DNA of 64,000 nt from a virus: the IMG/VR virus record IMGVR_UViG_3300010150_000009, positions 47,596 through 111,595 of that record; one strand, written 5' to 3'. The position numbers and the translations under genes are program-made. The notes beneath the pieces are model-generated. The model did not search any database, had not been told where the DNA came from, and worked only from the letters and a program-made list of their open reading frames with translations. Below, one piece after another: positions 1-64,000 of the stretch. Numbering within the stretch: the first letter of the stretch is position 1; every line of letters starts with the position of its first letter.

Positions 1-1
1 A

Positions 2-445
2 AGTAATATAGAAACAGAGATTTGCACTACTCTTAATTTATTTAACTTTCATAATTTACCAGATGTTGCTGATTGGATCAAAGAAATTAAAAATTTAGAC
101 TCTTGGTATTTGAACTTGATGCACTATCCGTTACATTATAACATTCAAATGCATACTCCTGAAATAAAGAACATTATAGCAAATAAGTTGAGAGCATACA
201 ACTGGCAAGAGTTAATAGACAGGAAGTTTGATAATGTTAAAGAAATTGATTCTTTTATTAACTACATGCATAGCACTGATTTGAGAAATATTAAAGATGA
301 TGAAGACCATACGGATCGTATGTTAACTGACACTGCGAGAGTAGACAGCATGAGAACTAAGACGTTAAACGAAGTAGATCCGGTATTATCAGAGTATATT
401 GGTTACGAATACAATAAGTGCCTGCCACCTATGAATAACCAATGA
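2..445 (+). CDS. C-terminal part of a probable radical-SAM-type protein (truncated by window edge)
   Basis: The frame is open from the first base of the window, so the gene starts upstream and only its last 147 residues are seen. No complete motif is visible. The stop overlaps the next start by four bases (ATGA), so it is co-translated with the radical SAM gene that follows. The assignment rests on that neighbour and on overall resemblance to the C-terminal parts of phage twitch-type radical SAM proteins. The iron-sulfur cysteines, if present, lie outside the window. Confidence 0.45.
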   Translation, partial: SNIETEICTTLNLFNFHNLPDVADWIKEIKNLDSWYLNLMHYPLHYNIQMHTPEIKNIIANKLRAYNWQELIDRKFDNVKEIDSFINYMHSTDLRNIKDDEDHTDRMLTDTARVDSMRTKTLNEVDPVLSEYIGYEYNKCLPPMNNQ

Positions 446-1743
446 ATACAAAGCCCGAAAACATGTGTTTGGCGCCATGGGTGCATACTTACCTAAGTCC
501 GCAAACAGAACGTAGATTGTGTTGTGCTTCGCGAGAACCCGCACAAAGTTTTAAGCAGTATATAGACACTGAAGCAGGCACAGGAGAATACAATCCAATA
601 ACGTTAGAAGAACATTGGAACAGCGAGTATATGAAAAGTGTGCGTAGAGCACATATGGCAGGAGAAGAGATAGATGCTTGCCAAGTATGTAACAAGAAGT
701 TACTAAACACAGACGTATATAGAGATTACTTTTGGAATTTGTTTAAACACAAATACGACGAAGTAGTAGCAAGCACGGACGAAACAGGCTACACTACGAT
801 GAAGCCAGTAAGTTGGGACTATCGCTTTAGTAACCTATGTAACTTTAAGTGCCGTATGTGTGGCGATATGTTAAGTAGCAGTTGGGAAACAGAGCAACGT
901 AGCAATGATATGATTAACTATAGCGATCCAAAGAACAATTGGATGGATCCAACTGTAAGAAAACAAATAAGCGAATTCCAATCGCAAGTAGTAGAGAAAG
1001 AGTTTGCCGATGCAGTAGCAGAGGGCAGAGTAGAGGAAATATATTGGGTAGGTGGTGAACCTCTAATGTTTGAAGAACATTGGAAGTATATGAAACAGAT
1101 TATAGAACAGGGAGATGGTGGTAAAGTATACGCAAGATATAATACAAACTTATCTCGTATAGAGTATAAAGGCGTACATTTATACAATGACATATTATGT
1201 AACATACGTGATTGGCAAATATGTGCCTCAATAGATGGCACTGGTCCTATAGGAGAATATATACGCGATGGATTGGAATGGAGTAAGTTTTTAGATTACT
1301 ATAAACAAGGTATGGCGGCACAAAAACATCCAAACCAAATGCGTTTAGACTTTACTTTAACTTTACCCGGGCTATACGAAGTAAAAAATATGTTTGATTT
1401 GAGTAAGGAGTTAGATACAATGTTATTAGCGAAGGTGACTTTTGCTTTTACGCCGGACATTATAATGAGTCCAATGTGTTTACCGCGTAACTTATTAAAC
1501 GATAAAGTAGATGAATTATTAGAACAATGCAGGGAGGCAACATGGAAACAACAACCGCTAATAGATGTATTAAAAAATCTAAAAGAAAGACCAACGTTCG
1601 CAGAAGAATGGCCTAACGAATACGAGGAAGGCCTTTTAAAAGGCAAGCAACGCATGGAAAAAATTGACAATCTGCGTAAAACCAGTTATAATATTAATAA
1701 TATTCTTCAAAGGGATATTTTAAATTGGTGGAACACTATATGA
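442..1743 (+). CDS. Radical SAM protein, twitch-domain type
   Basis: 433 residues. The radical SAM signature CNFKCRMC (CX3CX2C) lies near residues 131-138 and would bind a 4Fe-4S cluster that cleaves S-adenosylmethionine. A GGEP motif, typical of SAM binding in the family, follows (VGGEPLMF). Extra cysteines near the N-terminus (residues 8, 27, 28) and a CQVCNKK stretch near residue 79 could hold another cluster or metal. Related twitch-type proteins are frequent in marine phages, but their substrate is generally unknown. It sits in a tightly coupled run (ATGA overlaps on both sides) with a methyltransferase, SGNH proteins and a carbamoyltransferase, which suggests modification of a small molecule, peptide or glycan. 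Confidence 0.8.
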   Translation: MNTKPENMCLAPWVHTYLSPQTERRLCCASREPAQSFKQYIDTEAGTGEYNPITLEEHWNSEYMKSVRRAHMAGEEIDACQVCNKKLLNTDVYRDYFWNLFKHKYDEVVASTDETGYTTMKPVSWDYRFSNLCNFKCRMCGDMLSSSWETEQRSNDMINYSDPKNNWMDPTVRKQISEFQSQVVEKEFADAVAEGRVEEIYWVGGEPLMFEEHWKYMKQIIEQGDGGKVYARYNTNLSRIEYKGVHLYNDILCNIRDWQICASIDGTGPIGEYIRDGLEWSKFLDYYKQGMAAQKHPNQMRLDFTLTLPGLYEVKNMFDLSKELDTMLLAKVTFAFTPDIIMSPMCLPRNLLNDKVDELLEQCREATWKQQPLIDVLKNLKERPTFAEEWPNEYEEGLLKGKQRMEKIDNLRKTSYNINNILQRDILNWWNTI

Positions 1744-2597
1744 AAAAAGACAGTATCTTAAATTTACAAAAAATTAATTCAGTAATTGATATTAATTTTG
1801 ATGAATTAAATAAACTCAATATGCCATTTTTACCTGAGATTAATTATATTTTCCATAAATTTTTTGACAAGCCCAATTTACAGTTTTCTGATTATGATAC
1901 ATCTACAGCGTCATGGGAATTTCCAGAATGCTATAAACTTCGATATTATTTGTATTATATATTATGTAAAAACATAATTAAAGATGCTACAATACTTGAT
2001 CTTGGATCCAATCTTAGTTTTTTTTCTGTGTGGGCGGCGCAGATCGGTGCGAAAGAAATAACTTCAATTGAACCAAACATGCGTAGATCAACACTAGGAA
2101 AGGAACTTGCTAGTATATGTAACCTAACAGATAAAATAACTAATCATACAATGTCTATAGATTCTACACTAACTACCGTTGATAACGAATTTATTACAGT
2201 AGATAGGCACATACCAAGAAAGAATATTAATTTAGATAGAGTAAATGTAGTGTTTATGCTTGATGTATTATATTATTTAGAAAACGGTATTCATGTTATT
2301 AGGCATGTTAAAGAAGTGATTAGACCAAAATACTTATTTTTAGAATCAACGGTAAAGGATGATATTTTTGAAAACGGACACTTTGAGGTATGGAAACCTA
2401 AACAAACCGACGAATCCATGGAGTCATATACTTCAGTTACTGGTTTAATGCCATCAAGAAACGCTATTGATTTTTTTGTCAAAGACCAAGGATGGAAAGT
2501 AAAAAAATATTATGATTACCAGTCATTTATTGGCCGCGGAGAATCTCCACCGAGAAAAGCAGGACGTAAATCTTTTTATCTATTAGAAAATACATAA
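1740..2597 (+). CDS. SAM-dependent methyltransferase (class I)
   Basis: 285 residues from the ATG that overlaps the upstream stop (ATGA); a start 15 bases earlier is possible but would lengthen the overlap. The glycine-rich motif I is visible as ILDLGSNLSFFSVWAAQIGA with an acidic residue (SIEPN) at the end of strand 2, and VVFMLDVLYYLENG matches motif IV/post-motif. This is the fold of small-molecule, lipid or sugar methyltransferases such as FkbM or UbiE-type enzymes. There is no nucleic-acid methylase NPPY-type motif. Its position between a radical SAM enzyme and SGNH proteins fits tailoring of a glycan or metabolite. Confidence 0.7.
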   Translation: MKKDSILNLQKINSVIDINFDELNKLNMPFLPEINYIFHKFFDKPNLQFSDYDTSTASWEFPECYKLRYYLYYILCKNIIKDATILDLGSNLSFFSVWAAQIGAKEITSIEPNMRRSTLGKELASICNLTDKITNHTMSIDSTLTTVDNEFITVDRHIPRKNINLDRVNVVFMLDVLYYLENGIHVIRHVKEVIRPKYLFLESTVKDDIFENGHFEVWKPKQTDESMESYTSVTGLMPSRNAIDFFVKDQGWKVKKYYDYQSFIGRGESPPRKAGRKSFYLLENT

Positions 2598-2615
2598 TAA
2601 AAGAGAAACTAATCA

Positions 2616-3701
2616 ATGAAAAAACTAGATGAAATTGTAATGACGTTAAGAACCAGACATTATAATACTATGGATGTCTATATTGATATATACGACACAG
2701 GGCTAAGCCGCAAATGGCTCACAGCATTAAACGGAATACTTAACGACAATTTAATACTCGAAAAGAACTATTGCTTTATGGGTTTTATGAATAGTAAACG
2801 CAACGGGCAATTAATACTTGATGAGATTAACGATACAGTGTTGTCTATTAATAATAGTTCATTAGATTACCATATAGAAACAGAACCATTTACAATGGAA
2901 AATTGTATCAACTATGGAGAAGTAGGATTCGGGCATTCTGGACTAACAATTAATCATGACAGATTTAATTGGTTACATAGATGGTTTGAAGAATTACAAG
3001 GAATAGACACTGGCGATTCATCCACATCAATGACCGAGCATTACCATAACGCAACTAAGGAAGAGAAGTATCACATTAGACAACTTAATTTATTATGCCA
3101 TGAGTTTGAGACATGGGCGTTGACTAACCGTAAGTTAGTTCAAGCACCTGAATGGATGCAGAAGTCACAATTAATGTGCTGGCTGAATTCACCAAGATTT
3201 GATTTAGTAGATGAAGCGGACTTTGAAGGCTTCGGCATCGACTCATTACTAAAAGCACCTGGTGGTGTATATGTAGGTATAAACAAGGCAATCGGAAAAT
3301 CACATTGGGAAGTTTTTACAGACGAAGGACCGGATAGTATGTTAGACGATGTGGTGACTACGTCGTGCAGAACACAAACAAAAGCTGCCGGCGATTTCGA
3401 TATTAGTTGGTCCAGAAAGGCAGATTTTCCTCAGTCAATGGACCAGATTAACCAATTTGTCGCCTGGTTAGAGAAGAATGGATTAGATCCTAAAGACCCA
3501 ACATTAACACTAGGACATCCACAAGTAGGACAGGTTAACTTACAAAAGTCTTTTAATACAGACATTCCATATTTAATTTGGTATGTAATGAATGATTATT
3601 TAGATGTTTATAAAATAAGAACATCAGACGCTAGTGCCACGTATGACTATTTTTGGCATGATGAGGATTTTAAAAATATGTCAATTAAGGAAATGCGTTA
3701 A
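2616..3701 (+). CDS. Conserved phage-type protein of unknown function
   Basis: 361 residues, no signal peptide or membrane segment. I do not recognise a catalytic motif. There is a His-rich central stretch (MTEHYHN, residues about 139-145, then CHEFETW near 165) and a C-terminal part rich in aromatic residues (YLIWYVMNDYLDVYK). Its stop is adjacent to the start of the following SGNH gene, so it belongs to the same co-transcribed block. Function should be left open. Confidence 0.6.
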   Translation: MKKLDEIVMTLRTRHYNTMDVYIDIYDTGLSRKWLTALNGILNDNLILEKNYCFMGFMNSKRNGQLILDEINDTVLSINNSSLDYHIETEPFTMENCINYGEVGFGHSGLTINHDRFNWLHRWFEELQGIDTGDSSTSMTEHYHNATKEEKYHIRQLNLLCHEFETWALTNRKLVQAPEWMQKSQLMCWLNSPRFDLVDEADFEGFGIDSLLKAPGGVYVGINKAIGKSHWEVFTDEGPDSMLDDVVTTSCRTQTKAAGDFDISWSRKADFPQSMDQINQFVAWLEKNGLDPKDPTLTLGHPQVGQVNLQKSFNTDIPYLIWYVMNDYLDVYKIRTSDASATYDYFWHDEDFKNMSIKEMR

Positions 3702-4532
3702 ATGTTAGTTATATCCGGTGGTGACAGTTTTACGTTCGGTGCAGAACTTCCGGATGATGCCGGAGGCCCTAGTGAATTATGCTGGGCTAATTTAGTTTCT
3801 AAAAAATTAGATGCCCATATGCATATCAATACAGCCTCCAGTGGTAGAAGCAATTCTTTTATTACTCGACGTATATTATACACGGTCAATAAGGCATTAG
3901 AGAATGGGTATTTACCAGAGAATATTTTTGTTCAAATTATGTGGACATTTGTAGCAAGAAGAGAATTTAAGTTAATCAACGGAACGTTAAATGATCTAAT
4001 GTATAAACAAGATTCGGAATGGTTGGCTTTGGATCCATATTGTGCCACAAACGAGGCAAAATCAGACTGGTTTAAAAAGATACACCCCGACACGCCCAAT
4101 TACGCAAGCACCAAGTTTTCCTTAGAAAACAAGTATAATATTTACAAAGGTGCGGGCGTAGTAGACTTTGGTAAAGCATGGTATAATATTGTTAGCGACG
4201 AAGATGACGTATACTCAAGTTTAAAAGATATATTCTCACTTCAAAACTTCTTAAAAATTCATAATATTAATCATATATTTGCTTATACTGGGTATCATGT
4301 TCCTAAACAATTATTTGAAGATGAGACTAACGAATACGTTACTAGTTTGAGAAAAACAATTGACCAAGATTCTTGGTATCATTTTCCCGGAGACTGGCCG
4401 ACAAGCAAGTATATTGGTTTTAATGACTGGGGACTTATAAATAATTATGAATACGCTACATCACATCCTTTAGAAAAAGGACACGCAGATGCGGCAGAGT
4501 TAATTTATGAACACATTGAAAAGATATTATAA
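3702..4532 (+). CDS. SGNH/GDSL-type hydrolase-like protein
   Basis: 276 residues, starting directly after the previous stop. It opens with the block I nucleophile motif GGDSFTFGAEL and ends with the block V region SHPLEKGHADAAELIYEHI, where the Asp/Gly-x-x-His pattern supplies the catalytic His. SGNH enzymes are esterases or deacetylases, and carbohydrate O-acetyl esterases are common among phage and bacterial cell-envelope members. It is related to the gene at 4847-5515 and, more remotely, to the one at 36758-37357, giving three such proteins in this window. Substrate unknown; sugar de-acetylation is an inference from neighbours. Confidence 0.7.
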   Translation: MLVISGGDSFTFGAELPDDAGGPSELCWANLVSKKLDAHMHINTASSGRSNSFITRRILYTVNKALENGYLPENIFVQIMWTFVARREFKLINGTLNDLMYKQDSEWLALDPYCATNEAKSDWFKKIHPDTPNYASTKFSLENKYNIYKGAGVVDFGKAWYNIVSDEDDVYSSLKDIFSLQNFLKIHNINHIFAYTGYHVPKQLFEDETNEYVTSLRKTIDQDSWYHFPGDWPTSKYIGFNDWGLINNYEYATSHPLEKGHADAAELIYEHIEKIL

Positions 4533-4641
4533 AAAAGCAAAGTATCAAGCCATGCGCCCTATTAACGCAATTAAACGCGAAATACGATATAGAAAGCGTT
4601 TAAAAGAACTAAAAAAGAGAGATCCATTTATATATAAATGA
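4507..4641 (+). CDS. Small basic protein, 44 residues
   Basis: A short reading frame that starts inside the end of the SGNH gene and ends with ATGA overlapping the Smr-domain gene. It encodes 44 residues, about 40 percent Lys or Arg, ending KKRDPFIYK. The tight coupling to the next gene suggests it is translated; no domain is recognisable. It could instead be non-coding spacer between two operon genes. Confidence 0.4.
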   Translation: MNTLKRYYKKAKYQAMRPINAIKREIRYRKRLKELKKRDPFIYK

Positions 4642-4871
4642 TTATAATCGATTACCACGGTTACACCGTGCAAGAAGCGTATGAAGATATTCAAAACACT
4701 GTTAAAGATTGTCACGAAGAACGAGTTAAAAAACTTAAAGTTATAACAGGCAAAGGAGAAATTTGTAGAGAGTTTCCTTTCTGGCTTGAGCGTAACCCAC
4801 TAGTTAGAAAAATAGAACAAACAAATGATGGCGGGTGTTTTCACTTATGGATATCAATCAAGAAAAAATAA
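4638..4871 (+). CDS. Smr-domain protein
   Basis: 77 residues consisting of a single Smr (small MutS-related) domain. The N-terminal DYHGYTVQEA corresponds to the conserved DLHG motif, KLKVITGKGE to the GKG motif, and WLERNPLVRKI to the final helix/strand. Smr domains bind or nick branched nucleic acids or cleave RNA (for example SmrB acts on collided ribosomes). Here the domain stands alone, as in some phages. Start overlaps the previous stop by ATGA and its end overlaps the next gene. Role in this operon is unclear. Confidence 0.7.
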   Translation: MIIIDYHGYTVQEAYEDIQNTVKDCHEERVKKLKVITGKGEICREFPFWLERNPLVRKIEQTNDGGCFHLWISIKKK

Positions 4872-5515
4872 TATTTACTAACGGTGATAGTTTTACTTTT
4901 GGTGACGAGTTGGAAAAACCGTATAGTTCATGCTGGCCTTTTAAGTTAAGTGAGTTAACTAGAGCACAAGTTATTAATTTTGGCAGAAGCGGAGCATCTA
5001 ACACTCGAATTGTTAATACAACTAAAAACTTTTACAATGATTTAGAAATGATTGGCTCAACTGGTGCAATCATTGCTGATGAGTCGCGATACAATCATAA
5101 TCCTAACAATGCAATTGCAATAATACAATGGACCACTTATCTTAGAATAGCACCCGAAGAAGTAAAAACGCTACCACGCGATATTTCATCTCTACCAAAT
5201 AAAGACGATATTGATCAATACTTATTAGATAAATTTTTTGTACAAGTAAGAGAGTTGCAGGAATTTTTCGAAGATAGAAGAATACCGTACTTGATGTTTA
5301 ATGCGTTTGAGAATGAAAAAATAATACCTAGGTGTAATTCTAAATTTAAAGAACTTGTAGACGATAAGTACTTTATAGGATGGCCAAATGAGGCGGTAGT
5401 AAATTGGGTATATGGGTTACCACATGGTCCTAAAGGCCATCCATTGGAAGATGGCCATACTAAAATAGCAGAGATTATCTATGACAATATTGGGAGTAAG
5501 TTACGGATTTCATGA
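4847..5515 (+). CDS. SGNH/GDSL-type hydrolase-like protein
   Basis: 222 residues from the ATG at 4847; an earlier in-frame start would overlap the Smr gene further. Block I is FTNGDSFTFGDELEKP and the C-terminal block V is GHPLEDGHTKIAEIIYDNI, nearly the same as in the protein at 3702-4532. The two are clear paralogues separated by the Smr gene. Predicted to be an esterase-like alpha/beta hydrolase acting on an acylated sugar or lipid; the substrate is inferred only. Its end overlaps the start of the carbamoyltransferase gene by 35 bases. Confidence 0.7.
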   Translation: MDINQEKIIFTNGDSFTFGDELEKPYSSCWPFKLSELTRAQVINFGRSGASNTRIVNTTKNFYNDLEMIGSTGAIIADESRYNHNPNNAIAIIQWTTYLRIAPEEVKTLPRDISSLPNKDDIDQYLLDKFFVQVRELQEFFEDRRIPYLMFNAFENEKIIPRCNSKFKELVDDKYFIGWPNEAVVNWVYGLPHGPKGHPLEDGHTKIAEIIYDNIGSKLRIS

Positions 5516-7103
5516 CGCCGCAGCTAGCTTAATTGACAACGACGGCATTATACTTTTTGCAGGACATGCTGAACGTTACAGTAAGAAAAAACACGATAAG
5601 AATTTAAACCCCGGCCTAATAAAAGATGCTTTAAGTTTTAGTAATAGTCCTTTAGAAATAGTCGCATACTACGAAAATCCCTGGCTTAAGAAAACTCGCC
5701 AAGCATATTCTGGGCAGTGGGCAGATTTTTTTGATTTAGATAATATTAACATACGCAAGCAGTTACAAGAACAAACTAATTGCGTTGTGGGGAAAAACTG
5801 TAAATTTAAATACTACGGACATCACTTATCCCATGCGGCCGCCGGGTTTCAAACAAGCCCATTTGCTGATGCAACTGTAGTGGTCATTGATGCAATAGGA
5901 GAATGGGATACCATTACCATATGGGATGCAGAGTATGACAGAAACGGCAAAGCACAATATAAGAAAGTGTGGGGCGCAAAGTATCCAAACAGTATTGGTT
6001 TATTTTATAGTGCTATGACTGATCGCGTAGGCCTGCGCCCATTAGACGAAGAATATATCTTAATGGGAATGGCGGCATATGGGTTACCAATGTATACAAA
6101 AGATTTGATGGATACGTTTTGGGATATTAATGGTAAGAATATTATACGCATGAAAGAAAACTTACACGCTGGAACAGGCTGGCGCTCCGACGAGTTGATG
6201 GAAGAACAAGACAATTATGATATTGCCGCTTCATCTCAACAAGTATTAGAGTTTGTTGTAGGGCATATTATGGCCCATGCAAGGATAAGTTGTAAGTCTA
6301 AAAACTTAGTTTACATGGGTGGAGTTGCATTAAATTGTGTCGCTAATTCAAAGATAGCGAAAAATTGGAGCGACATTTGGATTATGCCTAACCCAGGCGA
6401 TGCTGGTAGTAGTTTAGGAGCCGCCGCATTAGCATACGGTAAGAGGTTAAGGTGGGAGAGTCCATATTTAGGATATAACATACCAGGTCAATACCCTGAA
6501 GTAGAGTTGTTAAAAGAATTATTAGAGGGTAATATCGTAGGTGTTGCTAACGGTAGAGCAGAGTTTGGACCACGCGCCTTAGGTAATAGAAGTTTGTTAG
6601 CAGATCCGCGTGGGAAACATATCAAAGACAAGGTAAATGAGATAAAGCGTAGACAAAAGTTTCGTCCATTTGCTCCAATGATACTAGAAGAGAAAGCAGA
6701 CGAATACTTTGAAATGCCCGCAACATTTGAATTTACGCCCAATCCAGACAATTCTGATTACGTGGTATTACACGGTATAAAGTTATTTCGTAACAGAACA
6801 AAACTTAGCTCACCTTATATGCAATATACAGCAAAGTGTAAACACCCAAAAGACTTCCCTGCCATAGTTCACGCAGATGGCACCAGCAGAGTTCAAACTG
6901 TAGGTCCTAATGATAATCCTGAGATAAGAAGTTTATTAAAAATGTGGGAATATTACACAGGCTGTCCTATGTTACTTAATACCAGTTTAAACATTAGGGG
7001 AGAGCCGGTAGTAAATAATTTTCAAGACGCAAAACGCTTTGAAGAAGCATACGGTATAAAAGTATTCACAATGGCTAAAGCGCCACCCCCGCCAACAAAA
7101 TAA
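5481..7103 (+). CDS. Carbamoyltransferase, NodU/CmcH family
   Basis: 540 residues, normal for the family. The N-terminal Kae1-like/ASKHA domain shows GVSYGFHDAAASL, the metal-binding HHLSHAAAGF and GGVALNCVANS; the C-terminal YrdC-like domain shows EFGPRALGNRSLLADPR, FRPFAPMI and NTSLNIRGEPVV. Family members move a carbamoyl group from carbamoyl phosphate through carbamoyl-AMP to a hydroxyl group of a sugar, antibiotic or Nod factor. Marine T4-like phages often carry it, and its target there is unknown. With adjoining SGNH, radical SAM and methyltransferase genes it fits decoration of a glycan or small molecule. The C-terminus ends in a Pro run (APPPPTK). Confidence 0.88.
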   Translation: MTILGVSYGFHDAAASLIDNDGIILFAGHAERYSKKKHDKNLNPGLIKDALSFSNSPLEIVAYYENPWLKKTRQAYSGQWADFFDLDNINIRKQLQEQTNCVVGKNCKFKYYGHHLSHAAAGFQTSPFADATVVVIDAIGEWDTITIWDAEYDRNGKAQYKKVWGAKYPNSIGLFYSAMTDRVGLRPLDEEYILMGMAAYGLPMYTKDLMDTFWDINGKNIIRMKENLHAGTGWRSDELMEEQDNYDIAASSQQVLEFVVGHIMAHARISCKSKNLVYMGGVALNCVANSKIAKNWSDIWIMPNPGDAGSSLGAAALAYGKRLRWESPYLGYNIPGQYPEVELLKELLEGNIVGVANGRAEFGPRALGNRSLLADPRGKHIKDKVNEIKRRQKFRPFAPMILEEKADEYFEMPATFEFTPNPDNSDYVVLHGIKLFRNRTKLSSPYMQYTAKCKHPKDFPAIVHADGTSRVQTVGPNDNPEIRSLLKMWEYYTGCPMLLNTSLNIRGEPVVNNFQDAKRFEEAYGIKVFTMAKAPPPPTK

Positions 7104-7116
7104 CGCACCGCATAGT

Positions 7117-7201
7117 TATATGCTACTATTTAATATATCGTATATATTTTAAATATAATAGCATATAATAAAGTTAAGTAGGTTAGTGGAATTTCCTACT
7201 T
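7117..7201. repeat. Two inverted repeats in the 119-base spacer
   Basis: The spacer between the carbamoyltransferase and the next gene holds a long AT-rich inverted repeat (TATATGCTA at 7117-7125 and TAGCATATA at 7159-7167) and a second hairpin (AAGTAGG at 7176-7182 and CCTACTT at 7195-7201). The second could fold in the mRNA just upstream of the start at 7223. Neither has a clear poly-U tail, so a regulatory or processing role is as likely as termination. Confidence 0.5.
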
Positions 7202-7222
7202 AAATCAACGAGCGGGAAGCGA

Positions 7223-7927
7223 ATGTCTATTGAATTTAAGATAGGTGTGGATTATAGTTGTAATTTAGATAAGAAACCTGATTTAAATGTTTCTGTAATT
7301 GACAGTAACGATAATCAATTACCTATAACAAAGTTAGACGACATCTCATACACTGTAGATATTCATGACTATGAACCCAACTCTTATGTTCTAGAACTAG
7401 AGCACACTAACGCAGTTTACCCACAAGATTATTTAAATGGTGATTTTGGTATTGACATAAAAAGTCTGTACATCAACGGTGTTGATTTAAATGATTTAAT
7501 TCACAGACGCGGCCATTGTTATATGGATTGCACTAATAATTCTTACTATATTTTAGAGCAAATGAATAATAATAACTTTATTGTTGATGATTATAAACTA
7601 TTAAACTATAGACACAATCACGTAAAGTATAATAAACCAAAAGTGTTTGACCATACAAATAACGAATTTATTGAATATAGTGGTGTCTTTATTACTGACT
7701 CTGGCTATGTTATTAAAGGAAACAAAATGTATTATGATGCAACCGCTGATATAAACTTTATTAAAGAACATTCCAATAACGACTACTTGTACGTATACGA
7801 TAATAAATTAATGCACCATGTGCCAAATAGTTCTTGTTTAAATCTAAACGGTATATGGAAGTTTAAGTTTGAAACGCCACTCTACGGATGGGTCGTAGAT
7901 AATATTTTTGGCAATGACTTTGTTTGA
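7223..7927 (+). CDS. Conserved protein, paralogue of the gene at 57466-58332
   Basis: 234 residues, no signal peptide. The middle carries LIHRRGHCYMDCTNN and the end GWVVDNIFGNDFV; both segments recur almost unchanged in the protein at 57466-58332 ([15 protein letters not shown] and [13 protein letters not shown]). The N-terminal half resembles a beta-sandwich binding module with alternating hydrophobic residues. I do not recognise the family. Two diverged copies at opposite ends of the window suggest a virion surface or glycan-binding role, but that is inference. Confidence 0.6.
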   Translation: MSIEFKIGVDYSCNLDKKPDLNVSVIDSNDNQLPITKLDDISYTVDIHDYEPNSYVLELEHTNAVYPQDYLNGDFGIDIKSLYINGVDLNDLIHRRGHCYMDCTNNSYYILEQMNNNNFIVDDYKLLNYRHNHVKYNKPKVFDHTNNEFIEYSGVFITDSGYVIKGNKMYYDATADINFIKEHSNNDYLYVYDNKLMHHVPNSSCLNLNGIWKFKFETPLYGWVVDNIFGNDFV

Positions 7928-7935
7928 TTGCGGAC

Positions 7936-9024
7936 ATGATGGAAATACTCTACAATAATCAGCATCCTGATGTCAATTCGTCTGGACACAATAATTATGG
8001 ATTTTTACATTTTACTGGTATTTTGTTAAATCTAAAGAATGAAATTGAAGATTTATTAAGTTTATTGAATGACAATGTTGATCAGTGTATAGAAGCAATT
8101 AAGAGTTTAGACGGCCAATTTGCATTAGTGTGGAAAACAGAATCATTTTGTCTTACAGTAACAGACTTTAGTCTAATGCAATTCTTATATATGTCAGATT
8201 CTCATATTACTACAGCCCCTATAACTAATACTGCACCACTTCCGTCTAACAGTATACAAGTTTATGACAACGATCTAAATCTAAAAAGATCAATTAACTT
8301 TTTTGAGAATTATAGTAGTGGGGCAACAAAAGAAGATTTTAACTTATTATCCGAGTCTGTAGTACAGACAGTAACACAATTGAGAAAAAAAGGCTCGTTA
8401 ACATTGTTACTGTCTGAAGGTATTGATAGTGGTTTTTTACATTGCGTATGTTTAAAAAATGGCGTCACAGTTGACGTTATTAATTACCAATGTTATCCAA
8501 TATACGAACCTGATTTTGCTTTAGTTAAGAAAAGAAAGCGTATACACACACGATATGATAAATCAGAGTTTAAAATTATAATTGATAACAAAACGCATTA
8601 TGATGGTGGAGAATTTGCACCAAATGTTGACACATGTATAAAAAATATTTTTTCTGAGAACATTGTATTGGCTGGGTTTAGTGCTGATCGCATGTTTACT
8701 GATAATGGGCATGAGGGACAGGAGTTGGATACTGATAATTCTTCTCGATGGGGAGGAATATTTCCGTTAGATTTGCACAATTACGAAAACTACTGGGTTA
8801 ACGAAGATAACATTAAACTTATGACTAATTTCCAAACAGTGTTTGGAAATAAAAAAATTTTTGATGTATTCTGTACAAAAAACACAGTGATAGAGTGGTA
8901 TAAGATAACTTCTTTAATAAAGAATACTCAACGTTATAAGCAGTGGATGATAGAATATAGCGAACAGATAAAGGGATATCCTAACTTAGTTGACAGAAAG
9001 AATGGAATTAGAATAAGTAGTTAA
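7936..9024 (+). CDS. Asparagine-synthase-like protein (PP-loop ATPase)
   Basis: 362 residues from ATG 7936 (a TTG at 7924 is an alternative). The N-terminal half resembles a degenerate glutaminase (Ntn) domain: SLDGQFALVWKTE corresponds to the conserved DGxFAF region, but no cysteine follows the initiator Met, so glutamine hydrolysis is unlikely. The second half has the PP-loop LTLLLSEGIDSGF, the SxGxDS ATP-pyrophosphatase motif. Family members activate a carboxylate as acyl-AMP and form an amide. The C-terminal part is shorter than in AsnB. Between a possible binding protein and a sulfotransferase-like gene, it is probably a tailoring enzyme. It was considered as QueC but does not match it. 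Confidence 0.62.
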   Translation: MMEILYNNQHPDVNSSGHNNYGFLHFTGILLNLKNEIEDLLSLLNDNVDQCIEAIKSLDGQFALVWKTESFCLTVTDFSLMQFLYMSDSHITTAPITNTAPLPSNSIQVYDNDLNLKRSINFFENYSSGATKEDFNLLSESVVQTVTQLRKKGSLTLLLSEGIDSGFLHCVCLKNGVTVDVINYQCYPIYEPDFALVKKRKRIHTRYDKSEFKIIIDNKTHYDGGEFAPNVDTCIKNIFSENIVLAGFSADRMFTDNGHEGQELDTDNSSRWGGIFPLDLHNYENYWVNEDNIKLMTNFQTVFGNKKIFDVFCTKNTVIEWYKITSLIKNTQRYKQWMIEYSEQIKGYPNLVDRKNGIRISS

Positions 9025-9025
9025 T

Positions 9026-9595
9026 ATGGAAAAGAATACAATAGTAATATACGGTGCAAAGCGAAGTGGTAATCACTTACTCCAAAGTTATTTAAAAAGC
9101 AAAGGAGAGGAGTGCGAGTTTAAGCATGAAGCGTCCACAGCAAAAGAACTGTATGACGAAAAGGGCAAGCATTTAATAATATTAGTGCGTTCTCCACGTG
9201 ATCAACTTATCTCAAATATGTACTCTATGCAAAATGCATGGAGAAACGGCTATGATGTTGGGCACGTAAATAGACCACTCGAGGTATACGAACCACATGA
9301 AATTGCCGCAGATCATATAGCAAGAGCGTGTCAATATTTAAAAGCCTTTACAGATGACATGATACCGCTAGCGGCGAAGTATTCGTTTCAGTTCATATTA
9401 TATGATACCATGGTAAAGAAAGAGTTAAATACTAATTATATAATGCGCGGTTCCGAATATTATAAAAAAACAATTAGTAACTATTCTCACATCACAGAAA
9501 TGCTAGATAACACAGATTTAGAAAGTTACTGCTTAAATATTTGGAGAGTATTTAATTTACAACAGAAAGTTTTTTATCCTGAATTAGCAAACTAA
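9026..9595 (+). CDS. Sulfotransferase-like P-loop protein
   Basis: 189 residues. The N-terminus TIVIYGAKRSGNHLLQSYL matches the 5'-phosphosulfate-binding loop of PAPS sulfotransferases (G-x-x-R-S-G-x-x), and LIILVRSPRDQLISNMYSM matches the 3'-phosphate-binding strand (R-S/D-P-R-D). The protein is shorter than typical sulfotransferases (250-300 residues), so the acceptor domain is reduced. Likely activity is sulfation of a glycan or other hydroxyl acceptor, but a kinase-like P-loop role cannot be excluded. It is immediately followed by the repeat protein, with no spacer. Confidence 0.6.
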   Translation: MEKNTIVIYGAKRSGNHLLQSYLKSKGEECEFKHEASTAKELYDEKGKHLIILVRSPRDQLISNMYSMQNAWRNGYDVGHVNRPLEVYEPHEIAADHIARACQYLKAFTDDMIPLAAKYSFQFILYDTMVKKELNTNYIMRGSEYYKKTISNYSHITEMLDNTDLESYCLNIWRVFNLQQKVFYPELAN

Positions 9596-12500
9596 ATGTA
9601 TGATATTATAAGCAGGGATGACGTCAATGATATTTACGAAGCAGCCAGCAAATGTAAAACGAGATATTTTTGGTACGTTGATCATGGTGTTGATTATACT
9701 GGGTTTGATTTCAATTGGGTTCCTGTACCATGGGAGTCCCAGTTCGTACATATCTTCCCAAGTAAATGGCAACGTGACGGCGGAATAAGATTAGTCAACA
9801 AACAAAGTCCTGAAGGCGAATTAAAATTCCATAATACAAAAAAGGTAACGAGAGTACCAACTACAAGAAATTGGGTACTTGAGGATAATACTGACTATAC
9901 AGATTTTGACTTTAGTTGGCATCCGGATAGTCTAAATAAAGAATACACACACGCATTTCCTTCCCAGTGGCAAAGAGAAGGTGGTACTTATTATGTTACT
10001 AATCCAAGTGCGCCTAAAAAATATGTTTCTGACCAAATAACAAAAAGAACAAACTGTTTAGATAATTGGCAAATACCCAAAGGCGTTGATACAGATAATT
10101 TTGACTTTAGTTGGCATCCTGATCCCTCACACGGTGATTGGACATATGTTTTTCCTTCCTTATGGCAACGAAACAGTAACGTATTATACATTACAAATAA
10201 TGATGCACCTAAAAAATATGTAAGTGACCAAGTTATTAGGCCGTTACCTAATAAAGAAGATTGGATTATTCCTAAGAATATAGACGAAGATAGTTTTGAT
10301 TTTAGTTGGTTACCAGACCCAGATGATCCACCATACATATATGTATTTGGCACACAATGGCAGAAAGACGGAGGTCCAGTATATAAAGTAGAAGGTGCGA
10401 CTGAAACAAGTTATATAGATACCCCGCAAGCAAAAGCGTTGCCCACTACAGAACATTGGCATACAGACAGTGAAGCAGATTACAGCACATTTGACTTTAG
10501 TTGGCATCCGGAAGAATCACAAAAAGACTTTAAGCACGTATTTGGATCACAATGGCAAAAGACTAGTAAAACGTTTTACTACACTGGCAATGATGCTAAT
10601 CCAAAAGTAAACTACGTAACGGACCAACGTGTAACAAGTAAAAGCGATACATTACCGCGTTACAATATTGAAACAACATTAGAGAATTTAATAAACGAAC
10701 ATCCTACTGAACGCTTTTGGGCATTGAATCCGGAGATGGATTATAAGGAGTTTGACTTTAGTTGGCATCCGGATGCAAGCCAAATGGAATATGTTCATGT
10801 GTTTGGATCCCAATGGCAAAAGCATAGCCAAACATTCTACGTAAATGCTCCTGCCTATTTAAAAGGCAATAACCACTTGAATTTTGTGGGAGATCAAAGG
10901 GTAGTAGCGAATAGCACCTTGGATATCTTCTATATAGACAAAGGGGGCTCTGCTAGTACAAAACGCTATGATTCACTAGTGACGAAACACTCTCAGACGC
11001 TCAAGACGCGCTTCTTTGGGGATACCCGCGATACACTACTGCGGTGTGCTAAGAAATGCAAGACAGGGCGATTCTGGGCGGTATCAAGCGAAAACGATTA
11101 CTCAAATTTTAACTTTGATTGGCATTGCGAACCATGGCAGAATGGTATGCTACACGTATTTGGCAGTAAATGGAACAAGTGGAGCAACACATTTTTAGTA
11201 AATGCAGACGACTTTATTCGCACGTTTGATTGGGCAGAGAATATTGAGGATGTTTATAATTTAAACTTCGTAGAGGATCAACAAGTAGAATTATTTGATG
11301 ATAATCGAGAAATATGGTACGTTGACTTTGGAAATAACGAAGAATTCTCACCCAATTTAAATTATAAGAAAGCAAGATTCTTTGGAACATGGTTAGATAC
11401 TCTTAAACGGATCGTTGAACGAACAGACGAAGAATATATATGGGTATGTGGTAGTATTTGTGATTATACTAGTTTTGATTTTGGATGGGAACCAGAGCCG
11501 TGGCAACAGAATATGTTGCATGTATTTCCGAGTAACGGACAAGTTGAAGGAGATACTTTCCTCGTTCCAGTAAAACTATTTAAAGAACAATTAGAAAGTT
11601 TAAAAGTGTTAGGATGGTTTGACACTGTAAACTATATTAAAGACGTCAGTGTTCCTCGGTGTAGTTGGCCAACAATTAAAAGTTTACAAGATTTAGATAC
11701 TATGTATGGATGGATACTGCACAATAACCAGTCTCCGGTAACATATGACCCTCCTTTCTGGAAAAAGCCAGAACTTCACGTTTTTAACACAAGTGGCAGT
11801 GTATCCTTGGTGCCGCGGGACTGTAAAAGTGAATTTCGGACTCAATTATATGACTACCCATATATCTTGCGTCATGATGGCTTTAAATGTGAGGATAAAC
11901 CACTAGATATAGTGTTTATTTCAAATGGCGAAAAAAACGCCAACGAAAACTGGAAACACCTTGTAAATATACATAAACAAAACGGGTGTGAAAACCGTTT
12001 ATTACGTAGTGATGGTGTAGATGGTAGAACGCAAGCCTATCAAGCCGCCGCACGGTTAAGTGAAACAGATTGGTTTTATGCTGTTTTTGCAAAAACCGAA
12101 GTATTGCCGGATTTTAAATTTGATTTAAATCCTAATTACCTTGAGGAAACTAAACATTACATGTTACATAGTCGAAATCCGTTAAACGGATTAGAATACG
12201 GGGCAATGAATATTAACATGTATCATAAACAATTAACTTTAGATACTAAACCTGGATTAGACTTTACTCTTAGTAGTAATCATGACACTATACCAGTTGT
12301 TGCTAGTATTAGTAGATTTAACGAAGATCCATGGGTAACATGGAGAAGTGCTTTCCGTGAAGTTTTAAAACTTAAACGTGAAGTTGATCTAGGTGATCCT
12401 AGACCAGAAATTGCCTTCCGGCTTAAAACATGGTGTACTGTTGCAGAAGGATTAAATGCTGAATGGTGTTTAGCAGGAGCAAACGATGCTTTGGAATACT

Positions 12501-12631
12501 ATGCTCAAGAAGAAGGCCAGTATAGTGCTTTATTAAATAGTTATGACTGGCCGTGGTTAAAGTCTTACTTTGAAGAACGCTACAATAGTATTACTGATCC
12601 ATTACCTCTTGATACCGAGGAAGCGTTTTAA
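9596..12631 (+). CDS. Large repeat protein with eight FDFSWHP-type repeats and a glycosyltransferase-like C-terminus
   Basis: 1011 residues. Residues about 30-670 hold eight copies of a module of about 60-90 residues whose core is DY-x2-FDFSWHPD, then an HVFGSQWQK-like strand and a TFYV segment. Copies 2-6 are most alike; 1, 7 and 8 have diverged (FNWVP, FNFDWHC, FDFGWEP) and have longer linkers. The last 250 residues are a separate domain (DIVFISNGEKN, RSDGVDGRTQAYQAAARL, DWFYAVFAKTEVL) resembling a GT-A-type sugar transferase without an obvious DxD. No signal peptide. Starts right after the sulfotransferase-like stop; its 3' end overlaps the convergent epimerase gene by 41 bases. Function unknown; a glycan-binding or glycosylating virion protein is plausible. 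Confidence 0.7.
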   Translation: MYDIISRDDVNDIYEAASKCKTRYFWYVDHGVDYTGFDFNWVPVPWESQFVHIFPSKWQRDGGIRLVNKQSPEGELKFHNTKKVTRVPTTRNWVLEDNTDYTDFDFSWHPDSLNKEYTHAFPSQWQREGGTYYVTNPSAPKKYVSDQITKRTNCLDNWQIPKGVDTDNFDFSWHPDPSHGDWTYVFPSLWQRNSNVLYITNNDAPKKYVSDQVIRPLPNKEDWIIPKNIDEDSFDFSWLPDPDDPPYIYVFGTQWQKDGGPVYKVEGATETSYIDTPQAKALPTTEHWHTDSEADYSTFDFSWHPEESQKDFKHVFGSQWQKTSKTFYYTGNDANPKVNYVTDQRVTSKSDTLPRYNIETTLENLINEHPTERFWALNPEMDYKEFDFSWHPDASQMEYVHVFGSQWQKHSQTFYVNAPAYLKGNNHLNFVGDQRVVANSTLDIFYIDKGGSASTKRYDSLVTKHSQTLKTRFFGDTRDTLLRCAKKCKTGRFWAVSSENDYSNFNFDWHCEPWQNGMLHVFGSKWNKWSNTFLVNADDFIRTFDWAENIEDVYNLNFVEDQQVELFDDNREIWYVDFGNNEEFSPNLNYKKARFFGTWLDTLKRIVERTDEEYIWVCGSICDYTSFDFGWEPEPWQQNMLHVFPSNGQVEGDTFLVPVKLFKEQLESLKVLGWFDTVNYIKDVSVPRCSWPTIKSLQDLDTMYGWILHNNQSPVTYDPPFWKKPELHVFNTSGSVSLVPRDCKSEFRTQLYDYPYILRHDGFKCEDKPLDIVFISNGEKNANENWKHLVNIHKQNGCENRLLRSDGVDGRTQAYQAAARLSETDWFYAVFAKTEVLPDFKFDLNPNYLEETKHYMLHSRNPLNGLEYGAMNINMYHKQLTLDTKPGLDFTLSSNHDTIPVVASISRFNEDPWVTWRSAFREVLKLKREVDLGDPRPEIAFRLKTWCTVAEGLNAEWCLAGANDALEYYAQEEGQYSALLNSYDWPWLKSYFEERYNSITDPLPLDTEEAF

Positions 12632-13586
12632 TAAACGGTTGCTCTAAGAGCCAATCTAAATAATTTGGAATTCCAGCATCAATATCTTCAGTAGGGTTCC
12701 AACCAGTAAACTCTTTTAACTTATTACTGTTTAATGTATCTCTGTTAGGATAAAAACTGTCGTGCGGATAAATTTCTATGTCACCACCCAGTCTTTGCTG
12801 GATCATAGTAGCTGCTTCTAAGATAGTTCTTCCATTGCCTCGCGTACAATTAAAAATTTCGTTAGTGGTAGTCTCGTTAGTGGCACATACAGCAAACGCA
12901 TCAGCAACATCAGTAACCCAACTAAAATCTAACTTATTGTCAGGACCTTGAACACGAATATTACCATTAGTTAATGAACTTTCTGCCATCTTACTAATTA
13001 CTCTAACAATCATATCTCTAGTTCCGTATAAAGCACTAGGACGAAGTATTGTATAATTTAATTCTTTTTCCCTGTGCCAAATTTGACACATGCGTTCACC
13101 TTGTAGTTTATAACTTCCATACAAAGTTTTAGGATCTGTTTTACTATTTTCATCAGGTGCATCACTTTCGAAGTTACCATATACCATACTACTGCTGGAA
13201 AATAAAATCTTTTCTACATTGTGTTCTGTGCATAAGTCTAATGTTGTTGCTGTCGCTGTAATCATATTTCCAGTAGCATCAACTACATTACGTTTTACCA
13301 TATACGCATTGGGGTAAGTTGCTAAGTGAATAACCACGTCTGGTTGAAATTCTGCAAAAACAGATGCCATAAAATTAACATCTTCAATCTTTCCAACAAA
13401 TACATGATCTGCATTTGCATGTTCTTGTCTCTGATTCAGTATACATTGATATTCATCATCAGGAAAAATATAATACTGATGATAACAATCTACTACGCCC
13501 ACAATATGGCCTTGTTTGCGAAGTATGTTACTGGTATGTGAGCCAATAAAGCCATGGCCTCCTAATATTAAAATTTTTTTAGACAT
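12591..13586 (-). CDS. NAD-dependent nucleotide-sugar epimerase/dehydratase (extended SDR)
   Basis: 331 residues. The Rossmann motif is ILGGHGFIGSHTS (GxxGxxG) at the N-terminus, SSSSMVYG holds the catalytic Ser, and YGSYKLQGE is the YxxxK catalytic pair. These mark extended short-chain dehydrogenases such as UDP-glucose 4-epimerase or dTDP-sugar enzymes. DFSWVTDVADAF matches the conserved C-terminal region. The gene is overlapped at its start by the aminotransferase gene, so both act in the same nucleotide-sugar pathway. The exact sugar cannot be told from sequence. Confidence 0.88.
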   Translation of the reverse strand: MSKKILILGGHGFIGSHTSNILRKQGHIVGVVDCYHQYYIFPDDEYQCILNQRQEHANADHVFVGKIEDVNFMASVFAEFQPDVVIHLATYPNAYMVKRNVVDATGNMITATATTLDLCTEHNVEKILFSSSSMVYGNFESDAPDENSKTDPKTLYGSYKLQGERMCQIWHREKELNYTILRPSALYGTRDMIVRVISKMAESSLTNGNIRVQGPDNKLDFSWVTDVADAFAVCATNETTTNEIFNCTRGNGRTILEAATMIQQRLGGDIEIYPHDSFYPNRDTLNSNKLKEFTGWNPTEDIDAGIPNYLDWLLEQPFIKTLPRYQEVMDQ

Positions 13587-14632
13587 TCTAAAACTCTTTC
13601 TATTTCATCATCTGTCATATAGGGACAGTTTGGTATTGTTAAACTTTTTTCTTGCAACGTTAAACTATTCTTAAAATCACTATAATTTACATCAAATATT
13701 TTTTCTTGAATAGGCAAAATACTGTAGTGGATTTGTGTTTGAATATTATTAGATCTAAGGTGCTGTGCCAGTTCGTCTCTCTTGTCACACTTAATTACAA
13801 ACTTACTATACGTGCAATCTTGTGTATAGTCTGGAAACTCATATAAGTCTCTAAGTTCTTGTTTATATATATTAGCAATTTTCTGTCGTTTAGATTGGTG
13901 TTTTTTCATTAGGCCTAATGTAATATATAATGTAGCCGCTTCAGTACTGCTAATCATACTGTTTACGCCTAATCCTATACTAGGTGTTGAGTTATTGGAT
14001 TTACCGTGTAATCTTCCTAACCTGGCTAATTCAAATACATCTTTATTTTTTGTAATTAATGCGCCACCACTTCCCATTGTAGTACAGGGTTTTGAAGGAC
14101 TAAAACTTAAAACAGTAAATTCAGCATCATTTAATAGTGCTCCTAGACTTTGCGCCGCATCTTCCACTAACAAGAGATTATTTTCGTCACAAAAAGTTTT
14201 AGCGTATTTGTTCATTGAATTACCCCACAATGTAACATATAACATTACTCTTGTATTGTTTGTAATTTTTTCTTTGGCGTCAGATAAATCAATGCAATAA
14301 TCATTACCAACATCAACAAAGACAGGTTTTAATCCCGCAAGTAAAATACTTGTTGCAGTTGCGATAAACGTATAAGCAGGTACAAGAACCTCACTGCCAG
14401 CAGGCAAATTTAAATTACGCAAGCCTTGCGTTAGCGCGTCTGTACAACTATGGAAGATTACCGCATTGTGTAATTTACTATTAGTTACTACTTCTAATCT
14501 TGCCTCAGCCAATTTGGTTATTTCACCACCTTGGCATATACCATTAGACAAAGATAAATCAGAAGTTCTTTGAACTTCATCTCTTATTTCATTCCATAAC
14601 CTGTTAAGATTATTTGCTTTTACAATGTGCAT
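13568..14632 (-). CDS. DegT/DnrJ/EryC1-type PLP sugar aminotransferase
   Basis: 354 residues, typical of the family. Visible features are EVLVPAYTFIATATSILLAG, the VEDAAQSLGAL segment with the PLP-contacting Asp, and VLSFSPSKPCTTMGSGGAL, where the Lys that forms the Schiff base lies in the SPSKP motif. These enzymes transfer an amino group from glutamate to a keto-sugar nucleotide. It overlaps the epimerase (downstream) by 19 bases and the PIG-L deacetylase (upstream) by 13 bases, so the three form one translationally coupled amino-sugar unit. Confidence 0.88.
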   Translation of the reverse strand: MHIVKANNLNRLWNEIRDEVQRTSDLSLSNGICQGGEITKLAEARLEVVTNSKLHNAVIFHSCTDALTQGLRNLNLPAGSEVLVPAYTFIATATSILLAGLKPVFVDVGNDYCIDLSDAKEKITNNTRVMLYVTLWGNSMNKYAKTFCDENNLLLVEDAAQSLGALLNDAEFTVLSFSPSKPCTTMGSGGALITKNKDVFELARLGRLHGKSNNSTPSIGLGVNSMISSTEAATLYITLGLMKKHQSKRQKIANIYKQELRDLYEFPDYTQDCTYSKFVIKCDKRDELAQHLRSNNIQTQIHYSILPIQEKIFDVNYSDFKNSLTLQEKSLTIPNCPYMTDDEIERVLECLKKF

Positions 14633-15219
14633 CTTAGTAATTCAAAACTTTCTGCATAAGGGTAATTTGTATTAGCACTACGTAATATAGCAAGTGCGCG
14701 AGTTGATTCTAATATTTTGTCGTCAACGTCCCAGTATGAATTGCACCAATCCAATTTGTCTTGAATGTTATCCATTCCAACGAATACATTTGGATTATAA
14801 GATTTGTTATTGTTTATATAAGCACTGATTTCATATTGCAATATAGTGCCTGTAAACTTACGACTACTTGCAATTGCTAACTCGTTTACAATTTTATGGT
14901 CTTGGTGACTGTCGCCGTAATGTGGTATTAACATATAATCATATTGCTCTTTACCATAGATAATATCATCTAATCGGGCCACACTATTGTTATTTAATAC
15001 TGGTCGAGTTTCAGAGTCTGAGAAGAATTCGTACGAGTAATTTAATTTAGAAGAGTTTTCAGTTACACTTGTTACTTTTTCTTTATAAAAGTAAACAATT
15101 TTAACAAAGCCTTTCTTAGAAAGTTCATTTAAAATGAACCCACCTGCTCCTAACTCCGCGTCGTCCGGATGTGGACTAAGTGCTAGAATAGATTTCCCTT
15201 CATTTTTTAAAGACTCCAT
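14620..15219 (-). CDS. PIG-L/LmbE-type deacetylase
   Basis: 199 residues. The N-terminal LALSPHPDDAELGAGG carries the zinc-binding PHPDDxE motif, and HYGDSHQDHKIVNE supplies the third histidine (HxDH). Family members remove N-acetyl groups from GlcNAc-containing substrates. With the adjoining aminotransferase and epimerase genes it likely trims an N-acetyl amino sugar made by the phage. Overlaps ThyX (upstream) by 13 bases. Confidence 0.85.
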   Translation of the reverse strand: MESLKNEGKSILALSPHPDDAELGAGGFILNELSKKGFVKIVYFYKEKVTSVTENSSKLNYSYEFFSDSETRPVLNNNSVARLDDIIYGKEQYDYMLIPHYGDSHQDHKIVNELAIASSRKFTGTILQYEISAYINNNKSYNPNVFVGMDNIQDKLDWCNSYWDVDDKILESTRALAILRSANTNYPYAESFELLRCTL

Positions 15220-16118
15220 TTTTGCTTAAACTCATTGAGATCACGTTTGGACATGCCGTACTGCTCTGCCACTGCTTCTTCAGTTCTCCAATCCTCTACT
15301 AGTTCATTCCATCGCTTTTTATCAATTAATCTGTTTATTAGATCAACTTCCATACGACTAGCAGTATGAGCGTTTTCAATAAAATCTTCATATGCTTCAC
15401 ACGACAAAGGAAACTTATCTTGAATTAAACTATACATTGATCTTGCTAATTCTTGTATTTCCCATTGTGCGTGATAATCTGCTCTTAATTTAACGTAGTG
15501 GAAAAAGTTGTTTAAATCTATTTTCCAATATAGTTCTGTATAGTTATTAAGAGGCAACACGGCACGGGCCAACTCTCTTGACAAACCTTGACGTTGATCT
15601 TCTTCAATGTTATAATTGTCATTTGGGTGTTCTCCCAATAAACTTAAATAATCATTGTAGTTTTCTCTACCAATTCGTTTAATAGTATTATGGCACATCG
15701 TTTCTTCAACTGGAAGTAATTTACCATCTCTTCCCTGTTTGTTGATTGAACTTTGTGGTTTAAGGTTTTCTTTATCAGGAACGTAAAACTCATCCGACAT
15801 AATACTATATCTGCCAGAATATTCGTTCAAGTTTGCTGTTCTATGCCTAACGTGTTGCCTCATAACAAAGATGGGCATCTTTAAATGGAATTTTACCTCG
15901 CACATCTCGAGCGGTGATGTGTGTCGGTGCTTAACTAGATAGCGTATTAATGCCCTATCATTACTAGTGCCTTTGGTGCCGTCACCGTATGACACTCTTG
16001 CAGCTTGGACTATCGCATTGTCAGATCCCATTGTGTCAACGAGCCCAACAAAGCCATGATCCAAATACTTTACATAGTTTTCGTCTGTGTTAAAATTTAT
16101 GTCTGAAACTTTAGTCAT
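15207..16118 (-). CDS. thyX: Flavin-dependent thymidylate synthase ThyX
   Basis: 303 residues. The ThyX signature appears as RHRTANLNEYSGRYS (RHRxxSxNExSxRYS type, with N in place of the first Ser). ARAVLPLNNYTELYWKI carries the conserved substrate-binding region near the C-terminal half. The enzyme makes dTMP from dUMP using methylene-tetrahydrofolate, FAD and NADPH, serving phage DNA synthesis. The protein is longer than many bacterial ThyX (about 220-250), with an extra C-terminal helical region (residues 255-303). A consensus promoter ends so close to the ATG that the mRNA is predicted leaderless; no Shine-Dalgarno sequence is seen. Confidence 0.93.
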   Translation of the reverse strand: MTKVSDINFNTDENYVKYLDHGFVGLVDTMGSDNAIVQAARVSYGDGTKGTSNDRALIRYLVKHRHTSPLEMCEVKFHLKMPIFVMRQHVRHRTANLNEYSGRYSIMSDEFYVPDKENLKPQSSINKQGRDGKLLPVEETMCHNTIKRIGRENYNDYLSLLGEHPNDNYNIEEDQRQGLSRELARAVLPLNNYTELYWKIDLNNFFHYVKLRADYHAQWEIQELARSMYSLIQDKFPLSCEAYEDFIENAHTASRMEVDLINRLIDKKRWNELVEDWRTEEAVAEQYGMSKRDLNEFKQKWSL

Positions 16119-16124
16119 ATTTAC

Positions 16125-16153
16125 ATTATATAATTGTAACTACTTTTTGTCAA
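16125..16153 (-). promoter_or_regulatory. Sigma-70-type promoter of thyX, predicted leaderless
   Basis: On the minus strand: -35 TTGACA (16153-16148), 17-base spacer, -10 TATAAT (16130-16125). Six bases separate the -10 from the ATG at 16118, so transcription would begin at or next to the first base of the start codon. Confidence 0.75.
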
Positions 16154-16159
16154 TAAAAA

Positions 16160-16477
16160 TTAAAGATTTTTTAATGCATTGTTTGTTGATAATTGAATGT
16201 CTGTTTTAACCTTGTCAACGTTTAAAACATAGTCAATTGAAAGTACACCGCCATAGGCATCTATGCGGTATGTTAGTTCTTCTTCTAAGTCTCTTGGATC
16301 TACGCCTTCCTCTAAAAGATCGATGACACTTATTACAACTTCATTGTCATGCTCGTTGCGTAATACGAGATGATCTATATATTCGACGGGGACATTAGTG
16401 ATATCAACGTCTTCAATAATGTCCAACCATCGATTCTTAAAAGAGTCTGTTAAGTAAACTTCTTTATGCTGAGGCAC
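16160..16477 (-). CDS. Conserved small acidic protein
   Basis: 105 residues if started at the GTG at 16477; no ATG exists in the part that looks like real protein, and the longer frame runs through the upstream gene. The body is acidic with a LLEEGVDPRDLEEELTYRI segment. It overlaps the previous gene by 14 bases. Not recognised; stop lies just outside the -35 of the thyX promoter, so the ThyX transcript is separately started. Confidence 0.5.
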   Translation of the reverse strand: MPQHKEVYLTDSFKNRWLDIIEDVDITNVPVEYIDHLVLRNEHDNEVVISVIDLLEEGVDPRDLEEELTYRIDAYGGVLSIDYVLNVDKVKTDIQLSTNNALKNL

Positions 16478-17006
16478 GGGCTTTGGAAGCCTTCTTCTTA
16501 GTAGTCTTCTTTGCTCTTGCTTTCTTAGTTGGTGACAACTCTTCTGCTTCAGCAAGTAACCGTTTCGCTTCTTTTTGCATAATAGCTGCCTGACTACGCA
16601 AGCCTTCTGCAATTTTTGAATCAGTTAATACACCGCTGTCGTCACTTTCTGGTGCTGATACTTCTTCTCCGCGAATAGCGGCATTAACATCAGATAGCGT
16701 AATAGCAGTGTTTGTGTCTGGTGTGAGAGCAACATCACTAGCAGGTAGTTTTAGAATCTTTTGACTAACATGTAAACTTTCTAAAATCGGGCGCCCTGCA
16801 CCGTTCATTTTTACATGTAAAATTTCTGCTAGTGTGTTGGCTTGTTGGCCTTCTTCACTCTCTAAAACTGTAATTAGTGAATCATGATCATCTTGTGATA
16901 AAGATGCTGTTCTTGCTACTAAACAGTTATCTGGCTCGCCGGGGACTTCCCTAAAAAGTAAAATGATTTTGTCTTTAGTTGATATTTGCTTGCCAACGTG
17001 TTTCAT
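16464..17006 (-). CDS. Conserved T4-like marine phage protein
   Basis: 180 residues. The first 110 residues (GKQISTKDKIILLFREVPGE, ARTASLSQDDHDSL) match a family I know only as hypothetical in T4-like marine phages. The last 30 residues are almost only Lys, Ala, Arg and Thr (histone-like tail, KKARAKKTTKKKASKARASA), suggesting nucleic-acid binding or charge neutralisation. Preceded by a GGAGAAATAT ribosome site. No enzymatic motif seen. Confidence 0.6.
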   Translation of the reverse strand: MKHVGKQISTKDKIILLFREVPGEPDNCLVARTASLSQDDHDSLITVLESEEGQQANTLAEILHVKMNGAGRPILESLHVSQKILKLPASDVALTPDTNTAITLSDVNAAIRGEEVSAPESDDSGVLTDSKIAEGLRSQAAIMQKEAKRLLAEAEELSPTKKARAKKTTKKKASKARASA

Positions 17007-17028
17007 ATATTTCTCCGTTTAATATTGA

Positions 17029-17319
17029 TTATTCAGCAGGTGCTTCTGGTGCATCTGCTTGTACTTCTTGTTGTGCTGGTTCAGTGGCAGGTAAGTGGTG
17101 TCTTAAGAACCTCATTAGCCTGTCATAAGTAACGCCTACAGCAGACATTTCTGCCGCGTTCCATGCACCTCTTCGGGCACCAACTTCGACGATCTGCTTA
17201 ACAGCCAATAAATCTTTTAAATTAAATTCTGGTGCATCTCCTGCTTCTGGTAATGCTTCAGATGCCTCATTAGGTACTTCTACTGGCGTCTCTTCTGCAT
17301 TTTCAGTATTTTCCGACAT
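17029..17319 (-). CDS. Conserved acidic T4-like marine phage protein
   Basis: 96 residues with acidic, Pro/Ala/Glu-rich ends and a conserved core NLKDLLAVKQIVEVGARRGA (residues about 33-52) followed by AAEMSAVGVTYDRLMRFL. Such a core with flexible acidic tails occurs in T4-like cyanophage proteins of unknown role. It is first in a short minus-strand run with the Lys-rich protein; a Shine-Dalgarno-like AGGAGAAC precedes it. Confidence 0.6.
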   Translation of the reverse strand: MSENTENAEETPVEVPNEASEALPEAGDAPEFNLKDLLAVKQIVEVGARRGAWNAAEMSAVGVTYDRLMRFLRHHLPATEPAQQEVQADAPEAPAE

Positions 17320-17345
17320 TGTTTGTTCTCCTGATAATTAATTGT

Positions 17346-17837
17346 ATGAAAAGAATTATATTAACTACAATCCTTACTATAGTATTTAGTTTCACAGGTT
17401 ATGCACAGGAAAATTCCGAACAAAGTGATCAAAATGATGGAAGAAATGCCGCACTGATTTGGTTTGTAAAAGAAGGTATAGAGTGTACATTGGCTAATGA
17501 AGAATTAAAACGCTTAATGGCGGTTCATTATGCTATGAATGAAATATTCCAAATAGATGTCACTAGTAACTCATACGGTCTAGTAGATGCAAGATTAGAA
17601 AATAACAGAGAACTATTTGATAGTTTAATTTTTCGCTCACTTGGAATTTTAGAGCAATCCGGTATACCAGAAGATACACTAGTGAAAATAGTAACTGAGC
17701 AAAGATTAGCCACATCTGCTAAGATAGCAGAGCGCAGGGCAGTAAAAGATCCAGCAACAATAAACGATGTTATTATAAAAACTTTTACATATGTTAAAAA
17801 GTGTAGAGCGTGGGCTAAAGAGCAGACTGGAGAATGA
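17346..17837 (+). CDS. Small exported protein
   Basis: 163 residues on the plus strand within a minus-strand block. The chosen ATG at 17346 gives a clean signal peptide (MKRIILTTILTIVFSFTGYA, cleavage after AYA-like GYA); the earlier start at 17319 would overlap the divergent gene's start codon. The mature part is helical with two cysteines near the start and end (ECTL, KKCRAW). No family recognised. Probably acts in the host periplasm. Confidence 0.55.
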   Translation: MKRIILTTILTIVFSFTGYAQENSEQSDQNDGRNAALIWFVKEGIECTLANEELKRLMAVHYAMNEIFQIDVTSNSYGLVDARLENNRELFDSLIFRSLGILEQSGIPEDTLVKIVTEQRLATSAKIAERRAVKDPATINDVIIKTFTYVKKCRAWAKEQTGE

Positions 17838-17841
17838 TCTA

Positions 17842-18225
17842 CTATTTGAGATCTTGTAGTACAGGACAAGATAATACGAAATAACTTGCCTCGCTAGGCT
17901 CTTCAAATCCAATAACCCATTCTAAAGACCAAAGCATATCAAACGCATTTACGCGCCCAATAATTGGGTGTTTTGGATCTACTGTTTTATTAATAGATAT
18001 TTTGGTATCAAAACCAACCATTATCTTTTTAGCAATGCTATATCTTCCATCTAATGAAAGATAGATCCACTTGTCTAAATCATCAATTATTTGTTGTTTG
18101 CTCGACTCTATTTGGTGAGAGCGAATAGGAATAGTGATGGAAGTAAAATACGGAGGAGTAGTCTTACATCGTCTACTATTTAAGACGTTGTGGTGATTTA
18201 CTGTTCTTGTATTATAAAGGCCCAT
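17842..18225 (-). CDS. Protein of unknown function
   Basis: 127 residues, convergent with the exported protein gene (4-base gap). No signal peptide or membrane segment. It contains Trp-rich helical parts (DLDKWIYLSLDGRYSI, FDMLWSLEWVIGFEEP). Not recognised. An overlap of 14 bases with the short membrane ORF upstream suggests co-transcription. Confidence 0.5.
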   Translation of the reverse strand: MGLYNTRTVNHHNVLNSRRCKTTPPYFTSITIPIRSHQIESSKQQIIDDLDKWIYLSLDGRYSIAKKIMVGFDTKISINKTVDPKHPIIGRVNAFDMLWSLEWVIGFEEPSEASYFVLSCPVLQDLK

Positions 18226-18349
18226 TGTATACTATATATAGCAAAAATATTATAGAACCTGTTAATAACGCCATAGAAAGCGAAAAAAGAAACTTTTCAA
18301 CGACGTTAAACACCCGCCAAGTCATTTTTAATTTAAAGTAGTCTTTCAT
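18212..18349 (-). CDS. Possible short membrane protein, 45 residues
   Basis: An ATG at 18349 opens 45 codons: a charged N-terminus (MKDYFKLKMTWRVFNVVEKF) then one hydrophobic segment of about 22 residues ending YNGPL. It fills an otherwise empty gap and overlaps the downstream gene by 14 bases. There is no good ribosome site, so expression is uncertain. Confidence 0.4.
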   Translation of the reverse strand: MKDYFKLKMTWRVFNVVEKFLFSLSMALLTGSIIFLLYIVYNGPL

Positions 18350-18363
18350 AATTTAGTTTTTAT

Positions 18364-18585
18364 CTACCACAACATTCCTACAATATATATTACTGTTAAG
18401 CCAGCGTTGAGTACAATAAGGCTAGTTTCTTTCCATAGTATGCCCGTCAGTGTCCACATACTATTAGCAATAATAAACATCCAGACGTACTGAGGATGTA
18501 CATTAAATGCCGCTAATGTAGCCGCAAGTATTAATAACGCGGTACTTGTCCAAGCAAGTTTTTGATAAGGTTTTTTATTTTCCAT
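18364..18585 (-). CDS. Small membrane protein
   Basis: 73 residues with three likely membrane segments (residues about 9-26, 31-49 and 54-72). Layout recalls part of PnuC-like or small phage inner-membrane proteins, but it lacks a recognisable motif. Start overlaps the HAD phosphatase gene by 11 bases, indicating translational coupling. Confidence 0.55.
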   Translation of the reverse strand: MENKKPYQKLAWTSTALLILAATLAAFNVHPQYVWMFIIANSMWTLTGILWKETSLIVLNAGLTVIYIVGMLW

Positions 18586-19288
18586 GGGTTAATCTTCTCC
18601 AAGTATCTGTCCAACTAGTAACGTGATGCAACATGTCTTGTTCATTGTAGCGAATTCGTATTGCCTCTGCCAACGTGTAGTCGTTACCGCCGGGTTCCAT
18701 TCTATCGCCAAAGAAACTAATGTCATAGTCATCGAAGTCCCAAATAATCTGCGACTTATCACAGCCTAACTTGGAAATATCCAAGCCAGTTTCTCCTCCT
18801 ACAACTGCTTGGTATTCAGGAAACAGTCTATTAAATTCTTCTGCGATCGTGTGTCGTTCATTTGTTTTAACGTCCCATCTAACATAATCCGCACGTTCGT
18901 TAAGATTAGCGTTTCTACCTACCACGCTAAAGTTAATCATTCCAGGTCTGTTTTCAAAATGCATTCCTGTGCGTAATGGAAACTTACTAGCAACTAGTTT
19001 TTCTGTTAAGAAGTCGTGTGCTTTATTTTCAAGTTTCAACTCGTCTCCGTATATTTCGTCACCTTGCTCCCGCACACTATTACCGGAACAGTTATAGCAA
19101 CGTTGGACTGTATTACAAATCTCCTCTCCTAACTGCTCTACTGTCTTAGGATAGTCACTACCCGTTACTAAAAATACATGTTCTTGTTTAACCCAATCAG
19201 TAAACCATTCGCTGAATTCCGAATTTATTTTTTGTCTGCTAGGAGTTAAAGTACCATCAACATCAAAAATGTAAGCACGTCTGCTCAT
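18575..19288 (-). CDS. HAD-superfamily phosphatase, phosphomannomutase-like
   Basis: 237 residues. Motif I is YIFDVDGTLTPSR (DxDGT), VTGSDYP supplies motif II Ser/Thr, and DISFFGDRMEPGGNDY supplies the acidic motif IV. The cap arrangement and GRNANLNERADYVRWD region resemble eukaryote-type phosphomannomutases (PMM), which use the same HAD core to convert mannose-6-P to mannose-1-P. It could supply sugar nucleotides for the phage's glycan genes, or act as a sugar phosphatase. Overlaps the methyltransferase gene by 4 bases. Confidence 0.7.
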   Translation of the reverse strand: MSRRAYIFDVDGTLTPSRQKINSEFSEWFTDWVKQEHVFLVTGSDYPKTVEQLGEEICNTVQRCYNCSGNSVREQGDEIYGDELKLENKAHDFLTEKLVASKFPLRTGMHFENRPGMINFSVVGRNANLNERADYVRWDVKTNERHTIAEEFNRLFPEYQAVVGGETGLDISKLGCDKSQIIWDFDDYDISFFGDRMEPGGNDYTLAEAIRIRYNEQDMLHHVTSWTDTWRRLTHGK

Positions 19289-20565
19289 TCGAATAACCTC
19301 TCAAATTGTGTTAAAGTGTTTTCATTGGAAGAACTATAAACCCATATGGGCTCTACAAAACAGTCCTGCATATGTTCTTTGTCACCGCCTTCTTCGTTCT
19401 TTGGTCTTTGCTTCATACGCATACCGATGACTTCTTGTAGCGGCATACCAATACTATCCATAAAGTTTGTCATAGGATCGCATACATAATGTCTCTTGTT
19501 CTTAATATTAGCATCAATAATATTTACTGCTATAACGCCTGTTTGTGGATTAATTAGACTTTTAGTTTTCTCTAGCGTTACAAACAAAAAATCATTTAAC
19601 CAACTATCAAACTCTTTATACTTAAACCAACTTTGCGTTTCCTCTTTTATACCTTCTGCGTAGCGTTCTGTATTATAATATGGTGGACTAGTAAATGCTA
19701 GATCATAATTTAGTTCTGGAAAGTCTTTAATATCTTCTGCGGGTGCGTTAAAAATAGTTACTGTTTTAGCACCTTCATATCTAAACCATTCTAAACCATT
19801 GCATGCATTAAACTCCATTAACAGTCCGTCGTTGTTAAAAATATGATTGTCATAAAACTTACATTGCTCCATATATGTTTTATAAACGTTCGGATTTGGA
19901 TCACACCCTACATAAGTTTCTGCGTTACTTGTCCAAAAACCTGCTAATCTATCTCCCCAACCACAACTAGTATCTAATACTGTTTTAGCGTTAAACCTGT
20001 TATAAACATACTTGGCAACTGTAGGTTTAAACTGTGTCGCTACATACGCACCTAGTCTAAATGCTTCTCTATACTTGGCTTCGTCTACATACTTTACAAC
20101 GCCTTCGCGCCAAAATGTCCAGTTAAGTTTCTTTAATGCTTCTTCACTGCTCCATATATCTAATGGACTTTTATGTGACCAACCACTACATTTAAGTCTG
20201 TTCTGTTGCTGAAAGTAGTTACTAATATCGTTATAGTAGTGATTAATGTCTATAACGTCTTTACAGTATTTTTGAACAGAGTATTCGTAGTCATTAAACT
20301 TGTCTGTAATGGCAGTAGTATAACCATATAACAGTTTGTTATGGTCCATACCTTTAAGTTTTCTAAACCTATCTACTACATCGTTTTCAGTAATATCTTG
20401 AAACGGAAACGGAATGTTATTGTTGACAATGTAATGTGCGAACGCCTCTATTGCTTCTTTCTTTTCATATTGCCCTTTAAACTCTTGCCATTCATCCGCG
20501 GAAAAAACAGGCAACCCACTAGGACTTGCCTGCTTTTCTAATACTTTAAGTATTTTGTTTACCAT
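19285..20565 (-). CDS. DNA methyltransferase (TSPPYY motif)
   Basis: 426 residues. The catalytic motif IV is DLAFTSPPYYNTERY, typical of amino-group (N6-adenine or N4-cytosine) DNA methylases. The SAM site appears as TVLDTSCGWGDRLAGFW followed by VGCDPN. An N-terminal 150 residues probably serve target recognition. No paired restriction nuclease is adjacent, so it likely protects phage DNA or regulates it. Its start overlaps the end of the FG-GAP gene by 7 bases, placing it in the operon begun at the promoter near 23985. Confidence 0.8.
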   Translation of the reverse strand: MVNKILKVLEKQASPSGLPVFSADEWQEFKGQYEKKEAIEAFAHYIVNNNIPFPFQDITENDVVDRFRKLKGMDHNKLLYGYTTAITDKFNDYEYSVQKYCKDVIDINHYYNDISNYFQQQNRLKCSGWSHKSPLDIWSSEEALKKLNWTFWREGVVKYVDEAKYREAFRLGAYVATQFKPTVAKYVYNRFNAKTVLDTSCGWGDRLAGFWTSNAETYVGCDPNPNVYKTYMEQCKFYDNHIFNNDGLLMEFNACNGLEWFRYEGAKTVTIFNAPAEDIKDFPELNYDLAFTSPPYYNTERYAEGIKEETQSWFKYKEFDSWLNDFLFVTLEKTKSLINPQTGVIAVNIIDANIKNKRHYVCDPMTNFMDSIGMPLQEVIGMRMKQRPKNEEGGDKEHMQDCFVEPIWVYSSSNENTLTQFERLFE

Positions 20566-22628
20566 GAAGCCTTATACTTTGCTATAGCGCGAACATCGTC
20601 GTTACCTCGTAAATGATCCACGTCATTCATGTAACTAACACTAAACTCAATATTGTTATGCTTATTGATGCCCATGTCATACTGTAGAGTATAGTCAATA
20701 TGTCGTCCGTCAGGCTCCATATCTGCAATAAAGTCCGCAAACATCATCCCGCCCTGTTCAATGCGTAGCGGTTGGGTGATACCAAAGTTTAATCTGCCGT
20801 AATTTGCGTTTACACCAAAGCCCATTGCGTGGAAGTCCTCTACGTCTTTGACATAACCATAACTGCCGTTTGCTGTACCAAATGCGTAAGTGGCATTAGC
20901 ACTAAAGTTCCATTCACCAATGCTTTTCTTACGGCTAATATTAATATAACGAGTAGTGGGATCATCGACATGCATCAGGCTTTGTCCAGGCGCCCAACCC
21001 ATAAGGCTGTTATCAATACCAACCGCCACATCAACTTCTCCGTATCGCAAACCTACAACGGCGTTATCGATTTCCCCGTACTCGTCTGCTTTAGTAGCAC
21101 CAAACGTCAAGGCAGTATTAGTATCAAAGTTAAATACGGGAACCATATTAATGTCGTTAAAAGACATTAATTTACTGTTATCTATAAAGTGTCCCTGCAT
21201 GTTAAGGATCTGGTCTTTTACAAAACTTAACTGCCAAAAACGAGGGTCACGTCCTTTGATAACATCATGCATTGCGAACCTCGCATACCCTTTTCCAATT
21301 TGCTCTTCCTCTTCTTCCTCTTCTTCGCCTGGTACAGAAATAGTAGCCATTGGAGAGAGCAGTGTTCCAAAGGAACCGTCTTCATAAACAATAATCCAAT
21401 CCATGCGCCCGTCATTGTTGGCGTGGGTTGGAAACAAGGCTCCCTTTGATCCTGCATTAGGCACGTTAGCAAAAATTGCACTACCGAGTTGGCTAAACGT
21501 TCCGTTACCGTTGTTCAACCAAATACCGCCATGTTGTGATCCAACACTGCCAGCATAGTTTTGATAATGATTGACATAGAGATCGTTTTTGCCATCACCG
21601 TTTAAGTCAACGAGCATTGGTGCTTGTCCTTTAGAGTGCGGAACAGTTCCACTTATTCCGAATTGCTGTTTCAAACTTACACCACCTGCACCAGTAGCAA
21701 AAACACGAATCCAACTATTGGTAGCACAAACGTCACCACATTCGTCATACACGATGATGTCACGTCCATTGTTATAAACCGCTCTCAGTCCTGCTACTCC
21801 TGGAATCGTATCTGAGTGTATCTGCATTAGTGAGAACGATTCCCCACCATTGTTCTTGTATACGTTAATAGCACCGCCTCTTGCTGATACGCCATCAAGA
21901 GCAAATGCTCCTCCTGCTCCGGCAAACCCTCCTCCTGATCTAACATCCATATCTCCAGAAATAAGTTCGGGATATCCGTCACCATCCAGATCCATAAGTG
22001 TTCCTGCGAAGGCACTATTTTGCATACGAATCTGTCCAAGATCACTAACTTCTCCGTTTACGTTTTGTCCTCGTTCACCAGGATTGAAGCCAAGATAAAC
22101 CACCGTACCACCAGAGAAGCCAACAATATCCAAACGCCCGTCTTTATTGACGTCACCTACTGCCGATCCGTGCCAGTTGAAAACAGGTCCAGGCGCCGCA
22201 TTTATTCCGTTGTAAATAAGAGCAGGATTCGTTGCTCCACCGCCACCATTACCTAATGCAATTGGACCTTGTGCAAAGTAGTTACCAGTCCATTCATTTA
22301 CTGTTTCACTAGCGGCAACACCACCTGCGCGTGTAGGACTATAAGAGCCGTCTGGATTACTAAGAAATACATAAGGTTGGATTTTCACATCCCATCCCAT
22401 TGGGCATCCATTTTGACAATAAACTCCATGAGCGGCCGCAAAAACCATAACATCAGTATTACCATCACCATTCCAGTCTCTTGCTACAGCGTTACCGTTG
22501 TCAGCAAAGTGCTCTACCCATCCAACCGATCCGTGCCCTTGTACAAAGTTATAGGTACTGTCCAATGCGTATGCTGAAACGCTGTAAACAGTTGCGATAG
22601 CCGCCACTGCTAATTTACTAATATTCAT
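20559..22628 (-). CDS. Exported FG-GAP/VCBS repeat protein with outer-membrane-like C-terminus
   Basis: 689 residues from ATG 22628, chosen because it follows an AAGGAG site and gives a signal peptide (MNISKLAVAAIATVYSVSAYA); an in-frame start further up lacks both. FG-GAP-type Ca-binding loops recur: DWNGDGNTD, DVNKDGRLD, DLDGDGYPE, DLNGDGKND, suggesting a beta-propeller of about 400 residues. An acidic EEEEEEE linker follows. The last 190 residues have alternating polar/hydrophobic strands and end in Trp (YKASW), as in outer-membrane barrels. GC is higher than in most of the window. An outer-membrane propeller-barrel fusion is unusual in a phage; superinfection control or host-surface change is possible. 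Confidence 0.75.
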   Translation of the reverse strand: MNISKLAVAAIATVYSVSAYALDSTYNFVQGHGSVGWVEHFADNGNAVARDWNGDGNTDVMVFAAAHGVYCQNGCPMGWDVKIQPYVFLSNPDGSYSPTRAGGVAASETVNEWTGNYFAQGPIALGNGGGGATNPALIYNGINAAPGPVFNWHGSAVGDVNKDGRLDIVGFSGGTVVYLGFNPGERGQNVNGEVSDLGQIRMQNSAFAGTLMDLDGDGYPELISGDMDVRSGGGFAGAGGAFALDGVSARGGAINVYKNNGGESFSLMQIHSDTIPGVAGLRAVYNNGRDIIVYDECGDVCATNSWIRVFATGAGGVSLKQQFGISGTVPHSKGQAPMLVDLNGDGKNDLYVNHYQNYAGSVGSQHGGIWLNNGNGTFSQLGSAIFANVPNAGSKGALFPTHANNDGRMDWIIVYEDGSFGTLLSPMATISVPGEEEEEEEEQIGKGYARFAMHDVIKGRDPRFWQLSFVKDQILNMQGHFIDNSKLMSFNDINMVPVFNFDTNTALTFGATKADEYGEIDNAVVGLRYGEVDVAVGIDNSLMGWAPGQSLMHVDDPTTRYINISRKKSIGEWNFSANATYAFGTANGSYGYVKDVEDFHAMGFGVNANYGRLNFGITQPLRIEQGGMMFADFIADMEPDGRHIDYTLQYDMGINKHNNIEFSVSYMNDVDHLRGNDDVRAIAKYKASW

Positions 22629-22641
22629 TTCGACATTCTCC

Positions 22642-23946
22642 TTAACTATAGATTGTTTCGTAATATGCATGAGCACCAAACGGTGGCTTAGGTGCACCTT
22701 CAATTCTGTGAGTATGTATGACCCAACACACATCACAGTAATTCTCATCTCCCCATGAACCCCACGGATAGCCATCTGTAAATACTAAAAGTTTTTTAGG
22801 TTCAATGCCATTCTGTTTCATATACTCGTATACCACTTCAAAACTAGTACCACCACCGCCTACAATTTCATACTCATTAATCTCGTGGAGGTTGTCAGCA
22901 GTAAAGTCTTTGATGCTGTATACATCAGTATCAAAACAAAATATTTTAACGTTGAACGTAGTGTAGGCGTCCATAATGCCTTTAACTTCGCTAAGGAAGT
23001 CGCGCACCATATCTTCGCTGATACTACCACTAACGTCAATAGCAACAACCAAGTCGATTGTATCATCAGGAACCATACCAGGCAACATCACGCCAGTGTG
23101 CCACGCCTTACGGCTAGGACGCATAAAGGAGTAATCACTCTTTACAAGGCTTTTGATCTGCACATCAAGTAACTCACGCCAGTTCATCTTCGGCTCAGTA
23201 AGTTCTTTGAGCATACGTCGAACACCAGCAGGTACATTGCCTGCGCCGGCATTTTGCGCCGCTGACATAATCGCTTCCTTCATCTCATCACGAATTTCTT
23301 TACGCTCTTCTTCGGATAGTTTAGGGCGGCCGCCTTTACCGCCTTCTTTACCTTTTCCTTCTCCGTCTCCATCATTACCTTCGTCACTGTCATCGCTATC
23401 CAAGTGATCATCGAGAACCGCATCAAGCAGTTCGTCGATATCAATTTTCTCGGCGTTTTCGTAGAGATCGTCATACACCTCTTCAAACGACATGTCGTAA
23501 TACTTTCTGTCGTGTACAATAGGAACTTGATCAATAGCCTCGCCAATGCGATTAACAATCAAGTCGCCGTTGACACAATAGTCAGCGGCAATGTTAGACA
23601 GTTTAGGATCACGATCACCACGGCGTCCAATATGGTCGTATACAATATGAAGAACTTCGTGCCCAAACAAAAACTCAATCTGTTTAGGGGATAACTGCTC
23701 TACGAATTTCGTATTGTAGTAGAAACGACGGCCATCAGTAGCGGCGGTAGGCAACCATTCATCAGCATTTACGAGTGTCAGGCGTGTAGCCAGATTACCA
23801 AAGAACGGCTCTTTAAGCAGAAGCCCAATTCGGGCGGTTGTGAGTGACTCACGAACCTTTGCGTCAAGTTCGGAATCAGTCTCAAAGCCTACCTGCAAAA
23901 GCGGGTATTTCTCAGTTTTACTATTAGCGGTTGTATTTTGTGACAT
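22642..23946 (-). CDS. VWA-like protein with HExxH metallopeptidase-like domain
   Basis: 434 residues. Residues 96-100 are HEVLH within FLFGHEVLHIVYDH, a zinc-binding HExxH followed by a third possible ligand. A charged linker (Asp/Gly/Lys-rich, about 190-215) leads to a VWA-like domain starting near 300 with the MIDAS motif DVSGS and LLVFTDGYPWG. This layout matches the paired metallopeptidase/VWA family (DUF2201-type), usually found beside MoxR ATPases; one lies at 26050-27165. Such pairs remodel or insert cofactors into target proteins. First gene after the repeated promoter cassette; the FG-GAP gene follows after 13 bases. Confidence 0.82.
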   Translation of the reverse strand: MSQNTTANSKTEKYPLLQVGFETDSELDAKVRESLTTARIGLLLKEPFFGNLATRLTLVNADEWLPTAATDGRRFYYNTKFVEQLSPKQIEFLFGHEVLHIVYDHIGRRGDRDPKLSNIAADYCVNGDLIVNRIGEAIDQVPIVHDRKYYDMSFEEVYDDLYENAEKIDIDELLDAVLDDHLDSDDSDEGNDGDGEGKGKEGGKGGRPKLSEEERKEIRDEMKEAIMSAAQNAGAGNVPAGVRRMLKELTEPKMNWRELLDVQIKSLVKSDYSFMRPSRKAWHTGVMLPGMVPDDTIDLVVAIDVSGSISEDMVRDFLSEVKGIMDAYTTFNVKIFCFDTDVYSIKDFTADNLHEINEYEIVGGGGTSFEVVYEYMKQNGIEPKKLLVFTDGYPWGSWGDENYCDVCWVIHTHRIEGAPKPPFGAHAYYETIYS

Positions 23947-23979
23947 TTGTGTACTCGAGTTTTTACTTTCTATACTAAT

Positions 23980-24035
23980 ATTATAGCATTTATCTGCTGA
24001 TCTGTCACGGAAAATAGTGCTGTAAGTGCTTGATT
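23980..24035 (-). promoter_or_regulatory. Repeated promoter cassette, copy 1
   Basis: Minus strand: upstream box AATCAAGCACTTA (within 24035-24018), -35 GTGACA (24008-24003), 17-base spacer, -10 TATAAT (23985-23980). Drives the VWA, FG-GAP and methyltransferase genes. The box and spacing recur at 27.6, 31.0, 32.8 and 63.6 kb. Confidence 0.75.
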
Positions 24036-24047
24036 CGAAAAAGTTTT

Positions 24048-24491
24048 CTAAACATACTGATTCTTAGGAGTCATTGTGTCCTCGTTGAGTACTGTCTTGA
24101 TGGCATGACAGTCTAAACAAAGAGTCTGCAGATTATCATCGTCATTATTCCCATGATCACCATCTATATGATCTACTGTTAATAGAGTACGTATTAGTCG
24201 ATTTTTTATCTTAAGATCTTCTATTCGCTGTACACGGCTATCAGTTAGTGGAGTATAACCACAATGTTCACAGTGAGTTTTACGTTGGTGGCTATATACT
24301 TTTTTAGTAGTAGCCAGTCCTCCATATTCTGCTAGATTTTTTTGGTGATCCCTGCACAGATGCTCACTTCCAGGGCCTTGATAGGCTGTGAGAAAATTCT
24401 CACAGCCATCAATACTACATCGTGTTTTTCTGGCCTTTCTTAGTGCAACACCTTCTTTGAGAAGGTCTTTGTTTGGGTCACGTAAAGTCAT
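24048..24491 (-). CDS. HNH endonuclease
   Basis: 147 residues. Four zinc-binding cysteines (CSIDGC, CEHC and CLDC pairs) frame the HNH core TVDHIDGDHGNNDDDNLQTL, in which DH, the central N and the final CH (LDCHAIK) form the catalytic ββα-metal site. Could be a homing-type or DNA-processing nuclease. It overlaps the DGQHT-protein gene by one base (stop and start share the A of TAATG-like junction), so they are coupled. A free-standing homing enzyme would not usually be translationally coupled, which favours a joint function. Confidence 0.85.
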   Translation of the reverse strand: MTLRDPNKDLLKEGVALRKARKTRCSIDGCENFLTAYQGPGSEHLCRDHQKNLAEYGGLATTKKVYSHQRKTHCEHCGYTPLTDSRVQRIEDLKIKNRLIRTLLTVDHIDGDHGNNDDDNLQTLCLDCHAIKTVLNEDTMTPKNQYV

Positions 24492-25822
24492 TAACCTAAC
24501 TCCTTCTTTTTAAAGTCATACTGAAATTTACCAGTGAAGATTGGCAACTTTTTTGAAAATCCTGCTTTAGCAATTGCTTGACAAATCCAAGTAGGAGCAA
24601 CCTCTGTTTGATTGCATCGCTCGTTATATGCACTCTTAACCTGTGCATACTGTCTTTCATACCAACTCTGGTACGCTTCTTTAATCATCTTAGACTTTTT
24701 AGATGTATGTTTCCTCCAAGTATTCTCAGTAACGGCACCCAAATACTTTCCAAATTCACGCACATAATCATCGTCTACAGTAATTCCCTGTACGTCACAT
24801 GCACGAAAAATGTGTGCCATGTTGTCAATTTCCAGAGGTTCTATAGGCTTGTCTGAAAGAAACATATTGTGATACTGAAAAACCCGACGTAGCACACTAC
24901 TCTTCCACTTATTAACATCGCGCCCTGTTGCAGGAAATATTTCTGAAGGACGGGATACTGCGCCCGGCTCATCTGTATCTCCAAACTTTTCATGTGTAAA
25001 GAAACAGTTGAATTCTTCTAAAGCACTCTGAATTTCTTCGAAACGCACACTCCATGGATCTTTATCTCCGTTATTGCGTACAGACCAGACGTGTTGCATA
25101 TACAAATCAATCTTGTCCAAGGGCTTAGTCATAGTGTCATCGTGAACGCCAATAAAACGTTTTCGCAATTTAGAAATGTCACGGCCTGGGTAAATGGCTA
25201 CTGGTATCTCAAGTTCCATTGCTTCTTTTAAACTCATACCAAACGCAAACATAGCGACAGAGATCAACGCTAATGTCGTATGCTGGCCGTCCCAAATAGC
25301 AAACAAACCCTTGCGTCGATACTGAGTCTCAGCATCTGGATCTATGTCATAAGGGTACAAGCGAACAATGTTAACAAAGAAAGGATCAAATTTGCCAACA
25401 ATATCTAGTATCCAGTCAGAATCAACTACACGCTGGATTGATGCATTAATGAGCATGTTCTTGAGTTTAACACGCTCTTTCTTATTAGCAGACATTTGTA
25501 CCATGTCTGCATATATATCAGCAAATTCTTTATACTGTGGGTTACGATTGCGGAATTCCTCGCCTAGTTCTTTAAGAAAGTCTGGCAGGTCTGGATCTTT
25601 CTCAATGATAGCATCAATAAAACGTTCAACTAGTTCTACAATTGTATCTTCAGTAGTATTGAATTTTTCATTGAACTTTTTAGCGTAACTCCAATCGGAA
25701 TGGTAAGCAGAGTTAGTAGGAGAAAGATGAGAAAGATCTTCGATATTCTCAGGTCGGGATTGCCCGACAACTTCTTGTTTTAGATGTGCTGATTGCACAC
25801 CACGAAGGTGTAAAATAGTCAT
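24491..25822 (-). CDS. ParB/DGQHR-like protein
   Basis: 443 residues. The segment GLFAIWDGQHTTLALISVA near residues 174-192 is the DGQHR/ParB-like motif found in ParB-type CTPases and Dnd/phosphorothioation-linked proteins. Flanking VRLYPYDID and YPGRDISKLRKRFI fit the same fold. The rest is helical with no other motif seen. A strong promoter and a perfect 26-bp palindrome lie between the upstream terminator and the start; the RBS is AAGGA. The protein may bind its own leader DNA. Coupled to an HNH nuclease gene. Confidence 0.65.
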   Translation of the reverse strand: MTILHLRGVQSAHLKQEVVGQSRPENIEDLSHLSPTNSAYHSDWSYAKKFNEKFNTTEDTIVELVERFIDAIIEKDPDLPDFLKELGEEFRNRNPQYKEFADIYADMVQMSANKKERVKLKNMLINASIQRVVDSDWILDIVGKFDPFFVNIVRLYPYDIDPDAETQYRRKGLFAIWDGQHTTLALISVAMFAFGMSLKEAMELEIPVAIYPGRDISKLRKRFIGVHDDTMTKPLDKIDLYMQHVWSVRNNGDKDPWSVRFEEIQSALEEFNCFFTHEKFGDTDEPGAVSRPSEIFPATGRDVNKWKSSVLRRVFQYHNMFLSDKPIEPLEIDNMAHIFRACDVQGITVDDDYVREFGKYLGAVTENTWRKHTSKKSKMIKEAYQSWYERQYAQVKSAYNERCNQTEVAPTWICQAIAKAGFSKKLPIFTGKFQYDFKKKELG

Positions 25823-25876
25823 ATTGTTTTCCTTGTTCCGGTTAATAGAACGATTAAAGTAAGCTCTAATACGAGC

Positions 25877-25902
25877 GTAACGCTCGTTTAAACGAGCGTT
25901 AC
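25877..25902. promoter_or_regulatory. 26-bp perfect palindrome in leader of the ParB-like gene
   Basis: Arms GTAACGCTCGTTT and AAACGAGCGTTAC meet with no spacer, and a third half-site ACGAGCG sits at 25871-25877. It lies between the -10 (25940-25935) and the ATG (25822), so it can act as an operator in DNA or as a stable hairpin in the mRNA leader. High GC arms stand out in the AT-rich surroundings. Confidence 0.85.
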
Positions 25903-25934
25903 TTAGTAAGACATTATTGCCTTACTATCTAAAT

Positions 25935-25963
25935 AGTGTACTAAAAATTGTACAAATTGTCAA
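25935..25963 (-). promoter_or_regulatory. Promoter of the ParB-like/HNH genes
   Basis: Minus strand: -35 TTGACA (25963-25958), 17-base spacer, -10 TACACT (25940-25935). The transcript would carry a leader of about 110 bases containing the palindrome. Confidence 0.7.
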
Positions 25964-25995
25964 TCTTTTTTTAATATTTTTTAATAATTAAAAGT

Positions 25996-26034
25996 CCCCC
26001 CGGAGTTTATCCAGTATTGCACTGGCTCCGGGGG
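25996..26034 (-). terminator. Strong nested hairpin, probable terminator after the MoxR gene
   Basis: CTCCGGGGG/CCCCCGGAG outer arms and an inner CCAGT/ACTGG stem with loop of five bases. It lies 15 bases past the MoxR stop and is followed on the minus strand by ACTTTTAATT. The U-tract is imperfect, but the stem is very stable. Confidence 0.7.
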
Positions 26035-26049
26035 TTCCCAAGTACTCTG

Positions 26050-27165
26050 TCAGCCTTCCATCGCCGAGATTACATACTTGCCGAAGCGTTTATGAAACTC
26101 GTCAAACGACTTGAGTTTGCCCGGCACCAGCGGAAGGTTATAGTTAGTGAGTGCCATCTTAGCACCCATCACCGTAACTTCTGTAAGGAAGTTATCCATC
26201 ATAAAGCGGAAGAAGTTATCGCACATTTCGTGCCATTCTTTGCTCGGGTTAGCCTTTTTCGATTTATTAAAGGAATCCCGTAATTCGTAGCACATTGCGA
26301 CAGTCAGCGAGTACATTGCTGATACTTCTTTGACATCCAGTTTCTTAACACTACCGTTAAGAATGTCAGTCGGATTAGGCAGTTTGCCGGAGTGTTTGCG
26401 ATGGGCGTTAAACTTAATAGCCATCCCCTCGCCTACAGTACCAGCAACCAAATCAGTCACTTCGCCCTCAGACATTTCAACGTCATCTTCTTGATCGTTG
26501 AGTAACTCGCTCACAAACGTCCACGAGCGCGGAGTAGCAAAGGATCTCTCGTTAGAACCAGAATCGAAACTGTAGAGATCGTTCTTAGCGAACGTTAGAT
26601 AACCTAAAACATCCGGATGAATCTGTCGCTCAACTGCCCATTCCTGCCAAGTGTCAAAGTCGGCAGTCACTTCAATATGTACGAAGCGGTTAGCCAACGG
26701 GGCAGGCATACGGTATGTCACACCGCGGTCAGTTTCACGGTTACCAGCCGCCACAATAACGACATTATCAGGCAGTTCGTAAGTACCAATTCTGCGATTA
26801 AGCACCAACTGGTAAGCGGCGGCCTGTGTCGCCATCGGAGCAGAGTTCATTTCGTCCAAAAACAAAATAATAGTTTCAAACTCCTTGGCAAGTTCTTGTG
26901 ACGGCAAATCAACTGGTGGCGCCCAAGACATATTGTTTTCAGTCTGGTTGTAGTATGGAATACCGCGTAAATCGGTCGGTTCCATTAGAGCCAGTCGTAA
27001 ATCAATCATGTAACCGTTGACTTCACCAGCCAACTGATTAACCAGATCTGACTTACCGACTCCGGGAGGTCCCCAAAGGAAGACAGGTCGCTTACGAAGC
27101 ATCGCGCGTCTAATAGCCTTCTTGGCTTCCTTCAGGGTGTTAGTTCTGTTTTCTTGAGTGCTCAT
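26050..27165 (-). CDS. MoxR-type AAA+ ATPase
   Basis: 371 residues. Walker A is FLWGPPGVGKSDLV (residues about 29-42), Walker B is ILFLDEMNSAP, sensor I region is VVIVAAGNRETD, and the arginine-finger side shows MPAPLANRFVHIEV. MoxR ATPases work with VWA proteins as chaperone-like machines for metal insertion or complex assembly; the VWA/metallopeptidase gene 2 kb downstream is the likely partner. The RBS is AAGGAG. Higher GC (about 50 percent in parts) than the replication genes points to a separate origin of this island. Confidence 0.88.
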   Translation of the reverse strand: MSTQENRTNTLKEAKKAIRRAMLRKRPVFLWGPPGVGKSDLVNQLAGEVNGYMIDLRLALMEPTDLRGIPYYNQTENNMSWAPPVDLPSQELAKEFETIILFLDEMNSAPMATQAAAYQLVLNRRIGTYELPDNVVIVAAGNRETDRGVTYRMPAPLANRFVHIEVTADFDTWQEWAVERQIHPDVLGYLTFAKNDLYSFDSGSNERSFATPRSWTFVSELLNDQEDDVEMSEGEVTDLVAGTVGEGMAIKFNAHRKHSGKLPNPTDILNGSVKKLDVKEVSAMYSLTVAMCYELRDSFNKSKKANPSKEWHEMCDNFFRFMMDNFLTEVTVMGAKMALTNYNLPLVPGKLKSFDEFHKRFGKYVISAMEG

Positions 27166-27185
27166 TGTACTTGGGTCTCCTTAAA

Positions 27186-27542
27186 TTATCGAAGGTACTT
27201 CGGGCCATGCTCTGTGATAACGCTCTCACCACAGTCATCGCTAAAAATGTTACCACGTACACCGTTTTTGACAGGCGCTTTCCACGAGCCTTTTAAAATG
27301 TCACCGTTTTGCATATTAACAAAACTGTGAACACACTGGCCATCACGGAATATTTCTTTTCCGTCATTATCATAACCGCGGCTTCGCTTGATAACTTTCG
27401 CATACTTGCTACCGAAATGAACCTGAATATAATCTGACGGAGAATGAGTAAAGCCGGCCCGCTCAAAATATTCGTCCTGCAGTTTTTGGACCACATCCAT
27501 ATATTTGTAAAGTTGGTCCTTCATTTCTCTAACTGGTTTCAT
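27186..27542 (-). CDS. Conserved phage protein of unknown function
   Basis: 118 residues, no membrane segment. The second half is basic and Gly-rich (GSKYAKVIKRSRGYDNDG, KGSWKAPVKNGVRGNIF). It is the first gene after copy 2 of the promoter cassette, with MoxR 20 bases downstream, so it leads the MoxR transcript. Not recognised. Confidence 0.6.
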   Translation of the reverse strand: MKPVREMKDQLYKYMDVVQKLQDEYFERAGFTHSPSDYIQVHFGSKYAKVIKRSRGYDNDGKEIFRDGQCVHSFVNMQNGDILKGSWKAPVKNGVRGNIFSDDCGESVITEHGPKYLR

Positions 27543-27579
27543 ATCTTGCGTTCCTTTGTTTCTTTAGTGTATATAATAT

Positions 27580-27634
27580 ATTATACAGACTTTTATTGAA
27601 ATGTCTAGAAATTGGCACGTCTAAGTTATTGATT
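27580..27634 (-). promoter_or_regulatory. Repeated promoter cassette, copy 2
   Basis: Minus strand: box AATCAATAACTTAG (27634-27621), -35 TAGACA (27607-27602), 16-base spacer, -10 TATAAT (27585-27580), followed by the shared leader ending CTAAAGAAACAAAGGA. Drives 27186-27542 and MoxR. Confidence 0.78.
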
Positions 27635-27707
27635 TATAAAGGATTTTAAAAATATATTGAAATATATTGAAATATAAGGGTTTTTTAACGATAAAGTATA
27701 AAAGATT

Positions 27708-27728
27708 CGGGGGGCATTGCGCCCCCCG
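27708..27728 (-). terminator. Terminator after the small winged-helix-like gene
   Basis: Perfect 8-bp GC stem CGGGGGGC/GCCCCCCG with a five-base loop, 28 bases past the stop at 27757, followed on the minus strand by GAATCTTTTATAC. Separates this unit from the MoxR transcript. Confidence 0.75.
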
Positions 27729-27756
27729 TTATTCCTTTGCAATCAGTGAGTACTGA

Positions 27757-28002
27757 TTACTGACCGGCTAGTGCGCGGTAGCCTGCGGCTACTACTGCTC
27801 GAGAAGGAGTACCCAATCGATACTTGTTCACGACGCGACCTTTTGTGTCGGAATGTGCGTTCAAGTAAATTGCGTGACCTTTGAATCGAAGATTCTGAAT
27901 CGTCGCACCAGGGTTACCTACACTATAGCGCGATGCGATCTGCGCTGAAGAGAGTTCCTGTCCATCTTGAAGAGCGTTAAGTACTTTTTCAGTCTTAGTC
28001 AT
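27757..28002 (-). CDS. Small winged-helix/HTH-like DNA-binding protein
   Basis: 81 residues. The first half reads as a helix-turn-helix: TEKVLNALQDGQELSSAQIA then NPGATIQNLRFKGHAIY, where the second helix and wing would follow; the C-terminus is Ala-rich. Marine T4-like phages commonly carry such a protein. It is monocistronic between two tandem consensus promoters and a strong terminator, which suggests high early expression and a regulatory role. Confidence 0.7.
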   Translation of the reverse strand: MTKTEKVLNALQDGQELSSAQIASRYSVGNPGATIQNLRFKGHAIYLNAHSDTKGRVVNKYRLGTPSRAVVAAGYRALAGQ

Positions 28003-28099
28003 TTTACATTTCCTTAGGCGTTATGCCATTATCAAGTTTAGCAGTATGGGACTGCTGACCCCTTCGTGATAATCACGAAATTCTTTAACAATGTATACT

Positions 28100-28128
28100 A
28101 CTCTACACTACCATTGGGTTTTTGTCAA
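28100..28128 (-). promoter_or_regulatory. Proximal promoter of the small winged-helix-like gene
   Basis: Minus strand: -35 TTGACA (28128-28123), 17-base spacer ending TG, -10 TAGAGT (28105-28100). The leader would be about 90 bases. Confidence 0.65.
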
Positions 28129-28175
28129 CCCTTTTTACTAACTTTTTTGTAAGTTTTTCAACTTGTTTTCTAACT

Positions 28176-28204
28176 ATGATACACTCATACTCTATATTTG
28201 TCAA
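28176..28204 (-). promoter_or_regulatory. Distal promoter of the small winged-helix-like gene
   Basis: Minus strand: -35 TTGACA (28204-28199), 17-base spacer ending GTG, -10 TATCAT (28181-28176). The -35 overlaps the stop of the gene at 28201-28440. Two promoters in tandem upstream of one 81-codon gene. Confidence 0.65.
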
Positions 28205-28440
28205 GTATTTTGGTCCATTATTTTTACATCGGCGAATGGTACTAGAAAAACCCAACCTTTTTCATGGTCTTTGACTTCGTACACTTGGGTTTCCCTATCT
28301 ATTGCTCTAATGTACCCTACTCTGGTCAGAGTTTTTTCTCCTACTACTGGCAAGTCGATTGTAGAGAATGAACCACCTGGCCGGCCGAATTCGTCTATAG
28401 GAAGCAATTTCTTATACGTGCATTTAGGATCGTTATTCAT
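28201..28440 (-). CDS. Small protein of unknown function, SH3/KOW-like
   Basis: 79 residues with a beta-rich pattern (PVVGEKTLTRVGYIRAIDRE, WVFLVPFADVKI) resembling small SH3-like barrels, as in the neighbour at 28613-28909. No catalytic motif. The start is directly adjacent to the stop of the upstream membrane protein gene. Confidence 0.5.
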   Translation of the reverse strand: MNNDPKCTYKKLLPIDEFGRPGGSFSTIDLPVVGEKTLTRVGYIRAIDRETQVYEVKDHEKGWVFLVPFADVKIMDQNT

Positions 28441-28611
28441 TTAGTCTAAATTCCCTGTGATTAATAACACTATCAATAAGATAGCTATACCGCTTATCCA
28501 AGCAAAGGATTGAAACAATCCTGTAAAAAAATCTGACGGATGGTTCGACAAGTAGTGAATATTAACGCCAATACTTAGCAGTGGAACCAAAAATAAAAGC
28601 CAATAAAACAT
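28441..28611 (-). CDS. Small membrane protein
   Basis: 56 residues from ATG 28611, placed after GGAAG and just behind the previous stop (TAGTATG); a longer frame overlapping the upstream gene is unlikely. Two hydrophobic segments (residues about 3-18 and 35-52). No family recognised. Confidence 0.55.
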   Translation of the reverse strand: MFYWLLFLVPLLSIGVNIHYLSNHPSDFFTGLFQSFAWISGIAILLIVLLITGNLD

Positions 28612-28612
28612 A

Positions 28613-28909
28613 CTACACTTCCAAGTTAGTATTAGGCACGGTCCAAGAGCCATATTGACCACAGTCAACTAACACTCTTGATCTCTTCACTTCCTTAATA
28701 TACCCTGCCATCTTAGGCGGTACTTTGCCTCTGTGAGTCTTGCGTCCAGTTCTTACTACGACCTTGTCGCCTATCTTTAGTGACTTCATAATACCACTAC
28801 CTTTCCGTCTACGGTGCATCATGATAGTCTGTTGGGCTGATTCAAGTTCTTTTAGGGTCATTTCTTCAAAGTCTATATTCATAAACTTTTTATAAGTGTT
28901 GCTCATCAT
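28613..28909 (-). CDS. Small basic protein with KOW/SH3-like segment
   Basis: 98 residues. The N-terminal half is helical (TLKELESAQQTIMMHRRRKG), and residues 43-95 form a KOW-like strand pattern (IGDKVVVRTGRKTHRGKV, KEVKRSRVLVDCG). It could bind nucleic acid. Two adjacent ATGs make the start uncertain by one codon. Confidence 0.55.
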   Translation of the reverse strand: MMSNTYKKFMNIDFEEMTLKELESAQQTIMMHRRRKGSGIMKSLKIGDKVVVRTGRKTHRGKVPPKMAGYIKEVKRSRVLVDCGQYGSWTVPNTNLEV

Positions 28910-28915
28910 AATTAA

Positions 28916-29104
28916 TTACCAAGCGTCGTTTTTCCAAGTGTAATAGTTAAGCCTTAATTTGGCTACTTCCCCATCAAAGTTTTCCGTCAAATATTTGGTA
29001 AACTTCTTTGGAGTCATTTCAGGACAGTCGTCCGCAATCCAGATACGATCTACTTCAAAGTAAAGATCAACGTCTGACATTTTTTTGGGGTCAATTTTAT
29101 TCAT
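28916..29104 (-). CDS. Small protein of unknown function
   Basis: 62 residues, acidic N-terminal half (DPKKMSDVDLYFEVDRIW) and aromatic C-terminus (LNYYTWKNDAW). Part of a run of tightly spaced small genes. Not recognised. Confidence 0.5.
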   Translation of the reverse strand: MNKIDPKKMSDVDLYFEVDRIWIADDCPEMTPKKFTKYLTENFDGEVAKLRLNYYTWKNDAW

Positions 29105-29114
29105 AATTTTTCTG

Positions 29115-29405
29115 CTAACGTTTTTTAACTGGGCCGCCTTTCATAATTCCAGATTTCATAAATTTACCGATCCAGGTACCAATTAGCGCACCTAAGCCAA
29201 TGGAAACTGCAACCCCAACTCCATTTTCGACGGCTTTTTGCCGTTCTAATTCGGCTTTTTGCCGTTCTAATTCGGCTTTTTGCCGTTCTAATTGTTGGAA
29301 ACGTAATTGCTCCAAATACGATCTTTCTTGTTCTAGTTTCAACAATTGTTGTTTTTGAATTTCCAACTGTTGTTTTTGAATTTCTTGTTCAATATCGTTA
29401 CTCAT
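29115..29405 (-). CDS. Coiled-coil protein with C-terminal membrane segment
   Basis: 96 residues from ATG 29405, which follows a GGAGGAG site; the longer frame would run 100 bases into the upstream gene. Residues 1-62 are a Gln/Glu/Lys-rich coiled coil that includes three copies of the 7-residue unit ELERQKA. Residues 66-85 (VGVAVSIGLGALIGTWIGKF) form a membrane or glycine-zipper segment, then a basic tail. Possibly a spanin-, holin- or membrane-anchor-like protein; that is inference. Confidence 0.6.
   Translation of the reverse strand: MSNDIEQEIQKQQLEIQKQQLLKLEQERSYLEQLRFQQLERQKAELERQKAELERQKAVENGVGVAVSIGLGALIGTWIGKFMKSGIMKGGPVKKR
29231..29293. repeat. Three tandem 21-bp repeats
   Basis: Exact or near-exact copies of a 21-base unit beginning CGGCTTTTTGCCG start at 29231, 29252 and 29273. 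They encode the ELERQKA heptads, so the repeat equals three times seven codons and keeps coiled-coil phase. Each unit also contains a small GGC/GCC dyad. A second 21-bp repeat pair lies at about 29344-29385. Confidence 0.85.
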
Positions 29406-29826
29406 GTTCTCCTCCAGGTCCTCGTCCATATCCACCAAAATATTGTGGCCTGCGTCTGGCAGTTTCAAACGTGCCAACGGTGATTGCAATTGCTCCAAGT
29501 AATGCTACATGAGCAACGGTACTAATACCAAATGCGGTCCAACTGCCCGTGATAATACCAAACACAATACACCACAACCATGCTAACAATTGCATAATCG
29601 TATGCCGTGTACGCAGGTCTGGAATTTGACTTAGTGGATTTTTATTATGATTCATTACCACATTCCAACAATCATATACCCATTCCCTCATTGATCTCAC
29701 CTTTTTGAATATCACTTTGATAGGATAATAAGCGTCAATATCATCTCGGTATTCAATTGCATCAAAGACGTTATGAAACTTTTTTGATATCTTTCTGTCT
29801 CTGAAATATGCGGTAACTCTATACAT
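29398..29826 (-). CDS. Membrane protein with two transmembrane segments
   Basis: 142 residues from the ATG in a TAATG junction at 29826. Basic N-terminal half, then two hydrophobic segments (about 78-96 and 101-120), then a Gly/Arg-rich tail ending GRGPGGEHE. The stop overlaps the coiled-coil gene by 8 bases. The pair may form a membrane complex. No family recognised. Confidence 0.55.
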   Translation of the reverse strand: MYRVTAYFRDRKISKKFHNVFDAIEYRDDIDAYYPIKVIFKKVRSMREWVYDCWNVVMNHNKNPLSQIPDLRTRHTIMQLLAWLWCIVFGIITGSWTAFGISTVAHVALLGAIAITVGTFETARRRPQYFGGYGRGPGGEHE

Positions 29827-30182
29827 TAGCAAAAGTTTCCTCTTGATTTATGACCACCAGCACTGAGTGGGGTACCTGCCCGATCTAGGGCATAGTGGTA
29901 ACATGGATGCACCTGCTGAATTTCTTGGCCGTGCATACGCAATTCGATCTCGGGTATCATGGCAAGAATGTAATCGAGAATACGCTCATAACCGGTGTAG
30001 GAGCAATCTTCGGGGTTCTCAAAATGTTCTCCGTTCATTGCCTCAATTGCATACTTTGGATCTCCCATCACCTTCTCAATTGACTTGAGCAGATTGTAAG
30101 GGTGACCATCTTCAGTCTCAAGGTCAATAATCCAATCAGGGCCACTGTCACCAAATCGTTTTGGGTAGGGTGTCATAGTCAT
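29826..30182 (-). CDS. Conserved protein of unknown function
   Basis: 118 residues from the ATG at 30182, which overlaps the upstream stop in TAATG and follows CTCCGGAG; the frame upstream of it lacks a ribosome site. Contains PYPKRFGDSGPDWIIDLETE and an HPCYHYALDRAGTPLSAGGH segment with several His and Cys residues. Not recognised. Confidence 0.5.
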   Translation of the reverse strand: MTMTPYPKRFGDSGPDWIIDLETEDGHPYNLLKSIEKVMGDPKYAIEAMNGEHFENPEDCSYTGYERILDYILAMIPEIELRMHGQEIQQVHPCYHYALDRAGTPLSAGGHKSRGNFC

Positions 30183-30400
30183 TATTTTAATACTCCGGAG
30201 ATATGTGGCCATTCGCTCAGTTTACGCATAAATTTAGCAAACTCATTCGGATCTTCTGACCGAGTATCTACCCACTGATTCCAGAGAAACGCATCCCAGA
30301 AGGCAGGAACTTGAGGACAGTCCTGACTCATAAGGTGTTTGAACTCGGCCTGACTCATTGGAACCTTATATTCTTTCGCCATGTAAGATTTATTAATCAT
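30182..30400 (-). CDS. Small protein of unknown function
   Basis: 72 residues, Trp- and Phe-rich (QVPAFWDAFLWNQWVDTR, FAKFMRKLSEW). Starts in a TAATG junction with the upstream gene. No domain recognised; a small inhibitor-like protein is possible but unsupported. Confidence 0.5.
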   Translation of the reverse strand: MINKSYMAKEYKVPMSQAEFKHLMSQDCPQVPAFWDAFLWNQWVDTRSEDPNEFAKFMRKLSEWPHISGVLK

Positions 30401-30948
30401 TACGCTGTCAACTCCTGAAGCATATTATACGCTTCTTGTCGTGAAAGACTCATGTTACGATGGTCCTTCTTAGTGATACAAAACAAGGCCCATAACTGCT
30501 TCTTGGTTGCCTCGCCTTCGAGATTGGTCCACTTCTTCGTAGACTTCTTTTTAGCCTTAGGCTTAGAGCCTTTCGCAGTCTTAGCCGGCTCGTATACATA
30601 TGGCTGATCCCACTTGCCGAGATTGATGTCCACATACCAACCAACATCAAAGTAGTCCGTCATAATGTCGGAGTTATCGTGGTTACCGGTGTTGAGCAGT
30701 TTTTTGGCTTTGAGCAAAAACTCCTTGGCTTTACCAGTCCAATTATTTTCAATCCAGTATACATTAACCTGTCGGTTATAGTCATCAGCATTGCTGGATT
30801 TATTGAAATCAATGGCACCGGACTTAATAGTGAGCACTACAGATCTGTGATCGCGTACGGATAACGATCCTTTTAGTCCATACTCTTTCAGCAATTTCTT
30901 CATCTCTGGTTGGACTGCCTTTTTCATTTCTTGACTGTAGTATGCCAT
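30400..30948 (-). CDS. Conserved early-type protein of unknown function
   Basis: 182 residues. The N-terminal 110 residues resemble phage-associated polyvalent-type modules (SLSVRDHRSVVLTIKSGAID, NVYWIENNWTGKAKEFLL, FDVGWYVDINLGKW), a match I hold only weakly. A Lys-rich linker (PKAKKKSTKKW) leads to a short helical C-terminal domain (KKQLWALFCITKKD). It is the first gene behind copy 3 of the promoter cassette. Confidence 0.55.
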   Translation of the reverse strand: MAYYSQEMKKAVQPEMKKLLKEYGLKGSLSVRDHRSVVLTIKSGAIDFNKSSNADDYNRQVNVYWIENNWTGKAKEFLLKAKKLLNTGNHDNSDIMTDYFDVGWYVDINLGKWDQPYVYEPAKTAKGSKPKAKKKSTKKWTNLEGEATKKQLWALFCITKKDHRNMSLSRQEAYNMLQELTA

Positions 30949-30982
30949 TTCTTTTCCTTTGTTTCTTTAGCGTATATAATAT

Positions 30983-31037
30983 ATTATACAGTATTTGGCA
31001 GAAATGTCACGAAAAAAGTTGCTCTAAGTGCTTGATT
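30983..31037 (-). promoter_or_regulatory. Repeated promoter cassette, copy 3
   Basis: Minus strand: box AATCAAGCACTTAG (31037-31024), -35 GTGACA (31010-31005), 16-base spacer, -10 TATAAT (30988-30983), then GCTAAAGAAACAAAGGAAAA and ATG 30948. The best-preserved copy. Confidence 0.8.
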
Positions 31038-31093
31038 TATAAGGAGTTTTAAAATATAGGTGTATTTTTAGCCAAATATGCCCAAAATCAGCA

Positions 31094-32212
31094 TTAATCC
31101 TCACGCTTTCCGGTGCCATAATCAATGACTACCGGAAATCTCGGGACACCGTCATTACTTAATTCAAAGAATCTGCAGGTCGCCCAATCTGGCTTTTTCT
31201 TAGATTCGAGCAATTCTCTCAATTGATTCTGCGAACCTCTAACGCCACTGCTAAAGGTTCTGCCATCTGGCAATTTCAGCGTAAACTTTTTAGCATAGCC
31301 GGTCCATGACCCTTGTCCTTCCTCAACTGCTACGACATCAAATTCTTCAGTAATGAATTCCTTTCGCTTCAGTAATCCGTTACTTCGTTTACATTCGTAT
31401 TTGACATTCTGTCGGATCATTTGGCCTTCATACCCTGCCTCTGTATATTTGCCATACATTTCATTAATCTTGGCAGTGTCCTTACATTTGGTAGTCTTTA
31501 CTAAAACAACGCCTGGCCCTTCAACATTGTCTACGAGCCATTTTGCTCGGTCGGTAAAAATCATATTCTCATTGTCACGATCAAACATGTCATAGATATG
31601 ATACTCAACCAACTCAGCACTCTCAGCAATTTCCTCTGGGCGGCATTTTAGTTTCCTGACCAAACTGGTGATCTTCTGAAAGTCTGCTTTCAGTTTATGA
31701 TTGTAAAGTTCACCATCCAGGACAATGTTTGGATTGGCTTTGATTATATGCTTTAAACTTTCCCAGATATGCGGGCAACTATTAATAGCCTTGCCGGCTC
31801 GAGTATGCATACCGTTCTTATCAACAATACATCGAATGCCATCTAACTTTGGTTGGGTGTACCCGCTATCAACTGGCTTCTTTGTGAAGTCGTGTGCTAA
31901 CATAGGCTTAAACAACTCGTAACTATCAACGTCTTTTTTCTTGGCAAAGTATTCTTTGTCTGCCTTTTTGGTCCATTGTGCCTGCGCTTCAAACTCGGCC
32001 TGTCCCTTAGCCGTCGTTGCGTTTACTTTGCCAACGTTTTTAGCCACGCACATATTCCATCCACTAGTGACCTTTTCGCCGTCGACTAGTCCACTTACAC
32101 TTCGAATGCCGGCGACATTTTCATTGTCAAATCCGACTTCCACAGTCCAAATACGGAGTTTGCCTTTACTGTCGCGTTTATATAACGGCTTTAGGCTTTT
32201 AACATTCTTCAT
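31094..32212 (-). CDS. ATP-dependent DNA ligase
   Basis: 372 residues. Motif I is TQPKLDGIRCIV with the adenylated Lys at about residue 122, motif III IVLDGELYNHK, motif IV YEGQMIRQ and motif V LLKRKEFITEEFDVV; an OB-fold C-terminal domain follows (WTGYAKKFTLKLPDGRTF). The N-terminal 110 residues look like an extra module. It seals nicks in phage DNA. Overlaps the gene upstream by 4 bases, so it is transcribed from promoter cassette copy 4. Confidence 0.92.
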   Translation of the reverse strand: MKNVKSLKPLYKRDSKGKLRIWTVEVGFDNENVAGIRSVSGLVDGEKVTSGWNMCVAKNVGKVNATTAKGQAEFEAQAQWTKKADKEYFAKKKDVDSYELFKPMLAHDFTKKPVDSGYTQPKLDGIRCIVDKNGMHTRAGKAINSCPHIWESLKHIIKANPNIVLDGELYNHKLKADFQKITSLVRKLKCRPEEIAESAELVEYHIYDMFDRDNENMIFTDRAKWLVDNVEGPGVVLVKTTKCKDTAKINEMYGKYTEAGYEGQMIRQNVKYECKRSNGLLKRKEFITEEFDVVAVEEGQGSWTGYAKKFTLKLPDGRTFSSGVRGSQNQLRELLESKKKPDWATCRFFELSNDGVPRFPVVIDYGTGKRED

Positions 32213-32700
32213 GCCACTGCCCCGTATATCTGTTCATAGGATTTTTTACTACCATCCTTATAAACATACATGGCAGTACCATGCTCTGTTCCCCCGTTAC
32301 CATCGAACACCTTGGTGTGAACAACACCAGTGATGTCAGCGTCGGCGTTTTCGTTCCAAGACCAATCTCGAGGAATATTCATCGTCGCTTGAAACCCGTC
32401 CTCGGTTTCGATTATTTTCCACGGATGTTCCCACTCCTCGCCAACGGGCTCAAAATCATCAAGGAGTTCCCAAGTGACCACATACTCCTCAAACGCTTCA
32501 TTGGCGGTAGTTACCGCTTTTTCTACACGTCCAAGAATACCACCTGGCTGGGTAGCCATAATGGCGTCATTGGGAGACAAGTGTTCGACAAGATAAATCT
32601 CGCCACCCTTGTTTTTCCAACGTTGGGGGCATTCACCCTCACCGTCCCAAGCATGGGCGCCATAATTTTCGAGAATCTGTGTATAAATTGCGAGTTTCAT
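32209..32700 (-). CDS. Conserved protein of unknown function
   Basis: 163 residues, acidic, no membrane segment. Begins MKLAIYTQILENYGAHAWDG; ends GTAMYVYKDGSKKSYEQIYG. Resembles phage proteins of unknown role that precede ligase or early genes. First gene after promoter copy 4. Confidence 0.55.
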   Translation of the reverse strand: MKLAIYTQILENYGAHAWDGEGECPQRWKNKGGEIYLVEHLSPNDAIMATQPGGILGRVEKAVTTANEAFEEYVVTWELLDDFEPVGEEWEHPWKIIETEDGFQATMNIPRDWSWNENADADITGVVHTKVFDGNGGTEHGTAMYVYKDGSKKSYEQIYGAVA

Positions 32701-32731
32701 ATTTCTACCTGTTTCTTTAACCTGTATACAT

Positions 32732-32787
32732 ATTATGGCATAAAGCCGCAGAAATGTACAGAAAAAAAGCGCTCTAAGTTATTGATT
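32732..32787 (-). promoter_or_regulatory. Repeated promoter cassette, copy 4
   Basis: Minus strand: box AATCAATAACTTAG (32787-32774), -35 TGTACA (32760-32755), 17-base spacer, -10 CATAAT (32737-32732), then a leader with TTAAAGAAACAGG. Drives 32209-32700 and the DNA ligase. Confidence 0.75.
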
Positions 32788-32808
32788 TTAAAGGGAAAAT
32801 AAAAACTT

Positions 32809-33228
32809 TTAAGAATTCAATGAAATTTTCATTGATTCTACTACTTTCGCAAGGGATTGTCCGCTTAGATAGAACATTGTGGCCAATTTTTCATCAAAGA
32901 TTGAGATCTTCATTGCTTTCTGCAATTTACCCAATTTATTAGAGTGTATGAAATATGGGCTTGGAAGGTAATGGTCTAAGTCTAGATACAGATGCAGTTT
33001 TCCTTGATAATCATCTATGTCTAAATCAAACATATACTCTTTTAATTGCAACTCTTTTGTAATAGTTAGATAACCGGGTTTAGTGAGTCTCAACCCTTGG
33101 GTAGTTTCTTCTCTAATATTAAACCACCAAAAGTCGAGATATTTTTTTCTATTTACTTCGTTATCTTCAATATTCAACAAGTTAAAAAATTTTAATGTAT
33201 AATCAATTTTAGTTATTTTGTTATTCAC
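32809..33228 (-). CDS. Protein of unknown function
   Basis: 139 residues, high in Leu, Tyr and Lys, no signal peptide. Contains LHLYLDLDHYLPSPYFIHSN and a C-terminal amphipathic helix. Its start overlaps the upstream gene by 8 bases. Not recognised. Confidence 0.5.
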   Translation of the reverse strand: MNNKITKIDYTLKFFNLLNIEDNEVNRKKYLDFWWFNIREETTQGLRLTKPGYLTITKELQLKEYMFDLDIDDYQGKLHLYLDLDHYLPSPYFIHSNKLGKLQKAMKISIFDEKLATMFYLSGQSLAKVVESMKISLNS

Positions 33229-33514
33229 TTGGCTTTACTTTTTTGCCTTTGGACAATAAGAAAACTTCAAACTTGTCTGTTTTAAATTGGGAATTTAATT
33301 TTTTGGCTAAGTTGTGTGCGTGACCTGGATTTCCGAATGCCATCCGTTTATACTTTGGTCCAGGGTAATTAACCAATAAATTGCTTGTTTTAAGATTGAT
33401 TGGCTGACCATTATAAAACACTGTCCAAATTCCTTCTACTTCTAATATTTGGTCTGATTTATATGTGTCTTTGTTAATGTGTTCAAGTAGAACAGTAGGT
33501 TTTGGCCTGCTCAT
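33221..33514 (-). CDS. Small basic protein of unknown function
   Basis: 97 residues, pI basic. Pattern KYKRMAFGNPGHAHNLAKKL followed by FEVFLLSKGKKV recalls small nucleic-acid-binding or phage regulatory proteins, but no family is assigned. Preceded by a GGAGATTCAG ribosome site. Confidence 0.5.
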   Translation of the reverse strand: MSRPKPTVLLEHINKDTYKSDQILEVEGIWTVFYNGQPINLKTSNLLVNYPGPKYKRMAFGNPGHAHNLAKKLNSQFKTDKFEVFLLSKGKKVKPSE

Positions 33515-33578
33515 AATTAATCTGAATCTCCATAATATAATATGTATACATTATATTTATCACAGATTAATTAATTTT

Positions 33579-33821
33579 TTACTTGAAGTCTCCAGCGTCA
33601 AACCTAACATCTATTACATTGTCCGCAAGTTTTTCTTGTTGCAGTCTGATAATTTCTTCTTGGCAAGAAGCAATGTGTGTTAAAAGAACAGCCAAACAAT
33701 GCTCTAAATCTTGACAGTGTTGTTTACCTATTCTTAACTCACTTTGCCCGCTATGGCGAATGCCTGCTATCTGTTGTAGCAAGTTTTCAATAGGTCTTAA
33801 ATTAAGTTGAGTGCTTGGCAT
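33579..33821 (-). CDS. Small coiled-coil protein
   Basis: 80 residues, mostly helical with a Leu/Gln-rich heptad-like pattern (CLAVLLTHIASCQEEIIRLQ) and three cysteines. Overlaps the upstream gene's stop by 20 bases. Function unknown. Confidence 0.5.
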   Translation of the reverse strand: MPSTQLNLRPIENLLQQIAGIRHSGQSELRIGKQHCQDLEHCLAVLLTHIASCQEEIIRLQQEKLADNVIDVRFDAGDFK

Positions 33822-34293
33822 ACTTTAGTGCTTCCTTAGCATCCTCGGCAGTTTTGTAAGGGCCTTTATAACCATATCGATCCAACGTAATAAGTTTGGG
33901 ACAAGAGGCAGTAGTCCATCCAATCTTAGTAAAATTAATAATGTAATGTCCCGCGCAAAACCAACACTTGCTATCTTCTCTTTTATTAAACATAGGAAGT
34001 TTTCGGTTAAGGTCATATATTACATTAAACGCCTTTTTGGAATTAATTGGATATCCGTGTACCTCTTTTTGAGTATATGTAGCCGCAACATCACTTGCTT
34101 GATGCTTAATAAAACGGATCGGATATTTGTCTAATAATGTTTTCTTAGAATTAAACGCAATTTTTCGGCCGTGGTCAGTAACAACATAATGAGAATCTCC
34201 AATTCTATTAAGTAGTCCTACGCTTTCGCCGTTTCGCGATAAAATCCAAAATCTGTCCTTAACTAATGGTTTTGCTAGTGTGTCTTCAGTCAT
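33802..34293 (-). CDS. Protein of unknown function with a possible Zn-binding pair
   Basis: 163 residues from ATG 34293, preceded by AAGGAAGAAC and overlapping the DUF805 gene stop; the longer frame would run through that gene. Contains DRFWILSRNGESVGLLNRIG and CWFCAGHYIINF, a CxxC-H pattern, and ends with a helix similar to small phage DNA-binding proteins (GPYKTAEDAKEALKYAK). Not assigned. Confidence 0.55.
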   Translation of the reverse strand: MTEDTLAKPLVKDRFWILSRNGESVGLLNRIGDSHYVVTDHGRKIAFNSKKTLLDKYPIRFIKHQASDVAATYTQKEVHGYPINSKKAFNVIYDLNRKLPMFNKREDSKCWFCAGHYIINFTKIGWTTASCPKLITLDRYGYKGPYKTAEDAKEALKYAKHST

Positions 34294-34612
34294 TGTGTTC
34301 TTCCTTTGTTGGTACGCATCCAATAACAATATAATAGATAAAATTAACAAGCGGAATGAATACCAAAATAAATGCCCATTGGCTCCATCCTGCGTCTCGG
34401 TTGCGTCTTGCTAATGTTGCAATTGACGGAATAAAAACCCCCAATATTAGTATAACATAAAACGGGCCTGTCGCGACCGTGGGAAACAACATCAAATCGA
34501 GAATGGTTACAATAATTGAAGCAATAATAACAAATAAAAACAATCCCCAATATTCTTCTCTATTCGCTCTTCCAGTAAAGTCTGCGTATTTTTTAAGTGC
34601 TGTGAATAACAT
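34286..34612 (-). CDS. DUF805-family membrane protein
   Basis: 108 residues with the family hallmark near the N-terminus (YADFTGRANREEYW) and three membrane segments, then ATLARRNRDAGWSQW and a C-terminal segment. DUF805 proteins (YhaH/YhaI type) are inner-membrane proteins of unknown role and occur in some phages. Overlaps the downstream gene by 8 bases. Confidence 0.82.
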   Translation of the reverse strand: MLFTALKKYADFTGRANREEYWGLFLFVIIASIIVTILDLMLFPTVATGPFYVILILGVFIPSIATLARRNRDAGWSQWAFILVFIPLVNFIYYIVIGCVPTKEEHND

Positions 34613-34613
34613 A

Positions 34614-34889
34614 TTATCTCCCTATGTCCTTAATACAATCCTTACTAATAACTTGATAAGCACCTTTGTTATAAGCAGGAGCAATTGTGTGTTGTGTGGT
34701 TTTCATCGAATCTCTCTTAGGTGCCATTGCAACGCGAGAATTCAAAGAGGGCCAGTTATTGCTTCGCGTTTCATAGGAAGGAATAGTTAGGACTTTTGAC
34801 GGTCCAATTTTTGTTCGCTTTCTACCAGCCACTGCTTGTCTACGCTTCTTACGCGCGGCCTTCACTTGTCTTTCTTGGTATGTGCTCAT
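34614..34889 (-). CDS. Small basic conserved phage protein
   Basis: 91 residues. Very basic start (ERQVKAARKKRRQAVAGRKR) and a conserved-looking body (TIPSYETRSNNWPSLNSRVA, YNKGAYQVISKDCI) that I have seen in varied phages as a hypothetical protein. It leads the transcript from the promoter at 34923-34951. A DNA- or RNA-binding role is possible. Confidence 0.6.
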   Translation of the reverse strand: MSTYQERQVKAARKKRRQAVAGRKRTKIGPSKVLTIPSYETRSNNWPSLNSRVAMAPKRDSMKTTQHTIAPAYNKGAYQVISKDCIKDIGR

Positions 34890-34922
34890 GTTTTAATACT
34901 ATTAAATATTAGATACATTACT

Positions 34923-34951
34923 AGTATAAATGAAATATAGAAGATTGTCAA
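34923..34951 (-). promoter_or_regulatory. Promoter of the 34.9-32.8 kb gene run
   Basis: Minus strand: -35 TTGACA (34951-34946), 17-base spacer, -10 TATACT (34928-34923). It lies in the short gap upstream of the basic protein gene at 34614-34889. Confidence 0.65.
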
Positions 34952-34975
34952 GATAAACGGGTTATCTTTTTCTTT

Positions 34976-35248
34976 TTAATCTTTCTTTTTATTTGAGGGA
35001 ATTCTATGATCTTCATCTAGATGGCCAATATCTGCTTTAAGCACATCTCTATACTCGTCCCAGTATTTCTTGTGTGCTTCTTTATGGATTACTTTAGCAA
35101 GTTCTGCTTGGCGATCACGATACTCGCCCTGCTCAAGCCAGTACTCCTTGTCCGTGTATCCTGATTTATTAACCTTTGCCATGAACTCTCTTTGCTTCTT
35201 AATAAGTTCTTCGATTGCTTTTTGCTTTTCTGTTTTCTTCTTCGGCAT
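34976..35248 (-). CDS. Small charged protein
   Basis: 90 residues, Lys/Glu/Asp-rich and helical (KKKTEKQKAIEELIKKQREF). The stop lies 25 bases upstream of the next promoter. It begins in a TAATG junction with RNase H. Function unknown. Confidence 0.5.
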   Translation of the reverse strand: MPKKKTEKQKAIEELIKKQREFMAKVNKSGYTDKEYWLEQGEYRDRQAELAKVIHKEAHKKYWDEYRDVLKADIGHLDEDHRIPSNKKKD

Positions 35249-36213
35249 TATGGATAACTTGCATTTAGTAAATCGCCAAACTTTTGAGATTCATCTCCTA
35301 GTTTTTGAAGATTGTGTTTACCGCAAAATTTCAAAAAGTGTACACCAACACTACTATTTTTCTTAGACTCTATCTCTCCAATAGTCTCGTCTATTACGCC
35401 ACGAATCTCTTCGGGCTGTGCTGTAAGATCAACTAGTGTGCGATTACGCTCATAGTCGTCTTTTACACGGTGTTCTTCTTCGTTATGATCTACCCAACGT
35501 TGAAGCATCATATTGTTCCAAACATAACCTTTGTTATGTCTGTCCTCAAACGCCTCACGTAATACTGTTTTACGAACACGCGGATAAGCAGTGAAAACGT
35601 TATCGCTTGGATCACCTCGCATACATTTTTCAAACAATAACCATTCTGGATTAGGTATCTCTTTAGGCTCTTTAGTTTTCTTATCAATTACCATATTGCC
35701 TTTTTTATCAAAGATGCCTTCTATAGTAATTAACTGATCGCTAATGCCGTTATATTGTTTAACATTAGTGCCTAACAGTTGATAAAAGTCGCTGTCACTA
35801 CTAATAATGAAGTGTTCGTCGTTTGGATGTCCTTGTATAAAACCAGCAATAAGATCATCCGCTTCAAGCACTGGATTTTGTATTACAGTACAGTTAGTTT
35901 TGTTTCGTAGGAATGTAGTAAAATCTTCGTACACTTCCCAAAATAGTTTATCTTCTTCCTGCTCTCTTTCAGTGAGTGCTTGTCGTGCTACTGCTCTATT
36001 CTTTTTGTATGGCTCATAAAAGGATTTACGCCAACTTCTACCTTCCAAACAAAATATAACGTGATCAGTGTCAAACTCTCTCCATACTTTGGCAACTGAT
36101 GCTAGGGTTACGTGGATAGCAAGACCTAATTTGGTATCGGTGTCGACGCTTTTAGCGACAACATGTCTTGCTCTAAAAAACATATTAGCGGTGTCTATTA
36201 ATAGATATTTCAT
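35248..36213 (-). CDS. rnh: T4 RNase H-like 5'-3' exonuclease (FEN family)
   Basis: 321 residues. N-terminal YLLIDTANMFFRARHV has the first catalytic Asp; VLEADDLIAGF and ISSDSDFYQLL supply the acidic clusters; CMRGDPSDNV corresponds to the metal-binding RGDxSDN(I) motif that precedes the helix-hairpin-helix. It removes RNA primers and flaps during lagging-strand synthesis, with gene 43 polymerase, gene 45 clamp and the ligase encoded nearby. No clear promoter immediately upstream. Confidence 0.9.
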   Translation of the reverse strand: MKYLLIDTANMFFRARHVVAKSVDTDTKLGLAIHVTLASVAKVWREFDTDHVIFCLEGRSWRKSFYEPYKKNRAVARQALTEREQEEDKLFWEVYEDFTTFLRNKTNCTVIQNPVLEADDLIAGFIQGHPNDEHFIISSDSDFYQLLGTNVKQYNGISDQLITIEGIFDKKGNMVIDKKTKEPKEIPNPEWLLFEKCMRGDPSDNVFTAYPRVRKTVLREAFEDRHNKGYVWNNMMLQRWVDHNEEEHRVKDDYERNRTLVDLTAQPEEIRGVIDETIGEIESKKNSSVGVHFLKFCGKHNLQKLGDESQKFGDLLNASYP

Positions 36214-36222
36214 CTAATTTTT

Positions 36223-36384
36223 TTAACCTTCTGCTTTTGCCATTGCTCTAGACCAATAGCGATTGATAATTTCTTCGATATCCTTTTCTGTAAACGAACT
36301 AGGAAGATCATAGCCCTTAACTATTAGCCAGATGGTGTTGGCTAATTCTTTATCTAATTTTTTGTCTAAATTACTAGACGACAT
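36223..36384 (-). CDS. Small helical protein, 53 residues
   Basis: ATG at 36384 opens 53 codons (MSSSNLDKKLDKELANTIWL, FTEKDIEEIINRYWSRA). It fills the gap between RNase H and the terminator at 36411-36451, with AGGA about 12 bases before the start. Amphipathic helices are consistent with a real small protein. No family recognised. Confidence 0.55.
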   Translation of the reverse strand: MSSSNLDKKLDKELANTIWLIVKGYDLPSSFTEKDIEEIINRYWSRAMAKAEG

Positions 36385-36410
36385 ATATAATTTGATTCCT
36401 GTAATTTAAA

Positions 36411-36451
36411 AGAAAGTAGGACGACTATCTTTGAATAGTCGCCCACCTTCT
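36411..36451 (-). terminator. Terminator after the small two-TM protein gene
   Basis: Minus strand: AGAAGGTGGGCGACTAT stem, loop of six, ATAGTCG-T-CC-TACTTTCT partner, followed by TTTTAAATT. The 7-bp core CGACTAT/ATAGTCG is perfect and extends with one mismatch and wobble pairs. Lies just past the stop at 36466. Confidence 0.75.
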
Positions 36452-36465
36452 AAAAGTAAGCGATA

Positions 36466-36699
36466 TTACTTTTTCGTAAATAGCCAATAAAGAACCCAAA
36501 TCGCTACTAAGCCAACAAGTCCGTTGCTACCTAGTGAATTTACAAGTCCGATAATGTTACCTACAACATCGCCTGGCAAAAATGCTACACCAGGACCAAA
36601 AATAACTTGTAGAACTACTGCTAGTGAAACTAGAGCAACACCTACTTCAGTTAATTTTCTTACCCAGCCTAATGCCGTTTCAACGATATTTCCAGCCAT
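36466..36699 (-). CDS. Small two-TM membrane protein, probably highly expressed
   Basis: 77 residues with hydrophobic segments at about 15-35 and 47-73, separated by a Gly/Pro loop (GPGVAFLPGDVV); basic end FTKK. The ribosome site AAAGGAGGT is close to ideal, and the gene stands alone between a consensus promoter and a strong terminator. Size and topology would suit a holin or small pore, or a virion membrane-facing protein; no direct evidence separates these. Confidence 0.65.
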   Translation of the reverse strand: MAGNIVETALGWVRKLTEVGVALVSLAVVLQVIFGPGVAFLPGDVVGNIIGLVNSLGSNGLVGLVAIWVLYWLFTKK

Positions 36700-36722
36700 A
36701 TCTAACCTCCTTTGGTTGTTAT

Positions 36723-36740
36723 GATATAATTAATTATATC
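36723..36740. repeat. 18-bp perfect palindrome in the leader of the two-TM gene
   Basis: GATATAATT joined to AATTATATC with no spacer. It lies between the -10 (36752-36747) and the ribosome site, where it can be an operator or an AU-rich leader hairpin. Confidence 0.7.
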
Positions 36741-36746
36741 TCTTTC

Positions 36747-36775
36747 AGCATAACATATTACACTATCTGTGTCAA
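36747..36775 (-). promoter_or_regulatory. Promoter of the small two-TM gene
   Basis: Minus strand: -35 TTGACA (36775-36770), 17-base spacer, -10 TATGCT (36752-36747). Leader about 45 bases, containing the palindrome and an AAAGGAGGT ribosome site. The -35 lies within the 3' end of the SGNH-like gene. Confidence 0.65.
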
Positions 36776-37357
36776 GCGATTTAGTAGTATTCTAGTCCAT
36801 CTTTTATGCCCATTTACGCCAAAATACTCAGTTCCTGGGTTAAAATCAATATTCTGCGCTTTTAACTGAGAAACCATAGTACCATTAGGGTTATATGGAT
36901 CGATGAACGAGTCTCCAAAATCGTATTGATTTTGTGGTGTAATATTTAGATGCTCTTGTGTATTAAACATAATATGAATAACTTTCATATTTGTTAGTTT
37001 TTCATGTAAATCTATTACATCTCGGTGTGTGCCTGTGTTCCATTTCTCAAAACCAATTATTGCTACTGTATCCTCAGGGCGAGGTTTTCTTATAAGGTAG
37101 TCTAATGCGTGGAACATAATAGTTTGATTGTCCCACTCTGGTTTAGAGATTAAAAAAGTTCCTATCTGCATTACAGGAGAAATTCCTGCCCAAAAAGCAT
37201 TGGCTTTATTGTCGGGATGGGGTTCGTCCCTTAGAGCAAGTTGCATAGGATCGTCGTCTGCTCTGAGATAGTCATTTACGCATTTAGCACCGCTAGTGTG
37301 AGATCCGCCAACGCATATAATAGAATTTATTAGGTTATTAGTTGATTTGCGAAACAT
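36758..37357 (-). CDS. SGNH-like protein, third copy in the window
   Basis: 199 residues. ICVGGSHTSGAKCVND resembles block I (GxSxT) with Ser-His in place of the usual Asp-Ser, and EYFGVNGHKRWTRILL resembles block V with the C-terminal His. The usual catalytic triad is therefore altered. No signal peptide. It has no ribosome site; a TATAAATA box ends six bases before its ATG, so late leaderless expression is possible. Confidence 0.5.
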   Translation of the reverse strand: MFRKSTNNLINSIICVGGSHTSGAKCVNDYLRADDDPMQLALRDEPHPDNKANAFWAGISPVMQIGTFLISKPEWDNQTIMFHALDYLIRKPRPEDTVAIIGFEKWNTGTHRDVIDLHEKLTNMKVIHIMFNTQEHLNITPQNQYDFGDSFIDPYNPNGTMVSQLKAQNIDFNPGTEYFGVNGHKRWTRILLNRLTQIV

Positions 37358-37362
37358 TAATT

Positions 37363-37743
37363 CTATTTATATTCGCGCTTGCCGCCTTCGATATCCCGCA
37401 TTTGTATGTTAACGTTACTGCCTACTACGTCTTCGTCGTATGTTTCCATAGCAATTTGCCTACATAAGTCTTGAAACCATTGATCTACTATTTCTTCGTC
37501 TGTATCACCTACTAAACCGTGTCGTCGCAACATTCCTACAAACGGTTCATTCCAATCTAATTCAAATGCACCATTGCGTGGGTTTTCACTGTCAATCTCT
37601 ACATCAACAATAGTAAACCACGGCTCGCCTTTCTTTGTTGCTTTTTGTTTAGGTGTTAACCTTTTCTTAGTTTCTTTTAATGGTTCCGATGCTATTTCGG
37701 TTTCACTACCAAACATATCTTTTATTTTATCAAATACACTCAT
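37363..37743 (-). CDS. Conserved T4-like marine phage protein
   Basis: 126 residues from ATG 37743, overlapping the QueE stop (TAATG). The core KKGEPWFTIVDVEIDSENP and NGAFELDWNEPFVGMLRRHG is a sequence I recognise from T4-like marine phages as a hypothetical protein. No catalytic motif is evident. Co-transcribed behind QueE, but its relation to deazaguanine synthesis is unknown. Confidence 0.65.
   Translation of the reverse strand: MSVFDKIKDMFGSETEIASEPLKETKKRLTPKQKATKKGEPWFTIVDVEIDSENPRNGAFELDWNEPFVGMLRRHGLVGDTDEEIVDQWFQDLCRQIAMETYDEDVVGSNVNIQMRDIEGGKREYK
37364..37371 (-). promoter_or_regulatory. Possible late promoter box TATAAATA
   Basis: Exact T4-type late -10 sequence on the minus strand, overlapping the stop of the upstream gene and ending six bases before ATG 37357. 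In an AT-rich genome it may be chance. Confidence 0.35.
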
Positions 37744-38615
37744 TATGTTCCCCATGCGTTACCAAACAGATCTGAATGTAGCCTTGGGCTATATCTCATA
37801 CCATGTTTCATAACTGCTTCTGCTACTGTGATAGCATTTCCTTTATAATCTTCATATAATCCACCAACTGGCATACAATAAACAGGACACTCTACGCCTG
37901 CCTCTTTATATACTGCTACCGCCTTTTCTACTTCTATCATACTTTCTTCACTATCAATAACAAACTTAAAATACATATCAGATCCAGGCACGTTGAAGTA
38001 TTGTGCCGCTACCTCAGATTTAATAGCATCTTCCCATTGTTCGCCGCTAGGCGATAGTTTAGGCGAACAAGACCATGTAAAGAAAGGTCTATTGGATTTT
38101 TGCCATTGTAACCAAGAGGTGTAGTTTCCCATATATTCGGCAAACTCGCCTTTTAAACTTTTGGTAGTGTTAGTCTCAAATGTAACATTTTTTAAATCTT
38201 GCATACGCTCGTGTGCAAACAAAGCGGGATATATCTTTTGCCACATCATAGGCTCACCACCCGTAATAACCAAATGTATGTCTTGCCCATTTGGCATCAT
38301 CCAACTACCATTAGGAGTTATCTTTAATAAGTTATCTACCAATCCATCTAAATCTACATCAGTTGCTAGATGTTTAAATCGTGTATCCCAACTTGCGTAA
38401 CTATCACAACCTGTGCTTACTAGTGGTAAATCATCAAAGTGTGTATACTTAGAAGCATCTACATTAAGACGCTCTTCGCTTAGTTCACCACGTGGCATAC
38501 CAAATCCTTGACATTTTAAGTTACAACCAAATAAACGTAAGAATACAGACGGCACGCCTGTAAACTTACCCTCACCTTGTAAACTATAAAATATTTCAGT
38601 GTATCGTATTTTCAT
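37743..38615 (-). CDS. queE: QueE-like 7-carboxy-7-deazaguanine synthase with split cysteine motif
   Basis: 290 residues. EIFYSLQGEGKFTGVPSVFLRL is the QueE N-terminus (shown here by its key residues E7, Q13, G14, E15, G16), and TGGEP follows. QueE rearranges carboxytetrahydropterin to 7-carboxy-7-deazaguanine. The usual CX3CX2C or CX14CX2C cluster site is changed: C31 and C35 fit, but the next cysteine is C70 (TGCDSYASW), so about 34 residues are inserted (GFGMPRGELSEE...). The likely cluster is C31/C35/C70. Overlaps its neighbours by 4 bases or less. Confidence 0.88.
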   Translation of the reverse strand: MKIRYTEIFYSLQGEGKFTGVPSVFLRLFGCNLKCQGFGMPRGELSEERLNVDASKYTHFDDLPLVSTGCDSYASWDTRFKHLATDVDLDGLVDNLLKITPNGSWMMPNGQDIHLVITGGEPMMWQKIYPALFAHERMQDLKNVTFETNTTKSLKGEFAEYMGNYTSWLQWQKSNRPFFTWSCSPKLSPSGEQWEDAIKSEVAAQYFNVPGSDMYFKFVIDSEESMIEVEKAVAVYKEAGVECPVYCMPVGGLYEDYKGNAITVAEAVMKHGMRYSPRLHSDLFGNAWGT

Positions 38616-38959
38616 TGTTTCTTTTTCTTTTCTTTATCTGGAGTGGATTTTTTCCAAGCATCTCCAAATAATTCATTTAATGGTGTTGCTTGGTGTTCTT
38701 CTCTACTCATACCCCAACTAGGTCCTTTTAAAAATCTTTGCCATTGCATTCTAATCTTATCTTCTTCTTCCCTCCACTCTTTCTTTTCTTGTTCTAACTG
38801 TTTAGGAAGACTATCTACTATTTTAACAGATTCTACTAAATTGTCAACTACTTCTACAATGTTTGGGTGCCTAAACCAACTATAAAACCAGTGTTTTTCA
38901 ACTAGTTTTTTGAGACTATCGTTTATTAATTCTTTCGTTTTATCTATATCATCTTGCAT
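38612..38959 (-). CDS. Helical protein of unknown function between queE and the amidinotransferase gene
   Basis: 115 residues, helical and charged with Lys-rich C-terminus. Contains WFYSWFRHPNIVEVVDNLV and KQLEQEKKEWREEEDKIRMQ. It overlaps QueE by 4 bases and the amidinotransferase gene by 11 bases, so it is made with them. Not recognised. A scaffold or partner role in the pathway is only suggested by position. Confidence 0.55.
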   Translation of the reverse strand: MQDDIDKTKELINDSLKKLVEKHWFYSWFRHPNIVEVVDNLVESVKIVDSLPKQLEQEKKEWREEEDKIRMQWQRFLKGPSWGMSREEHQATPLNELFGDAWKKSTPDKEKKKKQ

Positions 38960-40139
38960 AACTCTCTATGCCTCCCTCTCTGTGTATGTCCAATGTTAGG
39001 CAATGCAACCCGCCGTCCCAAAAGAACCTGTGTCTAAATGGAGTTACAATAGGTTCTACGTTGTGCTTTTTAAACCACTTAAATAGTTCTTCATTTTCAG
39101 TTAAGCATAGTACAGTCTCAGGATTAACCATTAGTACGTTAACATCCCATACTGTTTCTTCACAAAAGCCTACCCATTCGCTAAACCACTTGTCTACGTA
39201 GTCAATAAGTTCGTCGTTGTGTTCCTCACCAGGTATCCACCACTTGCCTTGAACTTTATCTTTAATTTCTAAAAATGGAGACATGTTAGACCACTGCGTG
39301 TCTGGCAAGTAAAAGACATCCCAGTTTGGAAAATACTTTTTAAATTGCAATGCTTCTCCATTAGATACAAATGCGCCGGGTTTTATAGGTGCGTATATAC
39401 CATCCGAATGCCCGTCGTTAAAAGCAGTTATGATATTATAACTGTCTTTAAACTCGTTTCTAAACCATTTATATGTTGTGTTGGGCAATCCATCTAATAT
39501 AATAGTATCACCTAGTTTAACAATGTTAGGCCCTTGGTTCCAAAAATCAAATCTTGTAGTGTTATCGACGCCGTAATCATTAATAACATTGCCTTTATAC
39601 GATTCTATTTCCTCATATAAAGTCTCAAAAAATAATACGTTTGCCCTGCCTGGTCCTGCTATTTTATTATCAGTTAAACAACTTAAATCTCGTTGCCTTA
39701 AAATATAGAAATTGTCATTAACAACAACCTGTTCATCTCTCGGAAACAACGGTGGTTTAGTTAGGAAACCTGGATTTTCATATATGTCGTAGTCTTGTAA
39801 GTATTTTTTAACTCCGTCGTTGTCCTGCAACTGTGGCATGTCTTGTAACACTCTGTTGACGTCAACTTCTAAATTACGGTCAACAGCATCACCACCAACC
39901 TTGTAAATATTATATACTTGATCAAAGTCAAACACACGCGGGCGTTTTACGGTCACGCCATAACTTTCTAATACTTCTTTAATGTTCTCTAAATCTTCTA
40001 TAGTCTCTTCAGTGATTTGTCGTAGAACATTTTTTACTTTTGTATTATCAACGTAGTCAAAGAACTCCGGACGATAGCAATCGCCTAGCCAACATTCTTT
40101 AAGTGGCTGGAATCCTGTGTTACAATTGATTACACCCAT
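38949..40139 (-). CDS. Amidinotransferase-fold enzyme
   Basis: 396 residues, the size of glycine amidinotransferases. Expected features of the five-bladed fold are seen: FQPLKECWLGD at the N-terminus, PRVFDFDQVY, GHSDGIYAPIKPG-like HSDG (active-site His/Asp), and the C-terminal GGLHCLTLDIHR, where Cys is the nucleophile that takes the amidino group from arginine. Family members act on amines (glycine, inosamine) or hydrolyse dimethylarginine. It sits between QueD and QueE with overlaps on both sides. Either a general phage metabolic gene or, by position, a modifier of the deazaguanine product. Confidence 0.78.
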   Translation of the reverse strand: MGVINCNTGFQPLKECWLGDCYRPEFFDYVDNTKVKNVLRQITEETIEDLENIKEVLESYGVTVKRPRVFDFDQVYNIYKVGGDAVDRNLEVDVNRVLQDMPQLQDNDGVKKYLQDYDIYENPGFLTKPPLFPRDEQVVVNDNFYILRQRDLSCLTDNKIAGPGRANVLFFETLYEEIESYKGNVINDYGVDNTTRFDFWNQGPNIVKLGDTIILDGLPNTTYKWFRNEFKDSYNIITAFNDGHSDGIYAPIKPGAFVSNGEALQFKKYFPNWDVFYLPDTQWSNMSPFLEIKDKVQGKWWIPGEEHNDELIDYVDKWFSEWVGFCEETVWDVNVLMVNPETVLCLTENEELFKWFKKHNVEPIVTPFRHRFFWDGGLHCLTLDIHREGGIESYAR

Positions 40140-40606
40140 CCAGTAAACCCTGCTTCAGGGTTATGATAGGTTGAACTGTTCTTGTCATTTTCTCTTGCTT
40201 CCACGCTAATAACCCATGCTCTGCCGCCTGTTCTTTCACGCAACCATCCATCAGCATAATTGCAGATACGCATAGCAGTGCCTTCCATACCTGGTCCTTC
40301 CTCTTGTACAATCAACTTACATACACCTGCGTTGTGTAGCATTTGGAATGTTTCCATATATGGATCATCGTGATCAATGACAAACGTATGATCGTAGTTT
40401 TCTTCTAACCATCTTTTCAGTTCTTTTAAATCGCTGTAGTCTACAAGAAACCCTTCCTTTGTCATAGTGTGTGCGCCAAATGTAAAATGGAAACTACGAC
40501 TATAGCCGTGTATCATAGCGCAGTTTCCATCATGCTTATGCTGTCTATGGGCACATGGAAAGTTGTAAAATGTTTTTGTAGATGTGAATTCGGGTAACCC
40601 GCTCAT
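40130..40606 (-). CDS. queD: QueD-like 6-carboxy-tetrahydropterin synthase with altered zinc motif
   Basis: 158 residues. CAHRQHKHDGNCAMIHGYS aligns with the QueD region CxxxHGH: the catalytic Cys (C29-like) and first His pair are kept, but HGH is HGY. FLVDYSDLKELKRWL, YDHTFVID and the late VEAREND segment (catalytic Glu) match QueD. It converts dihydroneopterin triphosphate from FolE to carboxytetrahydropterin. The RBS AAGGAG is strong. Loss of one zinc-binding His may be offset by the nearby HRQHKH cluster. Confidence 0.82.
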   Translation of the reverse strand: MSGLPEFTSTKTFYNFPCAHRQHKHDGNCAMIHGYSRSFHFTFGAHTMTKEGFLVDYSDLKELKRWLEENYDHTFVIDHDDPYMETFQMLHNAGVCKLIVQEEGPGMEGTAMRICNYADGWLRERTGGRAWVISVEARENDKNSSTYHNPEAGFTGWV

Positions 40607-40617
40607 TTATTTTCTCC

Positions 40618-41145
40618 TTAGTTGCAAATTTCTCTGTTATATAAATCTATTACTGCTTCGTTTGTTTGTGGATTTAGTACCCATCCACCATGCTTATTCA
40701 TTATATCTCCGTAATTGACTTTTGGATGTCCTAATATACCAATACAGTGTCCTATTTCGTGTGCTAAAGTATTATATAAAGCACCACATTTGTTTAAATC
40801 ATTATACATTAACGGATTTAAATAAATGTTGCAGTATTGCATCTGTCCATTATGTGTCTTCCATTCCGAGTATGCACAATGATCATTATTGTAGGCAAAT
40901 CCAGCAAATCTTATCTGTCCAAGTTTACCATAATTAAAAGTTAAACCGGCACCTTTCCATATAGCACCAGCATTTCGCCATTCTATATTATCGACACTGA
41001 TGTTAATATTTTTACTTGGCCATTTTGCACCATACAAACTATTAACATCAACGCATTTAGACACTCCAATTGTAGAAGAACCGCTACACCCTGCTAACAA
41101 TGCTATAGCGAATCCTAGTATTTTAAATAAATTTTTTCTTACCAT
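40618..41145 (-). CDS. Predicted lipoprotein metalloprotease (matrixin-like motif)
   Basis: 175 residues from ATG 41145, which gives a signal peptide with a lipobox (FAIALLAGCSG, Cys at residue 20); a start 24 bases upstream is an alternative. HEIGHCIGILGH matches the zinc motif HExxHxxGxxH of metzincins. YGDIMNKHGG after it resembles a Met-turn. A lipid-anchored protease placed between the transporter and QueD genes is odd. It may act in the host envelope, for example in lysis or surface remodelling, and have nothing to do with base modification. Confidence 0.72.
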   Translation of the reverse strand: MVRKNLFKILGFAIALLAGCSGSSTIGVSKCVDVNSLYGAKWPSKNINISVDNIEWRNAGAIWKGAGLTFNYGKLGQIRFAGFAYNNDHCAYSEWKTHNGQMQYCNIYLNPLMYNDLNKCGALYNTLAHEIGHCIGILGHPKVNYGDIMNKHGGWVLNPQTNEAVIDLYNREICN

Positions 41146-41150
41146 AAAGA

Positions 41151-41176
41151 AAGGGGCAGGGCAAGCCATACCCCTT
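41151..41176 (-). terminator. Hairpin between the transporter and metalloprotease genes
   Basis: AAGGGG/CCCCTT arms with a 14-base loop that contains GCTTGCCC, followed on the minus strand by TTCTTTAT. It may end some transporter transcripts or shape the leader of the protease mRNA. Confidence 0.45.
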
Positions 41177-41182
41177 ATCCAT

Positions 41183-41803
41183 CTAAGCCTTTACTTTGCC
41201 TTGTAAGTATTTTAATAAAACACCATACGCTGGTAAGAATACAACTAATCCAACGACAATCTTAGTTAACGTTTGGTTAAACGCCACTGCTGATAGCCAA
41301 TCTGCTGGGTAGAACGCTGTATAAAAGAATGAATATGTATCAATAATGTTTGCCGCAACTGTTGAGATTGCAGGTGCCGCCCACCACATATCTGTGTACT
41401 TGTCGCGAATATGTTGAAATACATATACATCTAACGTAGTGCCAACGCCATAGGCAACACCACTTGCTAAACCAATTCTCAATGCTTTTTCCATTGGAGC
41501 ACCGCCAAGTGCGATAACTGCAATACTAGCAATAATAGCAGGAATAACTGCCATTGCAACTACTGCTCTACCGGTTTGCTTACCTAACATACGAACTGTT
41601 AAGTCTGTAGCAATAACTACTAACGGAAACGTAAACGCGGCCGCCGCTAGTGGAAACTCACCAAAGAACGGTAAAGCCGCCCCTGGGAATAAGTTAAATT
41701 TGAATTGTACCAAGTAGTTACTGATAGCAATTACAATGGTGTGCATAATCACTAGATTACGTACTAGTGTTTTGTCAACACCTTCTAAATATTTTGATAA
41801 CAT
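41183..41803 (-). CDS. yhhQ: YhhQ/VUT-family queuosine-precursor transporter
   Basis: 206 residues with six or so membrane segments. The family signature FPLVVIATDLTVRMLGK is present, as is SGVAYGVGTTLDVYVF and AAPAISTVAANIIDTYSFF. YhhQ imports preQ0/preQ1 in Escherichia coli. A phage copy next to FolE, QueD and QueE can raise uptake of deazaguanine precursors into the infected cell. A strong AAGGAGG ribosome site precedes it. Confidence 0.9.
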   Translation of the reverse strand: MLSKYLEGVDKTLVRNLVIMHTIVIAISNYLVQFKFNLFPGAALPFFGEFPLAAAAFTFPLVVIATDLTVRMLGKQTGRAVVAMAVIPAIIASIAVIALGGAPMEKALRIGLASGVAYGVGTTLDVYVFQHIRDKYTDMWWAAPAISTVAANIIDTYSFFYTAFYPADWLSAVAFNQTLTKIVVGLVVFLPAYGVLLKYLQGKVKA

Positions 41804-41838
41804 CTATTTCCTCCTTAATTGAATAACTAATGTTCTCA

Positions 41839-42381
41839 TTACCAATTCTTATCACTCCACCAATTTTCCCATGGGAAAACTATCCATGAAGGCGATTCTG
41901 TCTTATTAATAATAAGAGAAGAATAAGATATATTCTTAAAACTACTGCCTTCATTATTAACTAGTGAAGAAAATCGAACATTGGAACCCCACACGCTTTT
42001 CCATGGCACTCTGCCAGGAATTCCTGCGTTTTCCCAATCTTGTTTTATCCAGTTAAACGTTGCTCCGGAATCATTAATATCATCAACAATAAGAATATTG
42101 CGAGGATCGATGATTTCTTCGTAGGTAAAACTGGAACTGTCTATGCCGACGGCATCTGTCGCCATTTGCATGTTTGTTTCTGGGTCGCCTCCATCTCTTA
42201 ATCTTACATCCAATGTATACATGTTTGTTTTAAGATAGTGGCTTAACATTGTAGCAGGAGTTAGTCCTCCCCTTGTGATGCCCACAATGTAATCAGGACG
42301 CCAATTACTGTCATAAATTTGTTGTACTAAATCTAATACTTGTGACTTTATGTCTTGGGTATTTAGATGTATCATTTTCAT
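41839..42381 (-). CDS. Purine-type phosphoribosyltransferase
   Basis: 180 residues. The PRPP-binding motif ILIVDDINDSGAT and the N-terminal IVGITRGGLTPATML (PPi loop) are those of xanthine-guanine or hypoxanthine phosphoribosyltransferases. It would turn a free base into a nucleotide. In the same operon as FolE and YhhQ it could salvage guanine for GTP, or act on a deazaguanine base. DRLRDGGDPET-like loop (RLRDGGDPE) is not typical and may affect specificity. Confidence 0.85.
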   Translation of the reverse strand: MKMIHLNTQDIKSQVLDLVQQIYDSNWRPDYIVGITRGGLTPATMLSHYLKTNMYTLDVRLRDGGDPETNMQMATDAVGIDSSSFTYEEIIDPRNILIVDDINDSGATFNWIKQDWENAGIPGRVPWKSVWGSNVRFSSLVNNEGSSFKNISYSSLIINKTESPSWIVFPWENWWSDKNW

Positions 42382-42401
42382 ATGGTATTTAACCTTTTTC
42401 G

Positions 42402-43088
42402 CTACCGCGGCGCAAATTCTTGCTGTAGTTTAATGTTATCAAAGAATTCTTTCTTTGTGCTTGCATCGTCCTTAAATGAGCCACGCAATACAGTAGTTTG
42501 TGTTAAACTAGAATGTGCCATTATGCCACGATTCTCACAGCACCCGTGTGTTGCTTGTATATAAACTCCTACATTTGTAGACCCAGTTGCTTTCTGTATT
42601 TCATTAGCAATAACATTGTTAAGTTCTTCTTGCAGTGTTCCGCGTCTAGCACACCATTGTGCGATGCGTGTATACTTGCTCAGTCCGATTAGTTTATCTG
42701 CGGCAATAATACCAATATACGCAACACCTGCTACTGGTTGGTGATGATGTGAGCACATACTTTTTAATTCGCTTCTTACAACAAGCATGCCTTCATAACC
42801 TTCTTCTAAATGGTTAGGAAACGCTGTTGCGTTAGGCATAGGATCATAACGCCCGCTCATAAGTTCGTTTACGTACATCTTTGCTAAACGCCTAGGTGTG
42901 TCTTGGGAGTTAGGATCGTTATGCCTATCAATAAGTAGACAATCTATTACTTCTTCGAACTTCTCTGTAAGTTCTAAAACAAGTAATTCCTTGTCACTTT
43001 CGTTCATATACTGAGAAATATTATCGCCTGCCCAAAAACGTCCGTTATCTTCAAATATTCTATTTCTAATTGCTCTACTAATGCTCAT
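42402..43088 (-). CDS. folE: GTP cyclohydrolase I (FolE)
   Basis: 228 residues. SMCSHHHQPVAGVAYIGI carries the zinc Cys and His pair; HGCCENRGIMAHSSLTQT holds the second Cys and substrate residues. FolE opens GTP to dihydroneopterin triphosphate, first step of both folate and 7-deazaguanine synthesis. A consensus promoter and AAGGAG site lie just upstream, so FolE starts the operon FolE-PRT-YhhQ-protease-QueD-amidinotransferase-QueE. Confidence 0.93.
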   Translation of the reverse strand: MSISRAIRNRIFEDNGRFWAGDNISQYMNESDKELLVLELTEKFEEVIDCLLIDRHNDPNSQDTPRRLAKMYVNELMSGRYDPMPNATAFPNHLEEGYEGMLVVRSELKSMCSHHHQPVAGVAYIGIIAADKLIGLSKYTRIAQWCARRGTLQEELNNVIANEIQKATGSTNVGVYIQATHGCCENRGIMAHSSLTQTTVLRGSFKDDASTKKEFFDNIKLQQEFAPR

Positions 43089-43110
43089 ACTTTCTCCTTA
43101 TTATTATTAT

Positions 43111-43139
43111 ATTATAAAGGTTATTTAGACAAATGTCAA
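43111..43139 (-). promoter_or_regulatory. Promoter of the folE-queD-queE operon
   Basis: Minus strand: -35 TTGACA (43139-43134), 17-base spacer, -10 TATAAT (43116-43111). Leader about 22 bases with AAGGAGAAAG before ATG 43088. Confidence 0.8.
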
Positions 43140-43149
43140 ATATAATTGA

Positions 43150-44229
43150 TTAAATGGCATTTTTTCTGATCAAATTATGAATCATAATATTAGCATTCAG
43201 ATAATCTTTCTTTAAAATTTCTACCTGTTCTTTTAATTCATTTTTCTTAATTATGTCATATCTTGCCATTAAGTCTTCAATGAAGTTCATTAGTTCATCT
43301 TTGTGCTTGCGGTAATTTTCTTCTCCATCAGTCCACACACTAGGATACTTGAATATATCCAAGTACATTTCTTTATAACTTGCTCTGTCAGGAACAATAG
43401 GTATTGCTCCTGCCAAACAGCCTTCCATCATGCTAATACCTAAGTTTTCATGTAGACTGCAACTAAAAACAGCCATTGCTTTTCCCATAACTGCGTAATA
43501 ATCTTCTTTGCTTAGATTCATCTTTTGTGTTATGTATACCGTAATCTCTTGGTGATTGCTTATATCCTCCACAATAAATGGTTGTTTATCCTCATTGTAT
43601 CGATGCGGCCACATAATCACAAAGTCTTTGCTAGTATTGTAATATGGCTCTAATTGTGTAATTATAGGGTTATGTGGTTGTCCACTTCTTATTGCTTTTG
43701 TCGATCTATGATTTAAATTAAGATTACGTAAAAACATTTCTCTATGGAAATTAGTAGCATAATAGTTATAATCCAATGCGTGATACCACGCTTGCTCTTG
43801 GACATTACACCACGGCTTTGACATTTTAAGACCTAAAATATCAGTCGGATCGTATGCGCCTGCATGCCATATTCCGTGTATTTCTACAGGTATGTCAAGC
43901 AGTTCGCTCATATACTTGATGGGCGTTACAATAAAGTTCCATGCGTCAGTGATTAAAAATTTATCGCCGGCTTTGATTTCACCGCGACTAAACATTTCAC
44001 TTACTCGCGCAGTTTGGCTTGCCTTGTATTGGTTAGTTTTTCCAAAATCAAGGAACGCACCGCTTGTGGTTTTATCTTCTAAAGTAACTCCATCAATGTT
44101 CTTGACTACGTAATCAGCACCGGTGCGCTGAATTTCTTCTTCAAGAAGTAGTGGAATATTGTCATACCATTGTTTAGTATATCGTTGGTCGATAGGTTCT
44201 ATGGGTATAATGTAAATTGTATTTGTCAT
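43150..44229 (-). CDS. GT-B glycosyltransferase
   Basis: 359 residues. The C-terminal half has the GT4-like nucleotide-sugar site SLHENLGISMMEGCLAGAIP and VPDRASYKEMY; VIMWPHRYNEDKQPF begins this domain. The N-terminal half is a Rossmann-type acceptor domain. Might modify virion protein, host glycan or DNA bases. T4 glucosylates hydroxymethylcytosine, but no such base-making gene is seen here. Overlaps the gene upstream by 4 bases. Confidence 0.8.
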   Translation of the reverse strand: MTNTIYIIPIEPIDQRYTKQWYDNIPLLLEEEIQRTGADYVVKNIDGVTLEDKTTSGAFLDFGKTNQYKASQTARVSEMFSRGEIKAGDKFLITDAWNFIVTPIKYMSELLDIPVEIHGIWHAGAYDPTDILGLKMSKPWCNVQEQAWYHALDYNYYATNFHREMFLRNLNLNHRSTKAIRSGQPHNPIITQLEPYYNTSKDFVIMWPHRYNEDKQPFIVEDISNHQEITVYITQKMNLSKEDYYAVMGKAMAVFSCSLHENLGISMMEGCLAGAIPIVPDRASYKEMYLDIFKYPSVWTDGEENYRKHKDELMNFIEDLMARYDIIKKNELKEQVEILKKDYLNANIMIHNLIRKNAI

Positions 44230-44768
44230 GCCTTAAACCATTCTGGTTGTTGTCGGTTCTTGTTCCACGTAGCAAACGCGGCTTTTTCTCCCATATAAAA
44301 ATTTCTATATGATTGTATTATATCGTCACACTTATATTGCTCTGGCATACATAATGGAAGTTGAGTAAGTGGGCCATCAGGAATACCCGCAGGTGGTGTT
44401 TCTAAATAATCAAACAACTCCCAAGACTTATGCATCTTTTTATACCTATACAAATATTCTAATAACATCTCATGCCATAGTTTAAAATGCCATTTGTAGT
44501 TTTCCTTTGTTTCCATTGTCCACAACGTACAAGGATGTTTGGCGTGTGCTACTTTGTATAGTGTTTTTTCTTTTACTCGATCTGCTAATTTAAAATACTT
44601 TACCATACGTTTGCCAGAAACAGACGGCCGTAACTCTTCAGTTCCTTCTAAAATACGGTGTGCAGTCGATAACATCTGACCGCTCTCAACTGGCATTTTT
44701 ACAGCATGTTTATCACATTGCATCTCTGCAATTTCTCGTTGTGTTTCAGCAACACCAAACATATTCAT
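44226..44768 (-). CDS. Conserved phage protein with CDKHAVKM motif
   Basis: 180 residues. The N-terminal CDKHAVKMPVESGQMLSTAHR and PCTLWTMETKENYKWHF, followed by AGIPDGPLTQLPLCMPEQYK, are typical of a family common in phages and bacteria. I have seen it labelled as a possible pyrimidine-dimer glycosylase relative, but I would not assert that. Co-transcribed with glycosyltransferase and cupin genes. Confidence 0.65.
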   Translation of the reverse strand: MNMFGVAETQREIAEMQCDKHAVKMPVESGQMLSTAHRILEGTEELRPSVSGKRMVKYFKLADRVKEKTLYKVAHAKHPCTLWTMETKENYKWHFKLWHEMLLEYLYRYKKMHKSWELFDYLETPPAGIPDGPLTQLPLCMPEQYKCDDIIQSYRNFYMGEKAAFATWNKNRQQPEWFKA

Positions 44769-45220
44769 TGATATAAACGCTCTATGTCTTGTTCCTCACA
44801 CAGGTCACCATATTGTATTTCTATAATACTTAATTCCTTATTAGAAGGATTAATTAATTGATGCCATTCGCCTACTGGTATGTGTAAGTACTCGTGTTTA
44901 CGTAATACGATAGTCCAACAATCATGTTCTATTAACTCTTCTCTCCTAAGAAGGTCTCCACGAGAGCAAGACTCTTGATAGTCGGTCGACAGAATCACGC
45001 GAGCAATGCCCTCATTTACAAGCCAAAATTCACTTCTATGTTTGTGACGTTGGAAACTTAAACAGGTATTAGGCTTTACAACTAACTCTTTAACTTTAGT
45101 ATTTTTAAAGTTAGCAATAATGTCGTAAAACCCCCAAACTCGTTCAACTGTGGTTCCCCACCGGCCTACCTTACCTTCTGCGATCATATCTTTGACCGTT
45201 TCGATCGGAACGATGGTCAT
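44765..45220 (-). CDS. Cupin, mannose-6-phosphate isomerase type II-like
   Basis: 151 residues from ATG 45220; the longer frame would overlap the upstream gene for its full length. KPNTCLSFQRHKHRSEFWLV and GEWHQLINPSNKELSIIEIQ match the cupin motifs that bind metal in the isomerase domain of type II PMI/GMP proteins (H, H, E and later H). It can interconvert fructose-6-P and mannose-6-P and would fit with the phosphomannomutase-like protein at 18575-19288. Overlaps the next gene by 4 bases. Confidence 0.8.
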   Translation of the reverse strand: MTIVPIETVKDMIAEGKVGRWGTTVERVWGFYDIIANFKNTKVKELVVKPNTCLSFQRHKHRSEFWLVNEGIARVILSTDYQESCSRGDLLRREELIEHDCWTIVLRKHEYLHIPVGEWHQLINPSNKELSIIEIQYGDLCEEQDIERLYQ

Positions 45221-45422
45221 TTCCTTTTTTATGATACCTAGGCTTAAAATGCGGATATCCTGGCCAATATCTTGCCTTTCCGGATTCTTTCCATCGAAGG
45301 AAATCACTGTAAGGACTCTTTTCCTTATACAAATGTGCCTCATCAAAGACACGCCCAAATTGACGACAGAAGTCGCGATACTCGTCCAAATCTTTAAAGA
45401 TTTGTTTAACTGCTGGTTTCAT
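45171..45422 (-). CDS. Small basic conserved phage protein
   Basis: 83 residues. EYRDFCRQFGRVFDEAHLY and ARYWPGYPHFKPRYHKKG look like a real small protein of T4-like marine phages; the Arg/Asp-rich end overlaps the cupin start by 50 bases in another frame. Preceded by AAAGGTG. Function unknown. Confidence 0.55.
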   Translation of the reverse strand: MKPAVKQIFKDLDEYRDFCRQFGRVFDEAHLYKEKSPYSDFLRWKESGKARYWPGYPHFKPRYHKKGNDHRSDRNGQRYDRRR

Positions 45423-45446
45423 AACAGCACCTTTATTTTTATTATA

Positions 45447-45896
45447 TTAGTTAATGTTATCATAAGCGATGATAGGGTAGACGCAATTGCATCCATTTTC
45501 GTCATCTTCGCTTACATCTATTTGAACTTCTCTACCTTTATAACGCTCATTGATTGCTAAGTAGAGATCGTCCGCTATCATTTCACAGGACTTGTAGTCT
45601 AATTGTAAAGTGCCTGTGGAATAAAGATTTTCTAACCATCGTTTAAATTGAATAAATTCAATATCACGATCGTCATGAAACACTTCAATAGCAACTTTGA
45701 AGTGGAATGTGTGTCTATGCGGGTATCCTAAAAACGATACGTCATACTCATCACCCGTTGCTAATGCCGGATCTTCCAATGCGGCGGGATACTTGTGTAT
45801 TCCTTCTTTGGTAAACTTTACCCAAATCATTTTAGGCATCTGTTGTAGTTTTTCTCGTAATAGAGCCTTGTGGTGTTCTTCTACGTTAAAGTCCAT
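45447..45896 (-). CDS. QueD/T-fold-like protein
   Basis: 149 residues. GYPHRHTFHFKVAIEVFHDD, then DIEFIQFKRWLENLY, LDYKSCEMIADDLYLAI and REVQIDVSEDDENG line up in order with the QueD fold (metal-binding H-x-H strand, helix, helix, acidic strand). The catalytic Cys is not in the usual place. It is a known type in marine T4-like phages, usually unnamed. Could be a second pterin-handling enzyme or a fold relative with another substrate. Next to ferredoxin. Confidence 0.5.
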   Translation of the reverse strand: MDFNVEEHHKALLREKLQQMPKMIWVKFTKEGIHKYPAALEDPALATGDEYDVSFLGYPHRHTFHFKVAIEVFHDDRDIEFIQFKRWLENLYSTGTLQLDYKSCEMIADDLYLAINERYKGREVQIDVSEDDENGCNCVYPIIAYDNIN

Positions 45897-45898
45897 TT

Positions 45899-46240
45899 TT
45901 ATTCCTTAAATGGTTGTGTTGATATAAGATGTTCTTTGTCTGTTTTGTCACGCCAGTCATCGCTTCCTGGCATTGGACCTTTTGTTTTTGTAATGTTAGG
46001 CCACTCTAATGAATATTTTCTATTAAACTCTAGAAAGTCAATAGAGCCTGTTTGTTTATAATCATTGTCAGGATCAATGGCACCGATTGGGCATTCTGGT
46101 TCACAGACACCGCAATCGATGCACTCATCCGGATGTATGACTAATGTATTCTCTCCTTCGTAAAAGCAATCAACTGGGCAAACTTCTACACAATCAGTTA
46201 GTTTGCACTTGACACACTTTTCATTTACAATGTAAGTCAT
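45899..46240 (-). CDS. fdxA: 7Fe ferredoxin (FdxA type)
   Basis: 113 residues. Two clusters: [17 protein letters not shown] for a 3Fe-4S site and [12 protein letters not shown] for a 4Fe-4S site, both on the model of bacterial FdxA (about 107 residues). [13 protein letters not shown] between them is also typical. It can pass electrons to radical SAM enzymes such as QueE, which is encoded in the same region. Predicted near-leaderless mRNA from the promoter at 46250-46278. Confidence 0.92.
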
Positions 46241-46249
46241 AATATAAAC

Positions 46250-46278
46250 ATTATACTATGACCATTTGATTGTGTCAA
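46250..46278 (-). promoter_or_regulatory. Promoter of the ferredoxin gene, near-leaderless
   Basis: Minus strand: -35 TTGACA (46278-46273), 17-base spacer, -10 TATAAT (46255-46250). Nine bases from -10 to the ATG at 46240, so the leader would be only about 2-3 bases. Confidence 0.75.
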
Positions 46279-46519
46279 GCAAAGAGTCATGATTTTTAAG
46301 GTAGCGTATTTTAATTTCATCGTTTGATATACCGTCCCAAACAAAATCTTCGCCATATATTAAACCAAGTTGTCCTAAGTGATTGCATATCATCGCAATT
46401 GCTTCTACTGTGCGATAGTTAGCATTTAAAGCACCGCCTTCTACGCTATTTCCGTTTGATTCTCCGATCCATCTATCTCGGCGGGTTATTTTATTTACTT
46501 TAAACTTCCCTAGTTCCAT
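46256..46519 (-). CDS. Small protein of unknown function
   Basis: 87 residues, polar, with NSVEGGALNANYRTVEAIAM and LIYGEDFVWDGISNDEIKIR. Its end overlaps the ferredoxin promoter. Not recognised. Confidence 0.5.
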   Translation of the reverse strand: MELGKFKVNKITRRDRWIGESNGNSVEGGALNANYRTVEAIAMICNHLGQLGLIYGEDFVWDGISNDEIKIRYLKNHDSLLDTIKWS

Positions 46520-46546
46520 AATTATTTTTACACTTATGTTACAATC

Positions 46547-47191
46547 TTAATAAACGGACCTAATCTCGTCAGCAATGCCATATTCCACTGCTTCTTCGGC
46601 ATTTAGCCACACATCTTGTGGTGGAAGTAATACTTCACGAATCTTCTTTTCAGAAAGTCCAGTACATTTTTTATAGTGCGTAATCATACGATCTGTTGAC
46701 ATTTCGAACTCACGTACAACTGCAAATAGTTCGTGTTCCTTACCACGTGATCCCCAACTATATTGGTGTGATAGAATAGAAGTATTAGGAGTAATAATTC
46801 TGTGTCCTTTTTGCCCTGCCATAAATGTAAGCACACCACATGATGCAATCATTCCTAACCCTACAGTTCTGACAGGAATAGCAGATCCTTTCATAACATC
46901 AATAAGAGCAAAAGCCGCATGTACTGCGCCGCCTGGGCTGTTAATCATAAGTGTTAAATGCTTTGGTCGCTGTTTCTTTGGTAGCATGTTTTTCTCGAGA
47001 ATAAAGCGAATTGCTACCGCACATGATTCCTCGTTAAATCCAGTCATAAACATATGTATATTGTTGTCATATAGTGGGTCACCTGATAATGGTTGACCTC
47101 TTGATCCAACTGGCGGTCCTGCTGGGCCACTCTTGTCTTCGTTAACTTCTTCTTGTGTTTGTACTGTTGCTTTTGCTTTTTTGGCTGCCAT
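46547..47191 (-). CDS. clpP: ClpP-like serine protease
   Basis: 214 residues. LMINSPGGAVHAAFALIDVM is the oxyanion region, GMIASCGVLTFMAG holds the catalytic Ser (SCG instead of SMG), ILSHQYSWGS the His, and DVWLNAEEAVEYGIAD the Asp region. In bacteria ClpP forms a 14-mer with Clp ATPases; phage copies may act in capsid maturation or degrade host factors. N-terminal 35 residues are a Lys/Gly/Pro-rich extension. RBS AAGGAG. Confidence 0.9.
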   Translation of the reverse strand: MAAKKAKATVQTQEEVNEDKSGPAGPPVGSRGQPLSGDPLYDNNIHMFMTGFNEESCAVAIRFILEKNMLPKKQRPKHLTLMINSPGGAVHAAFALIDVMKGSAIPVRTVGLGMIASCGVLTFMAGQKGHRIITPNTSILSHQYSWGSRGKEHELFAVVREFEMSTDRMITHYKKCTGLSEKKIREVLLPPQDVWLNAEEAVEYGIADEIRSVY

Positions 47192-47202
47192 TCTATTGCT
47201 CC

Positions 47203-48690
47203 TTAATCGAATAGTTCGTTAAACGCTTTATTTGCGCTGTATTTTTCTTTTACAACAGGTTGCTCCATTCCCATAGGTTCTATACCCATCTCGTCTGCCA
47301 TTGCTTCAGAGGTATGTGTGCCTTGTATTCTTGCAAACCATTTGCTGTATTTTTCAATTTCTGCTATAGCATTGTTATAATCTTTATGTTTAAATACGTC
47401 ATTTACGACATCAGTAAACGTTGCTCCATTAGGAGCAACAAGTGCGGACGGATAAATTCCACTGTCGTAACACTCATTTGCTTTTTGTGTTGCTAGTATA
47501 TGCATGTAGACATTATGTCCCATTTGTAGTGCATAACTAAAACTATCCCAACTCGTTCTCCCCTCCTTTCCTATTTTATTTAAATCACCAGGACCATACG
47601 GACAAACATCTTTCATTTCAAGTAGTTCACTAATCACACTTGGTTCCCATTTAGCATCTGGATAATGTATGTTGTAGTCAAAAATTCTCGTATCCGTTGA
47701 ATATTTTTTATCATCAATAGCCTTGATCATTTTATAAGTCCAATTACCTTTACGTAAATGTTCTGTATGTATACTAGTATATATCGTTCCGTAAGCAGTT
47801 GCTAAAAAAGGCGATGCACAATCATACGACAATGTGATATTAGGATTCACTGTTTCTCGTAAATTACGTTGGAAGCAAGTTAATACAATACTCCATAATA
47901 GTTCGCCAGTTCCTAAGTAATGCATCCATTCTGTTTTTTCTAATAGGCCATCCTCTCTCATTCTAATTAAACGCCGCAATGCTATTTCAACATCGCGTTT
48001 GTTAATAGAACTTAATGCCCAACCTTCAAAGTCTGCCTTTTCTCCAGTGCTATATGGCTTTACTGCGTCATACCATTCCTCACATTGAGCCCAATTATTA
48101 CCTTGTAATACGTTAAGAAACTTTGTAGCACCTGGCTCTCTTGCTTGGGAAAAGAACTCATTGTTAATAAGAGTTCCTTGTAGACACTTTTGCCAAGTAT
48201 CAATACCATGTTTGTCAGCATGAGCAACACTAAAAGTAGGTAAATCTAATACCATAGAGTAATCAAATGTGCCTTCTAAAAATCGCAAAACTGTTTCACG
48301 AAGTTTATCAGTCTTTTGATCTACGCCATACGGTTCTAACCATTGTCCTTCCCAAACTCCTTTAGAGATTTGGAAACCACCACTGTCACCAACGAGAACA
48401 TTGTTTGGAAATGAGTCTCTGTTTCTTACCATATCTTCCTTAGGAACGAACTTTTCCAGATCCATATTAGCATGTCCTGCGGAATATAGTGCCCACGGAT
48501 ACTTAAAGTATCCTTCATCCATATTAAGAAAGTTTAGTCCTTCGATGCCGTTGGTAAACCTAGACGGAATTCTATCAGTAGGAACAAATTCCTCATATCT
48601 TTGTTTCCCTATGTATGCGGAATAGAAAGAACTAATCGCTGGCAAGTATGTTGCGTAATCTTTCTGCGTATCCCTAAAATCAGATCTCAT
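47203..48690 (-). CDS. dpdA: DpdA-type DNA-guanine transglycosylase
   Basis: 495 residues, longer than tRNA-specific Tgt (about 375). Tgt-type landmarks: VGDSGGFQISKG (DSGGFQ), FLNVLQGNNW (NVLQG), HYLGTGELLWSI and SYDCASPFLA with the acidic nucleophile. DpdA enzymes exchange guanine in DNA for a 7-deazaguanine base, as shown for phages and for bacterial dpd islands. The zinc-binding C-terminal cysteines of tRNA enzymes are not obvious. Start overlaps the gene 45 stop. It makes DNA modification, not tRNA queuosine, the likely goal of the nearby que genes. Confidence 0.82.
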   Translation of the reverse strand: MRSDFRDTQKDYATYLPAISSFYSAYIGKQRYEEFVPTDRIPSRFTNGIEGLNFLNMDEGYFKYPWALYSAGHANMDLEKFVPKEDMVRNRDSFPNNVLVGDSGGFQISKGVWEGQWLEPYGVDQKTDKLRETVLRFLEGTFDYSMVLDLPTFSVAHADKHGIDTWQKCLQGTLINNEFFSQAREPGATKFLNVLQGNNWAQCEEWYDAVKPYSTGEKADFEGWALSSINKRDVEIALRRLIRMREDGLLEKTEWMHYLGTGELLWSIVLTCFQRNLRETVNPNITLSYDCASPFLATAYGTIYTSIHTEHLRKGNWTYKMIKAIDDKKYSTDTRIFDYNIHYPDAKWEPSVISELLEMKDVCPYGPGDLNKIGKEGRTSWDSFSYALQMGHNVYMHILATQKANECYDSGIYPSALVAPNGATFTDVVNDVFKHKDYNNAIAEIEKYSKWFARIQGTHTSEAMADEMGIEPMGMEQPVVKEKYSANKAFNELFD

Positions 48691-49421
48691 TACTTACTCT
48701 GTGCTGGAAGAATGTATCTGTATTTTGCTAATCCGCTATCTACGGTAATCTGCATTGCGCCTTTGTCGCTTAGAGACATGACTTTGTCACCAGTTAGGTT
48801 CAGTATTTTTTGTACAAACTGAACTGGCCATGACCAACTGCCTTTAAGTGCAGTGCCTACGCTAGACTCAAATGTAAATTGTCCTGCGTGTGTGCTGTGG
48901 TCACCAAATTCAAATACCAAGTTTTTGCTATCAGTTTTAACAGTAAACACATCTTCTTCTGAGTTTACTTGTGCTTGCCAAGCAAACTTTTGAATAGAAT
49001 GTACAGATGGTTCAAACTCAATATCCCATTCTGATAATTTGAACTTAGCACTTTTTAGTTTGTTTTCAATGATTTCAGCGTTCATAAATCTGTAATCGTT
49101 CTGAAAATCTCCTTCCTTATTCTCAAAATGAATGCCTGTCGGTACTACGACTCCGTTACGTTCTTGCTGATTGATCTCCAATTTTGCTTCTTCTTTGTAA
49201 GCGGGAATCTTTAGCAGGGTATCTAGTTTATTTAGATTAGGCATACCGAACGTTCCGATAAATTCAGCAATAGGATCATGTGTATCAGCAACCATAACAA
49301 CTGCTCTACCTTCCTCCATTGATTCAATCATAGTGCCTTCTTCAGTACCAGATACTTTTACAATATCTAAGAAACCTAAAGAATGCGTGTGACTAATAAT
49401 GTCTGTTAAAATGTCTTTCAT
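48690..49421 (-). CDS. 45: Sliding clamp, T4 gp45-like
   Basis: 243 residues. Recognised from size, position upstream of DpdA and near polymerase, and domain pattern: an N-terminal half with MKDILTDIISHTHSLGFLDI and a second half with KSAKFKLSEWDIEFEPSVHS and FVQKILNLTGDKVMSLSDKG that repeats the clamp fold. Forms a trimeric ring that tethers gp43 and links late transcription to replication in T4. It has its own consensus promoter and AGGAG site. Confidence 0.8.
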   Translation of the reverse strand: MKDILTDIISHTHSLGFLDIVKVSGTEEGTMIESMEEGRAVVMVADTHDPIAEFIGTFGMPNLNKLDTLLKIPAYKEEAKLEINQQERNGVVVPTGIHFENKEGDFQNDYRFMNAEIIENKLKSAKFKLSEWDIEFEPSVHSIQKFAWQAQVNSEEDVFTVKTDSKNLVFEFGDHSTHAGQFTFESSVGTALKGSWSWPVQFVQKILNLTGDKVMSLSDKGAMQITVDSGLAKYRYILPAQSK

Positions 49422-49444
49422 ATATTACTCCTAAGTAATTGATT

Positions 49445-49473
49445 ATTATATAATATTTTGTGTATTTTGTCAA
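49445..49473 (-). promoter_or_regulatory. Promoter of gene 45
   Basis: Minus strand: -35 TTGACA (49473-49468), 17-base spacer, -10 TATAAT (49450-49445). The sequence AATCAATTACTTAG, identical to the upstream box of the promoter cassettes, lies at 49444-49431, downstream of the -10. Confidence 0.78.
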
Positions 49474-50381
49474 GGCAACGGCTCTTGAGAAACATTTCTA
49501 AGGTATCCAAGACTTGGAGTGTCCTTAATACCTTGTGGTAGTTCGCCAGGTTTTTGTATGACTGCCCAACTAGTTCTAAATTGGTAATGGCCATCTGATA
49601 CTAAATCAAACCCATTTTTATTTGCCAATCCTTCTAATAGTTCTTTAGTCATATAGCAATAATAGTTACTCTCAAATTGTTCTGCTATTTTTGCTTGCAA
49701 ACAATCTGCGTAACTGATAAACGCTATTCCGCCAGGCAACAGTAAGTTGTAAATGCTGGCAAAGTACTTGTCTATCATATCGTAGGGCAGGTATTCGAAG
49801 TAGTTCCAACTAAAAACAAATGAAAATGTTTCCTGTGGTAATTGGCCAAAATTAGCATCTTCGTACTGATATACTCTAACTCTTCTTTTATAAACTTCTT
49901 GAAATTGAGCAGTCACTTCTTCAACAACATCTAAATCCTTACTTGCAATGAAAAAAGGATCCATGCCAGTCATATTTTTAGTCCATATATCACTACGCGG
50001 AGTTATTTCCAAACCAGGAAATTGAAAATTAATTTGCTTTTTAATGTTAGTTAAAACTAATGATTTTAATTCATCGTCCCAATGATTATCGTCTATTTTC
50101 TTTAATTTTCCATATTTTTTCACTTCATAATTATCATAACTGCGAGAAAGATTCTTTGGTTGAACATTCGAATAAAACTCTTGTTGTAGTTTTTCGTTTC
50201 CTGCATCAAGTTCTTGTTCTAATTCTATAATACTGTTTTCAAAAAGATCAAAAACATTAGTATCTAAATCAATCTTACTCTTCTTAAGAAATTGTTTAAT
50301 ATCTTTGTAGTTTTTTCTAATATCATCTGTATTGATGTTATCGAGCAACGCTTTTTCTTTAATATAATCTTTTAGTTTCAT
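49470..50381 (-). CDS. SAM-dependent methyltransferase-like protein
   Basis: 303 residues. FSFVFSWNYFEYLPYDMIDK and YNLLLPGGIAFISYADCLQ match the central and post-motif IV part of class I methyltransferases, with the SAM-binding core partly masked around residues 140-180. The first 100 residues are helical. Start overlaps gene 43 by 4 bases, so it is co-translated with DNA polymerase. Target unknown. Confidence 0.6.
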   Translation of the reverse strand: MKLKDYIKEKALLDNINTDDIRKNYKDIKQFLKKSKIDLDTNVFDLFENSIIELEQELDAGNEKLQQEFYSNVQPKNLSRSYDNYEVKKYGKLKKIDDNHWDDELKSLVLTNIKKQINFQFPGLEITPRSDIWTKNMTGMDPFFIASKDLDVVEEVTAQFQEVYKRRVRVYQYEDANFGQLPQETFSFVFSWNYFEYLPYDMIDKYFASIYNLLLPGGIAFISYADCLQAKIAEQFESNYYCYMTKELLEGLANKNGFDLVSDGHYQFRTSWAVIQKPGELPQGIKDTPSLGYLRNVSQEPLP

Positions 50382-53032
50382 AATTCAAATAAATCATCAA
50401 ACGTGCTTCTGGAGGTGCCCTGCCGCAAATCCCAGTTAAGAACATTCAATAAATTTCCTACTTTTTTGTCAATAATTGCTTCTTCCATTGCTGTGTGATC
50501 AAACGGAAGATCTTTGAACCACTGTGGTAGCCGTTGCTCATCAATAGGATATGCAACGCTTGTCATATTTAACGGATTGTTTCTAAGTTTGCAAACAATT
50601 GTCTTTTGACCGTCCATAATCTGCATACTGTACTTGTCGCCGTTCATAACTCGTAATGTATTCCAGTTCATTGCCGCCCTAACGTGCCCGGGCATGTTTG
50701 CCTTGCCTTGTCGTTCTTCTTTTTTTGTGTACATTGTTAAATTATTCACACGCTTCGGAGTACCTTTATCCCAGCCAGGCTTGTCGGCAAATTCATATTT
50801 AAACTCTTTAATTTTAGCAATCACTTCTGATTCCTGCACTCCTGTAAGCACATCAAGCAATAATATATTTAGAAAATCTTGCATAAACACTGGAGTATCT
50901 GATCTCTTAAGATCCATACCCATTGCTTTTACCTTACCAGGGCCATCTTGGTCTGTGCGTTTGCCTTCTAAATCATATATAAGTGCCGCGTAACGTTTTT
51001 TAGTAATATACAATCCGCTACTTGCAACAATTTCCCTGCCGCATACAATAATCTCACCTAATTCATTGTTACAATTAAATGTTTGGTTCATAAACGCTGG
51101 AAAACTTTTGTTAACCTCATCTGCTACTTTGTCGTACAACTCGATAACCGCTTCTTTATCCCATGGGATATTTCCATTGTCTATATCTTCTTTGAGAACA
51201 TTATAAGCAGAAAAATAACAAGAGTCAGTATCGCCATATATTATAGAGTCTCCTTCGTAGTCGTACTGGCCTGTTATAATTTTATTAATATAACTCGCCA
51301 TATGCTTAGTAATAGTTCTACCAGATAGCGTAGTGCTTTGCCCTAGTCTCTTATCAGAGAACCTACAGTAAGGATTAAGTAACGCACCATATAAACTGTT
51401 TAGATTAATTTTCTTAACAAGTTGCCTTTTATCCCAAAAAGCAATCTCTTCTGGAGTCTTTGCTTCTCTTAGTTTGCTTTGCATGACTTTACGTTCTGCA
51501 TACCACTTCTCCAGTAATCCTGGAATAATACCTTTCTTGTCGTTTCTAAACAATGTTCCGTTTGCTGTGAGGATAATCTTATTATCGCTATTAAATACCA
51601 TCTTGTGGACATCAAAAGCAGTCATTACTTCTATTTTACCATCTTCCCAGTCGACTGTAATCTCTACATTCTTTTCCCGACCCATTACTGCTTCGTACTC
51701 AAACGATCCAAATAGTCCTTCCCAACTGTCAGCGTGAGATTTACCATTATCTATAATAGTTTTAATATGGTTTAATGTCATTGTAGGACGTAGTTGTCCA
51801 ATAATAGTTTCGGGACTCATATTAAGTGCTCTTAAAGCAGACGGATACAGAGAGTTAATATCTACAGATCCGATCCATTTATGTAGTCCTTTGCGAGGTT
51901 TAGCAACCCAAGCACCTGCCGCTGATGTTGCTTTTTCACTATCTCTGTCTGGCTTATTAGGAACAATAAGTCCTTGGGCGTGGGCGTCATTAATAATAGC
52001 CTGTTCTGTTAACGCAACTGCTCCCATTGTTGTAGGAAGAAGCACTGTGTTTTCATGTGCCAACACATTAGCGAGGTCAATAAACTTTAGTTTCTCATCC
52101 ATACGCACAATAAGCATAACGTCTTGCCTGTTGTATTCAATAAACTTCTCAAAGTCTCTGTTATACAATTGGTCAAGTGTGCCTTCGTATGGAATTTTTC
52201 TGTCGTTTAGTTCATATTCGGATACAGTATCAAGCGAATAGGAATGCATTTCATGATATGTATACTTGCGATATAGTTCTAAATAATCTAAATGTACTCT
52301 GCCATGTAATTGATATCCTTCCTGCTTACCTCCAAACTTCTCATATTCGTATTTTTTAGGATGCAAGTTCCATAAGCAATACCGTCGAGTGTCATCTCTG
52401 CTTAACACCTTAGTAGTTCTATTAATTAAGTATGGTAAGTCATACCCTTCACTGTTCCAACCAGTGATAATATCAGAGTCTTGTATAAGATCAAGAAATG
52501 TTTCAAGTAATTTCTTTTCATCTTTATAGTCAAAGATGAAAGTGTTATCAAAGTTTTTACCAATACTGTTGCCAATATCTTCGGGCATACCTTTAGGACG
52601 TAACGCAAGTGTTATTAATTGTTCCAATTGAGACAAATAAACAGTAATAGCAGTAACAGGCGCAGTAGGATCGCTTGGCTCACTAAATCCTTTTTCCGGA
52701 TCAAAGTCTGCCTCGATGTCAACATAACAAATATTTAACTGAGGGGATTCCGCTCCAATGTAGTTTTCAGAAAGACATCTAAATATTGGATTAATATCAC
52801 TCTCATAAACCTTATTACCGCGGTTTATTTTAAGTTCTCTAGAGAACTCTTTTTTGCTTTTAGTGTGAAATCGACTTACAGGAAAGCCGTGTATAGTTTG
52901 AAATTTGCCGCGGGGGTCATCGAAATAAAAAACATATTCTACTGGAAATTCTTTATAGATGCGTTGCCCGTCGACTCGCTCAGCGACATGTATTTTGTCA
53001 TGATCTCTGTCTAGGTAAGCGTCTACATACAT
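50378..53032 (-). CDS. 43: Family B DNA polymerase, T4 gp43-like
   Basis: 884 residues, normal for T4-like polymerases. Exonuclease motifs: YVDIEADFD (ExoI), NSEGYDLPYLINR (ExoII) and YNRQDVMLI (ExoIII). Polymerase motifs: SVDINSLYPSALRAL (A), KKINLNSLYGALLNPY (B) and YGDTDSCYF (C), all complete, so proofreading and synthesis should both work. Replicates the phage genome with gp45. No Shine-Dalgarno sequence; the promoter places the start site at the ATG. Confidence 0.95.
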   Translation of the reverse strand: MYVDAYLDRDHDKIHVAERVDGQRIYKEFPVEYVFYFDDPRGKFQTIHGFPVSRFHTKSKKEFSRELKINRGNKVYESDINPIFRCLSENYIGAESPQLNICYVDIEADFDPEKGFSEPSDPTAPVTAITVYLSQLEQLITLALRPKGMPEDIGNSIGKNFDNTFIFDYKDEKKLLETFLDLIQDSDIITGWNSEGYDLPYLINRTTKVLSRDDTRRYCLWNLHPKKYEYEKFGGKQEGYQLHGRVHLDYLELYRKYTYHEMHSYSLDTVSEYELNDRKIPYEGTLDQLYNRDFEKFIEYNRQDVMLIVRMDEKLKFIDLANVLAHENTVLLPTTMGAVALTEQAIINDAHAQGLIVPNKPDRDSEKATSAAGAWVAKPRKGLHKWIGSVDINSLYPSALRALNMSPETIIGQLRPTMTLNHIKTIIDNGKSHADSWEGLFGSFEYEAVMGREKNVEITVDWEDGKIEVMTAFDVHKMVFNSDNKIILTANGTLFRNDKKGIIPGLLEKWYAERKVMQSKLREAKTPEEIAFWDKRQLVKKINLNSLYGALLNPYCRFSDKRLGQSTTLSGRTITKHMASYINKIITGQYDYEGDSIIYGDTDSCYFSAYNVLKEDIDNGNIPWDKEAVIELYDKVADEVNKSFPAFMNQTFNCNNELGEIIVCGREIVASSGLYITKKRYAALIYDLEGKRTDQDGPGKVKAMGMDLKRSDTPVFMQDFLNILLLDVLTGVQESEVIAKIKEFKYEFADKPGWDKGTPKRVNNLTMYTKKEERQGKANMPGHVRAAMNWNTLRVMNGDKYSMQIMDGQKTIVCKLRNNPLNMTSVAYPIDEQRLPQWFKDLPFDHTAMEEAIIDKKVGNLLNVLNWDLRQGTSRSTFDDLFEL

Positions 53033-53039
53033 ATAATAT

Positions 53040-53070
53040 ATTATAACAGAAAACTTGTAATTTTACAAGT
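53040..53070 (-). promoter_or_regulatory. Promoter and dyad operator of gene 43, predicted leaderless
   Basis: Minus strand: -35 TTGTAA (53068-53063), 17-base spacer, -10 TATAAT (53045-53040), seven bases to ATG 53032. The -35 is inside an inverted repeat ACTTGTAA-AA-TTACAAGT (53070-53053), a candidate repressor site. The -35 also includes the stop of the upstream gene. Confidence 0.65.
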
Positions 53071-54175
53071 ATTTTAACTTTCCTTCTACTATTTCTTTTG
53101 CAACAATATTTGTGGGTTTATTTTGTATTTTACTTTGAGACAGTAAGTCGTATACTTTTGTGCTAATGTTCTCAAGTTTTTCTTTTACAAGTGGATGATC
53201 CCATTCAGTTTTGAGACTGGCCGTTATATCATGTGATATATTATATGAAGAACATACTTGTACTATTCCTCCACAGTTTGCCAAATAATCAGGAACATAT
53301 AATATTTTGCGATCTTTTAATATTTGTGATGCATCGCCGAGTAACTGATTGTTTGCTCCGCCGCATATTATTTTTGCTCTTGTCTCGCTCGCAAATTGTT
53401 CAGTGATCATACCGCCTGTAGCACAAGGAGCATATATATCAACTGGAAGTTGGTTAATTTCTTCTATACTATCACACCATTGTAGACGAGACGGACTCAT
53501 GCCATCAAATTTCAATTTATTGAAACGCTCTTTTGCTTTATCATAGTTCTGCTTGTCAATGTCGTACGCATAAACTGTAAGGCTAGGTTGCATTGATGTT
53601 AAAAAGTGCGCTAAACGACTTCCTACCTTTCCTAAACCAATTATTGCTACAGATCGGTTCAATAATGCAAATGTGCTTGTGGCGTTCTTGCGGCCAGCGT
53701 AGTAGTTAAATGCTCCAGTTATTGAATTATACACTCCATAAGCAGTTGCCCATCCTGAGTCTTTACCGCGGTAACCTAACGCATATTGGGTATGCTTATG
53801 TAACTCTAACAAGTCATCTTGCGTAGTTCCTATGTCGCCAGCAGTATAGTAAATGCCGTTTAAACGATCCAATGCTTCAGCAAATGATTTCCAAAACTCT
53901 GGACTTCTTTTACCTGCTCTTGAATTAATGGTGGTTTTTCCGCCACCATAATGTAATCCTGCAAGTGTATTTTTATATGTCATTTGCCTCGATAAACGCA
54001 ACGCATCGTAGCGTTGTTCATCAAAGTCTTTATATTCCATATAACGGCAACCGCCGATAGCAGGACCTAACTGTGTGCTGTGAATGGCTATACATGCATC
54101 TAATCCGGTAGTGGAGTCAGTAGCACGTACTACTCGTTCATATCCGCCAATTGCGTAGTCAGTTAATTTAATCAC
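53063..54175 (-). CDS. Glu/Leu/Phe/Val dehydrogenase-family enzyme (leucine-dehydrogenase-like)
   Basis: 370 residues, typical of leucine dehydrogenases. IGGCRYMEY, RQMTYKNTLAGLHYGGGKTT carries the catalytic Lys (GGGK), YYTAGDIGTTQDDL is a family hallmark and VAIIGLGKVGSRLAHFL is the NAD-binding Rossmann loop. ICGGANNQLL closes the domain. It would catalyse oxidative deamination of a branched-chain amino acid or the reverse. Such an enzyme is rarely seen in phages. Upstream of gene 43 in the same direction. Confidence 0.88.
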   Translation of the reverse strand: MIKLTDYAIGGYERVVRATDSTTGLDACIAIHSTQLGPAIGGCRYMEYKDFDEQRYDALRLSRQMTYKNTLAGLHYGGGKTTINSRAGKRSPEFWKSFAEALDRLNGIYYTAGDIGTTQDDLLELHKHTQYALGYRGKDSGWATAYGVYNSITGAFNYYAGRKNATSTFALLNRSVAIIGLGKVGSRLAHFLTSMQPSLTVYAYDIDKQNYDKAKERFNKLKFDGMSPSRLQWCDSIEEINQLPVDIYAPCATGGMITEQFASETRAKIICGGANNQLLGDASQILKDRKILYVPDYLANCGGIVQVCSSYNISHDITASLKTEWDHPLVKEKLENISTKVYDLLSQSKIQNKPTNIVAKEIVEGKLKYL

Positions 54176-54196
54176 TAGATAACCCTAGGGTTACGT

Positions 54197-54457
54197 TTAG
54201 AGTGTTTTACCAACCGACTCTAAGATGCCTTCTAATTCACCAATATCAGTAAGTTGTTCTTGCCAGTTAGATTTATATGCTGTACGAATCGCTTTGTTTA
54301 ATACAGCTGGCTTTACGCTCATTTCTTCTGCGATTGCTTTTACTGTATCTCTCAAGCCTTCTTTAAGATCGTCTACCTCTTGCAGTACGCGAGTCCCCTC
54401 GTTGACTAGTTGTGATAAACGTGCTTTTTCTTCGGGTGTGTAAACTCCTCCTGCCAT
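54197..54457 (-). CDS. DsbA-like DNA-binding protein (T4 type)
   Basis: 86 residues, all helical. Size and pattern (LKEGLRDTVKAIAEEMSVKP followed by VLNKAIRTAYKSNW) resemble T4 DsbA, an 89-residue double-strand DNA-binding protein tied to late transcription. The match is by pattern only. Two bases after the upstream stop. Confidence 0.5.
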   Translation of the reverse strand: MAGGVYTPEEKARLSQLVNEGTRVLQEVDDLKEGLRDTVKAIAEEMSVKPAVLNKAIRTAYKSNWQEQLTDIGELEGILESVGKTL

Positions 54458-54458
54458 T

Positions 54459-54620
54459 TTATGCCTCCGCCTTTTTGGTTGTTTTCTTTGCAGTCTTTTT
54501 TGCTACTTTCTTAGTAGTTTTTTCTTTTGCTGGTTTGGTTTCTTTTAATAAACTAGCAATTGATTTTTCAATTTTAGCAAGCCGTTCATGGACTGCCATC
54601 ATTTCTCTTTTAAGATTCAT
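54459..54620 (-). CDS. Small Lys/Ala-rich protein, 53 residues
   Basis: ATG 54620 (AAGGA site upstream) opens 53 codons: a helical start (MNLKREMMAVHERLAKIEKS) and a histone-like tail of Lys, Thr, Ala (KKVAKKTAKKTTKKAEA). It overlaps the stop of the MORN gene by 11 bases and ends one base before the DsbA-like start. The tail matches that of the protein at 16464-17006, hinting at shared DNA-binding behaviour. Confidence 0.65.
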   Translation of the reverse strand: MNLKREMMAVHERLAKIEKSIASLLKETKPAKEKTTKKVAKKTAKKTTKKAEA

Positions 54621-55344
54621 CGAGTTTTTCCTTTTTTATTATGTGACTAATACCTTTTACATCTATGTATATTCCGCTTGTAAGTTCTAAGTTTTTATTA
54701 TCACCACTAAACCTACCTATTTCCTTCTCACCGCTTGGAAAATGTTTGGTTCCTTCTTCAAATAATCCATTAGTAAATTCACCGTCTAATAGAGTCTCTC
54801 TAGTCAATTCGTCAAACATAATCATTTTTCCAAATCCGTTAATAACATCGTTTTCGAATTGTCCCTCGTATATTGTTCCGTCTAACATTTCATATACGTA
54901 TACACCGTTTTTTGGCTCTCGTTCTGCTGGATGTACTTCTATCCATCCATCTTCTTGGTGGAAAATTGAAATTATGTCGTTTGCGTCTATTGTAAAAAAC
55001 CATTCAGCATTGCTTCCTATCTCAGTAGACATGATCGCGTGGGAAAAATTATTTTGTAGTATTTCGGTTATATTCTTAGTAACGCCACTTACAATATATT
55101 GAGTCCGGCCATCTTTTGCTAGTATTTTTGAATTATTTAAATGTATTTCTCTTACTCCAAGAGTTTTTTGATCAGAACAGGAAATACTTACGTAGCTTTT
55201 ATCGTCACCGTCGATTTGCAAACCCTTATAACAAAGTGTTTCTTCGTCATCTTGTAAAACTCCATAGTCTATAATTTTACCATTGAGTTTAATCTTATAC
55301 CAAGTATTAGAGTTGGGTTCTTGTTGTAATTTTATTTTTAACAT
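54610..55344 (-). CDS. Protein with a binding-type N-terminal domain and MORN repeats
   Basis: 244 residues. The first 110 residues look like a beta-sandwich (WYKIKLNGKIIDYGVL, KSYVSISCSDQKTLGV) related in style to the next gene upstream. Near residues 145-215 MORN-like repeats follow (GTIYEGQFENDVINGFGKMI, LLDGEFTNGLFEEGTK). Start is directly at the stop of the upstream gene. Could bind glycan or membrane; not a known phage protein. Confidence 0.6.
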   Translation of the reverse strand: MLKIKLQQEPNSNTWYKIKLNGKIIDYGVLQDDEETLCYKGLQIDGDDKSYVSISCSDQKTLGVREIHLNNSKILAKDGRTQYIVSGVTKNITEILQNNFSHAIMSTEIGSNAEWFFTIDANDIISIFHQEDGWIEVHPAEREPKNGVYVYEMLDGTIYEGQFENDVINGFGKMIMFDELTRETLLDGEFTNGLFEEGTKHFPSGEKEIGRFSGDNKNLELTSGIYIDVKGISHIIKKEKLDES

Positions 55345-55649
55345 TATATTTCAAACACCGCCTCGTAGTAAATATCATCAGATGACTTAAACGGTATATG
55401 AACATCATTTGCTGTAATAGCGTGTAATTGTATTTCTGCTAGAGCCACTTTAATATTTTCTATAACTAGATTGTGTTTTCCCTGCTCTAAGTTCACCTGA
55501 ATCTTCTCGTCTAAATAATTTCCATCTTGTTTTTTAGGCGTTACAGCTCTTTCACTAATAAGCAGGCCGTCTAACCAGATACGAACAACTGGGGGTTTAA
55601 AATCCCATTCGCTATCGATATAAAAGTGTAGTTCTGTAAGTTCTGACAT
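55344..55649 (-). CDS. Small beta-sandwich (carbohydrate-binding-like) protein
   Basis: 101 residues. PPVVRIWLDGLLISERAVTP, DEKIQVNLEQGKHNLVIENI and VALAEIQLHAITAND resemble small carbohydrate-binding modules in which a Gly-x-His strand pattern (QGKHNLVIEN) precedes a metal site. Precedes the MORN gene by TAATG-like overlap. Led by a consensus promoter with a very short leader. Confidence 0.55.
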   Translation of the reverse strand: MSELTELHFYIDSEWDFKPPVVRIWLDGLLISERAVTPKKQDGNYLDEKIQVNLEQGKHNLVIENIKVALAEIQLHAITANDVHIPFKSSDDIYYEAVFEI

Positions 55650-55660
55650 ATAATGTATAT

Positions 55661-55689
55661 ATTATATATTCAAATTTGTTTTTTGTCAA
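55661..55689 (-). promoter_or_regulatory. Promoter of the beta-sandwich gene
   Basis: Minus strand: -35 TTGACA (55689-55684), 17-base spacer, -10 TATAAT (55666-55661). Eleven bases to ATG 55649, giving a leader of about four bases. Confidence 0.75.
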
Positions 55690-55692
55690 TGG

Positions 55693-56310
55693 TTATCTGG
55701 CATTTAATGCGGGAATGGCAATCTTTTCGATCCATGCGTCTCTGTCCATATCATGACTGCCTGGAGTGCCTAAACTATCAAAATCTACAGCATCAACAAT
55801 ACGATCTGCGTTTATGTTTGAGACGCTTTTTAGGGCTCTGCCTTTTAGCGTTGCTCGCATAATAGGATCTTGTGCTGGATCTTCGTCCCATATTGGATTG
55901 TCCGGATCTATAGTAAGTCTTACAATAGATATTGGTGTTTGTTTATGGTCAAAACGCATCTTACTTGCCCAGTTAATAGCATCTTCTGGATTGTCAAATG
56001 CAAATACGCCAGCATCTTCGTTATAACGTGAACCGCCTGGACCTTTTACCCAGTTACTTGGATGGAACTGCTCTAAACCTTTCTTTTTAATGTTGTCTAC
56101 ATTCTTTGTGAAAGTAACGTGAAAAAGAAAGTCTGGTAAATCTGATAATCCTTCGTAAATATCTTTAACATACTCGGTATAAGATAGACTAGGCTGATAA
56201 CCAATCTTATATTTGTTTCCGCCTTTATGCTTCTTAGTGCCACTGTTATGGTTTTTAAGCAAAGAAGAACCTACGACTTGACTCATTTTCATATTAGTAT
56301 TTATACTCAT
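55693..56310 (-). CDS. Protein of unknown function, possible ADP-ribosyltransferase-like fold
   Basis: 205 residues from 56310, though starts at 56292 (MKM) or 56286 (MSQV) are as likely. [20 protein letters not shown], then [18 protein letters not shown] and [12 protein letters not shown] recall the H-Y-E-type ART/RNA-phosphotransferase fold (HxT strand, then a strand with N-x-A). T4-like phages use ARTs against host proteins. Low-certainty assignment. An exact TATAAATA box lies at 56298-56305 inside the first codons. Confidence 0.45.
56298..56305 (-). promoter_or_regulatory. Possible late promoter box TATAAATA
   Basis: Exact match on the minus strand inside the first codons of the gene at 55693-56310. 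If used, translation would begin at the ATG at 56292 or 56286. Chance match is possible. Confidence 0.3.
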
Positions 56311-56317
56311 AATACTA

Positions 56318-56346
56318 TTGACTTATTTTACGATAGCATATATAAT
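56318..56346 (+). promoter_or_regulatory. Promoter of guaC, predicted leaderless
   Basis: Plus strand: -35 TTGACT (56318-56323), 17-base spacer, -10 TATAAT (56341-56346). Seven bases to ATG 56354, so the start site falls on or next to the start codon. Confidence 0.75.
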
Positions 56347-56353
56347 ATATGTT

Positions 56354-57469
56354 ATGAGAATTGAAACAGATGTTAAGTTAGATTTTAAAGATGTGCTTAT
56401 TCGTCCCAAGCGTTCAACGCTAGGATCCCGCAAAGAAGTAAGTTTAAACAGAGAGTTTAGATACAGAAACAGTGATTGGAGGTATAGTACTATTCCAATT
56501 ATGGCATCCAATATGGATGGCGTTGGTACGTTTACTATGGCCGACAAACTTACAGAGTTAAACTTGTTTACGTGTCTTGTAAAAACTTATAATACAAAAG
56601 AACTTATTGATTACTTTAAAGACGCACATTATAAAAAACTTAATACTGTAGCGATGAGTATTGGAATTACGGATAGTGATTTTGAAAAGTGGCGTGAAGT
56701 TAAAAAAAATACAGAAGTGCGTTATGTGTGCATTGACGTAGCAAACGGATATTCAGAACGCTTTAGTGAGTTTGTAAAGAAGTTTCGAGATGAATATCCA
56801 CGCACAACAATTATTGCCGGCAACGTAGTGACCGGAGAAATGGCAGAGGAGTTAATATTAAATGGTGCGGATATCGTTAAAGTTGGAATCGGTCCTGGTA
56901 GCGTATGTACTACTAGGCTCCAAACTGGGGTTGGCTATCCTCAGTTGTCTGCTGTTATTGAATGTGCAGACGCGGCTCATGGGCTTGGTGGGCATATTAT
57001 TGCTGATGGGGGATGTACTAACCCTGGTGATATTGCGAAGGCGTTCGCAGGAGGTGCTGACTTTGTGATGCTTGGTGGTATGCTTGCTGGACACGATGAA
57101 GGAGAAGGCAATATTATTACCAAGCAATACGCAACGAATGAACTCTCTAGTAAGAGCAGGCTGGTAGGCAGTCAATTGTTCGTCACAGAAGAAAAAAAGT
57201 TTGTACAGTTTTATGGTATGAGTAGCACTGCCGCTAATAAAAAACACTTTGGTGGATTAAAAGAATACAGATCTTCTGAAGGAAGGGAAGTACTAGTTCC
57301 GTATCGTGGTGCGGTTGCTAATACAATTCAAGATATTTTAGGTGGAGTGAGAAGTACATGTACTTACGCTGGTGCTAACAAACTTAAACAGTTATCTAAA
57401 TGTACCACCTTTGTACGTTGCACACAAACACATAACGGAATATACGAAAAGAATACTATTGGCAATTAA
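56354..57469 (+). CDS. guaC: GMP reductase (IMPDH/GMPR family)
   Basis: 371 residues from ATG 56354; the longer frame starts in the promoter and is rejected. [20 protein letters not shown] holds the catalytic Cys, [19 protein letters not shown] and [15 protein letters not shown] are the nucleotide-binding parts. No CBS domains, as in GuaC; the N-terminal [15 protein letters not shown] is also GuaC-like. It reduces GMP to IMP with NADPH. The only plus-strand gene near the end of the window, convergent with the next gene with a 4-base overlap. May redirect guanine nucleotides away from normal DNA. Confidence 0.9.
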
Positions 57470-58332
57470 GCAAGATCATTGCCAAAAATATTATCTGTGA
57501 TCCACCCATAGAGTGGAGTTTTAAATGCTAGTTCCCATATTCCGTTTTGGCTTAAACAAGAACTATTCGGTATGTGATGAATTAGTTTGCTTTTATGAAT
57601 GTGTTCCGACACATTTTCTATTAATACATTATCAACGCCGTTGTATGTAAATTTAGGAATGTAAACCTCACCTTCTACAAAAAGATTTTTATTGTTTGCA
57701 TGTTTGGCTATAAAATAAAGATTATCAGTAGTATCATAATATAACTTATTACCTTTAATAACATAACCATCATCAGTTATTAAGCAACCGTTGAATTCAG
57801 TATATTCTTCTGTCTTGTTATTAAACACTTTTGGGTTGTTGCCCACTACTTTGTCATGTCTGTAATTTAAAAGTCTATAGTTTTTATTACTATTGTTAAC
57901 CTCATGCGGGAATATATCTACAGAGAAATTGTCATTGTTTAATTGTTCAAAGATATAATTGATATTTTGCGTACAATCTAAATATGTATGCCCTCTACGA
58001 TGTATTAAATCACAGATGTCCACTTCACATAAACTAACATGATCTATATCAATACCAAATGGTCCCTCATCATAATCACATGAGTGATCAGCACCAAGAT
58101 GTTCGATAACCAAAGTATATTCATTCTCTATGGTATCTTCTATATCAACAGTTGACTTAAAATGATAACCTTTTTCCGGAATTCCAGTTTGAACATCATG
58201 TTCGATAAGAGTGTTATACATCATATCGCCATTTGGTATATTACCGTAGCGATCAATGATGTAAAATTTCCAGGTTGGAATTTTTTTAGAAGTGCAATTG
58301 TAAGTTACACCAATTGACAATGTGAATGGCAT
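57466..58332 (-). CDS. Conserved protein, paralogue of 7223-7927
   Basis: 288 residues. Shares LIHRRGH-x-Y-x-DCT, [17 protein letters not shown] and the C-terminal GW-x-DNIFGND with the 7.2-kb protein; the copy here is 54 residues longer, with inserts near 180-240. N-terminal half looks like a beta-sandwich. Directly upstream is a shorter relative (58334-58927). Possibly virion surface or glycan-binding. Convergent with guaC. Confidence 0.65.
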
Positions 58333-58333
58333 G

Positions 58334-58927
58334 TTATTGTAAAAGTTCTTCTAAAAGCCAAAGATAAAACGGACATTTAAATTCAATACTATAATTACTT
58401 TTATGAACATTTAAATATGTAGTAGACGAAGTCCATATACATTTTCCGTCTATTACAGCAATCTCATTCATCATATCATTATTTCTAAGATATTCTATAA
58501 ATCCGTCTGTTTCTATTTCAGATTCAGGACATATTTCTGCTACTGTTACACCGTTATCCCACAATACAGATTCAATTGAAATTTCATCAATTTCAATGTC
58601 GACAATATAAAAACCATAATCTTCCTTGCCGCCAGTAAAACGATTAGTTTTAAGTAGATCCCAAACATCTTGCATATCAGACTCGTATATAACTTTTATA
58701 GTATGGATGTCTTCCTTATCATCGTCTACTTCGATGTCATATTCTTTAATGGATATCTTTTTTCCGTCTTGCCAGACTGTTGTGTGATTTGAAGGATTGT
58801 CTAATTCAACGTTTTCTTCTAATACCGTGTCGTTTAGCATTATAGTGCAACGCGGAAATGGTAATTTTCCGTTTAAATCGTCAGTTAGTTTGAAGTATAT
58901 TTTAAGTGGGATTGTTTCTAAACTCAT
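58334..58927 (-). CDS. Shorter relative of the 57466-58332 protein
   Basis: 197 residues. Its order of strands (TVLEENVELDNPSNHTTVW, GFYIVDIEIDEISIESVLWD) and C-terminus (SIEFKCPFYLWLLEELL) follow that of the neighbour (FKTPLYGW...). One base separates the two genes. Probably a diverged duplicate. Preceded by CATAAATA, 21 bases before the ATG. Confidence 0.55.
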   Translation of the reverse strand: MSLETIPLKIYFKLTDDLNGKLPFPRCTIMLNDTVLEENVELDNPSNHTTVWQDGKKISIKEYDIEVDDDKEDIHTIKVIYESDMQDVWDLLKTNRFTGGKEDYGFYIVDIEIDEISIESVLWDNGVTVAEICPESEIETDGFIEYLRNNDMMNEIAVIDGKCIWTSSTTYLNVHKSNYSIEFKCPFYLWLLEELLQ

Positions 58928-58948
58928 TGTATTATACGTGCTATTGAT

Positions 58949-58956
58949 TATTTATG
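58949..58956 (-). promoter_or_regulatory. Possible late promoter box CATAAATA
   Basis: Minus strand, 21 bases upstream of ATG 58927. Fits NATAAATA, the late-promoter form described for T4-like cyanophages. The terminator at 58980-59010 lies just upstream, so this gene needs its own promoter. Confidence 0.45.
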
Positions 58957-58979
58957 AGTATACGGATACTTACTCAAAA

Positions 58980-59010
58980 AAAAAGACATAGCTTGTGACT
59001 ATGTCTTTTT
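58980..59010. terminator. Bidirectional-type terminator
   Basis: AAAAGACATAG at 58981-58991 and CTATGTCTTTT at 58999-59009 form an 11-bp perfect stem with a 7-base loop. U-runs follow on both strands. Ends the transcript of 59030-59572 before the next pair of genes. Confidence 0.85.
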
Positions 59011-59029
59011 TGTGGTGTAAAATTATTAA

Positions 59030-59572
59030 TTATTCACCAATGCCTAGACCATCATACCATTCGTTAAAGTTGCCTGCGTATGCAAGAACAACAACACTAC
59101 CTAGTTTTACTAGTCCGCCATCTTCCCATGGATTTGCTGTGTAATATTGCTGTGAACCACCGCCAATATTCAAATCTGTAGTAACAGTTCCGGAACTCGT
59201 AATTGTGCCGTCAGCAATGTTAGCTGCCGCATCTGCTGTTAAAGGATTATATATTGTAACAGCATGACTTAAAAAATTATTAGTTTCATCATGTGAAACG
59301 TCGTCAACAATAATATTGTCAAGTTCTCCGTCCGGATTTAAATTCTCATCTTCGCCGCCAGAGTGGCAAATTTCAAATTTATATGTGTGTGGTCCTGAAC
59401 CAGCACTGTCGTCATTAATTGATGTTATTGCTACAGATAATGGATTTGAATCAGGTTGTACTTCATTTACACCCAACTCGCCTTGGATAAGAACGTCATC
59501 TTTGTATACTTTGATGGCGTAATCTTCTGTAGAGGATTCATATTTTTTAAAATTAAAAGCAATCGTGCTCAT
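59030..59572 (-). CDS. Gly/Ser/Thr/Asp-rich protein, possible virion decoration
   Basis: 180 residues. Low in basic residues; rich in Asp, Asn, Ser, Thr, Gly, Ala (ITSINDDSAGSGPHTYKFEI, ADGTITSSGTVTTDLNIGGG). A beta-rich structure is likely. It forms its own transcription unit between a candidate late box (GATAAATA) with a palindromic leader and a strong terminator. This would suit a late virion protein, but no family is recognised. Confidence 0.5.
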   Translation of the reverse strand: MSTIAFNFKKYESSTEDYAIKVYKDDVLIQGELGVNEVQPDSNPLSVAITSINDDSAGSGPHTYKFEICHSGGEDENLNPDGELDNIIVDDVSHDETNNFLSHAVTIYNPLTADAAANIADGTITSSGTVTTDLNIGGGSQQYYTANPWEDGGLVKLGSVVVLAYAGNFNEWYDGLGIGE

Positions 59573-59587
59573 GATTATTTTCCTATT

Positions 59588-59601
59588 GTTTTCGCGAAAA
59601 C
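59588..59601. repeat. 14-bp perfect palindrome in leader
   Basis: GTTTTCG joined to CGAAAAC, 16 bases upstream of ATG 59572. May act as an operator or as a small leader hairpin next to the ribosome site AATAGGAAAA. Confidence 0.65.
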
Positions 59602-59629
59602 CAATTCTGAGTAAACTGGCTATAAGTAA

Positions 59630-59651
59630 TATTTATCTAAATCTTAGATAA
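59630..59651 (-). promoter_or_regulatory. Possible late promoter box GATAAATA with inverted repeat
   Basis: GATAAATA (59637-59630) precedes ATG 59572 by 57 bases. It overlaps an inverted repeat TTATCTAA-N3-TTAGATAA (59633-59651) and the stop of the glycosyltransferase gene. Confidence 0.45.
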
Positions 59652-60299
59652 TAATGTATGGTCGCCATTGAAATGCCAAAAACCAGTGTGTTGCAGATCT
59701 ATAGACTTATCTACCCACACTTTAAGTCCTGCGTGTTGAACACTTCTGCAAAAACTATAGTCTTCTGTTAAATATTGACCTGTTTCGTCCACAGTACAGT
59801 TAAAAAAGTCGTATTGGAAGTCTGTTTCGTCGCCTAATCCAATGTCATCATGATACTTAGTAGCACCTGCTTCAATGAGTTTCTCAAATACTTCGCGTTT
59901 AATAAGCATAAAGCCTGTGCCGGCACTGTCTGCTTCTACTAAATCTTCTCTACGCTCACCATCCTTTTTAATATTTACTACATACTTGGGTGGAATAATC
60001 TTTTGAGGATATACACCACACGCGACATCAACATCGTGTGTTACTAACTTAACCACATCCTCTGGTGTCCAACCAATGTCTGCGTCTACAAACATTAGAT
60101 GACTGCCGTTACCCATAAGAAATTTAGCGGCGCAACTATTACGCCCACGATTAATATTGCTTTCATTGCTTAGTGTGTCTATTTGGAATGCTAATTTATT
60201 CTGCATACCAAACACGGTCCATTTAATATAACTTTGGAAGCATGACTCGCTTATTTGACCACCATAACAAGGCGTACAAAAGTGTATATTGATATTCAT
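59637..60299 (-). CDS. GT-A glycosyltransferase-like protein
   Basis: 220 residues. NRGRNSCAAKFLMGNGSHLM and FVDADIGWTPEDVV give the nucleotide-sugar site with a D-A-D type DxD motif; CGVYPQKIIPPKYV and GTGFMLIKREVFEKL fit typical phage GT-A proteins. EDYSFCRSVQHAG is near the catalytic base. Small for the class. May modify virion proteins or phage DNA. Confidence 0.82.
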   Translation of the reverse strand: MNINIHFCTPCYGGQISESCFQSYIKWTVFGMQNKLAFQIDTLSNESNINRGRNSCAAKFLMGNGSHLMFVDADIGWTPEDVVKLVTHDVDVACGVYPQKIIPPKYVVNIKKDGERREDLVEADSAGTGFMLIKREVFEKLIEAGATKYHDDIGLGDETDFQYDFFNCTVDETGQYLTEDYSFCRSVQHAGLKVWVDKSIDLQHTGFWHFNGDHTLLSKI

Positions 60300-60351
60300 A
60301 TTACGTATAATTCTACATTAATGGTATGCTGTACTCATATAACGTGTACGT

Positions 60352-60624
60352 TCATTTTAGTGTTATTTCTACAACGAGATCCTTGTCGCCTTTAATTATT
60401 CTATGATGGCGATTTTTCGGTATTACATAAAGATTACCGTGCTCTAACACAACAGGAAGTTGATTGTCTAACTGTAACTTCCAGTTAGATCCTTGTAATA
60501 CACGAACTTCGCGTTCTTCACGATCACGATGCCAGCATAGTTCTTCGCTGTCTGTGTCGTGTTTGAAAGTTCTGTGTATTGTGTACGGATTTGTATATTT
60601 TTGATTGTATGGTTTTACCACCAC
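60352..60624 (-). CDS. Small cupin-like protein
   Basis: 90 residues. WHRDREEREVRVLQGSNWKL, EHGNLYVIPKNRHHRIIKGD and LVVEI match the two cupin motifs, with His residues at expected metal positions. Overlaps the large upstream gene by 10 bases. Could be an isomerase, or bind a sugar or small ligand. Confidence 0.65.
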   Translation of the reverse strand: MVVKPYNQKYTNPYTIHRTFKHDTDSEELCWHRDREEREVRVLQGSNWKLQLDNQLPVVLEHGNLYVIPKNRHHRIIKGDKDLVVEITLK

Positions 60625-62000
60625 TGTCCACCTTTAATACCTAGTGACTTATATCTTGGTAGTCTGCAACTCCAATAACTTGCTGTAGTTTTGTCGTTGC
60701 GATTTTTGCAATCATGTCTTGCTACAAAGTTACGAACGCGGTCAGGGTCGTCTGTTTTCACACTCATGCCTTTTGCACCAAAAGAAACTTTTTTAATATT
60801 GCCAGTCTTTGGATTTCTAACGTATACATAAAACTTTTTAGAACCGCCTCTTTTTGGCTTATTAAGTTCTACATTTTTACCGCGATAATCTGCTTCACTT
60901 AGTGATTTGTTCTTTTCATAACAATCACAATGTTTGCACTCTGGCCCACATTTACATTCTGTAACAGGCACACCGCAACATTCTGTTGAACACATTTCAA
61001 CTGCTTCTTGAACAGACTCCATAGCATTACCTGCTTCTAGTTCTGCTCTCCAGTTTTCTTCAAACTCTTTGGCGGCGGCTTTACGATCTTGTACGCTAAA
61101 CGCATAACCAAATTCTTGTGCGTAACTTTTGGCCGCGGCAGTTGCCCAGTACAACCATAACTTAGCGGCAAGTTCGGAATCATATACACCTTTCCTCCAC
61201 TTGCGTGTTAAGTTCTTCATGATTGATTCCTTTTGAGGATATAAAGAGCCGGTGTTGTCTGCGTAAAGGACTAGTTCGCGAACTGCGTCTTCATCTTCGA
61301 CCGATTCGCGAGTATATCTTGTTTTAATATCTTTTGGAACTTCTGATTCAAAACGAGGCATTCTCCATAATACGCCGCGAGTTGCTTTTCCCTCATCATC
61401 AAATGTTATACCATGTTTTTGCTTAAAGGTTTTAAACAATGCACCATATTTTTTAAGGTGATCTGGATTAACCCTAGGAATTGGGTTGGCTAGTAGAAAG
61501 GTCCAATGATTTTTACGTGCAGTTTCATGTATAATAGGAGCTACACTGACTCCTTCGTATGTGTGAAAAAATTCAAGAAATTCTTTTAACATTCCGGCTA
61601 CCTTTGTTTCTTCCGGAGTGTATGTGGGTGCAAATAACTTATGTTGACGTTTTGCATCTGCCGCATCTAACTGCGGTGATCTAATAAACTTGCCAGAGCG
61701 GTTTTTAAGAAGATCATCTTCATCTTCATCTTCTTCTGCGATTTCAATAGGAACATCTAACGAAAAAGTTTCACCTTCTACAACAATACATTGGCCAATG
61801 TCGGTCTCTAATAGTTCTTGATCTTGCCAATCAAGTTCAATTTTGCCTTCATTATATAACTGTCTTACTTGGCTGTAAAACTCTGTAAATGCTTTTGACC
61901 CGGGGCGAAACAAACATTCCGTAAATGGAATACCGCGTTCGATATGTTCTTGTATTGTTTTACTTACTGTGGAATGTAGTGAAAATTCTTTTATTCGCAT
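60615..62000 (-). CDS. Large conserved phage protein with Cys-rich segment
   Basis: 461 residues. The N-terminus (MRIKEFSLHSTVSKTIQEHI) and an acidic EEDEDEDDLL linker near residue 90 are followed by a helical middle. Residues about 340-370 hold 11 cysteines (CSTECCGVPVTECKC, CKHCDC) and the end has a domain (KFYVYVRNPKTGNIKKVSFG, DPDRVRNFVARHDC) that I know from other marine phage proteins. Could be structural or a metal-binding scaffold. Preceded by CATAAATA and AAAGGA. Confidence 0.6.
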   Translation of the reverse strand: MRIKEFSLHSTVSKTIQEHIERGIPFTECLFRPGSKAFTEFYSQVRQLYNEGKIELDWQDQELLETDIGQCIVVEGETFSLDVPIEIAEEDEDEDDLLKNRSGKFIRSPQLDAADAKRQHKLFAPTYTPEETKVAGMLKEFLEFFHTYEGVSVAPIIHETARKNHWTFLLANPIPRVNPDHLKKYGALFKTFKQKHGITFDDEGKATRGVLWRMPRFESEVPKDIKTRYTRESVEDEDAVRELVLYADNTGSLYPQKESIMKNLTRKWRKGVYDSELAAKLWLYWATAAAKSYAQEFGYAFSVQDRKAAAKEFEENWRAELEAGNAMESVQEAVEMCSTECCGVPVTECKCGPECKHCDCYEKNKSLSEADYRGKNVELNKPKRGGSKKFYVYVRNPKTGNIKKVSFGAKGMSVKTDDPDRVRNFVARHDCKNRNDKTTASYWSCRLPRYKSLGIKGGQWW

Positions 62001-62018
62001 GGCATAAATCCTTTTATG

Positions 62019-62026
62019 TATTTATG
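62019..62026 (-). promoter_or_regulatory. Possible late promoter box CATAAATA
   Basis: Minus strand, 18 bases before ATG 62000; the leader carries AAAGGA. GCATAAAT and ATTTATGC form an inverted repeat across the leader. Confidence 0.45.
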
Positions 62027-62040
62027 CTTCTATATAAATT

Positions 62041-62928
62041 TTAAAAGATAATATCACCACTGGTACATTTGATTCTGTTAACTGTTGTCTCTTTAGCACC
62101 GTTGAATTTCCCCACTCCGTGCGACTTAACGTATGCTGTAATAGTCATCTTATCGCCGACATCAGGTAATGTTAGGGTGTGATAACCTGCAAAGAACTTT
62201 ACAATGTTTCCGTTCTCGTCCTTGGTTGTAATCATATATGAATCATGTTTGGATAGATATCGTTTAGAAATAACACTAAGATTAAACGAGCATCGTTTGC
62301 CTACAGTGCCAACATATTCACTAGTTTCAGACAACTTTCGTTCATATGCGGCTTGTTTATTCCATGTCACATTAGAGAAGTATGTTTTTGGTAGCGCGGC
62401 AACTAATCCCAACTCCGTGCTGTCCATTGTCTTAGTGCTAATTAGTTTATACACCTTTTCATCAAACTCACTGAGAGTTCCCGCTATATGTTTAAATAAC
62501 AACCCTTGGAAATGATTGACCATTGCTTCTGCCAGCGCACTATCTTCTTCTTTGATATGTTTGCTTTTATCATCACCTTTAAGAATATCAAACAAAGAAA
62601 AAATTATATGATCTCTGTTTGCCAGTGTTAGTACAGCTTCGGTGACATGAACTGGTACGCCGTTGTCATCAGTCACTACTTGACTATGATCTAAATTTAC
62701 GTATGACATATATGCGTCATTACTCTTAATATGGCTCATACCGTTTTTACGATATGCGGCACACGATAACTCAATACAAAGTCTGGTGTCTAAGAATCGC
62801 TTTTTACTTCGAAGATCCTTGTAAATTTTATAAGCCACTACTGGATTTTTAGTGCTTGATCCTTTAATTCTTTGGTTCATTTTAGTGACGTCCGCTCTTT
62901 GGTAAACACTATACTCTCCTCGGGACAC
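62041..62928 (-). CDS. Conserved phage protein with OB-fold-like C-terminus
   Basis: 295 residues from GTG 62928; the ATG at 62880 is an alternative because the first start overlaps the upstream gene by 20 bases. The last 85 residues (SEYVGTVGKRCSFNLSVISK, ITTKDENGNIVKFFAGYHTL, GDKMTITAYVKSHGVGKFNG) look like an OB-fold of the sort used to bind single-strand nucleic acid. The N-terminal 200 residues are helical. Function unknown. Confidence 0.55.
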   Translation of the reverse strand: MSRGEYSVYQRADVTKMNQRIKGSSTKNPVVAYKIYKDLRSKKRFLDTRLCIELSCAAYRKNGMSHIKSNDAYMSYVNLDHSQVVTDDNGVPVHVTEAVLTLANRDHIIFSLFDILKGDDKSKHIKEEDSALAEAMVNHFQGLLFKHIAGTLSEFDEKVYKLISTKTMDSTELGLVAALPKTYFSNVTWNKQAAYERKLSETSEYVGTVGKRCSFNLSVISKRYLSKHDSYMITTKDENGNIVKFFAGYHTLTLPDVGDKMTITAYVKSHGVGKFNGAKETTVNRIKCTSGDIIF

Positions 62929-63136
62929 CGTAACGGCCGTCTAATGTAAAAATGTATCTCCGCCCATTTACACCATAAGAGGCAGTCATACGAATTGGTG
63001 TATCGAATCCAGAGGTTTCTTTTTGGGTGTTAAAAATATGAAGGGCGTCCATTAAAGAATCCTCATATACTTTGGTCTCTCGAGGACTGCCAGCGATGTT
63101 GCGATACTGTATTGTCCAATAATCTTTCTTATTCAT
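62909..63136 (-). CDS. Small protein of unknown function
   Basis: 75 residues, basic C-terminal half (GVNGRRYIFTLDGRYGVPRR). RBS AAGGAG. First half helical, second half beta-strand-like. Part of the operon behind promoter cassette copy 5. Confidence 0.5.
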   Translation of the reverse strand: MNKKDYWTIQYRNIAGSPRETKVYEDSLMDALHIFNTQKETSGFDTPIRMTASYGVNGRRYIFTLDGRYGVPRRV

Positions 63137-63147
63137 TATTATGCTCC

Positions 63148-63294
63148 TTAAAGTGATTTGATAAGTTCATTAACTTCGTCTTGAATAAATGGTTCGGCTT
63201 CAACAGCCCACAAAACAAAGTTAATCTTGTCATGAGATACTTCTTCGTTACATGCCTCAATTAACTTCTTTGCTAATTCTTCTACCTTAACCAT
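63148..63294 (-). CDS. Small helical acidic protein, 48 residues
   Basis: ATG 63294 opens 48 codons (VKVEELAKKLIEACNEEVSH, then WAVEAEPFIQDEVNELIKSL). It overlaps the upstream gene by 8 bases and is followed by an AAGGAG site for the next gene, so it sits well in the operon. Amphipathic helices; no family recognised. Confidence 0.65.
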   Translation of the reverse strand: MVKVEELAKKLIEACNEEVSHDKINFVLWAVEAEPFIQDEVNELIKSL

Positions 63295-63550
63295 TTAAGT
63301 CATACTCCCAGTTCTTTTTAGTATACCATTTCTCTACTACAGGCAATCCGAATTCGTCTTCGTCTACGGAAATGTAAACGACAGTCTTTTTGACATTGGC
63401 GTAGCGGTATCCATCGTCTACCCAAACCTTATGGGCAAACTCTTTACAAAAGTCAAAGTCGTCATCGTTGACGGAGTATTCGAAATAGTTGCCTTCTTCC
63501 TTTTCAATGAAGCAACCAATTGGATCTTTGGTAAATTTGTAGTATGCCAT
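63287..63550 (-). CDS. Small acidic protein of unknown function
   Basis: 87 residues. Many Asp, Glu and aromatic residues (NYFEYSVNDDDFDFCKEFAH, DDGYRYANVKKTVVYISVDE). First gene after promoter copy 5; its acidic, small nature would suit an early host-takeover protein (for example a DNA mimic), but that is a guess. Confidence 0.55.
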   Translation of the reverse strand: MAYYKFTKDPIGCFIEKEEGNYFEYSVNDDDFDFCKEFAHKVWVDDGYRYANVKKTVVYISVDEDEFGLPVVEKWYTKKNWEYDLNG

Positions 63551-63582
63551 TTATCTTCCCTATTTCTTTAGCGTATATATAC

Positions 63583-63637
63583 ATTATACAGTATTTGACT
63601 AAAAAGTCACGAAAAAAAGTAACGTAAGTGTTTGATT
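63583..63637 (-). promoter_or_regulatory. Repeated promoter cassette, copy 5
   Basis: Minus strand: box AATCAAACACTTAC (63637-63624), -35 GTGACT (63610-63605), 16-base spacer, -10 TATAAT (63588-63583), then GCTAAAGAAATAGGGAAGA and ATG 63550. More than 30 kb from the nearest other copy. Confidence 0.78.
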
Positions 63638-63673
63638 TTAAAGGAAAATAAAAAATTTAATAAATTTTAATGC

Positions 63674-64000
63674 TTATTTTTGTAAATATTGTAAATATTT
63701 GAATATATCTGTGCGATCTTTGAAGACCTTAGGTATAGAATTAATTATTTCAGTAAATTCTTGATAGCAGGGATGTAGTTTTGATAAAATATTTTTTTCT
63801 GTATATTCTGCATCGGACCAGTGAGAGGGTTTTCTTAAAGGTATAAAATATACATTATCTATACCAATGTCGTCTAGAAATAACTTTAAAATTTTGGGTA
63901 TTTCTCGAAAATTGTCTTTTTGCAATATGAACACCCCGCTAACTACAGGCCTATTAGGAAGTTGCATTAACCAATTTATATTTCTTAAAAGTTGATTCCA
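63674..64000 (-). CDS. C-terminal part of a radical-SAM-like protein (truncated by window edge)
   Basis: The frame is open to the last base, so at least 108 residues of a longer protein are seen. NWLMQLPNRPVVSGVFILQK and DDIGIDNVYFIPLRKPSHW resemble the C-terminal part of radical SAM TIM barrels, after the cluster motif. The cluster site lies outside the window. AT-rich like the first gene of the window. Confidence 0.45.
   Translation of the reverse strand, partial: WNQLLRNINWLMQLPNRPVVSGVFILQKDNFREIPKILKLFLDDIGIDNVYFIPLRKPSHWSDAEYTEKNILSKLHPCYQEFTEIINSIPKVFKDRTDIFKYLQYLQK

What the first reader, a model, noticed from the sequence alone, without database searches (positions are those of the whole stretch)
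22642..27165. MoxR, ParB-like, HNH and VWA/metallopeptidase genes form an island
A MoxR ATPase and its likely VWA/HExxH partner flank a coupled DGQHT-HNH pair. The area has higher GC than the replication genes (one 60-base line in MoxR is 50 percent G+C; one in 49470-50381 is 25 percent). The gene set recalls multi-part defence or chaperone systems and is not a standard T4-like module. It may be a counter-defence or inter-phage competition system.
Basis: partly seen in the sequence, partly recalled or inferred. Interest (0 to 1): 0.7.

Follow-up and report, generated by a model that had tools for sequence, protein, structure and literature searches.

The report
Two-gene nuclease cassette inside chaperone pair
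The supposed four-gene island is a well-known pair of large-phage assembly-helper genes into which a small, mobile two-gene DNA-cutting cassette of a previously uncurated family has been inserted, and related cassettes in other phages pair the same kind of partner protein with different DNA-cutting enzymes.

Summary
All four genes are present at the stated coordinates, but they are two units, not one island. (1) MoxR plus VWA/DUF2201 metallopeptidase is a widespread large-phage pair. It was proposed in 2021 to be a chaperone/co-chaperone for virion assembly. VWA lies downstream of MoxR in 68 of the 68 top MoxR relatives in which it is visible. (2) The DGQHT gene and its coupled HNH gene sit on a 1,957-bp insertion (24036-25992). 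The closest relatives lack it: MoxR and VWA are directly adjacent in ten contigs with 81-88% identical MoxR, one of them 179 kb long. DGQHT is a new family with a predicted ParB/sulfiredoxin fold. It was found only in environmental viral contigs, always next to a nuclease gene overlapping it or within 4 nt. Alleles of the cassette have been exchanged between phages whose flanking genes are nearly identical. It also occurs away from MoxR. Divergent homologues are coupled to other HNH or GIY-YIG nucleases, and one candidate is fused to HNH. Best reading: a phage-carried, GmrSD-like two-subunit nuclease, probably aimed at competing DNA. Neither GmrSD nor DndB membership criteria are met. A homing-type mobile element is the main rival.

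The parts
26050..27165 (-). MoxR-type AAA+ ATPase, intact Walker A (GPPGVGKS), Walker B (LFLDEMN) and sensor 1 (AAGN); part of the host phage's MoxR-VWA module
   Evidence: phrog_1297 E 8.5e-97; Pfam AAA_3/AAA_5 above cut-off; 853 GenBank phage records match
25996..26036 (-). Hairpin after MoxR, probable terminator (CCCCCGGAG ... CTCCGGGGG then T-rich); a similar stem is kept in the empty-site relative L050
   Evidence: fold z-score -3.95, 0 of 200 shuffles as stable; homologous stem in L050
24036..25992 (-). Inserted cassette (1,957 bp): own promoter-like site + DGQHT + HNH; replaces 6 bp (CATTTA) of the empty site seen in L050
   Evidence: alignment to L050 empty site; ten near relatives lack it
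25935..25963 (-). Promoter-like TTGACA-17-TACACT inside the cassette, upstream of DGQHT
   Evidence: 10 of 12 matches; overall number of such sites is not above chance
24491..25822 (-). DGQHT protein, 443 aa, new family with predicted ParB/sulfiredoxin fold; motif WDGQHT at residues 177-182 (DGQHT = 25277-25291)
   Evidence: AlphaFold2 mean pLDDT 79; Foldseek BFVD ParB/Sulfiredoxin E 3.2e-7 and DndB-like E 5.8e-5; divergent homologue L113 matches ParB-like phrog_1033 E 2.9e-5
24048..24491 (-). HNH nuclease, 147 aa, D107-H108 ... H129, with zinc-ribbon-like cysteines; start codon overlaps the DGQHT stop (TAATG); only HNH gene found in the 111.6-kb record
   Evidence: PF01844 E 1.1e-5; invariant DH..N..H in 11 relatives
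23980..24008 (-). Promoter-like GTGACA-17-TATAAT (extended -10) just upstream of VWA, outside the insertion and similar in empty-site relatives
22642..23946 (-). VWA/DUF2201 protein, 434 aa: N-terminal HExxH metallopeptidase-like domain (GHEVLH) and C-terminal VWA with MIDAS DVSGS; MoxR partner
   Evidence: PF13203 E 7e-40, PF09967 E 5e-16; phrog_1314 E 1.5e-112; 816 GenBank phage records match

Best explanation
Two unrelated units are nested. The outer unit is the phage's own MoxR-VWA chaperone/co-chaperone pair. The inner unit is a self-contained mobile cassette of two coupled genes. SHOWN by computation: the cassette is an insertion with empty sites in close relatives; DGQHT and HNH are always coupled; DGQHT is predicted to have a ParB/sulfiredoxin-like fold; HNH keeps its catalytic residues; both genes are under purifying selection; the cassette has been exchanged between phages independently of its flanks; divergent ParB-like homologues are coupled to HNH or GIY-YIG nuclease genes, some carry an extra nuclease-like gene, and one candidate homologue is fused to an HNH domain. 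INFERRED: the two proteins form a complex like GmrS-GmrD or SspE, in which the ParB/Srx-like subunit senses DNA and/or a nucleotide and licenses the nuclease subunit to cut. INFERRED with less confidence: the target is competing DNA (co-infecting phages or host/mobile DNA), as expected for a patchily distributed, allele-swapping cargo cassette.
For: Empty sites: L050-L059 (MoxR 81-88% identical) have MoxR-VWA gaps of 121-142 nt and no DGQHT/HNH; boundaries mapped; the 179-kb contig of L051 has no ParB-like homologue. Strict pairing: every DGQHT locus has a nuclease gene next to it, overlapping by up to 4 nt or within 4 nt. Fold: AF2 pLDDT 79 and Foldseek hits to viral ParB/Sulfiredoxin and 'sulfur modification protein' models; top PDB hit is a ParB but only E 0.11. 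Sequence chain: DGQHT to L117, L120, L116, L113, with L113 matching ParB-like phrog_1033. Independent exchange: L002 vs L007 share MoxR 98% and VWA 92% but DGQHT 67% and HNH 80%; DGQHT rejects the L002+L007 grouping (p-AU 0.002) while MoxR and VWA reject L002+L004+L005, the DGQHT grouping (p-AU 0.0009, 0.004); dS of L002-L004 is 0.50 for DGQHT against 1.76 and 1.71 for MoxR and VWA. Selection: dN/dS 0.03-0.12. Partners: HNH, GIY-YIG-like, PD-(D/E)XK-like extra gene, one ParB-HNH fusion candidate L132. Precedents: GmrSD is ParB/Srx + HNH, split or fused (PMC4619093); bacterial ParB-HNH fusions (PMC12704722).
Against: No activity is shown. The superfamily arginine is threonine in the DGQHT family, so this ParB-like domain may not hydrolyse NTP or cut. 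Neither DUF262 nor DUF1524 models match. HNH and GIY-YIG are also the classic homing nuclease types. The window cassette and some relatives lie at the same MoxR region, which a homing or hotspot model also explains. GIY-YIG and PD-(D/E)XK assignments are weak by profile (E 0.02-0.07) and rest partly on motifs read by eye. The L132 fusion link is E about 1e-7 by profile and could be a more distant ParB-like family.
Confidence: 0.6

Rival explanations
1. The cassette is a homing-type mobile element: the HNH (or GIY-YIG) enzyme cuts cassette-free alleles in co-infecting phages and the cassette is copied in; the ParB-like protein supplies DNA binding. It serves itself, with exclusion of rivals a side effect.
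For: Insertion into an intergenic site with empty sites in relatives; allele discordance; nuclease types are those of homing enzymes; PA5oct carries a different, Vsr-like 'putative homing endonuclease' at the same MoxR-VWA position; homing nucleases can act in jumbo-phage competition (PMC11620839).
Against: A conserved 400-aa ParB-like partner is not a feature of ordinary homing genes; the cassette sits at several unrelated sites; dN/dS is low over long divergence; the window record has no other HNH gene.
Confidence: 0.25
2. DGQHT-HNH serves the phage's own DNA metabolism or regulation: host DNA degradation, processing of replication intermediates, or DndB-like transcriptional control.
For: Strong purifying selection; DndB is a ParB-like regulator (PMC10853773) and a DndB-like model is among the Foldseek hits; some loci lie near replication genes such as a clamp loader.
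Against: Absent from the closest relatives, including a 179-kb contig, so dispensable; changing genomic sites; changing nuclease partner.
Confidence: 0.1
3. All four genes form one system: MoxR-VWA remodels or activates the DGQHT-HNH nuclease.
For: Linkage in nine contigs besides the window: seven carry the pair directly downstream of MoxR and L046/L047 carry it directly upstream; some divergent ParB-like homologues also lie 1-5 kb upstream of MoxR.
Against: MoxR and VWA occur without the pair in the closest relatives and in hundreds of GenBank phages with no pair match; the pair occurs without nearby MoxR or VWA, about 99 kb away in the 219-kb G025; discordant trees; promoter-like sites separate the units.
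Confidence: 0.05

Closest known systems
MoxR-vWA/metallopeptidase pair of group 2.2 jumbo phages (Iyer et al. 2021, PMC7824862)
   Same: Same two families, same order, vWA fused to an N-terminal metallopeptidase domain
   Different: Only that here a cassette lies between the two genes; no new function indicated
GmrSD / SspE / BrxU type IV-like restriction enzymes (DUF262 + DUF1524; PMC4619093)
   Same: ParB/Srx-fold protein with a DGQ motif plus HNH-superfamily nuclease, as two genes or (L132 candidate) one protein; mobile and patchy
   Different: DGQHT instead of DGQQR (Arg to Thr); classical HNH with cysteine zinc ribbon, no DUF1524 match; found only in viral contigs; other nuclease folds occur as partners
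DndB / DGQHR domain proteins (TIGR03187)
   Same: ParB-like fold; invariant QR pair upstream; four of five residues of the pentapeptide
   Different: No significant profile match (best E 0.089, one member); no dnd genes alongside; coupled to a nuclease
Phage ParB-CTPase-fold proteins such as DUF6551 (PMC12704722)
   Same: Phage-encoded ParB/Srx fold; weak DUF6551 matches for L117 and L132
   Different: Not within PF02195 or PF20188 by score; two-gene nuclease operon rather than the fusions listed there for phages
Free-standing homing endonucleases of phages
   Same: HNH or GIY-YIG, intergenic insertion, empty sites
   Different: Obligate second gene with a ParB-like fold; several insertion sites

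Membership tests
Jumbo-phage MoxR-vWA chaperone pair | MoxR AAA+ with intact Walker motifs | tested here: met
   motifs read in the sequence
Jumbo-phage MoxR-vWA chaperone pair | vWA with MIDAS fused to N-terminal metallopeptidase domain, encoded next to MoxR | tested here: met
   PF13203 + PF09967; VWA downstream of MoxR in 68 of 68 of the retrieved MoxR loci where VWA is visible; the other 12 are cut off by contig ends
Jumbo-phage MoxR-vWA chaperone pair | Role in virion assembly | not testable with these tools
   Proposed in PMC7824862; the PA5oct MoxR homologue carries an 'ESI-MS/MS' note in its record
GmrSD (type IV restriction) | DUF262 with DGQQR motif | tested here: not met
   No DUF262 match; motif is DGQHT, or DGAHT in L018/L019
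GmrSD (type IV restriction) | DUF1524 nuclease | tested here: not met
   Matches PF01844 HNH, not DUF1524
GmrSD (type IV restriction) | ParB/Srx-fold subunit paired with HNH-superfamily subunit | tested here: met
   by predicted structure and operon only
GmrSD (type IV restriction) | Cleavage of modified DNA | not testable with these tools
   needs biochemistry
DndB / DGQHR (TIGR03187) | Model match with DGQHR pentapeptide | tested here: not met
   best E 0.089 in one of 12 members; R replaced by T
ParB/sulfiredoxin superfamily (fold) | ParB/Srx core fold with motif at strand-helix junction | tested here: met
   AF2 pLDDT 79 and BFVD hits; PDB hit only E 0.11; model residues 137-141 strand and 143-156 helix bracket the motif
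Canonical partition ParB | PF02195/TIGR00180 match, HTH, neighbouring parA | tested here: not met
   no such match; no parA among the four genes or their scanned neighbours
Homing endonuclease element | Insertion with cassette-free allele in relatives | tested here: met
Homing endonuclease element | Nuclease cuts the cassette-free allele at the insertion site | not testable with these tools
   needs biochemistry
Known anti-phage defence systems (PADLOC) | Full-length match to a system protein | tested here: not met
   only weak domain-level matches, e.g. ZorE HNH region, E 7e-7 over 36 residues

The most novel reading that the evidence does not exclude
Large phages carry a previously undescribed class of mobile two-component nuclease in which a conserved ParB/sulfiredoxin-like sensor subunit is combined with exchangeable nuclease effectors of different folds (HNH, GIY-YIG, perhaps PD-(D/E)XK) and is used against competing phages or other DNA in the same cell.
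Probability: 0.3. Interest if true: 0.75.

Novelty: new variant of a known kind. Interest (0 to 1): 0.5.

Why it matters
ParB/Srx + HNH enzymes such as GmrSD and SspE are known as bacterial weapons against phages. Finding a phage-carried, allele-swapping cassette of the same general design, with a new ParB-like family that has lost the usual arginine and with nucleases of different folds as partners, would show phages using this architecture themselves. It also gives testable candidates for phage-versus-phage nuclease warfare. The locus also cautions that adjacency in one genome can join two unrelated modules.

Tried and rejected
Four-gene system: rejected by empty sites, unlinked copies and discordant trees. 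G+C contrast as an island mark: rejected, because the inserted pair has lower G+C than its flanks. The nearby methyltransferase (19285-20565) as a modification partner of the nuclease: considered because L117 has an ATG-overlapping MTase with 29% identity over 195 aa; rejected for the window because cassette-free relatives keep the same MTase. First AlphaFold run with six close sequences failed (pLDDT 38); adding divergent members gave pLDDT 79. Bacterial relatives: two pattern scans of 84,980 genomes found none, and GenBank phages and plasmids gave none; such scans miss divergent relatives. Solved-structure sequence searches for DGQHT gave nothing significant. The tree for HNH alone is poorly resolved.
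Full report
OBSERVATION. The window is 64 kb of a 111.6-kb virus record. MoxR (26050-27165), DGQHT (24491-25822), HNH (24048-24491) and VWA (22642-23946) are all on the minus strand. Families: MoxR phrog_1297; HNH PF01844; VWA PF13203 + PF09967 and phrog_1314; DGQHT matches no curated family. The DGQHT stop overlaps the HNH start, TAATG. G+C is MoxR 47.0, VWA 44.2, DGQHT 39.6, HNH 39.4 percent, so G+C does not delimit a four-gene island.

THE OUTER PAIR IS KNOWN. tblastn finds MoxR in 853 and VWA in 816 GenBank phage records with closely parallel host-genus counts; in the records seen in both listings the two genes are near neighbours, e.g. about 130 bp apart in RaK2 and 175 bp in Phosso. Among 80 retrieved environmental MoxR loci, 68 show VWA downstream on the same strand and the other 12 are cut off by contig ends. 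Iyer et al. 2021 (PMC7824862) described this MoxR and vWA-metallopeptidase pair in group 2.2 jumbo phages and proposed a chaperone role in virion assembly. The PA5oct homologue of MoxR carries an ESI-MS/MS note in its GenBank record. PHROG 1314, the VWA family, is labelled 'HNH endonuclease', and that label appears in several GenBank records; the protein matches no HNH model here.

THE INNER PAIR IS AN INSERTION. The ten closest relatives by MoxR (81-88%) have MoxR and VWA 121-142 nt apart and no DGQHT or HNH. Against L050 the window has 1,957 bp (24036-25992) in place of 6 bp; the MoxR hairpin and the promoter-like site before VWA stay outside. The insert carries its own promoter-like site; the total number of such sites in the region is not above chance, so this is weak. 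The 179-kb contig of L051 has no homologue of the ParB-like family.

THE PAIR TRAVELS TOGETHER AND APART FROM ITS FLANKS. DGQHT relatives (46-99% identity by tblastn, 38% for L046) were found in fourteen viral contigs besides the window record, some near-duplicates (L002/L003, L046/L047, and L006, which is 99% identical to the window copy), plus a more divergent one on G025. All have an HNH gene just downstream; in L005 and L020 a 196-aa gene intervenes, itself overlapping DGQHT. Between MoxR and VWA: window, L002/L003, L004, L005, L007, L020; L006 has the same MoxR-DGQHT-HNH order but its contig ends before VWA. Upstream of MoxR: L046/L047. Not near MoxR or VWA: L018, L019, L021, L022, L023 (these contigs are fragments) and L129, about 99 kb from MoxR on a 219-kb contig. 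L002 and L007 share MoxR at 98% and VWA at 92%, but DGQHT at 67% and HNH at 80%. DGQHT data reject L002+L007 as a clade (p-AU 0.002), while MoxR and VWA data reject L002+L004+L005 (0.0009, 0.004), the grouping of the DGQHT tree. L002-L004 dS is 0.50 for DGQHT, 1.57 for HNH, 1.76 for MoxR and 1.71 for VWA, so DGQHT was exchanged more recently than its flanks diverged, and HNH not always with it. dN/dS of both genes is 0.03-0.12.

WHAT DGQHT IS. An alignment of 12 members gave an AlphaFold2 model with pLDDT 79. Foldseek against viral models returns an uncharacterised phage protein (E 2.6e-9), ParB/Sulfiredoxin (3.2e-7) and 'Sulfur modification protein' (5.8e-5); the top PDB hit is a ParB at E 0.11, not significant. 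By sequence the family connects to L117, L120, L116 and L113, and L113, with a full DGQHR motif, matches ParB-like phrog_1033 at 2.9e-5. In the window family the motif is W-D-G-x-H-T, with Thr where the superfamily has Arg.

PARTNERS VARY. L113 and L131: DGQHR protein + HNH + a third gene containing an EHLIPA motif. L116 and L120: ParB-like protein followed by a GIY-YIG-like gene. L117: GIY-YIG-like gene overlapping DGQHT overlapping a methyltransferase. L005 and L020: an extra 196-aa gene with a weak MutH match (E 0.025) and an E-x-K motif. L132: a single 462-aa protein with a ParB-like half (hhalign probability 94, E 1e-7 to the family alignment) and an HNH half (E 2e-8). GIY-YIG and PD-(D/E)XK calls are weak by profile and partly by eye.

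MECHANISM. Shown: insertion, strict coupling, predicted fold, conserved HNH residues, purifying selection, exchange. Inferred: a two-subunit enzyme in which the ParB/Srx-like subunit senses DNA and/or nucleotide and the nuclease cuts, as in GmrSD (PMC4619093). Inferred with less confidence: use against competing DNA. ParB-fold domains bind ATP, GTP or CTP, and bacterial ParB-HNH fusions were reported in 2025 (PMC12704722), so the general combination is known; the phage cassette, the DGQHT family and the variety of partners were not found described in the papers searched, which is a limited library. Homing is the main rival because the nuclease types and the empty sites fit it too.

LIMITS. All relatives are environmental contigs, mostly fragments, so absence is weak evidence except for long contigs. 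The 80 MoxR loci are the best-matching of more than 549, not a random sample. Nothing biochemical was tested.

Noticed in passing
window 20559-22628 (-): 689-aa protein with a signal-peptide-like N-terminus, FG-GAP repeats and a C-terminal region that looks beta-barrel-like by eye; kept beside VWA in cassette-free relatives (41-73% identity), no match in GenBank phages.
   Followed up: partly
window 19285-20565 and 18575-19288 (-): Putative DNA methyltransferase (phrog_12517) and phosphomannomutase-like HAD protein; the MTase is kept in cassette-free relatives and the HAD gene follows it in three of them.
   Followed up: partly
PHROG 1314; e.g. NC_071039, NC_019526: The VWA/DUF2201 metallopeptidase family is labelled 'HNH endonuclease' in PHROGs, and GenBank records repeat the label; no HNH domain is found in the window member.
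   Followed up: yes
L008 (PA5oct) 5529-7025: A different nuclease (Vsr/MTES_1575-like, annotated as homing endonuclease) lies between MoxR and VWA, so this gap takes up nuclease genes repeatedly.
   Followed up: partly
L009 (SCTP-2) 3933-4211; L129 5095-7003; L021 10110-11144: Chaperone-type genes near MoxR-VWA or near the cassette: Cpn10-like gene between MoxR and VWA; GroES/GroEL-like genes after the cassette in L129; Hsp20-, ClpS- and SufB/SufC-like genes after it in L021 (all but the Cpn10 match read by eye).
   Followed up: no
L081 7226-9536: Two fatty-acid-desaturase-like genes and an acetyltransferase-like gene fill the 2.5-kb MoxR-VWA gap (read by eye), another cargo type at this site.
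   Followed up: no
L113 4031-4642; L131 507-1061; L120 1-465: Family of about 150-200 aa with an EHLIPA motif (46-54% identity) next to ParB-like genes; possibly a third component, perhaps HNH-like.
   Followed up: partly
L005 9263-9853; L020 9191-9781: 196-aa protein inserted between DGQHT and HNH, 89% identical between two phages whose DGQHT proteins are 65% identical, so recently moved; PD-(D/E)XK-like motif.
   Followed up: partly
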